A DNA stretch of 35,510 nt from Archaeoglobaceae archaeon (GTDB lineage Archaea > Halobacteriota > Archaeoglobi > Archaeoglobales > Archaeoglobaceae). A program made the position numbers and the translations under genes. The notes below the pieces were generated by a model. It ran no database searches. It was not told the origin of the DNA and saw nothing but the letters and a program-made list of their open reading frames with translations. Location of the stretch: contig JAMOPJ010000039.1 of NCBI GenBank assembly GCA_027064525.1, positions 1-35,510 on the forward strand, written 5' to 3'. Positions 1 to 35,510 of this stretch are shown here, piece by piece. Position 1 is the first letter of the stretch. Every line of letters begins with the position of its first letter.

Positions 1-1
1 A

Positions 2-127
2 CTTGCAGCGATAATCGCAGCTATCTTCAAGGCCGACTCAAAGTATAAAATCCTGCTGGCTATACTCGTAGTTGAGTTCATAATAGCAATAGTCAGACCC
101 CTCTTCATGCACGTAACTGGACACTAA
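2..127 (+). CDS. C-terminal end of a membrane protein (partial)
   Basis: The window opens inside a reading frame that ends with TAA at 125-127, leaving 41 residues. They are mostly hydrophobic (two stretches rich in Ala/Ile and Leu/Val/Ile separated by KADSKYK) and end in a short hydrophilic tail, as expected for the last helices of an integral membrane protein. The gene body lies upstream of the window, so the family cannot be named. It converges on the KaiC-like gene, whose stop is 18 bp away. Confidence 0.55.
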   Translation, partial: LAAIIAAIFKADSKYKILLAILVVEFIIAIVRPLFMHVTGH

Positions 128-145
128 AAAATTTTAATTTTTATA

Positions 146-910
146 TTAAATTCCTGAAAACACTTCTTCTCTTGCGTGAACGACTATTCCTCTATCCGTA
201 ATCTCGAGTGGATGTATCTTCTTGCTGTGATTTGTCCCTCTCATCTTCAGAATCTCTATACTTCTAACTCTCGTATTCTCAATTCTCGTGTAATACAGGA
301 CTATCGTTCCCTCTGTTACGAAGTTCTCCACTCCGAACCTTGAGAACCTGTTTTCTCCTTCGACTATCTCACACGTGAGTATCGATGTGAGCCCTAAAAC
401 CTCCATTGTCGTCGAAATCTTCAACAACTCAACTCTAAACTTTGCAACGTCGTTTATCGCAAATCCTATCGATGTCGTTGAATCCACCACTGCTCTTTTA
501 GCTCCGATCTCGTCCTGAATTGTGATTATCTGGTCAAGCAAGGATCTCGTGTCAAACGGCCTTATGTCGATGTATTTCTCATCTGAAGGCAGTCCTATCT
601 TCGTCGAAGTGGCATCGACTATCGCGAGCATATTTTCATCTTCATACTTTTCAAGTTCCCAGCCAAACGTCCATGCGTGCTCCCTGATATGTTGAGGTCT
701 TTCTTCAGTCGCTATGAATATTCCGGGCTCGTTGTATAGCTCTATACCATTTACTAAGAATTGCAGGGCAAAGATAGTTTTACCGCTACCGGAAGGACCC
801 GATAACAAGTAGCTTCTGTCTCTGACCAAACCGCCCTCGCATAACTCGTCAAACCCGGGAATACCGGTAGGACATCTTTCAAGCTTTCTAACAGCCTGAG
901 CCTCCGTCAT
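146..910 (-). CDS. KaiC/RadA-like RecA-superfamily ATPase, single domain
   Basis: This 254-residue protein is a single RecA-fold ATPase of the KaiC-like family common in archaea. Visible motifs are a family-typical entry (TGIPGFDELCEGGL, residues 15-28), Walker A GPSGSGKT at 38-45, a paired glutamate after the second strand (TEER, 68-71) that fits the catalytic glutamates of KaiC, and a Walker-B-like strand ending VVDSTTS at 141-147. One KaiC domain only, so it is not a circadian KaiC; relatives are thought to act in signalling or in motility (FlaH). No flagellar genes are visible, so a specific role cannot be given. It is divergent from the FBP aldolase/phosphatase gene, 78 bp away. Confidence 0.85.
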   Translation of the reverse strand: MTEAQAVRKLERCPTGIPGFDELCEGGLVRDRSYLLSGPSGSGKTIFALQFLVNGIELYNEPGIFIATEERPQHIREHAWTFGWELEKYEDENMLAIVDATSTKIGLPSDEKYIDIRPFDTRSLLDQIITIQDEIGAKRAVVDSTTSIGFAINDVAKFRVELLKISTTMEVLGLTSILTCEIVEGENRFSRFGVENFVTEGTIVLYYTRIENTRVRSIEILKMRGTNHSKKIHPLEITDRGIVVHAREEVFSGI

Positions 911-950
911 ATTTCGACACCATTATGATTCTAATGAAATGTTTATTGAC

Positions 951-965
951 CCCAAAGTTTAAATT
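951..965 (+). promoter_or_regulatory. BRE/TATA promoter of FBP aldolase/phosphatase
   Basis: CCAAAG followed by TTTAAATT at 958-965 is a good archaeal BRE/TATA pair. Its centre is about 27 nt upstream of the ATG at 989, and no Shine-Dalgarno sequence precedes the ATG, so the mRNA is probably leaderless. Confidence 0.6.
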
Positions 966-988
966 GTTTACGCATTATATGTATAATC

Positions 989-2107
989 ATGGGTGAAAAA
1001 ATAACCGTTAGTGTTATTAAAGCAGATGTAGGCAGTGTTGCCGGACACACTACTGTCCCTGACGAAATCAAAGCTGTTGCTGAAAAGAAGTTGAACGAGG
1101 CTAAAGAGAAGGGGATCATTATCGATTTTAGGGTTTTAAATGCCGGAGATGACTTGGAATTGATAATGACACATAGAAAGGGCGTTGACAGCGAAGAAAT
1201 TCACGGATTGGCTTGGGAAACTTTTGAGGAGTGTGCAAAGAAGGCTAAGGAGCTAAAGCTTTACGCTGCTGGTCAGGATTTGCTGGCCGACGCATTCTCT
1301 GGAAATATAAGAGGACTTGGCCCGGGAGTTGCGGAGATGGAGTTTACGGAGAGACAGGCGGAGCCGATAATCGTATTCATGATGGATAAAACGGAGCCGG
1401 GAGCTTTCAACTTGCCGATATTCAGGATGTTTGCGGATCCTTTCAACACGGCTGGTTTGGTAATCGATCCTTCGATGCATCAGGGTTTCAGGTTTGAGGT
1501 TTGGGACATCATGGAGCACAAGAAGGTGATGCTGGCAACGCCGGAGGAGATGTATGATCTTCTCGCACTGATCGGAGCAAAGAGCAGATACGTAATAAAG
1601 AGAGTGTATCCGAAGGAGGGTAGCCCGCTTCCAACGGACGAACCCGTTGCGGTTATAAGCACAGAAAAGTTGTATCAGATAGCGCACAAGTATGTAGGAA
1701 AGGACGATCCAGTGGCAGTTGTCAGAGCTCAAAGCGGTTTACCAGCTGTTGGGGAGGTTCTTGAGGCTTTTGCGTTCCCGCACCTTGTCAGCGGTTGGAT
1801 GAGGGGTAGCCACAACGGTCCGATAATGCCCGTTCCATTCAGATACAGTAAGTGCACGAGGTTCGATGGGCCACCGAGGTGCATCGCTGCGGGCTTCCAG
1901 CTCTGCAACGGAAAGTTGATCGGGCCAGTGGATATGTTCGACGATCCAGCCTTCGAATACACGAGGATGAAGGCAATGGAGGTCTGCGACTACATGAGAA
2001 GACACGGCCCATTCGAGCCACACAGACTACCTTTGGAGGAAATGGAATACACGACCCTTCCGAAGGTCTTGGACAAGCTCAAGGACAGGTTTGAGAAGGT
2101 CGAATAA
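989..2107 (+). CDS. fbp: Fructose-1,6-bisphosphate aldolase/phosphatase (bifunctional, archaeal)
   Basis: The 372-residue protein matches the archaeal FBPA/P family in length and signatures. This cytosolic gluconeogenic enzyme condenses dihydroxyacetone phosphate with glyceraldehyde 3-phosphate and then dephosphorylates the product to fructose 6-phosphate. Seen in the sequence are the N-terminal metal and substrate segment IKADVGSVAGH (10-20), GQDLLADAF (95-103), the segment KYVGKDDP (234-241) that carries candidate Schiff-base lysines, and the late motif EEMEYTTLP (350-358) with the family's mobile tyrosine. Which lysine is catalytic here is inferred by analogy. The gene is monocistronic, with a TATA box upstream and a T-run after the stop. 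Confidence 0.95.
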   Translation: MGEKITVSVIKADVGSVAGHTTVPDEIKAVAEKKLNEAKEKGIIIDFRVLNAGDDLELIMTHRKGVDSEEIHGLAWETFEECAKKAKELKLYAAGQDLLADAFSGNIRGLGPGVAEMEFTERQAEPIIVFMMDKTEPGAFNLPIFRMFADPFNTAGLVIDPSMHQGFRFEVWDIMEHKKVMLATPEEMYDLLALIGAKSRYVIKRVYPKEGSPLPTDEPVAVISTEKLYQIAHKYVGKDDPVAVVRAQSGLPAVGEVLEAFAFPHLVSGWMRGSHNGPIMPVPFRYSKCTRFDGPPRCIAAGFQLCNGKLIGPVDMFDDPAFEYTRMKAMEVCDYMRRHGPFEPHRLPLEEMEYTTLPKVLDKLKDRFEKVE

Positions 2108-2114
2108 TCTACCA

Positions 2115-2133
2115 TTTTTTTTGCTCTATTTTT
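2115..2133 (+). terminator. T-rich terminator after fbp
   Basis: An 8-T run and a second 5-T run begin eight bases after the fbp stop codon. Archaeal RNA polymerase terminates at such U-tracts without needing a hairpin. Confidence 0.45.
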
Positions 2134-2218
2134 CTTGTGCATTTTCGCTTTTCAGTAAATATTCTCTAGTGAGCAATCTACCGAAAGGGTAGTATATCCT
2201 CCCGTTCTCTGCTCGAAC

Positions 2219-3892
2219 ATGAAGGATGTTGTGATGAAGTTCGTCGTGCTCAACGCTTTAAAGTATGGTTCTCCTAACGATAAAGCGGTAATGGGAAAGA
2301 TAATGGCTGAGATGCCAGAGCTGAGGAGCAAAGCCAAAGAAGTCTTAGCCCTTGTTAGGGAGTGTATAGCGGAGTTCGAGTCGATGAATGAGGAAGAAAA
2401 ACGAAAGCTAATGGAAAAATACTCCGTTGAACTGAAGCCTAAAGAGGAGAAAAAGGAGCAAAAACTCCCACCGCTTGAGAAGGCTGAGAAGGGGAAGGTG
2501 GTAATGCGTTTCGCTCCGAATCCGAACGGCCCTCCCACGTTAGGCTCTGCGAGAGGGATAGTTGTGAACGACGAATACTGCAAGATCTACGATGGTAAGT
2601 TCATTCTAAGGTTCGATGACACAGATCCTCGCACGAAGAGACCTCTGTTGGAAGCTTACGAGTGGTATCTTGAGGACTGTGAATGGTTAAATGCGAAGCC
2701 GGACGAAGTCGTTTACGCGTCGAAGCGAATTCCTATATATTACGAATACTGCGAAAGACTTTTGGAGATGGAAAAAGCCTATCCTTGTTTTTGCTCTCGA
2801 GAGGAGTTCAAGAAGTTCAGAGATACCGGAGAGGAATGTCCACATCGCAACATTCCTGCTGAAGATGCTCTTGAGATCTGGGAGAAAATGCTGAACGGTG
2901 AATTTGAGGAAGGGCAGGTTGTGATCAGAATAAAGACCGACATGAAGCATAAGGATCCAGCGATAAGGGATTGGGTCGCTTTCAGGATAATATACGAGGA
3001 TCATCCTCTTGTTGGAGATGAATTCTGCGTTTGGCCAACTTTGGACTTTGAATCAGCGATTGAGGATCACCTCTTAGGCATAACACACATCATAAGAGGT
3101 AAGGATCTGAGGGATTCCGAGCTAAGGCAGAGATACATATATCGATACTTCGGCTGGGATTATCCGATTACAAAACACTGGGGTAAAGTTAGCATCCACG
3201 AATTCGGAAGGTTATCTACGAGCGAACTGAGAAGGGAGATCGAAGCTGGGAACTATGAAGGCTGGGATGATCCCCGATTGCCTACGATAAGGGCACTAAG
3301 GAGAAGAGGCTTTAGGCCGGAGGCCATCAGAAACTTCATACTCTCTTTGGGCGTTGGGGAGAACGACGTTTCGGTGAGTGTAAAGAATTTGTATGCGGAA
3401 AACAGGAAGCTAATCGATCCGATTGCGAACAGATACTTCTTCGTCTGGGATCCAGTCAAAATCAAAATTGAGGGACTTGAGGAGGAGGTTGAAGTCAAGA
3501 TTCCGCTGAATCCGACGAAGGGTGGATTCAGAGTGCTGAAGGGCATGAGAGACATTTACATTTGCAGAGAAGACTTCGAGAGGTTCGAGGAGGGAGATCT
3601 CGTAAGGCTCAAGGACTTCTGCAACGTTAGGCTCGTTGATAAAGAGAATGCCGTGTTTGAGTTCGAGGGTTTTGAACTCAAGGACGTTAAGAAGGGGAAG
3701 AACATCATTCACTGGTTACCAACCGAAGGTGTAGTGGAGTGCCATGTCTTGGGCATCGAGAGAAACTACGAGGGTCTTGCAGAGAAGAATTCGCTGAACG
3801 ACTTAGGCAACGTTGTTCAATTTGAAAGATTTGCATTCTGCAGACTCGAATCGTTTGATGATAAGCTTAGGGCGATCTATACGCATCCCTGA
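2219..3892 (+). CDS. gltX: Glutamyl-tRNA synthetase (archaeal type)
   Basis: The 557-residue protein charges tRNA-Glu (and, in archaea, tRNA-Gln before GatDE amidation). It has the archaeal helical N-terminal extension (1-90), a class I catalytic core starting VMRFAPNPNGP (95-105), FDDTDP (132-137), DWVAFRI (251-257), LDFESAIEDHLLGITHIIRG (275-294), and a C-terminal beta-barrel anticodon region of eukaryote/archaeal type. The HIGH-equivalent reads TLGS (107-110) and the KMSKS-equivalent reads RLSTS (331-335), both far from consensus. ATG at 2219 is the only plausible ATG; an in-frame stop lies at 2156-2158 and no Met codon is available between. Length and the rest of the core argue for a working enzyme. 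Confidence 0.93.
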   Translation: MKDVVMKFVVLNALKYGSPNDKAVMGKIMAEMPELRSKAKEVLALVRECIAEFESMNEEEKRKLMEKYSVELKPKEEKKEQKLPPLEKAEKGKVVMRFAPNPNGPPTLGSARGIVVNDEYCKIYDGKFILRFDDTDPRTKRPLLEAYEWYLEDCEWLNAKPDEVVYASKRIPIYYEYCERLLEMEKAYPCFCSREEFKKFRDTGEECPHRNIPAEDALEIWEKMLNGEFEEGQVVIRIKTDMKHKDPAIRDWVAFRIIYEDHPLVGDEFCVWPTLDFESAIEDHLLGITHIIRGKDLRDSELRQRYIYRYFGWDYPITKHWGKVSIHEFGRLSTSELRREIEAGNYEGWDDPRLPTIRALRRRGFRPEAIRNFILSLGVGENDVSVSVKNLYAENRKLIDPIANRYFFVWDPVKIKIEGLEEEVEVKIPLNPTKGGFRVLKGMRDIYICREDFERFEEGDLVRLKDFCNVRLVDKENAVFEFEGFELKDVKKGKNIIHWLPTEGVVECHVLGIERNYEGLAEKNSLNDLGNVVQFERFAFCRLESFDDKLRAIYTHP

Positions 3893-3898
3893 TTTTTT
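3893..3898 (+). terminator. T-run immediately after gltX
   Basis: Six consecutive T residues directly follow the gltX stop, in a gap where gltX converges with the minus-strand operon. A simple U-tract terminator is likely. Confidence 0.3.
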
Positions 3899-3948
3899 AA
3901 TTTGCTTGATATACTGAAAAATTTAATTTGCAGCATTGTCTCTAAAAG

Positions 3949-5154
3949 TTAACTTTGACCGATCTTTTCCAGCAAAATTCTCTCCCAATCGCTCAAAGAG
4001 GGGCAGATCGTGCAACCCAAGCGATAGAACCCTTCATAATAAAGAGGATGTAACTCAAGTCCGTTCATCAGAACGAACAGCTGAACCATGCACCCACTCC
4101 AATACTTGATCGGAAATATCTCCTTCGCAACCCTGAATTCGATTTCTCCTCTTTCCCTTCTTATCCTGCTCTCCGCCTCCCTATCTCCAACGATCAGCGT
4201 GTCCGTTGCAATTCTCTCCAAGCCATCCATCTTGAGCTTCGTGCACCATCTGTTGGTGTGAGTTGGCAGCCCAAACCTCTCGATGTCGAAACGAACTTCA
4301 GATTTAATGAGCTCCACGTTCAGCCTCTCGCAAACCTCTTCCACGTAGTCCTCCGTATATGGCATCTCGTGGCTTACCTTGACGTATAGCGCTTTAATCT
4401 CCCCGAGCGCTTTCTTCGCCAAGATAAGAGTTGCCGTGCTATCTTTACCGCCGCTGAAAGGAACACCGGCGTCACCTTCCACATTCCTTTGTATGAAATC
4501 TATGGCGATCTCCTCAAGCCTTTCGAGCCAGCTTCGATTCCTCTCGATCATCTTGCGGATATCCGCCTTCTTTGGCTCGACATCTTCCCTATGCATGATC
4601 ACCCTCAACCTTTCTCCGATCTTCTTGCTCACTATCGCCTTCAGCTCTGGGACGTATATCCACTCCTCATTCATCAACTTCCTTACGATCAGATTGCCCT
4701 CCTCTACATTCACGCCGAACACTTTCCTCGTATTCTCAACGAATCCTTTTCCGATCACGAAATATGCATCGAAGTCTGGATTTATCTCGATACCAAGTTC
4801 GTTTTTATTGGAGAACAGAAAAACACCGTCGAATTTGAATCCTAATCTAAGCTTGGCCTTGGCCATTTCGAATGCTTCTCTCAGCTCCTCCATCCTCGTG
4901 TGTCTTACAGCCTTCTTACTCGTTATAACTACCTGATATATCGGTGTAATCTTTCTAACCTTGTTCTCTATCTCCTTTGCGAGCTCGATCTCATCTCTAC
5001 CGAAGAAGAATATAGGGATTCTCCTCTCGAAAATCGAAAGATCGACATCTTCAGCACTTCTTATCCCGCCCAAGCTGACCACATCGCAATTCACAGCGTG
5101 ACTCAAAGCCTTGGCGTCCTTCTTAGCCCTCGCAACGGCTACGAGCATGCTCAT
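3949..5154 (-). CDS. PAPS-reductase-like PP-loop protein with N-terminal domain
   Basis: This 401-residue protein carries the PP-loop ATP-pyrophosphatase motif VPFSGGKDST (231-240) of the PAPS/APS reductase and ATP sulfurylase family. Cysteines at C304 (NRWCTK) and at C381/C384 (CTIC, followed by PSLSDWER) could bind a cluster or metal. About 220 residues precede the PP-loop and include a stretch that resembles an RNA-binding or PUA-like module, which is a guess. It is the last gene of the hemL-hemC-cobA-aldolase-pspC run and its start overlaps the pspC stop by 4 bp (ATGA), so it is probably translationally coupled. Reduction of PAPS/APS or another sulfur transfer or tRNA thiolation are all possible; the substrate cannot be read from sequence. 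Confidence 0.75.
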   Translation of the reverse strand: MSMLVAVARAKKDAKALSHAVNCDVVSLGGIRSAEDVDLSIFERRIPIFFFGRDEIELAKEIENKVRKITPIYQVVITSKKAVRHTRMEELREAFEMAKAKLRLGFKFDGVFLFSNKNELGIEINPDFDAYFVIGKGFVENTRKVFGVNVEEGNLIVRKLMNEEWIYVPELKAIVSKKIGERLRVIMHREDVEPKKADIRKMIERNRSWLERLEEIAIDFIQRNVEGDAGVPFSGGKDSTATLILAKKALGEIKALYVKVSHEMPYTEDYVEEVCERLNVELIKSEVRFDIERFGLPTHTNRWCTKLKMDGLERIATDTLIVGDREAESRIRRERGEIEFRVAKEIFPIKYWSGCMVQLFVLMNGLELHPLYYEGFYRLGCTICPSLSDWERILLEKIGQS

Positions 5155-5492
5155 CTTCTTAGAAGCATGAGACCTGCCACTATTAGAATCAAACCCAAGA
5201 GACCTGATGTGAGCAGAATCGGGAGAAAACCCTTCAACAGTATAAGCAATCCCAAGCCTATGAGTCCATACGCCAAAGCCCTCTTGGTCTTCCTTTCATT
5301 GTATCTCCATTCTCCTCTTTCCGGCATCACGATCGCCAAAAATAGGTAGATCAGCACGACTTTCGGTTCTATAACGAATGCTATTAGAAATGTCAGCCTG
5401 ACAACAGTGGGATCGATGTCCAGATACTCTGCCAACCCACTGCAAACTCCGAATAGAATCCTATCTCTTCCCTTTCTAAGCCTCTTCTCCAT
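5151..5492 (-). CDS. PspC-domain small membrane protein
   Basis: The 113-residue protein starts with a PspC domain (residues about 3-57: basic RLRKGRDR, then FGVCSGLAEYLDIDPTVVR, then a hydrophobic helix). A second pair of helices fills the C-terminal half (about 72-110) and it ends in a basic LLRR. In bacteria PspC senses membrane stress; archaeal relatives have unknown roles, so only membrane location is safe to state. It overlaps the aldolase upstream by 17 bp and the PAPS-reductase-like gene downstream by 4 bp, so it is inside the operon. Confidence 0.8.
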   Translation of the reverse strand: MEKRLRKGRDRILFGVCSGLAEYLDIDPTVVRLTFLIAFVIEPKVVLIYLFLAIVMPERGEWRYNERKTKRALAYGLIGLGLLILLKGFLPILLTSGLLGLILIVAGLMLLRR

Positions 5493-6045
5493 TTGCCTTC
5501 GATATCGTCCTTAGCTTATAAATAATTTCGCAGGAGTGCTCCAAGTAGCATGCCCTATTGAAAGCTTCGTATATATCCATGCCGGCTGAATATATCCCGT
5601 GCCCCCTGACAACGACTATTCCATTTCTCGTAACCTCTTCAGCAATCTTTTCAGCTAACTCCCTGCTCTTGAACTCCCCCTCAACGATGGGAATTTTTCC
5701 CAAGAAAAGCTTTCCCTCTAAGTCCATGGGCACTATTTCATCAAGCACGAATGATAGAACGACGTTGTAAATCCCGTGACAGTGCAAAACAGCCTTGTGG
5801 TCTGTTCTCTCATATATAGCGTTGTGGACTATCAGATCGCTCGATGCTTTTTTGGAATTCTCTCCGACTCTTAGAATTACGAAGTCTTGCGGTGTTAGCT
5901 CGTCCAGCAAAGCTCCTGTTTTGGTTATCACGATGCGATCTCCGATTCTGCAACTCATGTTTCCGCTTGCTCCATCTATGAGCTTGAGCTGTCCAAGCTT
6001 TTTTCCTATCCTTATCATCTCAGCTATCGCCACCATCATACTCAT
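5476..6045 (-). CDS. Class II aldolase/adducin-family protein, fuculose-phosphate-aldolase-like
   Basis: At 189 residues this has the size of archaeal fuculose-1-phosphate aldolases. Visible are GASGNMSCRIGDRIVITKTG (24-43), the zinc-site histidine pair in VLHCHGIYN (about 90-98), and a second site GHGIYSAG with a following LEHS. The family cleaves a sugar phosphate to DHAP and an aldehyde; a methanogen relative makes lactaldehyde for the lactate part of coenzyme F420, which would suit an organism with cofG/cofH in the same window. The start is uncertain: ATGs at 6045, 6039 and 6036 lie behind a GAGGT sequence. It overlaps the end of cobA by 26 bp. Confidence 0.8.
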   Translation of the reverse strand: MSMMVAIAEMIRIGKKLGQLKLIDGASGNMSCRIGDRIVITKTGALLDELTPQDFVILRVGENSKKASSDLIVHNAIYERTDHKAVLHCHGIYNVVLSFVLDEIVPMDLEGKLFLGKIPIVEGEFKSRELAEKIAEEVTRNGIVVVRGHGIYSAGMDIYEAFNRACYLEHSCEIIYKLRTISKANGEEA

Positions 6046-6784
6046 CGAACCTCAAAAATTTCGCAAGCTTATCCCTCAATTTTACGACATCCCCTATGAC
6101 GATCACAGCCGGAGCCTTAACTCCTCCCTTCTCAGCTACATCCGCAATCTCCTTCAGAGGAGCGACTATCACTCTCTGATCTTTCGTGCATCCCCTCTCT
6201 ATTATAGCTACGGGCGTGTTCGGATCCTTCCCATGCTTTAGCAACCTTTCAACGTTTTTTCTGAGCGTTGAAACTCCCATCAAAATGACTATCGTCGCGT
6301 TGAGCTTTGCCAGTGCCTCCCAGTTCAGCCTCTCTCTCGCCTCTCTTCCCGTTATGAAGACCACAGCGGGATCGAACGCCCTATGAGTAATCGGGATTCC
6401 AGCATAGGCAGGAACGGCAATCGCTGAGGATATTCCTGGAACGACTTCGAATGTAATCCCGTGTTCAGCCAAAAATTCAGCCTCCTCTCCACCCCTTCCG
6501 AATACAAAAGGATCTCCTCCTTTGAGCCTTACGACCTTCTTTCCCCGCTTTGCGTATTCTACGAGCAGTCTGTTTATCTCATCCTGTCTTTTCTTGTGTT
6601 TTCCAGCTCTCTTACCGACATCTATAAGCTCTGCCTTCGTCTCCTTCAAAAACTTCTTGAGATCATCTCCGATTAGCTCGTCGTAGAGTATCACGTCAGC
6701 CTCCTTCAAAACCTTCTCCGCTCTCTTCGTTAGCAGGTCCAATCCGCCCGGCCCTGCTCCGACTATGTAAACCTTCCCATCCAC
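6020..6784 (-). CDS. cobA: Uroporphyrinogen-III C-methyltransferase (SUMT)
   Basis: This enzyme uses two S-adenosylmethionines to make precorrin-2, the branch point to siroheme, alternative heme and cobamides. Motifs, numbered from the longer form starting at 6793, are the N-terminal VYIVGAGPGGLDLLT (8-22), VVRLKGGDPFVFGRGGEEAE (87-106) and VPGISSAIAVPAYAGIPITHR (start 118), all diagnostic of SUMT. No uroporphyrinogen-III synthase domain is fused. The longest frame starts with GTG at 6793, but a ribosome-binding GAGGTG (minus strand, 6791-6796) overlaps it; GTG at 6784, six bases behind that site, is the better start and is used here. It follows hemC directly. Confidence 0.92.
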   Translation of the reverse strand: MDGKVYIVGAGPGGLDLLTKRAEKVLKEADVILYDELIGDDLKKFLKETKAELIDVGKRAGKHKKRQDEINRLLVEYAKRGKKVVRLKGGDPFVFGRGGEEAEFLAEHGITFEVVPGISSAIAVPAYAGIPITHRAFDPAVVFITGREARERLNWEALAKLNATIVILMGVSTLRKNVERLLKHGKDPNTPVAIIERGCTKDQRVIVAPLKEIADVAEKGGVKAPAVIVIGDVVKLRDKLAKFLRFDEYDGGDS

Positions 6785-6795
6785 ATTTTTCACCT

Positions 6796-7695
6796 CTAAA
6801 ACTTTGGGATTAGTTGTTTTATCCTATCTTTCAGATCTCTCGCTATCTCCTTCGCCTCCTCGACTGCAGTTTTAGGATTGAGCTTCTCATCTATTCTGAC
6901 CTCATCCTTTCCATCCACAGACAGAATCTGGCAGATTAGCCTGACTTTGCCTTCATATCTCGCGTAGATCCCAGCAGGCACAGCACATCCGATTCCAAGC
7001 TCTCTTATTACAGCTCTCTCAACTTCAGCTTCCAAAGCTGTCTTTTCGTCGTTCATGAAGGTTACGAGATTCTCTTCTCCCTTTCTCGTTTCCACAGCTA
7101 TTATACCTTGATTCGCCGGGGGAACGAAGATCTCTGGATCGAGCTTCTGATACCATATCTTCTCGGCCAATCCAAGTCTGATCAGTCCAGCTTCGGCCAA
7201 AACTATCGCATCGTAAAGGCCTTCTTTGAGCTTTCTGAGCCTTGTATCTACATTCCCTCTAAGATTCTCGAACCTCAGATCTGGTCTATACCATTTGAGC
7301 TGTGCCCTCCTTCTCAGGCTGGAGGTTCCGATAATCGCTCCATCCTTTATCTCTTCGAGAGTTGTCCCATCTTTCGAAATGAAAACGTCGCATGGGCTAT
7401 CCCTTTCAAGAACTGCCGCTATTGAAGTTCCTTCAACCCTCACACTCGGAACATCCTTGTAGCTGTGAACAGCTATGTCGATCTCTCCATCCACCAAAGC
7501 CAGTTCGAGAGTTCTGACGAAAGCTCCCATGCCTTTGAATTCATAAAGCGGTCTGTCCTTCATTATGTCTCCTGCGCTCTTGATGATTCTTATTTCGACC
7601 TCGTAGCCCGCTTCTTTGAGCCTTCTGACTACCTTTTCCGTCTGAGCCAAGGCTAACTTGCTTCCCCTCGTCCCGACTACAATCTTCTCAGACAT
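6796..7695 (-). CDS. hemC: Porphobilinogen deaminase (hydroxymethylbilane synthase)
   Basis: The 299-residue protein joins four porphobilinogens into hydroxymethylbilane. Signatures are [14 protein letters not shown] (7-20), VHSYKDVP (77-84), [11 protein letters not shown] (123-133), [10 protein letters not shown] (144-153) and the dipyrromethane-cofactor cysteine C237 in [10 protein letters not shown]. It starts inside the end of hemL (19-bp overlap), so the two are probably coupled. hemB and hemD, which act before and after it, are not in the window. Confidence 0.96.
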
Positions 7696-8948
7696 GTTCC
7701 TACTGCCTCTATCGTCTTCTCAACATCCTCCTCGCTGTGTGCATAGCTCACGAAGCAGCATTCGTATTGGGATGGTGGGAAGAATACACCCTCCTTCAAC
7801 AGCTCCCAGAAGAACTCGATGAACTTCTCCTTATCGAGCTTCAGAGCTTCAGCATAATTCTTGGGCGTTTCGCCGAAGTAGACGCAGAACATCGAAGCTA
7901 TGTATCCGATAGAACAGTTGACGTTGGAATCCTCGATCTGATCGACGATTCCTTTTGCGATCGCTTCGGTCGTTCTGTTCACCTTCTCAAGGACATTGTT
8001 TTCCATTATGAACTTCACCGTCGTGTAACCGGCGGTTAGGCTTAGGGGGTTTCCGCTGAACGTTCCCGCCTGATATACTGCTCCAGATGGAGCCACGTGC
8101 TCCATTATCTCCTTCTTACCTCCGAAGATTCCTATCGGCAATCCTCCACCTGCTATTTTGCCCAAGGTAGTTATGTCAGCCTCAACTCCGTAGAACTCCT
8201 GAGCTCCACCCAAAGCGAGTCTGAAACCCGTTATGACCTCATCGAATATTAAAAGAACATCGTTCTCTTTCGTGACCTTCCTTACCTCCTTAAGATAACC
8301 CTCCTCCGGTAAAATTAGGCACGAGTTACCCATAACCGGTTCCATTATCACACAGGCAAGATCTTCTCTGTTCTTCTCAACGACCTCGGCCAAAGCTTCG
8401 ATGTCGTTGAAGGGAACTTGCAAAGTGTTCTTCACGAAATCCGGTGGAATTCCAGCTGAGTTTGGAATCCCATGGGTGGTTGCACCACTTCCAGCCTTCA
8501 CAAGCACTGCATCATGCGCTCCGTGGAAGCTTCCTTCTATCTTGACTATCTTGTTTTTGCCCGTGAACCCCCTCGCAAGCCTCAAAGCCGACATCGTAGC
8601 TTCGCTTCCCGTATTAACAAATCTGACCATCTCTATGCTCTTATAGAGCTTCGTTATCAACCTTGCGTATTCTATCTCAAGTTCTATCGGAGTTCCGTAG
8701 AGCCAACCCTTTTCGAGTTGCTCTGCAATTGCTTGCTTTACAACTGGATTAGCGTGACCTAAGATTAGAGGTCCATAGGCAAGACAGTAGTCTATGAACT
8801 CGTTTCCATCCACATCCACGATCTTTGAGCCCTTAGCATATGCCGTATAGAACGGAAAGGGCTTTACCGCCCTTACTGGGGAGCTAACACCACCGGGCAT
8901 CAGCTTAACGGCCTCATCATACAGTTGCTTCGATCTATCAAACTTCAT
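7677..8948 (-). CDS. hemL: Glutamate-1-semialdehyde 2,1-aminomutase
   Basis: From the chosen ATG (8948) the protein has 423 residues, the usual family length. It converts glutamate 1-semialdehyde to 5-aminolevulinate with pyridoxal phosphate. Seen are SRS-like entry [34 protein letters not shown] (112-126), FDEVITGFR (235-243) and the PLP lysine K264 in [14 protein letters not shown]. The open frame runs upstream to 9152, but the extra residues are unlike the family and include a lysine/asparagine-rich tract; ATGs at 8969 and 8948 are realistic, and 8948 fits family N-termini. A TATA-like ATAAAAACA on the minus strand lies near 8985. Confidence 0.93.
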
Positions 8949-9152
8949 GGGGAATTGGTCGGGGCTCATGCAAATTAATGTTTTTATCTTCCCGTTGCTT
9001 GCAAGACCCTTTCCGTAACAGTAGATGACAAAGTTGGCAATTAGATTTATAGAGTTAAGAATTTTTATTTGATTTTGAAATGTTCTGTCGATTTGTATTT
9101 CATACTTGAATGCTAAACTTTTCCATCTACTGTTCAGTGCGGGGTAGCTCAC

Positions 9153-10331
9153 TCAGATCAGATATGCCAGCCAGACAGTCGTTGCAAGGATGATTCCAGC
9201 TGGGATCAAAAACCTATAAACCTTGCTCATATCCGCTGAATAATACTCAGAAGTAAGAATCAGACAGAGGTGCAGTGGGGACATCATCACACCCAAAAGC
9301 CCAGCACCGAATACGAGCATTAGATTTTTCGGAATGAAATCACTGCCAACGCCGGTGAAAGCCGTAAGCAATGGTAGTGCAATTGCAGAGTAGCTTATCT
9401 CTATTCCTACGGCAAAGCCAACGACGAAAGCTAATAGGAAAGATGCCATATGAGTCGGAATCTTAAGCTCCTTGAGGTGTTCGAAGAATATCTGAGCTGA
9501 ATGGGTGAACGCTATAAGATCCTTGTAAAACATCACAGCAAAGATCAGCAAAATTATCTTCGGATCAACTGTCCTCTTTAAGATCCTTATCATTTGCTTT
9601 GACTTTGGCCTCTTGTGTATGTAGAGAACGAGAACAGCAAGAAGCAACGTTATCGCGAGATCGATCTTCAGGATTATTGCAAGAATGACGACCAATATCA
9701 GCGGGTAGAGCGATAGAACAGCATCCCTAAACCTCAACTCGCTCAAGTTTGGGAGGGTTATATAATCCCGAAGGAACACGATTCCTGCGAGAATCATTCC
9801 TATCGTAACCGGGTAGCACGCTTCGATCACTTTGAAATAACTCACATCAACTATCATTGCACCTATTATGAAGCTCGGATAGAGTGGCCAGATCGGAACC
9901 CAGAGATGTCTGAACCAGTAGTTTACAAAGGTGGCCTCCTCAGCATCAACTTCATAACGTTTCACAAGATCGGTAAGCATCACGGCCGAAACTAAAGCTC
10001 CACCCGGCATCGGTAGAAAACCGACTATCGCTGGAAGAATCGCCAAGCTGAGCTTTCCTATGAAGCTCGATACGCTCTCGCTCAACCTTTTCAACAAACC
10101 CAGCTCCTGCATCGAAAAGCCTAAGGTAAAGGCCGAGATAACTATTACCAGCAGTCTTAGAGTCTGGAAGCTCGTAATAACAAAAAACAACCTTTTAAAC
10201 GTTTCCAGTGATATCGTAAGGATGCCCAAGATGAAAGAACCGACGAATATAGCAATACTCACGTTTATCTTCAACCTGATCAGAATTAGGATCAGAAAGA
10301 TTGAGATGAATAAGGCCAAAGACGGATCCAT
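9153..10331 (-). CDS. DUF401-family permease
   Basis: This 392-residue protein is almost entirely hydrophobic with about ten helices. The segment GFLPMPGGALVSAVMLTDLV (about 114-133) followed by VNYWFRHLWVPIWPLYPS is characteristic of DUF401, an ion-transporter-superfamily family whose substrate is unknown. The next minus-strand gene, hemL, starts about 200 bp downstream with its own possible promoter, so co-transcription is uncertain. It is divergent from moeA, with 76 bp between the start codons; a minus-strand TATA-like ATTAAAG is near 10350. Confidence 0.82.
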   Translation of the reverse strand: MDPSLALFISIFLILILIRLKINVSIAIFVGSFILGILTISLETFKRLFFVITSFQTLRLLVIVISAFTLGFSMQELGLLKRLSESVSSFIGKLSLAILPAIVGFLPMPGGALVSAVMLTDLVKRYEVDAEEATFVNYWFRHLWVPIWPLYPSFIIGAMIVDVSYFKVIEACYPVTIGMILAGIVFLRDYITLPNLSELRFRDAVLSLYPLILVVILAIILKIDLAITLLLAVLVLYIHKRPKSKQMIRILKRTVDPKIILLIFAVMFYKDLIAFTHSAQIFFEHLKELKIPTHMASFLLAFVVGFAVGIEISYSAIALPLLTAFTGVGSDFIPKNLMLVFGAGLLGVMMSPLHLCLILTSEYYSADMSKVYRFLIPAGIILATTVWLAYLI

Positions 10332-10377
10332 GTCGAGCGATCTGTTATCGTTCTACTTTAATCGTTTTTGGATTACA

Positions 10378-10388
10378 GTTTTTAAATC
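10378..10388 (+). promoter_or_regulatory. TATA box of moeA
   Basis: TTTTTAAAT at 10379-10387 is centred 24-25 nt before the ATG at 10408, and there is no Shine-Dalgarno sequence, which points to a leaderless transcript. It helps choose 10408 over upstream in-frame ATGs. Confidence 0.6.
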
Positions 10389-10407
10389 CGAACTCAGCCT
10401 TACGATC

Positions 10408-12372
10408 ATGAGAAAGATATTCAGAGAGCTCGTTTCAATTGAAGAGGCAAAGAGGAGGTTGTTCGAAAGACTTAAGATCGAGCAAGAGGTTGAGGAGGTT
10501 CCGTTGATCGAGGCTTATGGCAGAATCTTGGCTGAGGACTGCTATTCAAACATAGATGTTCCCCCCTTCGATAGGGCAACGATGGATGGTTATGCTGTCA
10601 AGGCTGAGGACACATTTGGTGCTGAAGAGGACAATCCCGTAGCTTTGAAGGTTATAGGAAAGGTTGAGGCAGGAGAAATTCCGAGTGTTGAAGTTGAGAA
10701 TGGATGTGCAGTCGAGATCTCTACCGGGGCTGTGATTCCGAAAGGAGCGAACGCTGTGGTTATGGTGGAGCATACGAGCAGGGATAGAGATGTCGTTTAT
10801 ATCTACAAGCCTGTCCCACCGGGAGCGAACGTCATGTCTGCAGGTTCTGACATAATGGCTGGAGAGCTTCTGGTTAGAAGGGGAATTAAGCTCACTGCAA
10901 GGGAGATTGGAGTCTTGGCCTCGGCGGGTTTTAAAAGCATTAGGGTTGTAAAGAAGCCAGTTGTTGCAATCATTTCTACTGGTAACGAGCTCGTGAATCC
11001 AGGTGAGAAGCTCGATTTCGGAAAGATCTACGATGTCAACACATACACGATAAGCTCTGGCGTGATTGAGAACGGCGGGATTCCTATCTTCTTGGGGATA
11101 GCTAAAGACAACGCGGAGGAGATCAAAAGCAAGATAGCTGAAGGATTAAAGATCGCTGACATCGTAATCCTATCGGGCGGAACGTCTGCCGGTGTTGGAG
11201 ACATGGTTTACAGGATATTGGAGGAGTTCGGAGAGGTGATAGTTCATGGAATCGCCGTAAAGCCTGGAAAGCCAACTGTAATAACCATAGCAAATGGGAA
11301 ACCCATTTTCGGGCTTCCGGGCTATCCAACGTCTGCTTTGATGATCTTTGAAATCTTCGTCGCTCCTCTGATAAGGAAGATGGCCGGACTGCCTGAGGAG
11401 CACAGGAAGATCATTAAGGCCAAGATACCATTTAGAGTTCACTCTGCGATGGGTAGAAGGGAGTTCCTGCCCGTGAATTTGGTTGAAACCAAGGAGGGAT
11501 TTGTCGCATACCCGTTCACCGAATACTCTGGGGCTATTTCGACTCTGGCAGAAGCTGACGGTTTCGTGGAGATTTCGGAGAACAAGGTCTTTTTAGATGA
11601 GGGTGAAGTTGTAGAGGTAAAGCTCTTCGGAGAGGTAAGGCCAGCGGATCTTATGATTATAGGTAGTCACTGTGTTGGGATCGACGTTCTGCTTGAGATA
11701 TTACAGAGAAGAAAGCCAATGCAGGCTAAGGTCATCAACGTCGGATCCACTGGAGGAATTCTCGCGATAAATAGGGGAGAGGCCGATGTAGCCGGAACAC
11801 ATCTGCTCGATGAGAAAACCGGAGAATACAATATCCCCTATCTACTAAAATACGGTTTGAACGGAAAGGCAGTCTTGGTTAAGGGATACGTGAGAGAGCA
11901 AGGGTTCATAGTTGCGAAGGGTAATCCTAAGGGAATTAAAGGATTCGAAGATCTGCTTAGAGAGGATGTGACCTTTATAAACAGAAATCCCGGCTCTGGA
12001 ACAAGAATCTTGCTTGACATGCATTTGAGGAGAATAGCAGAAGATAAGGGAATCGATTTCGAGGAGATAAAGCGTAGAATTAAGGGTTACGATGTTGAAG
12101 CCAAATCGCATACGGCCGTAGCTGTAGCGGTTTTAATGGGAAAAGCTGATGTTGGACTCGGTATAAGAACTGTTGCAGAGAGATACGGCTTAGATTTTAT
12201 TCCCGTCCGGCCTGAAGAGTTCGACTTCGTTATGAGAAAGGACAGACTCGAAAAGGAATCCGTCAAGCTATTCTTGGATGTTCTTAGGTCTGAAGAGTTT
12301 AGGAAGGAGCTAGAGAGGAGGTTGCCGGGAATCAGGATTACCAAGAGAACGGGAGAAATTATCGAAATTTAA
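10408..12372 (+). CDS. moeA: Molybdopterin molybdenumtransferase MoeA fused to a PBP-like domain
   Basis: The 654-residue protein has two parts. Residues 1-405 are MoeA, which inserts molybdate (or tungstate) into adenylylated molybdopterin: [13 protein letters not shown] near 52, [22 protein letters not shown] and [10 protein letters not shown] are present. Residues about 410-654 are a periplasmic-binding-protein-like domain (PF12727 type): [33 protein letters not shown] and an [18 protein letters not shown] segment. The fusion is known in archaea and may bind oxyanion, which is inference. The open frame extends upstream to 10060 across the divergent permease gene, but homology and the TATA box place the start at 10408. 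Its stop interlocks with that of thiC. Confidence 0.93.
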
Positions 12373-13655
12373 TCTTTCTCCTCAAAAGCCCTCTGAACCA
12401 ACTTTATAGCACAGAGATCTCCGCACATACTACAAGCTTCGCTCTTCGACTTCCTTCTCTCCCAGATGCTCCTCGCCTTCTCCGGATCTATCGCGAGCTT
12501 GAACTGAGTCTCCCAATCCAATTTCTTTCTCGCCAAAGACATCATGTAGTCTATCTGCCTTGCCCTTTCTCTCTGTCCCTCTTTGATCAGATCGACAGCA
12601 TGAGCGGCGATCTTAGCGGCTATAACGCCCTCTTTGACATCCTCAATCGTTGGCAATGCGAGATGCTCTGAAGGGGTAACATAGCATATGAAATCCGCCC
12701 CAGCCATTCCCGCAACTGCGGCGCCTATTGCAGCTGCTATATGATCGTAGCCGGCGGCGATGTCGGTAACGAGGGGGCCAAGTAGGTAAAGGGGAGCGTT
12801 CTTCGTTACGAATTTCATAGCTTTAACGGAAGTTTCGATCTCATCCAAAGGGACGTGTCCCGGCCCTTCAACTATCGCCTGCACGCCAGCCTCTCTGCAT
12901 TTCTCAACCAACTCTCCTAGCACTATAAATTCTGTAAATTTCGCCCTATCGCTTGCATCGTGCAAGCAGCCTGGCCTAAAAGCATCTCCCAAGCTTATCG
13001 TGACATCGTATTCCTTCAAAATTTCAAGCAGATAATCGAAGTTAGCATAGTAGGGATTCTCCTTCTCGTTGTGAAGCATCCAGCCGATTATTATAGCTCC
13101 ACCCCTGCTTACAACTCCGAGCAACCGCTTACTCCTCTTCAACCTTTCGACCGTTATCCAATTCACTCCCGCATGTATCGTCATGAAATCGACTCCATCC
13201 TTTGCGTGTTTTTCGACGGATTTGAAGAAATGATCCTCATCCATATCAACAACTACCTTCGCCATCCTCGCCGACTGATATATCGGGACGGTTCCAAACG
13301 GAACATCAACTGCATCCATTATCTTTCGACGGATATAGTCCAAATCACCCGCTGTGGATAGATCCATGATAGCGTCTGCTCCATATCTTTGGGCGATTTT
13401 AGCCTTCTCGACCTCTTCATCGACGTTAACGTAATCGATGGATGTTCCAACGTTAGCATTCACCTTTGTCCTCATTAATCTTCCAATCGCTCTCGGCTTA
13501 AATCCATCCTCTTTTCTAATGTTCTTGGGGATGACAACCTCGCCCTTAGCGATGAGCTTGATGAGTAAATCCAGCTCGATCCCCTCGTATTCAGCAACAT
13601 CCTTAAGCCATTCGGGAGCTTCGCCCTTTTTTGCCATCTCCATCAGAGTTTCCAT
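12369..13655 (-). CDS. thiC: Phosphomethylpyrimidine synthase ThiC
   Basis: The 428-residue radical-SAM-type enzyme converts aminoimidazole ribotide to HMP-phosphate, the thiamin pyrimidine. Visible are [81 protein letters not shown], and the C-terminal cluster motif [11 protein letters not shown] with three cysteines. The spacing C-x2-C-x3-C is the shorter form seen in many non-proteobacterial ThiCs. Start ATG at 13655; a minus-strand TATA-like CTATTTAT lies near 13680-13689, and no riboswitch-like leader separates it from the start. It converges with moeA, sharing the sequence TTAA for both stops. Confidence 0.96.
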
Positions 13656-13745
13656 CGAAGGAAATTCGTTAAAACCAGATAAATAGTTTACCGATTTACC
13701 CTATTTTTCATGATAAATTGTGATTTGTATCACTTTGCAAAAACA

Positions 13746-13756
13746 TCAAATACCTA
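13746..13756 (+). promoter_or_regulatory. TATA-like box of tRNA-Leu
   Basis: TCAAATACCT is centred about 26 nt upstream of the first tRNA base at 13777, the normal archaeal spacing to the transcription start. Support is positional only. Confidence 0.4.
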
Positions 13757-13776
13757 AAGGTTGAACAACACGTTGA

Positions 13777-13861
13777 GCGGGGGTTGCCGAGCCAGGACAA
13801 AGGCGCGGGATTCAGGGTCCCGTCCCGTAGGGGTTCGTGGGTTCAAATCCCACCCCCCGCA
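13777..13861 (+). tRNA. tRNA-Leu (anticodon CAG)
   Basis: A complete 85-nt class II tRNA can be folded by eye. The acceptor is GCGGGGG paired with CCCCCGC and discriminator A; the D stem is GCC/GGC; the anticodon stem is CGGGA/TCCCG around loop TTCAGGG, giving anticodon CAG; a long variable arm with CCC/GGG follows; the T arm is GTGGG-TTCAAAT-CCCAC. The long variable arm and the CAG anticodon identify leucine. There is no intron, and the 3' CCA is not encoded. A T-run at 13902-13908 is the probable terminator. No duplicate of its 3' end was noticed, so there is no sign of an integrated element here. Confidence 0.97.
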
Positions 13862-13901
13862 CTTGGATGATAAATTAATCCTCAAACGAGTTCTAAGCAC
13901 G

Positions 13902-13908
13902 TTTTTTT
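13902..13908 (+). terminator. T-run downstream of tRNA-Leu
   Basis: Seven consecutive T residues about 40 bp after the tRNA 3' end, before the next promoter, are a plausible U-tract terminator. Confidence 0.35.
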
Positions 13909-13944
13909 CGAAACCGTTAATACGTAAGTTGCCTTTCCCTACAC

Positions 13945-14331
13945 ATGGAGATTCTGATAAGGATAAATACCAAGGACGACATAATCGAAAGAAAGGCCAA
14001 GCTGTGGGAAGATATTGCCCCAAGAACGGTCAAAGCCATAATAGAAGCTCTGCCGATTAGGGGAGTCGTGAACAGATGGGGTGACGAGATATACTTCGAA
14101 ACGGACGTAGAAATTGACGTCGAAGAGAATTCTAAAGAGATCGTAGAGTTGGGAGATCTGGCGTATTGGATTCCCGGAAGGGCGATATGCGTATTCTTCG
14201 GCAAAACGCCTATAAGCGACGAGTTCATAAGGCCGGCGAGTGCTGTCAATGTTATAGGCAAGGTTTTGGGAGATCTTGAAGAGTTCAAGAAGTCCAAAGA
14301 TGGAGACGAGATCGAGATCCTGAAATTTTAA
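13945..14331 (+). CDS. Cyclophilin-like fold protein (DUF369/TM1367 type)
   Basis: The 128-residue protein resembles the small cyclophilin-like family of archaea and Thermotoga: WEDIAPRTVKAIIEALPIRG (21-40), WGDEIYFETD (45-54), GDLAYWIPGRAICVFFG (70-86) and PASAVNVIGKV. Members have a cyclophilin beta barrel but lack the canonical active-site set, and their ligand is unknown. A TATA-like GTTAATACG lies near 13915-13922, about 27 nt upstream of the ATG, giving a leaderless transcript. The gene converges on cofH, with the two stop codons interlocked in TTAA (14328-14331). Confidence 0.8.
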   Translation: MEILIRINTKDDIIERKAKLWEDIAPRTVKAIIEALPIRGVVNRWGDEIYFETDVEIDVEENSKEIVELGDLAYWIPGRAICVFFGKTPISDEFIRPASAVNVIGKVLGDLEEFKKSKDGDEIEILKF

Positions 14332-15332
14332 TCCAAGATTTTGTATAACGTGTCCCTCTGCTTGGGAATCCTTCCCGCTGACTCTATGATTCTGGTCATC
14401 TCTTCCTTCGGTAGAAACTCCCCGCTCGTAGCTCCGGCGGCCTTCGAAATGTTTTCCTCCATGAGAGTTCCGCCCAAATCGTTCGCACCAACGTGCAAAG
14501 CTACCTGAGCCAGCTTTACGCCCAGTTTGACCCAAGAGGCTTGGATGTTCTTTATCTCAGGATACAGAACGATCCTCGAAATAGCAATTACAAGCAGATC
14601 CTCAAAGCCCGAGCTCCCCTTAACAATTTTACCGAGTTCGTTGTTCTTCGTCATGAAAGGAAGTGGAATGAATTCCGTAAAACCTCCCGTCTTCCTCTGG
14701 ATCTCTTTTATGATCAGTAGATGCTTTATCCTATGCTCCCAGCTCTCTACATGCCCGAACATCATCGTTGCTGTGGTAGGGATTCCGAGTTTATGGGCTG
14801 TAGTTACTATCTCTATCCACTGAGATGTAGTTATTTTGTCCGGACAGATCTGCCTTCTTATGCTATCGTCCAAGATCTCGGCGGCTGTTCCGGGCATGGA
14901 ATTCAAACCAGCTTTCTTGAGTTCCTTCAGAACATCCTTAATGCTCAACCCACTGTTTTTGGCCATGTGATATACTTCCATGGGTGAGAAAGCGTGAATG
15001 TGGATGTCCTCACTCACCTCCCTTACAGCATCAATTATCGAAACGTAAAAATCTATGTCCGCTTTCGGCAACAGTCCACCCTGAATGCAGACCTCGGTGC
15101 AACCGTAGTCCAAAGCTTCTCTAACCTTCTCCTTTATCTGATCGAGGGTGAGCAGAAACCTCCTCCGATTGCTGAAGGCACAGAACTTGCATCTGTTCAC
15201 GCAGATATCGGTGAAGTTGATGTTTCGATTCACTACGAATGTCACCACATCTCCTACAGCCTTTTTCCTAATCTCGTCTGCCCTTTTGAAAGTTTCGAAC
15301 GGATCTTCGAGCAAACTTAGATATTCGAGCAT
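14328..15332 (-). CDS. cofH: FO synthase subunit 2, CofH (radical SAM)
   Basis: CofH uses a 5'-deoxyadenosyl radical on tyrosine to supply the hydroxybenzyl part of FO, the deazaflavin core of coenzyme F420. The 334-residue protein has the radical SAM cluster motif CVNRCKFCAF (C44, C48, C51), then CTEVCIQGGLLP, HAFSPMEVYHMA, a PGTAAEILDD segment and FIPLPFM, all family-specific. It starts 16 bp inside the end of cofG, so translation is probably coupled. F420 is a central hydride carrier in Archaeoglobales sulfate reduction and reverse methanogenesis. Confidence 0.95.
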   Translation of the reverse strand: MLEYLSLLEDPFETFKRADEIRKKAVGDVVTFVVNRNINFTDICVNRCKFCAFSNRRRFLLTLDQIKEKVREALDYGCTEVCIQGGLLPKADIDFYVSIIDAVREVSEDIHIHAFSPMEVYHMAKNSGLSIKDVLKELKKAGLNSMPGTAAEILDDSIRRQICPDKITTSQWIEIVTTAHKLGIPTTATMMFGHVESWEHRIKHLLIIKEIQRKTGGFTEFIPLPFMTKNNELGKIVKGSSGFEDLLVIAISRIVLYPEIKNIQASWVKLGVKLAQVALHVGANDLGGTLMEENISKAAGATSGEFLPKEEMTRIIESAGRIPKQRDTLYKILD

Positions 15333-16294
15333 CTGAACCCCTCTACATCTGCAAGCCTATTAATCAGGTTCGAAATCTCGTCGCTGAACCATCCCAGCTT
15401 AACGAACTTTGGATATATCGGCAACCTTTCCTTCAGAATGAATTCTCCTCTCAAACTCGCTTTGAGATCTCTTACTGAAGGCCATGGATGCTCCGGATTT
15501 ATGTAGTCCGGCGTGACTTCTGAGATCCCTCCCAGGTCCCTTGCCCCAGCTTTGATGAAGGGATAAACGTCGCTGACCAAGTTCGGTGGGATCTGAATCG
15601 TCACATCCTTTGGAAGAATCATCCTCGCATCCTTAACGACTCTCAGCAGTTCTTCCTCGCTTGGGGGATTCCAGTTCTCCATCGGTGTCCCCTTTTTCGG
15701 ACTGAAACCCTGAACTATTACTTCTTGAATGTGCCCGTAGTTCTCGTGAATGTCTGCGATGACTTCAAGGGAGTAGAGTCGGTCGTAGTGGGTTTCTCCA
15801 ATTCCAACGAGTATGCCGGTTGTGAAAGGAATTCGGAGTTTTCCCGCATCCTTTATCGTCCTTATTCTGACCTCGGGCTTTTTACCCGGACTCGAAGCGT
15901 GGCATTCCAACTCGACTGCCTGCTCAAGCATCAGTCCCATACTCGCGTTCCAACTCTTTAGCATTTTCAGCTCGTCGTAGCTCAAAACGCCAGCGTTCGT
16001 GTGCGGAAGGAATCCCATTCTAACGGCAAGCTCGTTCATGTCCCGAACGAACTCCAAGAAGTTCGAGTAACCCATCTTCCTCAGTTTCGCCCTCACGTCC
16101 TCGTAAACATCCGGTCTTTCTCCGAAGGTAAAGAGTGCTTCGCTCGCCCCTTTGGCTTTACTTAGCAGAGCTTTGACCTCTTCAGGCTTCATCAATCTGT
16201 GTTCATCGCTCCTAAAACCGCAGTAAGCGCATCTGTTTCTACAAGCGTTCGTGAGGGGGATGAAAACATTTCTTGAGAACGTGACCACGTTCAC
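15317..16294 (-). CDS. cofG: FO synthase subunit 1, CofG (radical SAM)
   Basis: CofG is the second radical SAM half of FO synthase; it acts after CofH to close the deazaflavin ring. The 325-residue protein begins VTFSRNVFIPLTNACRNRC and has the cluster cysteines C18, C22 and C25 (CRNRCAYCGF), then ALFTFGERPD, a PHTNAGVLSYDE segment, TGILVGIGET and VQGFSPKKGTPM. The start is GTG at 16294; a minus-strand TATA-like CTTTAACTT lies near 16318-16325 at leaderless spacing. In many bacteria CofG and CofH are fused as FbiC; here they are separate overlapping genes. Confidence 0.95.
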   Translation of the reverse strand: MNVVTFSRNVFIPLTNACRNRCAYCGFRSDEHRLMKPEEVKALLSKAKGASEALFTFGERPDVYEDVRAKLRKMGYSNFLEFVRDMNELAVRMGFLPHTNAGVLSYDELKMLKSWNASMGLMLEQAVELECHASSPGKKPEVRIRTIKDAGKLRIPFTTGILVGIGETHYDRLYSLEVIADIHENYGHIQEVIVQGFSPKKGTPMENWNPPSEEELLRVVKDARMILPKDVTIQIPPNLVSDVYPFIKAGARDLGGISEVTPDYINPEHPWPSVRDLKASLRGEFILKERLPIYPKFVKLGWFSDEISNLINRLADVEGFRCSNI

Positions 16295-16334
16295 AGCCTG
16301 AACTCTTACTTCTCAAGTTAAAGCTTTTTGAAAA

Positions 16335-16345
16335 TTTTATTTATA
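16335..16345 (+). promoter_or_regulatory. TATA box of the NADH oxidase/CoADR gene
   Basis: TTTTATTTATA is centred 26 nt before the ATG at 16366, with no ribosome-binding site between, so a leaderless transcript is expected. Confidence 0.6.
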
Positions 16346-16365
16346 CCGAACGCGAACGCAAGCCC

Positions 16366-18036
16366 ATGAAGATTGTTGTCATAGGTGGCGGTGCTTGTGG
16401 GCTTAAAGCTGCATGCAGGGCGAGGAGGAGGAATGCCGAAGCTGAGATCACCGTTATAGATGCTGGCAAGTATCCATCTTTGGGCAGGTGTGGTTTGCCC
16501 TATTATGTTGGTGGAATAGTCAACGAGCTCGACGACCTCAGAAAAACTTTAGCTGGAGTTGTAAGGGATGTTCAATACTTCAAGAAGATAAAGGACATCG
16601 AGATCTTAACAGAAACGAGAGCGACGGAGATAGATAGGGAAAGGAAGGTCGTCAAGATCGTGAAAGACGGCAAAGAAGATGAGATCCCATACGACTACCT
16701 TGTTCTATCAACGGGAGCGAAGCCAATAATGCTCAATTTGCCGAATGCAGATGCTGAAGGAGTTGTGACGCTGTTCGATCCGGAAGATGCTGAAAAGATT
16801 CTCGACATGTGGGATGAGGGGATTTTGGAGAAAGCCGTCATAATAGGCGGTGGACTGATTGGAATGGAGACTGCCGAGGCTCTATCGAACTTAGATGTAG
16901 AAGTTACAATTGTTGAATTGCTCGATCACGTTCTGCCAGCTTTACTTGACAGAGAGATGGCTATGCTCGTTCAGAGCCATTTGGCTGAGAAGGGAGTAAA
17001 GGTTCTTACGGGAAGCAGAGTGACGGAGATAATTGCGAAGGATGGAAGAGTGGCTGGAGTTAAAGTTGATGGAACAAAAGAGATTGAAGCTAACTTGGTT
17101 CTGATGGCAGTCGGAGTCAGACCAAACGTTGAGCTTGCGAAGGCCTGTGGACTTGAATTGGGAGAGACCGGGGCTATAAAGGTTAACGAATATCTGCAGA
17201 CTTCCGATGAGAACATATACGCTGGTGGAGACTGCGTTGAGAACATTCACCTGATTACCGGCAAGCCCGTTTTCATCCCACTTGGCTCAACAGCAAACAA
17301 GCACGGCAGAGTAATAGGAGACAACGTAACTGGTGGGAAATCGACTTTCCCCGGAGTGATAGGAACGACTATATTCAAGCTGTTCGATCTGAACGTTGCA
17401 AGAACGGGCCTAACGGAGAAGCAAGCTAAGGAATTGGGTTACGATGTCATCACAGCCCTCTGTCCCGGGCCGGATAGAGCTCACTTCATGCCCGGGCAGA
17501 GACCGATAAGGATAAAGCTCGTAGCAGATGCAAAAACGGGCAAGCTCTTAGGAGCGCAGATGGTCGGTTTAGGTGTCGTTGATAAGAGGATCGATGTCGT
17601 TGCAACAGCGATTCAGATGGGTGCCACGATAGACGATTTGGCAAACTTCGATTTGGCATACGCCCCGCCCTACTCCACTGCCATTGATACCCTAATCCAC
17701 GCAGCGAATGTCGCGAGAAACAAGAGGGATGGATTGTATAAGACGATTTCGAGCTTCGAAGTCAAGGAGAAAATTGAGAAAGGAGAAGACATCGTTCTGC
17801 TCGACATAAGGAGCGATGAGGAGTTCAGGAAGTTCAAGAAGATCGAAGATCCGAGGTTGCTTAGGATACCACTTGAGGAGCTTAGGGAGAACGTCGACAA
17901 GATTCCGAAGGACAAGGAGATTATAATAATCTGCCAGATCGGGAGTAGAGCCTACGACGCACAGAGGATTTTGGAGGGCTACGGGTTCAAAGATGTTAAG
18001 GTTATGGAGGGTGGTATGGCCTTCTGGTTCTGGTAA
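16366..18036 (+). CDS. CoA-disulfide reductase/NADH oxidase-like flavoprotein with C-terminal rhodanese domain
   Basis: The 556-residue cytosolic flavoprotein has an FAD motif VVIGGGACGLKAA (4-16), the single redox cysteine C42 in GRCGLPYYVGG typical of CoA-disulfide reductases and NADH oxidases, an NAD(P)H motif AVIIGGGLIGMETAEAL, and the FAD segment IYAGGDCVE. A rhodanese domain occupies about 455-556, with active-site loop CQIGSR (cysteine about residue 523). Flavoprotein-rhodanese fusions of this type reduce CoA disulfides or persulfides in sulfur-metabolising microbes, so sulfur or polysulfide reduction is a reasonable inference. Two T-runs follow the stop. Confidence 0.9.
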   Translation: MKIVVIGGGACGLKAACRARRRNAEAEITVIDAGKYPSLGRCGLPYYVGGIVNELDDLRKTLAGVVRDVQYFKKIKDIEILTETRATEIDRERKVVKIVKDGKEDEIPYDYLVLSTGAKPIMLNLPNADAEGVVTLFDPEDAEKILDMWDEGILEKAVIIGGGLIGMETAEALSNLDVEVTIVELLDHVLPALLDREMAMLVQSHLAEKGVKVLTGSRVTEIIAKDGRVAGVKVDGTKEIEANLVLMAVGVRPNVELAKACGLELGETGAIKVNEYLQTSDENIYAGGDCVENIHLITGKPVFIPLGSTANKHGRVIGDNVTGGKSTFPGVIGTTIFKLFDLNVARTGLTEKQAKELGYDVITALCPGPDRAHFMPGQRPIRIKLVADAKTGKLLGAQMVGLGVVDKRIDVVATAIQMGATIDDLANFDLAYAPPYSTAIDTLIHAANVARNKRDGLYKTISSFEVKEKIEKGEDIVLLDIRSDEEFRKFKKIEDPRLLRIPLEELRENVDKIPKDKEIIIICQIGSRAYDAQRILEGYGFKDVKVMEGGMAFWFW

Positions 18037-18041
18037 TTCCA

Positions 18042-18056
18042 TTTTTCTTTCTTTTT
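18042..18056 (+). terminator. Double T-run after the flavoprotein gene
   Basis: TTTTTCTTTCTTTTT follows the stop by a few bases and precedes the mdh promoter, fitting a U-tract terminator. Confidence 0.4.
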
Positions 18057-18072
18057 GAATCTGTGTTGTGCG

Positions 18073-18085
18073 GTATTTATTTATG
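18073..18085 (+). promoter_or_regulatory. TATA box of mdh
   Basis: GTATTTATTTATG is centred about 29 nt upstream of the ATG at 18108. It favours 18108 over the upstream in-frame ATG at 18063, which lies before the box. Confidence 0.55.
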
Positions 18086-18107
18086 CAAATCTCCCATAGC
18101 TCGAACA

Positions 18108-18992
18108 ATGAAGATCGGTTTTGTCGGAGCTGGGAGAGTGGGTTCAGCTTCGGCATTCACGTGCATTCAGCACATGGACATCGATGAAATTGCACTCGTT
18201 GACATCGTTGAGGATTTGGCCGTTGGAGAGGCAATGGATTTATCCCATGCGGCATCAGCGCTGGACAAGTATCCAAAGATCGTAGGTGGAACTGATTTTG
18301 GACTGCTTAAGGGTAGTGATATAATTGTCGTTACGGCTGGATTAGCCAGAAAACCGGGAATGAGCAGGCTGGATCTGGCAACGAAGAACGCTGAGATCAT
18401 TAAAGATGTTGCTAGAAAGATAATGCAAAACTCTCCAGAGAGCAAGATCCTCGTGGTCACGAATCCGATGGATGTTATGACCTATATAATGTGGAAGGAA
18501 ACCGGAAAGCCGAGAAATGAGGTCTTTGGGATGGGTAACCTTTTGGATACTGCAAGACTCAGAGAGAGAATCGTTGCTTTGGGTGGGAAGCCAAAGAAAG
18601 TCTTTATGATGGGAGAACATGGCGATTCGATGTTTCTGCCGAAGAGCATAGCTGAGATCGAGGGGGATGTTGATCTGGATAAGGCCGTTGAGGAGGCAAG
18701 ATTCATAGCCGCGGAGGTTATCAAGAGAAAGGGAGCTACGATCTACGGGCCAGCTGTGTGCATTTACAGGATGGTAAAGGCTGTAGTGGAGGATACTAAG
18801 GAGGAGATTCCGACGAGCGTAGTTCTGCAGGGTGAATTCGGCATAAGCGATGTGGCTGTGGGAGTTCCAGTGATATTGGGCAGGAATGGAGTTGAAAAGA
18901 TCGTCGAATACGATTTCACCGAAGAAGAGCTTCAAGCTTTGAAGAGATCCGCTGAAATTTTGAAGGAGAGGTTGAAGGAGTTGGGATACTGA
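18108..18992 (+). CDS. mdh: Malate dehydrogenase (LDH-like family)
   Basis: From ATG 18108 the protein is 294 residues, as in Archaeoglobus malate dehydrogenase. It interconverts malate and oxaloacetate with NAD(H). Seen are the Rossmann motif IGFVGAGRVGSASA (3-16), an acidic residue at the end of the second strand (ALVDI) favouring NAD over NADP, the substrate arginines in LARKPGMSRLDLA, VTNPMDVMT, and the catalytic histidine in MGEHGDSM. The loop arginine in ARKPG fits malate rather than lactate specificity. An upstream in-frame ATG (18063) adds 15 residues not found in the family. Confidence 0.95.
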   Translation: MKIGFVGAGRVGSASAFTCIQHMDIDEIALVDIVEDLAVGEAMDLSHAASALDKYPKIVGGTDFGLLKGSDIIVVTAGLARKPGMSRLDLATKNAEIIKDVARKIMQNSPESKILVVTNPMDVMTYIMWKETGKPRNEVFGMGNLLDTARLRERIVALGGKPKKVFMMGEHGDSMFLPKSIAEIEGDVDLDKAVEEARFIAAEVIKRKGATIYGPAVCIYRMVKAVVEDTKEEIPTSVVLQGEFGISDVAVGVPVILGRNGVEKIVEYDFTEEELQALKRSAEILKERLKELGY

Positions 18993-19009
18993 TAAATATT
19001 TTACTAATA

Positions 19010-19017
19010 TTTTTTTT
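19010..19017 (+). terminator. T-run after mdh
   Basis: Eight consecutive T residues 17 bp after the mdh stop form a likely U-tract terminator. The first palindromic repeat element begins 11 bp further on. Confidence 0.45.
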
Positions 19018-19028
19018 AAATATTAACT

Positions 19029-19089
19029 GGTAGTGATGCAACACTGTTGATGGTATTATTTAAATCATACACAATGTGGAGCCACGACC
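19029..19089 (+). mobile_element. MITE-like 61-bp palindromic element, copy 1
   Basis: This 61-bp unit begins GGTAGTGATGCAACACTG and ends GTGGAGCCACGACC, with central ATTATTTAAATCATACACAA. Its ends are imperfect inverted repeats (13 of 20 positions match). It is identical to copy 2 at 55 of 61 positions by eye. It lies in the convergent gap between mdh and the glutamate synthase operon, where no promoter is needed, which argues against an operator. No 8-bp target duplication is seen here (TATTAACT against TTTATATC), unlike copies 2 and 3. It has no coding capacity. Confidence 0.75.
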
Positions 19090-19130
19090 TTTATATCAGA
19101 TATGAAAAAGAGGTTTGTTTGATATAAAAA

Positions 19131-19967
19131 TCAGTATGCATAAATCTTGCCGTAGGGTCTCTTCGTAACTGGAATCAATTTCATGAACTTTCCGCCTAAT
19201 ATTTCGTCCTTGTCAACCTTTATTTCGTTGCCGAAGTGTCCGCAAAATTCTTCAACAATGTTCTCCAAGAACTTCCAATCTTCTTGTTCCATGTCCACGA
19301 CTCCAACCTCTTTTCCAAGCTGGTAGTCCTCCACTTTGCCTCTGAGGTATATTATCCCGCCGTGCATTCCCGTTCCGATATAATGGCTCTTGTGCTTTCC
19401 GTTTTTGAGGTTCAAGCCCAAAAGAACCACTCTACCTCCAGCCATGTATTCCCCCAAGAAATCCTGGGCAGTTCCACCTATTACGAGTAGGGGGATTCGC
19501 TCTTTATACTCCTTCATGTGGATGGCCGTCCTATATCCAACGCTGTCCCTTATGAAGATCTTTCCACCCCTCATGGCCATCGCAACGACATCTCCGGCCC
19601 TTCCGTGCACTATTATCTCTCCGCTGTCCATAGTGTTACCGACCCCATCCTGCGCGTTTCCGTAAACGATGATTCGATGTCCGCTCAAAAATGCCCCCAA
19701 GTCGTTGCCGGGAGTCCCGTAAATAATAATCTCAACGTTAACTCCGGGGTTGAAGAACAGTCTCGTGCCTATGTATCTCTGCCCGCATACGTTCCTGAGT
19801 ATTAGCTTCCTTGCCCCTCTGAGCACGCACTCCCTCATAAGGTCATTCAGTTCTTTATGTTTGAGATCTCTTGCATCTATCTCAGCAACTTCTCCTTCAA
19901 TTTTTGCGTATTTGATGATCTCGTCGATCGGACGAACACCTTCAAGGAACGAATCGACGAACCTCAT
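19131..19967 (-). CDS. Glutamate synthase, GXGXG (alpha-subunit C-terminal) protein
   Basis: The 278-residue protein corresponds to the C-terminal beta-helix (GXGXG domain) of the large glutamate synthase subunit, a structural part lining the intramolecular ammonia path. The repeats are visible as GNDLGAFLSGHRIIVYGNAQ, DGVGNTMDSGEIIVHGRAGD and GTAQDFLGEYMAGGRVVLLG. It is the last gene of three and overlaps the middle gene by 4 bp. In archaea the large GltB chain is split into separate amidotransferase, FMN and GXGXG polypeptides. No gltD (small subunit) is near. Confidence 0.9.
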   Translation of the reverse strand: MRFVDSFLEGVRPIDEIIKYAKIEGEVAEIDARDLKHKELNDLMRECVLRGARKLILRNVCGQRYIGTRLFFNPGVNVEIIIYGTPGNDLGAFLSGHRIIVYGNAQDGVGNTMDSGEIIVHGRAGDVVAMAMRGGKIFIRDSVGYRTAIHMKEYKERIPLLVIGGTAQDFLGEYMAGGRVVLLGLNLKNGKHKSHYIGTGMHGGIIYLRGKVEDYQLGKEVGVVDMEQEDWKFLENIVEEFCGHFGNEIKVDKDEILGGKFMKLIPVTKRPYGKIYAY

Positions 19968-21478
19968 TCTCCCGCCCCCTTAATGCCCAAAACTCTAAGC
20001 TCCCACTCTTCCAAGCCAATTCCTCTCAAATGCTCCCTGTTTCCTCTAAGGCTTTCGATGGCGTTTATACCCATACCGCCGAGCATGTCCTTAATCTCCA
20101 AACTCCAAGCTCTGAGTAGATTTACCAACCTCTTCGCTCCTTCCTTCGGATTTAACCTCTTCGCCAAGTTCGGATCCTGAGTGCAGATACCCCATGCACA
20201 CTTACCCGTGTAACACTTCTGACACATCGTGCAGCCTAAGGCGATCAGAGCGGCGGTTCCTATGTAGACGGCATCCGCTCCCAAGGCAATGGCCTTAACA
20301 ACGTCAGCTGAGCACCTAATTCCACCGCTCGCGATTATCGAACACTTGTGCCTAATTCCCTCTTCCCTTAGCCTTTGATCGACTGCTGCGATGGCCATCT
20401 CTATGGGGATTCCAACGTGATCTCTCATCACTTTGGGCGAAGCTCCAGTTCCACCTCTGAAACCGTCTATGACGATCACATCCGCACCAGCTCTGACAAT
20501 TCCACTTGCTATGGCTGCTACGTTGTGAACGGCGGCAATCTTAACAAATACGGGCTTTTCGTAGTTCGTAGCCTCCTTCAAAGCGTATATGAGCATTGAA
20601 AGGTCTTCGATCGAATATATGTCGTGGTGCGGTGCTGGCGAAAGAGCATCTGTTCCTTCAGGAATCATTCTCGTTGCGGATATCTCAGCTGTAACCTTCT
20701 CTCCCGGCAGATGTCCACCGATGCCGGGCTTTGCTCCCTGCCCAATCTTTATCTCTATCGCAGCAGCGCAGTTCAAGTATTCGGGATCGACTCCGAACCT
20801 ACCGCTCGCACACTGGACTATCGCAACCGGCCCGTATTCTTCTCTCATATCTTTAGGCAATCCTCCCTCTCCTGTGCAGAACATCGTTCCAAATTCTTTT
20901 GCAGCCATAGCCAAGGCTAGGAATGCGTTTTTGCTTATGGCTCCGTAGCTCATTCCTGCGAAGAGTATGGGCGTTTCCACGACTAAATTCGGATATAATT
21001 CCGTCTTGATCTCGATGTCGTCGTCCTTAATCTCGATCTCCAACTGATCGGGCTTCCTGCCCAAAAATGTCCTTAACTCCATCGGCTCTCTCAAAGGATC
21101 GATCGAAGGATTCGTGACCTGAGAGGCGTTCAGAAGGATGTGATCAAAGTAAACCTTATACGGACGATCGCTACCGGTTCCAACCAATAGCACTCCGCCC
21201 TGCTCAGCCTGCTTTTTGATATCCAAGATTACTTCCTTCGTCCAATACGAATTCGGGCGGTAGCTTCCGTAGTAGGGCTTAACTATGAGCGCGTTGTTTG
21301 GGCAATAGATCACACACCTCTGACAGCCAACGCACTTAGTGTAATCGATTAGAATGTCTGTCTTATCATCATTCCAGCTGTAAACACCCCAAGGACACTG
21401 CTTAACACAAACTCCGCACTTGTTGCACCTATCTTCAATTCTTTCGACGATAAAATCTGGTAGCAGATGAGACTTCAT
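19964..21478 (-). CDS. gltB: Glutamate synthase FMN/ferredoxin-domain protein (archaeal GltB core)
   Basis: The 504-residue protein makes glutamate from 2-oxoglutarate and ammonia released by the amidotransferase partner. It has two N-terminal [4Fe-4S] motifs (C18, C21, C24, C28 and C49, C52, C55, C59), then the FMN-binding synthase domain with GKIGQGAKPGIGGHLPG-like sequence IGQGAKPGIGGHLPGEKV, SPAPHHDIYSIEDL, DGFRGGTGASP and ASGGIRCSADVVKAIALGAD, and a cysteine segment CTMCQKCYTGKCAWGIC near the end. The extra ferredoxin domain is typical of the archaeal form and suggests ferredoxin or another Fe-S donor. It is coupled by 4-bp overlaps on both sides. Confidence 0.95.
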   Translation of the reverse strand: MKSHLLPDFIVERIEDRCNKCGVCVKQCPWGVYSWNDDKTDILIDYTKCVGCQRCVIYCPNNALIVKPYYGSYRPNSYWTKEVILDIKKQAEQGGVLLVGTGSDRPYKVYFDHILLNASQVTNPSIDPLREPMELRTFLGRKPDQLEIEIKDDDIEIKTELYPNLVVETPILFAGMSYGAISKNAFLALAMAAKEFGTMFCTGEGGLPKDMREEYGPVAIVQCASGRFGVDPEYLNCAAAIEIKIGQGAKPGIGGHLPGEKVTAEISATRMIPEGTDALSPAPHHDIYSIEDLSMLIYALKEATNYEKPVFVKIAAVHNVAAIASGIVRAGADVIVIDGFRGGTGASPKVMRDHVGIPIEMAIAAVDQRLREEGIRHKCSIIASGGIRCSADVVKAIALGADAVYIGTAALIALGCTMCQKCYTGKCAWGICTQDPNLAKRLNPKEGAKRLVNLLRAWSLEIKDMLGGMGINAIESLRGNREHLRGIGLEEWELRVLGIKGAGE

Positions 21479-22584
21479 TCTACCACCTTCTTGAGAGCTT
21501 TTTCATTGAGCCTACCAATCACTGGCTCACCGCCGTGAGGAGTCCAAACTCTATCCAAATCTGGGCAAACAGCTCTGATAGCAGATTCTTCGGATGATAG
21601 GAAGAGAAGATCTCCCTTTTCTCCAGCGGTAATTGGTCTGAGCCTGATTCGATCGGTCAGTCCAAACATCTCACCGTGGTGGGCTACTATTACAGTCCAA
21701 GGACCGTTTATAAGCAGTGGAGCGTAGACCATCCTTAGAGTCGTGTGAAGCTTCTTCATTTTTTCATCCATGTGGTCGATTATGTCCCACATGGGCGGAG
21801 CCAAAATCTTCGCGACAATCTCAATTGGCAGTTTCTGTCTTCTCATGAGAAGGTCGAAAGCGTAGGCCATGACTTCAGTATCGGTTTGAAGTGTGCAGTA
21901 GTATCCAAACATCTCCAAGTAACGCTTGTTGGTGCCGTAGGATGAGATCTCACCGTTGTGAACGACTGTCCAATCCAAAATGCAGAACGGATGAGCTCCA
22001 CCCCACCAACCCGGTGTATTCGTTGGGAATCTACTGTGAGCGGTCCAAATATACCCCTTATACTTTTCAACCATGAAGAACTCCGCTATATCTTCTGGAA
22101 AGCCAACTCCCTTAAAAACACCCATGTTTTTACCGGATGATATAACATAAGCATCCTTAATTTTAGTATTAATATACATAACTTTCTTAATTACGTAATC
22201 ATCATCTGAAAGCCTCTTATCATCTCCCTTTTTCTGGGGATAGACGAAATATCTCCAAAACAGAGGAGGATTAACAACGTTAGCATCTTCATTTGTTGGA
22301 ATCTCCTCGTCGTGAACTATGTCAAAGTTCGCATCCAAAAACTTATCGACCTCTCTCTTGGCATCTTCATTCCAGTCTTGGATCATAACATGAAGGCAGT
22401 AGTAGTCTTTGTATTCGGGATAAAGTCCGTAGACTGCGAAACCTCCACCAAGTCCGTTTCCTCTAACATGCATATTTTTCATAGCTTCGACAACCATCTT
22501 TCCATTGAACCTCTTGCCACTTCTGTCCATTACTCCGAAAAGACCGCAAGCTTGGAAGTCCTTATCGTCTCTTGGCTTTATCAT
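21475..22584 (-). CDS. Glutamate synthase glutamine-amidotransferase (class II) protein
   Basis: This protein (369 residues from the start chosen) is the Ntn-type glutaminase part of archaeal glutamate synthase; it frees ammonia from glutamine. The nucleophile is probably the cysteine in FQACGLFGVMD (C13), which implies removal of a short N-terminal leader. Other class II landmarks are RGNGLGGGFAVYG, the HSRFPTNTPG segment, AHPFCILDWTVVHNGEISSYG and QTDTEVMAYAFD. The longest frame starts at 22590, but the ribosome-binding GGGTGA directly abuts that ATG; ATG 22584 lies six bases behind it and is preferred. First gene of the operon. Confidence 0.93.
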   Translation of the reverse strand: MIKPRDDKDFQACGLFGVMDRSGKRFNGKMVVEAMKNMHVRGNGLGGGFAVYGLYPEYKDYYCLHVMIQDWNEDAKREVDKFLDANFDIVHDEEIPTNEDANVVNPPLFWRYFVYPQKKGDDKRLSDDDYVIKKVMYINTKIKDAYVISSGKNMGVFKGVGFPEDIAEFFMVEKYKGYIWTAHSRFPTNTPGWWGGAHPFCILDWTVVHNGEISSYGTNKRYLEMFGYYCTLQTDTEVMAYAFDLLMRRQKLPIEIVAKILAPPMWDIIDHMDEKMKKLHTTLRMVYAPLLINGPWTVIVAHHGEMFGLTDRIRLRPITAGEKGDLLFLSSEESAIRAVCPDLDRVWTPHGGEPVIGRLNEKALKKVVE

Positions 22585-22615
22585 CGACATTCACCCTTTT
22601 TTCCGACTCATCACA

Positions 22616-22627
22616 TGAATAAAAAGG
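22616..22627 (-). promoter_or_regulatory. TATA box of the glutamate synthase operon
   Basis: On the minus strand CCTTTTTATTC lies about 35-40 nt upstream of the preferred ATG at 22584, leaving room for a short leader that carries GGGTGA. Confidence 0.45.
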
Positions 22628-22675
22628 TTGCTCTTATTGGGCAAGCTTAATGTTCGAGCGATTACACCTCAAACC

Positions 22676-23074
22676 ATGAAGATAAAAGACGCTCCAAAGA
22701 CTTCCACATCCATAATAGTTCGTTCAGCATCGAATGCCCGAATTTCTCAGTCCAAGAATCCGCTCCTTGAGCTCATGAGAAGACTGTTTAGGAAGGAGGA
22801 AATTGCTCTAAAAGCGGCGAAGTTCGTCACGATGGTTGAAGAGAGGCAGAAGATGGGTAAGCCATTGCGGGTGGAGGAATGGGAAAAGACCATAGAGGAG
22901 CTGGAGATGGCGAAGTCATCTTTCTATGCAATGAGGAACAAACTGATATCTGCGGGGATGATAACCATAAAGAACGGGGAGTATCACCTTTCGGGTGTCT
23001 TCAGCAGGGATCTGGTGGACATGGCAAGGTGGTGGTGGGTCGTTATGCTGGGTTACGACGAGAACGCTCTTTGA
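22676..23074 (+). CDS. Possible winged-helix protein of unknown function
   Basis: The 132-residue protein from ATG 22676 has a disordered-looking N-terminus (1-32, Ser/Thr/Lys rich) and a helical middle. The segment from about 80 to 115 ([20 protein letters not shown], then [19 protein letters not shown]) reads like a winged helix: recognition helix, then a hairpin wing. The tail is tryptophan-rich (ARWWWVVML). The frame runs upstream to 22628, but a TATA-like GCTTAATG about 28 nt before 22676 favours the later ATG. It is divergent from the glutamate synthase operon, so a regulatory link is possible but unproven. I do not recognise a named family. Confidence 0.6.
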
Positions 23075-23123
23075 TCAGCCTCAATTCGAAGGTCTGAATA
23101 GCAGAAGAAGCTGGAATAAAAGA

Positions 23124-23276
23124 TTACCTCTTACCCTTTCTCTCCTTGGACTTCGGCCTCAGTCCCTTGTATCCACATTTCCTACATCTTGTCGCTCTCA
23201 TGGGATTCCTCGCGTTGCACCTCATGCATATCTTGACGTTGAAGAGCCTCGCCTCAGCCTCTGGAAATCTCGCCAT
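23124..23276 (-). CDS. rpl40e: Large ribosomal subunit protein eL40
   Basis: A 50-residue gene, easily missed because of its size. The product begins [20 protein letters not shown], has a zinc ribbon of C17-x2-C20 and C31-x2-C34 ([17 protein letters not shown]), and ends in a basic KGKR tail. This is the archaeal L40e, found fused to ubiquitin in eukaryotes but free-standing here. The minus-strand TATA-like GGTTAAATAG near 23300-23308 is about 28 nt before the ATG, giving a leaderless transcript. It converges with the winged-helix-like gene and is divergent from the metallo-beta-lactamase gene. Confidence 0.95.
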
Positions 23277-23299
23277 ATTTTGCCAGATCCCAATTCGCT

Positions 23300-23309
23300 A
23301 TTTAACCTT
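23300..23309 (-). promoter_or_regulatory. TATA box of rpl40e
   Basis: On the minus strand GTTAAATAG is centred about 28 nt upstream of the eL40 ATG at 23276, with no Shine-Dalgarno between. Confidence 0.5.
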
Positions 23310-23354
23310 TGCGGGGTAGCAAGGGTTTTTATTTTCAGACGGTGAATTATCAAC

Positions 23355-23993
23355 GTGGTAGAGTTCTTTGTCGTTTATGACAACGAGGCGAGGAATGGAT
23401 TTATTGAAGGCTGGGGTTTTGCGTGCTACATAGAATCTAAGCGGAAAGTTCTCTTCGATACGGGTTGGGATGGCAACATTCTAATTCACAACCTCAGTTT
23501 GGCTGGAATCGAAGACTTCGATTACATCTTTCTTTCCCACCAGCACTGGGATCACATCGGCGGGCTAAATCATGTCATAGACAGAACATCTTTTGTTGTA
23601 GTCCCTAAATCTTTCTCTAAGAACCTCAAGAGGGAGATCGGCAGAAAGGCTGAGCTCATAGAGGTTGAGAAACTGAAAAAGATCGATGAAGGTTTATACA
23701 CTACCGGAGAGCTCGGAAGCTACATCAAGGAACAGTCGCTTATAGTCGAGCTCGACGATAGTTTCTTCGTCGTTACCGGCTGTTCTCATCCCGGATTGGA
23801 TGTTATTCTCGAAACGGCGAAAGGGTTAGGGTATGTTAGGGGTGTCATGGGTGGTTTTCACGGATTCAGCAGAATCGATATTTTGAAGAACTATGAGCTC
23901 GTAATTCCATGCCACTGCACGATGGCTAAGCAAGAGATTCTGAAACTTGAAAATGCCAAAGAGTGTTATGCTGGATGTTGCTTTAAGATTTAA
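23355..23993 (+). CDS. Metallo-beta-lactamase-fold hydrolase (COG1237-like)
   Basis: The 212-residue protein has the metal-binding signature SHQHWDHIGG (61-70, His62, His64, Asp66, His67), preceded by VLFDTG, and later VVTGCSHPGLD, GGFHGF and a terminal PCHCT. This layout fits the archaeal family related to the dihydropterin/RFA-P type enzymes of methanopterin chemistry, but the substrate cannot be told. The start is GTG at 23355; TTTTTATTTT at about 23325-23334 is the likely TATA box, at leaderless spacing. The end overlaps the convergent EamA transporter by 11 bp. Confidence 0.85.
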   Translation: MVEFFVVYDNEARNGFIEGWGFACYIESKRKVLFDTGWDGNILIHNLSLAGIEDFDYIFLSHQHWDHIGGLNHVIDRTSFVVVPKSFSKNLKREIGRKAELIEVEKLKKIDEGLYTTGELGSYIKEQSLIVELDDSFFVVTGCSHPGLDVILETAKGLGYVRGVMGGFHGFSRIDILKNYELVIPCHCTMAKQEILKLENAKECYAGCCFKI

Positions 23994-24816
23994 GGGTCAC
24001 GGCTATTCCAATCAATATTAGGAGCATGTATAGATATGCTATAGGCTGCAGGGCCTGACCTAAAATAAGGTAAGCCAAGATCGTAGCACCTACTGATTCC
24101 CCAATAACGCTTGCTGTAACTGGCAAAACCTCCATGTGCCTCAAAACGTAGTTGAGCAGAGTATGGCCGAGGATCATTGGAATAATAGCAAGCAGAATAA
24201 AGCAGATCCAAGTTTTAGCTGGATAGCTGATCAGCTTGTAACCGTAGATCAGCGATATAATCAGTGTTACGATCGTTGCGAATGCGTAAGTTAGGGTTAC
24301 GTATGTTCCGAAATCAAGCTTGTTTCTGACGATTCTTCCGATCGTGAAGTATAGTCCTCCAGCAGCGGCTCCAATTAAAGCCAGCATGACTCCCAAGGGA
24401 CTCGAAGTAGGATCGGCTCCACTTAACATGTAAACTCCCATCAAAGCAATAGCGACACCTAATATCTGACCGATTCGAGGCTTTTCTCCGAACATAGTTG
24501 AGAACAAACCCGAAAAAAGAGAATCCATGCATACTATCGTCGTGCTGACCGCGATGGATGCGTAGAATAGGGACTGCATCCAAGATGCAAAGTGGATTCC
24601 TAAGGCCACTCCAGCGATTAGAGGATATTTAATGGCGTATACATCGTCCGGCAGAGCAATCGAGCGGTTTAAGATTAAAATTAAGAATACAGAAAAGGCG
24701 AGTCGCCAGAACGCAGTAACTGGGCCGGGAGCGTTTGCCAAGACGATTAGGATTGATGCGGATGATATCGCTGTCACGGCAACTATGAGCGCTAAGATTA
24801 GTCTGATCTTTTGCAT
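23983..24816 (-). CDS. EamA/DMT-superfamily transporter
   Basis: The 277-residue protein has about ten hydrophobic helices in two repeated halves, as in EamA (drug/metabolite transporter) permeases: FWRLAFSVFLILILNR at 37-52 in the first half, LLSGADPTSSPLGVMLALIG between halves and a second motif ending ILGQALQPIAYLYMLLILIG. Substrates range over amino acids, sugars and metabolites, so none is assigned. A minus-strand TATA-like AATTTAATAAG lies near 24838-24848. Just beyond it begins the repeat-rich gap 24850-25344. Confidence 0.85.
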   Translation of the reverse strand: MQKIRLILALIVAVTAISSASILIVLANAPGPVTAFWRLAFSVFLILILNRSIALPDDVYAIKYPLIAGVALGIHFASWMQSLFYASIAVSTTIVCMDSLFSGLFSTMFGEKPRIGQILGVAIALMGVYMLSGADPTSSPLGVMLALIGAAAGGLYFTIGRIVRNKLDFGTYVTLTYAFATIVTLIISLIYGYKLISYPAKTWICFILLAIIPMILGHTLLNYVLRHMEVLPVTASVIGESVGATILAYLILGQALQPIAYLYMLLILIGIAVTLKS

Positions 24817-24869
24817 AGCGATCGGGGGTTTGTAAAACTTATTAAATTTGGTAGTTAATCATTTGTAGT

Positions 24870-24884
24870 AGGTGATCAGAAGTG
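24870..24884 (+). promoter_or_regulatory. Orphan Shine-Dalgarno and GTG start
   Basis: AGGTGATC at 24870-24877 is a perfect complement of the archaeal 16S rRNA 3' end, and a GTG follows after four bases (24882). The frame gives only 14 codons (VKNWIYIYNLYDQW) before a stop inside element copy 2. It looks like the original translation start of the broken small gene downstream, with the frame lost in the following TA run. Confidence 0.4.
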
Positions 24885-24918
24885 AAAAATTGGATTTATA
24901 TATATAATTTATATGATC

Positions 24919-24979
24919 AGTGGTGATGCAACACTGTTGATGGAATTATTTAAATCATACACAATGTAAAGTCACGACC
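24919..24979 (+). mobile_element. MITE-like 61-bp palindromic element, copy 2, with 8-bp target duplication
   Basis: The unit starts AGTGGTGATGCAACACTG, has the centre ATTATTTAAATCATACACAA and ends GTAAAGTCACGACC. Perfect direct repeats ATATGATC flank it at 24911-24918 and 24980-24987, the expected scar of transposition with an 8-bp staggered cut. It has the same orientation as copy 1 and opposite to copy 3, which begins only 48 bp further on. It has no coding capacity, so any movement would need a transposase in trans. Confidence 0.85.
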
Positions 24980-24981
24980 AT

Positions 24982-25259
24982 ATGATCATTTATATTGCAG
25001 TTCCTGTTATCGTGTGTTTGGTGCTTAGATCGTGACGCCACGTTGTGTACAATTTAAATACCTCACAAACAATGTTGCATCACTACCGGTGCTTATATGG
25101 AGAATTCTCGAAGAGAACGAATCGGAGGAAGATCGGCGGCTGAAGATGGAAGTCATGAAATGGGTCGTTTTGATAGTTGTTGTTGGTGTTGTCATTACGT
25201 TGCTGTTGGTTATAGTCTTTAACGTTAAATTTTCAATATGCCCGGCAAAATTTCCCTAA
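24982..25259 (+). pseudogene. Small two-helix membrane protein gene interrupted by element copy 3
   Basis: From ATG 24982 the frame reads MIIYIAVPVIVCLVL, a transmembrane helix, then meets a stop (TGA) inside copy 3. After the element the same frame resumes with IWRILEENESEEDRRLKME and a second helix VMKWVVLIVVVGVVITLLLV, ending in TAA at 25257-25259. Removing copy 3 plus one GGTGCTTA repeat joins the halves into an open frame of 69 codons: helix, acidic loop, helix, short Cys-containing tail. An intact 37-residue remnant could still be made from ATG 25146. The function is unknown. Confidence 0.7.
25028..25087 (-). mobile_element. MITE-like 60-bp palindromic element, copy 3, with 8-bp target duplication
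   Basis: Read on the minus strand, the unit starts GGTAGTGATGCAACATTG and ends GTGGCGTCACGATC, with a central ATTTAAAT. Perfect direct repeats GGTGCTTA lie at 25020-25027 and 25088-25095. It is more diverged from copies 1 and 2 (about three quarters identical by eye) and more symmetric: its two ends match at 14 of 19 positions (GTGAYGCMACRTTGT on each arm). It interrupts a small membrane-protein frame. Confidence 0.85.
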
Positions 25260-25344
25260 CTTTGGAGCTATCAGCGAAGTCGGAAGCAGAAATTTATTCA
25301 AAAATTAAAAGTAGGAAATTCAAACTACTTTCACTTACTGGTCG

Positions 25345-25896
25345 TTAAAAGATCTCAAGTGGTAACTTTTCAGTCTTTCTCCAAAATAATAGCACGACAA
25401 TAATACTAACAGCTGAGATATAGGCTATCTGTGATGAGGACGCTCCGAGTAAATTGAGAACACTTTTACAAAGGACTAGTCCAAGCATAAGCATTGAAGT
25501 GCTAGCCAATACTACAAAAACACCTTTTTTGGGATTATCTTTTGAAAAATGGTATAAAAGGGTAATTAGCATTGCAATAATGAATAACTCCCTAACAAGT
25601 AAGCCGATTGTCATTGCAACCATGAGAATATAGCTAATCGTATCTTTGCTTTCATTTCTTAATCCTGTATCGAAGAGAAGAATTGAAGGCAATATTACTG
25701 CAAAAATTATGATCGGATTGATATTGTAAATGTTGGTTACTTCAACTTTGAAACCCAGAGCTAAATAATAAACGAAAGATAGGATGAGAAATAAATCTCT
25801 CCTGAATTTTGATGAAAGATATATTACTGGAGAGAGCAGCGGCGTTTTTAATCCAACTATAAGCCCACCGACTATTGCTGCAATTACTCCGATCAT
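25345..25896 (-). CDS. Multi-helix membrane protein of unknown function
   Basis: The 183-residue protein is almost wholly hydrophobic, with about five or six helices and few charged loops (SSKFRRD, DTGLRNESKD, HFSKDNPKKG, WRKTEKLP). No family motif is recognised. It is the last gene of the envelope operon and its ATG overlaps the stop of the DUF58 gene by 4 bp (ATGA), so it is very probably co-translated with it. Confidence 0.7.
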   Translation of the reverse strand: MIGVIAAIVGGLIVGLKTPLLSPVIYLSSKFRRDLFLILSFVYYLALGFKVEVTNIYNINPIIIFAVILPSILLFDTGLRNESKDTISYILMVAMTIGLLVRELFIIAMLITLLYHFSKDNPKKGVFVVLASTSMLMLGLVLCKSVLNLLGASSSQIAYISAVSIIVVLLFWRKTEKLPLEIF

Positions 25897-27212
25897 CTTA
25901 CTATCGCCTCTCTAATAACATCTAATAGATCCGACGGGCCTAAATCAATTGTTGGGACTAATGTATTAAGCTTTTTAATAAGCTCCTCTCTTTCAAGATA
26001 TCTTCTATATAACCATAGTAATTTTTCTTTATCTAATTTAGATTCATCATAAAATAAAATTGGATTTGGAGTTAGAAGTAAAATCTTATATTTGTTTTTA
26101 AGTTCTGATAGAACTTTTACTATCTCACCTGTGTGTGCTGTAATATCCGATATGAAGATTAAAAAGGCTGAAGATGGTAAGGAGCAAACTGCTTCGATCA
26201 ATCCTGTAGCAAAGCTCTTTTTACCTTTAATGATTGGTATAATTTTTCTAAGAAAATTCCTGCTTTCTTTCGACAATTTAAGGCTCATTTCAAATATTTT
26301 AATTCCCAAAAGACCTGAGTATATAGGACTTATTTTCAGCGATCTAACAATTTTTTCAATTTGTTCTGGAGATTTAGAAGCTTCAACCTTACATCGAACA
26401 CCAAAATCGTCGTAAATTATTAATCCTACTCTGTATTTTTTCAGAGCATAAGTAAGCTGAAGGGTTAAGGTTATGGCGTAATCTATCTTAGAACTTTTGA
26501 CACCTTTTCTCATCTCCTTACCAGCGTCGAGAATTATATATACATCGCCTTCAAATTCTCGAAGAAAATCTTTAACGATTAATTCACCCAGTCTTGCGGT
26601 GGCCTTCCAGTCAACGTATTTGGTATCATCTCCCGGCTGGAACTTTCTCAGTGAGTGAATTTCTATAGTCTGTAAACCGAGTAAAGATTTTCGATAGGCT
26701 GTTGCGATCCTCAGATTTTCCTCAGCTATAGCATCTTCTTTTATCTTATCGAGCGAGGGATAGACTTCAACCTCTATTTCCGAATCCACGATATGCTCGG
26801 TGTAGTACAGTTCCCGCAAATCGATTATCCTGATCTTGGGACCTCTGATCTTGTAGACTCCTTTTACAGGAATGATTGGGTATTCGATAACCCTTTCTTC
26901 ACCCTCATTAAGTATAAATGGTTGAGGCGTTTCCGCTTTGAATCTGGGTGGTAAAAGATCTTCAACTATCTCAATCCTTAGCTTTTTGTTTGTGGAATTT
27001 TTTAATCTTAGCTTTGAGATCGCTCTCTTTCCTTCTGTTAGCTTATTGTCTATTTCTCTTTCAGCATCGATCTTAGGAGAGAACTCCGAGCGAAGATACG
27101 TAAGATAAACGACGATTGAAAAGGCTAGTATAGCTGGAAGGATATTCTGAAATAGATAGCCTTGAACGAATAGGAGTAGTGTTAGAAGTGTTAGAATCTC
27201 CTCTCTCTTCAT
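25893..27212 (-). CDS. DUF58-domain protein
   Basis: This 439-residue protein has one or two N-terminal helices (about 8-35), a beta-rich domain, and a C-terminal von Willebrand A-like region. The DUF58 signature is present: FQPGDDTKYVDWKATARLGE, then LIVKDFLREFEGDVYIILDA. The expected metal-site serines (D-x-S-x-S) are replaced, the strand reading ILDAGKEMRKG. DUF58 proteins pair with MoxR ATPases, as here (4-bp overlap with moxR), and act at membranes in envelope or assembly processes whose details are unknown for archaea. Confidence 0.88.
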   Translation of the reverse strand: MKREEILTLLTLLLFVQGYLFQNILPAILAFSIVVYLTYLRSEFSPKIDAEREIDNKLTEGKRAISKLRLKNSTNKKLRIEIVEDLLPPRFKAETPQPFILNEGEERVIEYPIIPVKGVYKIRGPKIRIIDLRELYYTEHIVDSEIEVEVYPSLDKIKEDAIAEENLRIATAYRKSLLGLQTIEIHSLRKFQPGDDTKYVDWKATARLGELIVKDFLREFEGDVYIILDAGKEMRKGVKSSKIDYAITLTLQLTYALKKYRVGLIIYDDFGVRCKVEASKSPEQIEKIVRSLKISPIYSGLLGIKIFEMSLKLSKESRNFLRKIIPIIKGKKSFATGLIEAVCSLPSSAFLIFISDITAHTGEIVKVLSELKNKYKILLLTPNPILFYDESKLDKEKLLWLYRRYLEREELIKKLNTLVPTIDLGPSDLLDVIREAIVR

Positions 27213-28138
27213 TTGGGAACCTCGATTTCTTCAAGGATTTCTCTAACTAAATCTTCTGCCTTTAGACCGTCTATTTCGTATTCAGCCTTTATCTTTATTC
27301 TATGTGGTAAGACATACATGGCAATTTCCTTGACATCATCTGGAATGATGTAGCTTCTACCTCTTAAAAAAGCGAGGGCTTTTGATGCGAATAGGAGATG
27401 TTCCGAAGCTCTTGGACTTGCACCGAGCAAGACCCTTTCATCGTTTCTGGTTCGCGTCGAAATTTCGTATATATACTTTAAGATTGCCTCACTCGCTTTG
27501 ATCTTGCTAACCTCATCGATAAGTGAAGTAACCTCCTTGTTATCCATTATCTTTTCAACGGTATTAAATTCTCCTTTATCTTTCCTCTTAAGTAGGAGTA
27601 ACTCTTCATCTTTGTCGGGATATCCGATTTGAATTTTCATCATAAATCTGTCAAGCTGGGCTTCTGGCAGACTGTAAACTCCTTCATACTCGATGGGATT
27701 CATAGTAGCAATTACCAAGAATGGTTTTGGTAGAGAATACGTGTTTCCTTCTATAGTAACCTGCCCCTCTTGCATAGCTTCAAGCAACGCTGATTGGGTT
27801 TTTGGAGTTGCACGGTTTATTTCATCCGCTAAAACAACATTTGCAAAAATTGGCCCCTTTCTAACTCTGAATTCTGATGTTTTTTGATCGTAAACGACAC
27901 TTCCTATAATATCGGCAGGCATTAAGTCGGGAGTTAGCTGAATTCTTGAGAATGACAGTCCTATAGCACTTGCAAACGCTTTAGCAACCGTAGTTTTTGC
28001 AACACCGGGCACACCTTCCAGTAACACGTGCCCTTTCGACAGTAAAGCTACTGCCAATAATTCTATTACATCCTCCTTACCTACAACAGCTTTGCTAACC
28101 TCCTTCTTCAGTTTTTCTATAAACACCTTTCCGTCCAT
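27209..28138 (-). CDS. MoxR-family AAA+ ATPase
   Basis: The chaperone-like AAA+ ATPase has Walker A GVPGVAKT, Walker B VVLADEINRA, the MoxR signature PKTQSALLEAMQEGQVT, sensor 1 IATMNP and LPEAQLDRFMMK, then a C-terminal lid with GASPRASEHLL. The longest frame begins with GTG at 28147, but CGGTGAT on the minus strand just before favours ATG 28138 (309 residues). MoxR proteins work with vWA or DUF58 partners to remodel or insert cofactors into target proteins. It overlaps DUF4350 by 44 bp. Confidence 0.92.
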   Translation of the reverse strand: MDGKVFIEKLKKEVSKAVVGKEDVIELLAVALLSKGHVLLEGVPGVAKTTVAKAFASAIGLSFSRIQLTPDLMPADIIGSVVYDQKTSEFRVRKGPIFANVVLADEINRATPKTQSALLEAMQEGQVTIEGNTYSLPKPFLVIATMNPIEYEGVYSLPEAQLDRFMMKIQIGYPDKDEELLLLKRKDKGEFNTVEKIMDNKEVTSLIDEVSKIKASEAILKYIYEISTRTRNDERVLLGASPRASEHLLFASKALAFLRGRSYIIPDDVKEIAMYVLPHRIKIKAEYEIDGLKAEDLVREILEEIEVPK

Positions 28139-29120
28139 ACATATCACCGAGCTTTGAGCCTGTCTTTATTTCATTAACTATCTTTTCGAGAATTTTCTGA
28201 TCGACCCAATCTGGTAACCCTTCAAATAAATTTTCTTCTCTCTTAGGAAGCATTTTAGTTATTATTTGTGCAATTTTACCGACAATTCCGCTTTCAATGA
28301 AGATTGCTAAAGCCGTAACGGCAACGAAAACTTGGAATGCTTTTTCTCTGTCGAGTTCTTTGTGTATATAGACCGTTGTAAGAGAATACGGATTGAAGTC
28401 TGAATGATGGGCTTCATCAAAATAGAACTTGTTCGAGCCAAGATATAGCACGAGGTTCTCTATAAATTGCCTGTTATCCTCAAACATATCGTTTATCAGT
28501 ATACTTGGATCGGATAGCATTATTATTCTACCTTTGTCGTATTTTATCTCGGCCATAATAGGATAACTTCTCATATTTTTTCCGACGACACTGACTTTAC
28601 TGGAAAATATCTCTCCTTCACTTCCCAATATTGCAGAAGGGATGTTGAGTGTAAGTTTTTTAACGCCGGCTGCTAACTCTGGGTCTTCTACTCTAACGAC
28701 AACCGGGAATTCAGCTCTTTTGCTGTAGAATATATCCTTTAAAGGCTGTGTGGAGAATCTAGCCTTTACTCCCAATTTTTCTAAAAGGCTATTTGCCGTT
28801 CCAAAATCATCAGCTATGAAAAGGGTTCCACCGTTTTCGAGAAACTCTTTTACCTCTTTAGCTTCAAGCATTGAAAAATCTATGTCAGGTCCAATTACTA
28901 TCAAAACTCCGTCAAGCTTGCTTAACTTAGCAGAATTATAGGGGTACATTATGGGTACAATTTTCCCCCTCTCAGCCAAAAGCTTTGCAAATTCAGAACA
29001 TCCGTTCCATTTGGTGTTGAACATGCTGAATTCTGCTGAAGTTTTTATTACGGGAACGGCAAGTGGGAGAATAAGGAGGGTAATACCGATGAAGATTAGA
29101 AAAGCATACAGTATTCTCAC
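28095..29120 (-). CDS. DUF4350-domain membrane protein
   Basis: The 341-residue protein has an N-terminal helix (about 5-25), a soluble domain reminiscent of a class I amidotransferase-like fold (VLIVIGPDIDFS, GTLFIADDFGTAN, RIIMLSDPSILINDMFEDN) and a second helix near 262-282. This arrangement is the DUF4350 type usually found beside MoxR and DUF58. No catalytic triad can be picked out. The start is GTG at 29120, overlapping the stop of the surface-protein gene in the sequence GTGA. Confidence 0.8.
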   Translation of the reverse strand: MRILYAFLIFIGITLLILPLAVPVIKTSAEFSMFNTKWNGCSEFAKLLAERGKIVPIMYPYNSAKLSKLDGVLIVIGPDIDFSMLEAKEVKEFLENGGTLFIADDFGTANSLLEKLGVKARFSTQPLKDIFYSKRAEFPVVVRVEDPELAAGVKKLTLNIPSAILGSEGEIFSSKVSVVGKNMRSYPIMAEIKYDKGRIIMLSDPSILINDMFEDNRQFIENLVLYLGSNKFYFDEAHHSDFNPYSLTTVYIHKELDREKAFQVFVAVTALAIFIESGIVGKIAQIITKMLPKREENLFEGLPDWVDQKILEKIVNEIKTGSKLGDMYGRKGVYRKTEEGG

Positions 29121-30952
29121 CTTATCCCCTCCAGTATTTCAGTAATCAATCTGAAGTAAATTTCCTTTTCTTCATCTTTAAGCTCTATTTCACCATATAC
29201 AGCTATCTCGTGAAGGTCTGTAACGACCTTAAGTTTTTCGGCAAAAGGTTTATCTTTAAGTGCTTTAAGGAGTTCTCTCGGCGTTAGGCTCTTTTTGAGG
29301 TTGTATCTACCAACAAGAGCACTGAAAAGTGTCTTATAAGCTTCTTCAACACTTTCCGGAAGCTTTAATTCCTTAGTGGTTTCCTCTACTTTTTCTACTT
29401 TGTCTAGCACATCCTCTTTTCTCAGTTCTTCTACATGCTTAGTTTTTGATTGTATCCACTTTCTCCTCGATTTAACATACATTGAGTATATGATAACTGC
29501 AATAACAGCGATAACCAACAAAAAATAATACGAAGAGCTTGGGATCTTATTTACCAATTCTTGTCCACAGGCTGATTCAACTAAAATTTCAACTCTATTT
29601 GATTCTGCTGGTTTATGTAGCGAATCTCCAGGAAAGTATACAAATACTACATATATTCCGGGGTTTGAGAAATTTAAAGTGAAGTTGAACTCTTTTGTCG
29701 CATTCAGCGTTTTTACATTGGTAGAATTAACAAATACACGGATCAGTATGGAGTAGTTTATACCATAAATTTTACCAGTAAAGTTTACAGTTTCATTAAC
29801 GTCAACTCGTGTTTTATTGGCTTCAATGTAAAGCGAAATGGGAAATCGGGAGAAGAAAATCGATATGCTTGCATTAGAGCTTTCGTAAGTCTCGTTTCCG
29901 GCATAGAAGACTGAAATGTTTAGGAGACCTTCAGAGCTTTTCGTAACGTTAAAGCTGAAAAATCCATTGTGTGTTGCCAACTCATCCTCTTTACCATCAA
30001 CTTTAACCGTCACGTTTGCCTGTAATGGATTACCATAATAATCTGATAAGAAACCAGTTACCTCGACGTTCTCATTCAAAAATGCTACAGATTTTGACGA
30101 TAGAACAATATACGTTGATATTTTACTCACGTAGACCTTTACAATGTTGGACTTTACGATTTTACCATTGCTTATACCTTCAGCATAAATTATATGCTCA
30201 CCAAGCTCTTCAAAGCTATACTTCGTTGTGCTGTTTTTAAGTTCGTATTCGATGTCGTCGATGAACAATGTAGTTGGTGTAACGTTTTTAGCATACACGT
30301 ATATCGTTATCTCCTGATACAGAAACGGATGGTCATCTGAAACAACCACTATAAGGCCCTCCTTTTCAAATTTAGTTAATAAACTTTCATAGTATGCTAT
30401 TAGATCGTAAACATCTTTCAGCTTAGACTTAAGCTCTGAAACATCGAAATAGAGTTTCGATGTCTCATTCCACAGCTCAATCTGTTCAATCTTGTTTGTA
30501 GAGTTATTTATTTTATCGGCTGCCAATTTCATGTTTATTACAGCCATTCTCGCATTTAAATAGGCAGAATAGTTGTTCTTATTCTCAAAAAGGAGGCTAA
30601 CATTTTCCAAAAAAATTGATTGAGATTGAATTAGTCTTTTAACCCCAATTGATAGTGAAAGGAATGGTTTTACCACTATTGATACGTTGCTTTTAACTCC
30701 TTTGGTAGTGTAAAACCTACTCTCTTCCTCGGTAAGCTTAATCTTATGCTCAAGTGAGACGGAAAGATTTATAGCATTTGGATCTTCATTCAAGAATTTG
30801 TCCAGACAATTCCCAGCATCTTTAAGCAGTTCTGAAAAATACAAATATATACCCTCGTCACTGGGGATGGCTTTAGAGTAAATTTTGTGTCTGATTCCGT
30901 AAACTGGGGAAATAAGAGATATGAGCAGGATTAAAATCAGGATTTTTCGCAT
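29117..30952 (-). CDS. Surface-exposed protein with signal peptide, Ig-like domains and C-terminal membrane anchor
   Basis: The 611-residue protein begins with a signal peptide (MRKILILILLISLISPVYG). A helical region to about 230 is followed by two or three beta-rich Ig-like domains (about 230-460), for example IVLSSKSVAFLNENVEVTG and YIEANKTRVDVNETVNFTG. Many N-x-S/T sequons fit an N-glycosylated extracellular protein. A transmembrane helix at about 471-491 leads to a basic, then helical, cytoplasmic tail (to 611) that resembles DUF4129. It is the first gene of the MoxR operon and probably its envelope client or sensor. A shared TATA box lies 26 nt upstream. Confidence 0.78.
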   Translation of the reverse strand: MRKILILILLISLISPVYGIRHKIYSKAIPSDEGIYLYFSELLKDAGNCLDKFLNEDPNAINLSVSLEHKIKLTEEESRFYTTKGVKSNVSIVVKPFLSLSIGVKRLIQSQSIFLENVSLLFENKNNYSAYLNARMAVINMKLAADKINNSTNKIEQIELWNETSKLYFDVSELKSKLKDVYDLIAYYESLLTKFEKEGLIVVVSDDHPFLYQEITIYVYAKNVTPTTLFIDDIEYELKNSTTKYSFEELGEHIIYAEGISNGKIVKSNIVKVYVSKISTYIVLSSKSVAFLNENVEVTGFLSDYYGNPLQANVTVKVDGKEDELATHNGFFSFNVTKSSEGLLNISVFYAGNETYESSNASISIFFSRFPISLYIEANKTRVDVNETVNFTGKIYGINYSILIRVFVNSTNVKTLNATKEFNFTLNFSNPGIYVVFVYFPGDSLHKPAESNRVEILVESACGQELVNKIPSSSYYFLLVIAVIAVIIYSMYVKSRRKWIQSKTKHVEELRKEDVLDKVEKVEETTKELKLPESVEEAYKTLFSALVGRYNLKKSLTPRELLKALKDKPFAEKLKVVTDLHEIAVYGEIELKDEEKEIYFRLITEILEGIR

Positions 30953-30972
30953 CGCTTATGGCTAAAACAAAT

Positions 30973-30983
30973 GATATTTAAAG
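30973..30983. promoter_or_regulatory. Shared TATA region of divergent genes
   Basis: GATATTTAAAG sits between two divergent starts only 55 bp apart. Its centre is about 26 nt from the minus-strand ATG (30952) and 30 nt from the plus-strand ATG (31008), so one nearly symmetric box may serve both transcripts. Confidence 0.5.
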
Positions 30984-31007
30984 TTTTGACGGTTTTATCA
31001 AACCTTG

Positions 31008-31754
31008 ATGAAAAGCAAGCACATTGCTGGAGCTATACTGATTGCAATTGGCTCAATACTTGTGTTTAAAGGTGCAATGGATGGAAATCAGAGCATGATA
31101 AACGCTGGAATAGGCGGAGTGTTTTTAGGTGTTGTTGTTCTCACGTTTTCGACTTCAGATTACATAAAATATGACGCCTTTAAGGCTGTAGTTTTACCAT
31201 ATGTTGAATTAGGCAGAAATCTCGTTAACGTGTTGGAGTTAAAGAATAAAGCTGTTTATATTCCACCCTACAGCAACTTACCAGATGGAGGGGTTTTCAT
31301 ACCACTGCACAAGGATTTTGATCTCGACTTAGCTAAACTCGATAGGAATACGATTTTTCTTACAGATGTTGGCAGAGAGAAAGAGATGGGTTTGCTTTTA
31401 GCACCTCTTGGAAAAGAGCTAATGAGGATGTATGAGAGCTATTCTGAAATAGATTTTACAAACGCTGGATTGCATGTTGTTGAAAATGCATCAGCTGTTT
31501 TGAGATCACTTGGCTTAGCAAAGTCTGTAACAGTTGAAGAAAGCGGAGATAAAATAAAAGTGTATGTGGAAGGTGTAAATGTAGATATGTGTTCCAAAAC
31601 CTGCGAGCAGATTGCCTGCCCTATATGCAGTTCTATACTGCTATCAATTGCGAAGAGCCTACAGGAACTAATATTAGTTGAAGAATTTAAAATTGACGAT
31701 AGATTTGTTGAGATCTCTGCAAGGAGAATTGGAGGGATTGATAGATGGATGTAG
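31008..31754 (+). CDS. Membrane-anchored protein with four-cysteine motif, unknown function
   Basis: The 248-residue protein has two N-terminal helices (about 6-22 and 34-48) and a soluble domain. Near the end is a cysteine motif MCSKTCEQIACPIC (C195, C199, C204, C207; spacing C-x3-C-x4-C-x2-C), which could hold a cluster or zinc. An in-frame TTG lies directly before the ATG, but TATA spacing fits ATG 31008. It overlaps the next gene by 10 bp and is divergent from the MoxR operon. I do not recognise a named family. Confidence 0.65.
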   Translation: MKSKHIAGAILIAIGSILVFKGAMDGNQSMINAGIGGVFLGVVVLTFSTSDYIKYDAFKAVVLPYVELGRNLVNVLELKNKAVYIPPYSNLPDGGVFIPLHKDFDLDLAKLDRNTIFLTDVGREKEMGLLLAPLGKELMRMYESYSEIDFTNAGLHVVENASAVLRSLGLAKSVTVEESGDKIKVYVEGVNVDMCSKTCEQIACPICSSILLSIAKSLQELILVEEFKIDDRFVEISARRIGGIDRWM

Positions 31755-31984
31755 ATGATGCGATAATCCTAACTTTAACAATATGGGTTGTTATCTGCTC
31801 TCTCCTAGTAAAAACAGTTGATGTTTACGTAACATTATTGCTTATCGGTCTCTTAATTGTTGCGGAAGTTGCTGGCAATTTCATAAAGCCTGAAACAAAG
31901 CAGGGAATAAAGCCGGCGATATACTTCCTTCTCTTCGTCTTTTTTGTGATAGTTGTTAGAAAGGTTATGGAGGTTCTGAGCTGA
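31745..31984 (+). CDS. Small membrane protein, unknown function
   Basis: The 79-residue protein has three predicted helices (about 5-22, 26-42 and 55-75) with short polar ends (MDVDDA, KPETKQG). It starts inside the end of the four-cysteine protein gene (10-bp overlap), so the two are probably a coupled pair. No family is recognised. Confidence 0.65.
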   Translation: MDVDDAIILTLTIWVVICSLLVKTVDVYVTLLLIGLLIVAEVAGNFIKPETKQGIKPAIYFLLFVFFVIVVRKVMEVLS

Positions 31985-32074
31985 CTACTAGCCAACTGAT
32001 CTTTACAGAGTCTATACTAGGTCACCACAAACTATTTATTTTCTCCATCATCAACTAAATTATGGTGGATTTCT

Positions 32075-32317
32075 ATGGATTATGGTGTTGAGATTAAAAA
32101 AGTGGATAAACAGGGAAGAATAATTCTACCATCGGACTGGAGAAAAGAGGAGCTAAAAGACAATGATGAGGTTTTTATAATCAAGGAGAAGGGTGTTCTA
32201 AAGATAATACCGAAGAAGAAGCCCGATCTGACCAAGTACTTTGATAGTGTAGATTTAGGTGTGGATTTTATTGAGGAATGGGAAGAATTCGAGAGGGAAT
32301 TTCATGAGATTCCTTGA
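32075..32317 (+). CDS. AbrB/SpoVT-type antitoxin
   Basis: The 80-residue protein has a swapped-hairpin AbrB DNA-binding domain at 1-50 (KKVDKQGRIILPSDWRKEEL, then DEVFIIKEKGVLKIIPKK) and an acidic C-terminal tail (VDFIEEWEEFEREF) suited to toxin binding. It overlaps the PIN-domain toxin by 14 bp. Antitoxins of this kind usually repress their own operon. GGTGGAT lies just upstream of the ATG, and CTATTTATTTT near 32031 is a possible TATA box. Confidence 0.88.
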   Translation: MDYGVEIKKVDKQGRIILPSDWRKEELKDNDEVFIIKEKGVLKIIPKKKPDLTKYFDSVDLGVDFIEEWEEFEREFHEIP

Positions 32318-32717
32318 TGCAAATATATTCATCTATGCATATTACAAGCCGAGAAAAGAACTCAGCGAAAAAGCGAGATGGATGAAGGAGGAATCAAAAA
32401 AGATATTGAAGAGGATAAATGATGGAGAAGAGGAAGTAGTAACAACGGTTGTACATTTATCTGAGGTCAATAATTTCCTGAAGAAGTCGATGAACTTAAA
32501 TTCTTTACAGAATCTCTTCTTAGAGCTTTACTCACTTGAAAATTTCAAAATAGTTGATGTCAATGCTGAAGATTATCTTGCAGCCATCGCCATGATGGCA
32601 GAAACAGGATTAGATGCAAACGACTGTTTAGCTCTCAAAGTTATGAGAGATATGGGAATCACGGAAATCTATTCCTTCGACAGAGGATTTGAACGATTCG
32701 TGAGGAGGTTGCCTTAG
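32304..32717 (+). CDS. vapC: PIN-domain toxin VapC
   Basis: From ATG 32304 this is a 137-residue PIN-domain ribonuclease toxin. The four acidic active-site residues are visible: D5 in FLDANIF, E54 in HLSEVNN, D104/D107 in GLDANDCLA, and D126 in SFDRGFERF. The longer open frame from 32259 would extend into the antitoxin and is not used; GAGAGGGAATTTC upstream of 32304 supplies a ribosome-binding site. It is the toxin of the preceding AbrB-type antitoxin and should cleave RNA. Confidence 0.9.
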   Translation: MRFLDANIFIYAYYKPRKELSEKARWMKEESKKILKRINDGEEEVVTTVVHLSEVNNFLKKSMNLNSLQNLFLELYSLENFKIVDVNAEDYLAAIAMMAETGLDANDCLALKVMRDMGITEIYSFDRGFERFVRRLP

Positions 32718-32787
32718 ACTCAAGTGTGAGAATTTAAAAAAGTAGTAAAATAGCAAGAATGCAGAGCTCAAGTCAAATAGCTTATGC

Positions 32788-32795
32788 AGGTGATC
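32788..32795 (+). promoter_or_regulatory. Strong Shine-Dalgarno setting the DUF1616 start
   Basis: AGGTGATC is a perfect eight-base match to the 16S rRNA 3' end and lies six bases before the ATG at 32802. It lies downstream of an in-frame ATG at 32784, so 32802 is the likely start. Confidence 0.7.
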
Positions 32796-32801
32796 GGAAA
32801 G

Positions 32802-33791
32802 ATGAAAAGCTGGAAAAATGCATGGGATCTACTTGCAATAATTTCTCTTTCAGTTTTGCTAATCCTGATGATCTACCTCTTCCCGGAAAGCATATTCAGA
32901 AAAGTTATAGGACTACCATTCATCCTGTTCTTTCCAGGTTATTCCCTCATATCATTCCTCTTTCCTGAGAAGAGAGATCTGGATGTGATCGAGAGGATAG
33001 CCCTATCCTTTGGTTTGAGTGTTGCGATAACACCTCTCGTAGGCTTAGCCTTAAACTATACACCCTTTGGTATAAGATTGACCCCAATTCTGCTAAGCTT
33101 AGCTTCTTTTAACATTGTTTTTTCCTTGCTTGCAGTATATAAAAGGTTCAAAGCAAGAGATCCCTTTATTCCTTTATTAGAATTAAATCAGTTGAAGCAG
33201 GCGATAGGATGGGAAGAAATGAGCAAGCTCGATAAGATTTTGACCGTTATTCTGGTTATTTCAATTATTGCATCAATTGCTGTTCTTATCTACATCATAA
33301 TAACTCCAAAGCAGGGTGAGAAGTTTACCGAGTTCTACATACTCGGCCCCAAGGGTAAGGCTGCCGATTATCCAACGAAGCTTAGAGTTGGACAGAATGC
33401 TACGATAATAATTGGTATAGTAAACCACGAGTATAGGACAGTTAACTACACCGTGGAAATCTGGCTGGTAAACGCAACTTACGAGAACAATAGAACTGTG
33501 ATACATCACATGTACTTCTTTGATAGGTTTAACGTTACCCTTAATCACACACCAGTAAACATAGAAGGAAACTGGACTCCGCAGTGGGAGAAGCCATATA
33601 CTTTCTCAATTGATAAACCCGGAAGGTATAAAATGTGGTTTTTGCTCTTCAAAGATTACGTTCCACCTTTGCCATCAAAACCAGAAAAAATGAAAGATTT
33701 TGCTGGAACTGAAGCAGAAAAGAGGATTTTGGATGCTATAGAGGGTAAAATTCAGAGTCTGAATTTGAATGTTGTTGTTAGAGGAATTTAA
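32802..33791 (+). CDS. DUF1616 membrane protein
   Basis: The 329-residue protein has several N-terminal helices with the DUF1616 core GLPFILFFPGYSLISFLFPE (about 37-56) and ERIALSFGLSVAITPLVG, then another helix near 145-165 and an extracellular beta-rich domain with several N-x-S/T sequons. DUF1616 proteins are widespread in euryarchaea, commonly beside envelope or polysaccharide genes; their activity is unknown. The rmlC remnant directly downstream is consistent with such a neighbourhood. Confidence 0.85.
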   Translation: MKSWKNAWDLLAIISLSVLLILMIYLFPESIFRKVIGLPFILFFPGYSLISFLFPEKRDLDVIERIALSFGLSVAITPLVGLALNYTPFGIRLTPILLSLASFNIVFSLLAVYKRFKARDPFIPLLELNQLKQAIGWEEMSKLDKILTVILVISIIASIAVLIYIIITPKQGEKFTEFYILGPKGKAADYPTKLRVGQNATIIIGIVNHEYRTVNYTVEIWLVNATYENNRTVIHHMYFFDRFNVTLNHTPVNIEGNWTPQWEKPYTFSIDKPGRYKMWFLLFKDYVPPLPSKPEKMKDFAGTEAEKRILDAIEGKIQSLNLNVVVRGI

Positions 33792-33851
33792 GAGTTTTAC
33801 CAACTTTACTAATCAGAATAACTCTAGTTAGTTCTGGATACGAATAAGATG

Positions 33852-34158
33852 AGCGTTGAGGAATAGATTGCAGTTGATTTGAGGAAAAAATCTCCAACTT
33901 TTGGAAAGTCCGTAGCTGTAATAATGTCAGAGTTCAACAAATGTATGCTGTATTGCTCACGGATTTTTAGTTTTAAGCGATGGAACTGAAGTAATTTACA
34001 AGGTCGACAACGTATATGCACCGGATCATGAGAGTAGTTTAATTTGGAACGATCCAGATGTAAACATCCCTTGGCCGATTGACAATCCAATAGTGTCCAA
34101 GAAGGATCAGCAGTGGCCAACCTTAAAGGAGTTAGTTGGGAGGGGTGAGTTATTTTAG
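33852..34158 (+). pseudogene. rmlC: Remnant of dTDP-4-dehydrorhamnose 3,5-epimerase (rmlC/rfbC)
   Basis: Conceptual translation shows two pieces of RmlC in different frames. From 33867, IAVDLRKKSPTFGKSVAVIM matches the family's conserved VDLRKGSPTFG region, but an in-frame TAG precedes it. After a junction near 33953, AHGFLVLSDGTEVIYKVDN, then YAPDHESSLIWNDPDVNIPW and PIVSKKDQQWPTL, match the C-terminal half to a stop at 34156-34158. The roughly five residues between YI and AHGF are lost with a frame change, and the N-terminal half is absent. A dead gene; it once made a dTDP-sugar for surface glycans. Confidence 0.85.
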
Positions 34159-34202
34159 TAATACAGAAACGTTTATGTAATGGCAATACGATAAAGTATA
34201 CT

Positions 34203-34424
34203 ATGGATGTTATCAGCTTTAGGATTCCAAAGGAGCTTAAGAGGAGTATGAAGGAAATTGAAATTAACTGGAGTGAGGAAATACGGAAGTTTATTGAGGA
34301 AAAGGTTAGAGAATATAAAAGGATGAAAGCTTTGGAGGAAATAGACACAATGCTTGCAAGCTTACCAAGAGCAAGAAGGGGTACTGCAAGGAATTACGTG
34401 AGGGAGGATCGTGATAGTAATTGA
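34203..34424 (+). CDS. vapB: VapB-type antitoxin (ribbon-helix-helix-like)
   Basis: The 73-residue protein begins VISFRIPKELKRSMKEI, a ribbon-helix-helix strand and helix, followed by a long helix and a basic tail (ARRGTARNYVREDRDSN) that would wrap the toxin. It overlaps the following PIN-domain gene by 14 bp, the usual antitoxin-first order. A TATA-like GTTTATGTA lies about 30 nt upstream. Confidence 0.82.
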   Translation: MDVISFRIPKELKRSMKEIEINWSEEIRKFIEEKVREYKRMKALEEIDTMLASLPRARRGTARNYVREDRDSN

Positions 34425-34812
34425 TGCCTCATCACTGGCTAAATACATTCTTAGAGAAGACAACTGGAAAAAAGTTAGAGAATATTTGTTAGATGAGCCA
34501 TACTCTCTAACTTTAGCTTTAGCGGAAGTTTCAAATGCAATTTGGAAGCATCACGTGCTTTACAAGGAGATATCAGATGGAGATGCAAAAATTATGTTCG
34601 ATGCGTTGAAAAAGCTCAGAGATGTCGTAGTCTTTGAGCCATTTGAGAAGTATCTCGAAGAGGCTATGAAGATATCGATAGAAGAAAAAATAACAATCTA
34701 CGATGCTCTATACTTAGCTCAGGCAAAGAAGCTTAACAGTCTTTTGACGAGCGATGAAAAACAGTGGAAAGTTGCAAGGAAAATGGGAATTAACGCGGAA
34801 TTTATTGAGTAG
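34411..34812 (+). CDS. vapC: PIN-domain toxin VapC
   Basis: A 133-residue PIN-domain ribonuclease with D5 in VIDASSLAKY, E39 in LAEVSNAIW, D98 in IYDALYLAQA and D115 in LTSDEKQWK, the complete acidic set, so probably active. The start is GTG at 34411 behind GGAGGATC. Partner of the overlapping VapB. VapC toxins cleave tRNA or rRNA at single sites; the target here is unknown. Confidence 0.9.
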   Translation: MIVIDASSLAKYILREDNWKKVREYLLDEPYSLTLALAEVSNAIWKHHVLYKEISDGDAKIMFDALKKLRDVVVFEPFEKYLEEAMKISIEEKITIYDALYLAQAKKLNSLLTSDEKQWKVARKMGINAEFIE

Positions 34813-35027
34813 GGGGTATGTGGTGTCAACTACTCCTAGATAGTAGATGGAAAAGTTGACAATTAGGCTAACATAAATGGGATTAAAATCACACTGTGTT
34901 GTAAAAGAAATATTATTTGTTTGCCAAATATTTCACTTTGTCATTTACTATGAAAAGCGATGCTTTCTTAGCGACGCTCTGTAAAAGGCAAAAACTATTT
35001 TAAATTTTCTTGAGATAAGGTAAAATT

Positions 35028-35261
35028 ATGCCAAAGCAAGTAATAATTGAAATTCCAGATGAAATATCAGAAAGAGATGTGAGAATAGCCATTGCTGTGC
35101 AACTTTACAGAGATGGTAGATTAACATTAAAGCAAGCTTCAGACTTAGCAGATTTATGTGTAGAAGATTTTATGAAAGTTTTAAGCGAGAAAAAGGTTAG
35201 TATTATCAACTGGAGTGAAGAGGATCTGCAAAAGGAGTTGAAAAATGCAGATAGTTTCTAA
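35028..35261 (+). CDS. UPF0175-family protein (antitoxin)
   Basis: The 77-residue protein matches UPF0175: VIIEIPDEISERDVRIAIAV, then the helix-turn-helix-like LYRDGRLTLKQASDLADL and an acidic tail. UPF0175 proteins sit in front of DUF3368 PIN-domain toxins, exactly the arrangement here, with a 17-bp overlap. ACTATTTTAAATTTTC near 34997-35012 is a likely TATA box. Confidence 0.85.
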   Translation: MPKQVIIEIPDEISERDVRIAIAVQLYRDGRLTLKQASDLADLCVEDFMKVLSEKKVSIINWSEEDLQKELKNADSF

Positions 35262-35412
35262 TACATCGCCACTTATCATTCTTAAGAAAGCTAACGCCAT
35301 TTTCATCTTGGAAAAGCTATTTGATAGTGTTTTAATTTCCGAAGGAGTTAGAAATGAACTATTTAGAAAAGAAAGAGAAGGTGGAGACTGTCAAGACAAA
35401 AGATTAAAATAG
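35245..35412 (+). pseudogene. Truncated DUF3368 PIN-domain toxin
   Basis: ATG 35245, behind GGAG, opens MQIVSNTSPLIILKKANAIF, the start of a DUF3368 toxin, and continues through LFDSVLISEGVRNELFRK before a stop at 35410. At 55 residues it is about one third of the usual 150-160. The residues after EGVRNELF (KEREGGDCQDKRLK) no longer resemble the family, so the C-terminal acidic residues of the PIN site are gone. The antitoxin appears intact, which leaves an orphan antitoxin with a broken toxin. Confidence 0.8.
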
Positions 35413-35430
35413 AATTGATTAATATTATCT

Positions 35431-35510
35431 ATGCAAGGTTTTATTAATGAATTAATTGAGAGAGCAAGGAGGTCTAAGGTATTTAAGAGGAACAAGAAAA
35501 GTTTAGAAGT
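35431..35510 (+). CDS. Possible start of an unidentified gene (partial)
   Basis: An open frame from ATG 35431 runs off the window end, beginning MQGFINELIERARRSKVF and continuing basic and helical. AGATTAAAATAG, about 25 nt upstream, would serve as a TATA box for a leaderless transcript. Only 26 codons are visible, so no function can be given; it may also be non-coding debris after the broken toxin. Confidence 0.3.
   Translation, partial: MQGFINELIERARRSKVFKRNKKSLE

Follow-up and report, generated by a model that had tools for sequence, protein, structure and literature searches.

Introduction

Clusters of rmlA, rmlB, rmlC and rmlD are known from archaea, some of them near aglB (PMC4022621). 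Table 2 of that paper lists the tags of rmlA, B, C and D as 1197, 1198, 1202 and 1201 in Archaeoglobus profundus and as 0544, 0545, 0551 and 0546 in A. veneficus, so that in the former two tags separate rmlB from rmlD, and in the latter four separate rmlD from rmlC. The clustering section of the paper is silent on the genes that fill these gaps. The same table shows gaps of several tags between the rml genes of Thermococcus and Pyrococcus yayanosii. A. fulgidus encodes 12 DUF104 paralogues, some clustered with adjacent PIN genes (PMC2701414), so toxin-antitoxin modules of this sort are common in the family. Among the open-access papers listed in our searches, we found no description of toxin-antitoxin modules within the dTDP-rhamnose (rml) loci of archaea.

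Here we analyse a 35,510-nucleotide stretch (the window), which is the entire contig C39 of an Archaeoglobaceae genome, G000, a draft of 53 contigs and 1.89 Mb. The window holds a broken rmlC, which we think probably derives from a dTDP-L-rhamnose operon interleaved with toxin-antitoxin modules. Such operons resemble the published archaeal clusters (PMC4022621) in bringing together the same four activities; in the genomes studied here their gaps are filled by toxin-antitoxin modules.

Results

The window carries the 3' half of rmlC

Positions 33870-34158 correspond to the 3' half of rmlC (dTDP-4-dehydrorhamnose 3,5-epimerase), codons 86-185, numbered on the intact 185-codon rmlC of the congener G004. 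The features of the relic are as follows.

33864-33866, + strand: in-frame TAG stop of the relic, at the margin of the rmlC homology (PF00908 match, alignment)
33870-33953, + strand: relic piece 1, codons 86-113 (AVDLRKKSPTFGK...MLY; PF00908; tblastn 71%)
33953-33955, no strand: site of a 14-bp deletion relative to intact G004 rmlC, changing the frame (alignment)
33955-34158, + strand: relic piece 2, codons 119-185 and stop (AHGFLVLSD...GELF, then stop; PF00908; tblastn 78%; TIGR01221 75.7 bits)

Two PF00908 matches cover the relic in different frames, one stop-free (33952-34131, profile 112-168, E 4.6e-19) and one containing a single TAG (33864-33968, profile 78-112, E 3.8e-6); the PF00908 score of 68.9 bits lies above the cut-off of 27. 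Against TIGR01221 the 67-residue piece 2 scores 75.7 bits, under the whole-protein cut-off of 155.75, as expected for a fragment. Tblastn with intact G004 RmlC as query aligned residues 85-119 at 71% and residues 118-185 at 78% identity, and blastn against G004 rmlC gave 73% identity over 293 aligned columns with a single 14-base gap. Judged by these alignments, the homology is well past chance. A sequence-only reading of this DNA had proposed a decaying rmlC of about 90 recognisable residues, with a stop and a frame-changing internal deletion, next to DUF1616 and between an envelope gene and a toxin-antitoxin module. The profile and alignment searches agree with it on each point, the flanks being DUF1616 upstream and VapB with a PIN-domain VapC downstream, the recognisable residues numbering about 95, the deletion measuring 14 bp and the TAG lying only at the homology edge, where it may not be rmlC-derived.

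A larger lesion than either of these is the absence of the whole 5' half, codons 1-85: the alignment begins at 33870, codon 86 of 185, about 78 bases past the DUF1616 stop codon. Truncated, frameshifted by the 14-bp deletion and carrying a TAG, the relic is a real pseudogene and, on its own, an ordinary one. We take R60, H63 and H120 to be catalytic residues of RmlC; they are invariant in our alignment. Since R60 and H63, conserved in intact RmlC, both fall within the missing half, the relic is a non-working RmlC. Thus it resembles RmlC (TIGR01221, PF00908) through the match of piece 2, but lacks the 5' half, is frameshifted and has lost R60 and H63.

Over 96 shared codons, dN between the relic and G004 is 0.118, versus 0.150 between the intact G004 and G012 genes, and residues unique to one sequence number 8 in the relic, 8 in G012 and 5 in G004. 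Amino-acid changes are not in excess in the relic compared with intact rmlC genes, and it retains a protein-coding pattern of change. The age comparison uses protein change only, dS being saturated or high; at synonymous sites the relic is closer to G012, which belongs to another genus, than to G004. The rmlC from which the relic descends was under selection over most of its past. Its loss looks recent, as the sequence-only reading had held, and neither dN nor the unique-residue counts show excess change.

The relic remains linked to a VapBC pair

The relic is collinear with a VapB-VapC pair, as intact rmlC is in G004 (70% identity over 923 bases). The features from here to the contig end are as follows.

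34158-34202, + strand: predicted VapBC promoter and operator, with GTAATAC at -45, a near-copy CAATAC at about -20 and the TATA-like TTTATGTA between them (repeat comparison)
34203-34424, + strand: VapB2 antitoxin, intact (NF050799, E 1.4e-28; 68% to G004)
34411-34812, + strand: predicted VapC2 PIN-domain toxin, intact (PF01850, E 1.4e-12; 69% to G004)
35028-35261, + strand: UPF0175-type antitoxin (VapB3), intact (PF03683)
35245-35412, + strand: partner toxin ORF of VapB3, truncated by an insertion sequence (ORF list, contig-end comparison)
35384-35510, + strand: one end of the multicopy insertion sequence IS-B, at which contig C39 ends (common to six other contig ends)

VapB2 and VapC2 overlap and VapB2 exceeds the NF050799 cut-off, the layout of type II VapBC modules. 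Unlike those, the pair here belongs within a biosynthetic operon, and unrelated module types share the junctions of that operon. The earlier reading was right to place the relic beside a toxin-antitoxin module, but overlooked that the module adjoins rmlC in the congener too.

The first base of the predicted operator is also the final base of the rmlC stop codon. This would suit a relic retained as the control region of VapBC, a leader or operator working as DNA rather than as a gene. However, related repeats precede VapB2 in several other genomes, within and outside rml operons, and in four of them (G002, G068, G029 and G033) no rmlC lies upstream, so that rmlC sequence is unnecessary for such an operator. 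The relic's protein-coding pattern of change also speaks against this explanation, which we regard as very improbable. Because the predicted control region is VapBC's own and is also present where no rmlC lies upstream, VapBC can outlive rmlC.

VapC2 is nearer to copies from other genera (77-80%) than to that of G004 (69%); no rml orthologue was found beside those copies in the stretches examined. Taken with the synonymous sites of the relic, which are nearer to G012, this makes a horizontal arrival of the rmlC-VapBC piece possible. The 3' half of rmlC and VapBC might then have come from another cell and been joined behind DUF1616, with the module under selection and rmlC never complete in this lineage. 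The homology to G004 starts abruptly and stops near the end of VapC2, and the rmlC piece is physically tied to VapBC, not to DUF1616, so such an arrival as a passenger is possible. We nevertheless consider it the less probable course of events, given the state of the other rml genes.

The other rml genes are missing or broken

Searches of G000 for rmlA, rmlB, rmlD and an intact rmlC found no orthologue of rmlA (best match 40%, versus 87-89% in G002 and G003) or of rmlB (best match 32%, versus 85% in these two congeners). Likewise, a PF00908 search of the genome revealed no intact canonical rmlC; what it did find was a divergent RmlC-like gene on contig C32. The rmlD gene, also on C32, lacks its first 54 codons and starts at residue 55 at the end of an insertion sequence; rmlD residues 1-57 had no credible match in the assembly (41% over 29 residues, E 0.004, within a 344-residue open frame). 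The RmlC-like gene that adjoins rmlD is intact, and its protein retains R60, H63, H120, Y133 and Y139; at 49.9 bits it is below the TIGR01221 cut-off of 155.75. The genome therefore holds less than the full dTDP-rhamnose set: with rmlA and rmlB orthologues unfound, rmlD truncated, the canonical rmlC broken and only the divergent RmlC-like gene intact, the operon has collapsed. In this draft assembly, rhamnose synthesis by this route is probably lost. The congeners retain the rml operon, and the earlier suggestion that surface-glycan (dTDP-sugar) capacity has changed in this lineage gains support.

In a draft of 53 contigs, an error of sequencing or assembly might conceal an intact rmlC. Such an error would have to account for the absence of half of the gene when no other canonical rmlC was found, and for the loss of rmlA, rmlB and the start of rmlD as well; we give it hardly any credence.

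Two multicopy insertion sequences with different ends, IS-A and IS-B, break up the G000 assembly, and contig ends group into families that mark insertion-sequence ends. The 120 terminal bases of C32 (IS-A) recur at 100% on five other contig ends. By 9-bp target repeats, five of the six IS-A ends on C32's side pair with all five opposite ends, leaving C32 as the sole unpaired IS-A end. For the IS-B end of C39 no clear partner was found by target repeat, IS-B pairs being mostly without a match. These end patterns are as expected if a small missing contig lies between C39 and C32. Placed in this order, C39 (rmlC'-VapBC) and reversed C32 (rmlD'-[AF2212-like/PIN]-RmlC-like) reproduce the gene order of G004 and G002. 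We infer that the two contigs, which no read or contig connects, were once one locus: DUF1616-rmlC'-VapBC-broken toxin module-rmlD'-AF2212-like/PIN-RmlC-like.

Arrival of a ready-made fragment leaves the missing rmlA and rmlB and the broken rmlD unexplained and needs separate losses for them; the order of C39 then C32, which agrees with congeners, also counts against it. Collapse of an operon in place, through one deletion and insertion sequences, is the reading that we favour.

DUF1616 belongs to a separate block

The features upstream of the relic are as follows.

32075-32317, + strand: MazE/AbrB-type antitoxin of an upstream module between p31745 and DUF1616 (PF04014)
32304-32717, + strand: PIN-domain toxin of this module (39-40% to the rml-linked VapC1, probably not orthologous)
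32784-33791, + strand: DUF1616 membrane protein, intact, in a p31005-p31745-DUF1616 block (PF07760, E 1.3e-85)

The block adjoins DUF4129-DUF4350-MoxR genes in five relatives (G013, G026, G033, G067 and G068). Two small conserved genes at 31005-31984 (249 and 79 residues), for which no Pfam match was found, co-occur in relatives, usually by DUF1616/DUF4129 genes. The gap between p31745 and DUF1616, which holds the MazE-like/PIN pair in the window, measures about 0 to 430 bases in the five relatives; three of these gaps were searched with the module proteins used here, and no match was obtained. The pair (32075-32717) was considered as a part of the old operon and left out because it is only 39-40% identical to the rml-linked pair, versus 66-89% among rml-linked pairs.

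No rml gene directly follows DUF1616 in the stretches seen of the five relatives that keep p31745-DUF1616, that of G068 stopping 71 bases past DUF1616. The rmlA of G033 is on the same strand as DUF1616 but about 11 kb farther downstream. DUF1616 right beside rmlA was seen only in G011, as a short, 50%-identical gene directly before rmlA. Since DUF1616 is a member of a separate conserved block in five relatives, it was not the ancestral partner of rmlC. The earlier reading is right that the relic is a decayed rmlC; an original rmlC site by DUF1616 is likely but unproven. A search across seven relatives found no shared sequence downstream of DUF1616, so the left breakpoint is not datable.

Toxin-antitoxin modules occupy internal rml junctions in many relatives

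Among 60 relatives and G000, canonical rmlC (E below 1e-70) occurs only in G004, G012 and G051. Most other PF00908 matches are weaker and end near profile position 148, and those examined represent the divergent RmlC-like protein. The G004 RmlC scores 283.4 bits against the TIGR01221 cut-off of 155.75 and shares 82% identity with its G012 counterpart. In G004 a single run comprises a glycosyltransferase, rmlA, rmlB, [MazE-like/PIN], rmlC, [VapB/PIN] and rmlD.

Genomes G025 and G009 are, we presume, Archaeoglobus profundus and A. veneficus. Their modules agree in size with the published tag gaps, G025 having one pair after rmlB and G009, ahead of the RmlC-like gene, an AF2212-like/PIN and a TumE pair.

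Three further observations concern rmlA and rmlB. A second copy of rmlA-rmlB (96% and 91%) stands at a contig edge in G004 (contig C8, L177), after a related glycosyltransferase. The rmlB of G025 (L180:2723-5236) forms a single open frame of about 838 codons. Just before TDEVYGD it is interrupted by roughly 500 residues whose ends resemble those of an intein, with GDTPVL close to the beginning and HN at the end; we take these to be intein-end motifs and TDEVYGD to be the dehydratase active-site motif. The rmlB of G014 (L179:4023-5209) is divided close to residue 170 by a 1.2-kb stretch with a 322-codon frame on the opposite strand.

Modules lie between rml genes in 13 of 19 Archaeoglobaceae genomes examined, the six without being G011, G012, G020, G021, G035 and G064. 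None was seen at the rmlA-rmlB junction (0 of 19; gaps up to 58 bases). After rmlB, 8 of 20 junctions hold a module (G002, G003, G004, G005, G014, G025, G028 and G034) and the module-free gaps reach 24 bases; at the rmlD/RmlC-like junction, 10 of 17 do (G000, G002, G005, G009, G014, G022, G026, G028, G033 and G034) and gaps otherwise span 11-122 bases. Two-sided Fisher values against rmlA-rmlB are 0.003 and 8e-5, respectively, and overstate independence because the genomes are related. These junction counts exclude G065 and G068, whose rml genes are on separate or partial contigs, and G007, G018, G060 and G062, which have only a 36-39% RmlD relative. Where a genome has more than one operon copy showing the junction (G004, G020), each copy entered the count, and G003 was scored as occupied after rmlB, though its contig stops before rmlD.

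Domain calls on representatives distinguish PIN with a MazE-like antitoxin (under the PF04014 cut-off in G004), PIN with VapB (NF050799), PIN with an AF2212-like antitoxin, TumE and a ParE-like toxin, each with its own short partner, and UPF0175 paired with a PemK/MazF-like toxin. Internal rml junctions that repeatedly hold unrelated kinds of module are an unusual arrangement. Across genomes the MazE-like/PIN proteins are mostly 75-89% identical to those of G004 (66% for the G003 antitoxin), akin to the adjacent sugar genes. Given this similar divergence, the pair has probably long belonged to the operon and is not a newcomer.

Some of the interleaved modules are broken. In seven half-broken modules (one each in G000, G002, G003, G009 and G033, two in G028) the toxin is broken or lost and an antitoxin frame is present, the antitoxin match in G002 beginning only at residue 13. 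No module with only the antitoxin broken was seen among the loci examined; the MazE-like match in G005 ends at residue 72 of 81. These counts are no more than suggestive of preferential toxin decay, as toxins are about twice as long and the chance expectation is about (2/3)^7 = 0.06. The modules, sitting at its internal junctions, could conceivably lock the operon by punishing its deletion, with unrelated types replacing one another at the same two junctions because the position itself is selected and collapse requiring that toxins first be disarmed; we think this unlikely. Modules that guard against DNA loss have been described (e.g. PMC6354349), and the present locus resembles them in having several modules in one stretch, but here the G000 stretch was lost although modules survive.

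In G014 and G034 partial 5' copies of the RmlC-like gene, 34 and 23 codons long (L083:3274-3375 and L187:5333-5401), lie upstream of a module that is followed by the complete gene. This suggests that recombination within the flanking rml genes is how modules get in, part of the neighbour being copied on the way. It also shows that modules can carry or duplicate neighbouring rml pieces, a point in favour of the relic having arrived as a passenger; on balance we still hold that arrival to be unlikely and prefer collapse in place.

Discussion

Our data are best accounted for if the relic is what remains of the rmlC of a module-interleaved dTDP-L-rhamnose operon that recently collapsed in this lineage, and we consider this probable. 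Behind this reading stand the identity of the relic, its collinearity with rmlC-VapBC of G004, the unfound rmlA and rmlB orthologues, the insertion-cut rmlD and the interleaving seen in relatives. A single deletion, from just past DUF1616 to rmlC codon 85, would have taken out the 5' half of rmlC along with rmlA, rmlB and the first toxin-antitoxin pair. Two insertion sequences would then have broken rmlD at its 5' end as well as the third toxin gene, while the VapBC pair behind rmlC, with its own predicted promoter and operator, would have survived. The single deletion, the promoter of VapBC and the loss of rhamnose are, like the union of C39 and C32, parts of this account that we infer.

The relic and its relatives form a natural experiment on the persistence of chromosomal toxin-antitoxin modules. 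In related archaea the number of modules in one short operon ranges from zero to several, with at least six kinds represented, and G000 shows which parts outlast the rml operon. Together they bear, through sequenced genomes, on a long-standing question, helping to distinguish modules that hitch-hike selfishly from modules that stabilise neighbouring genes.
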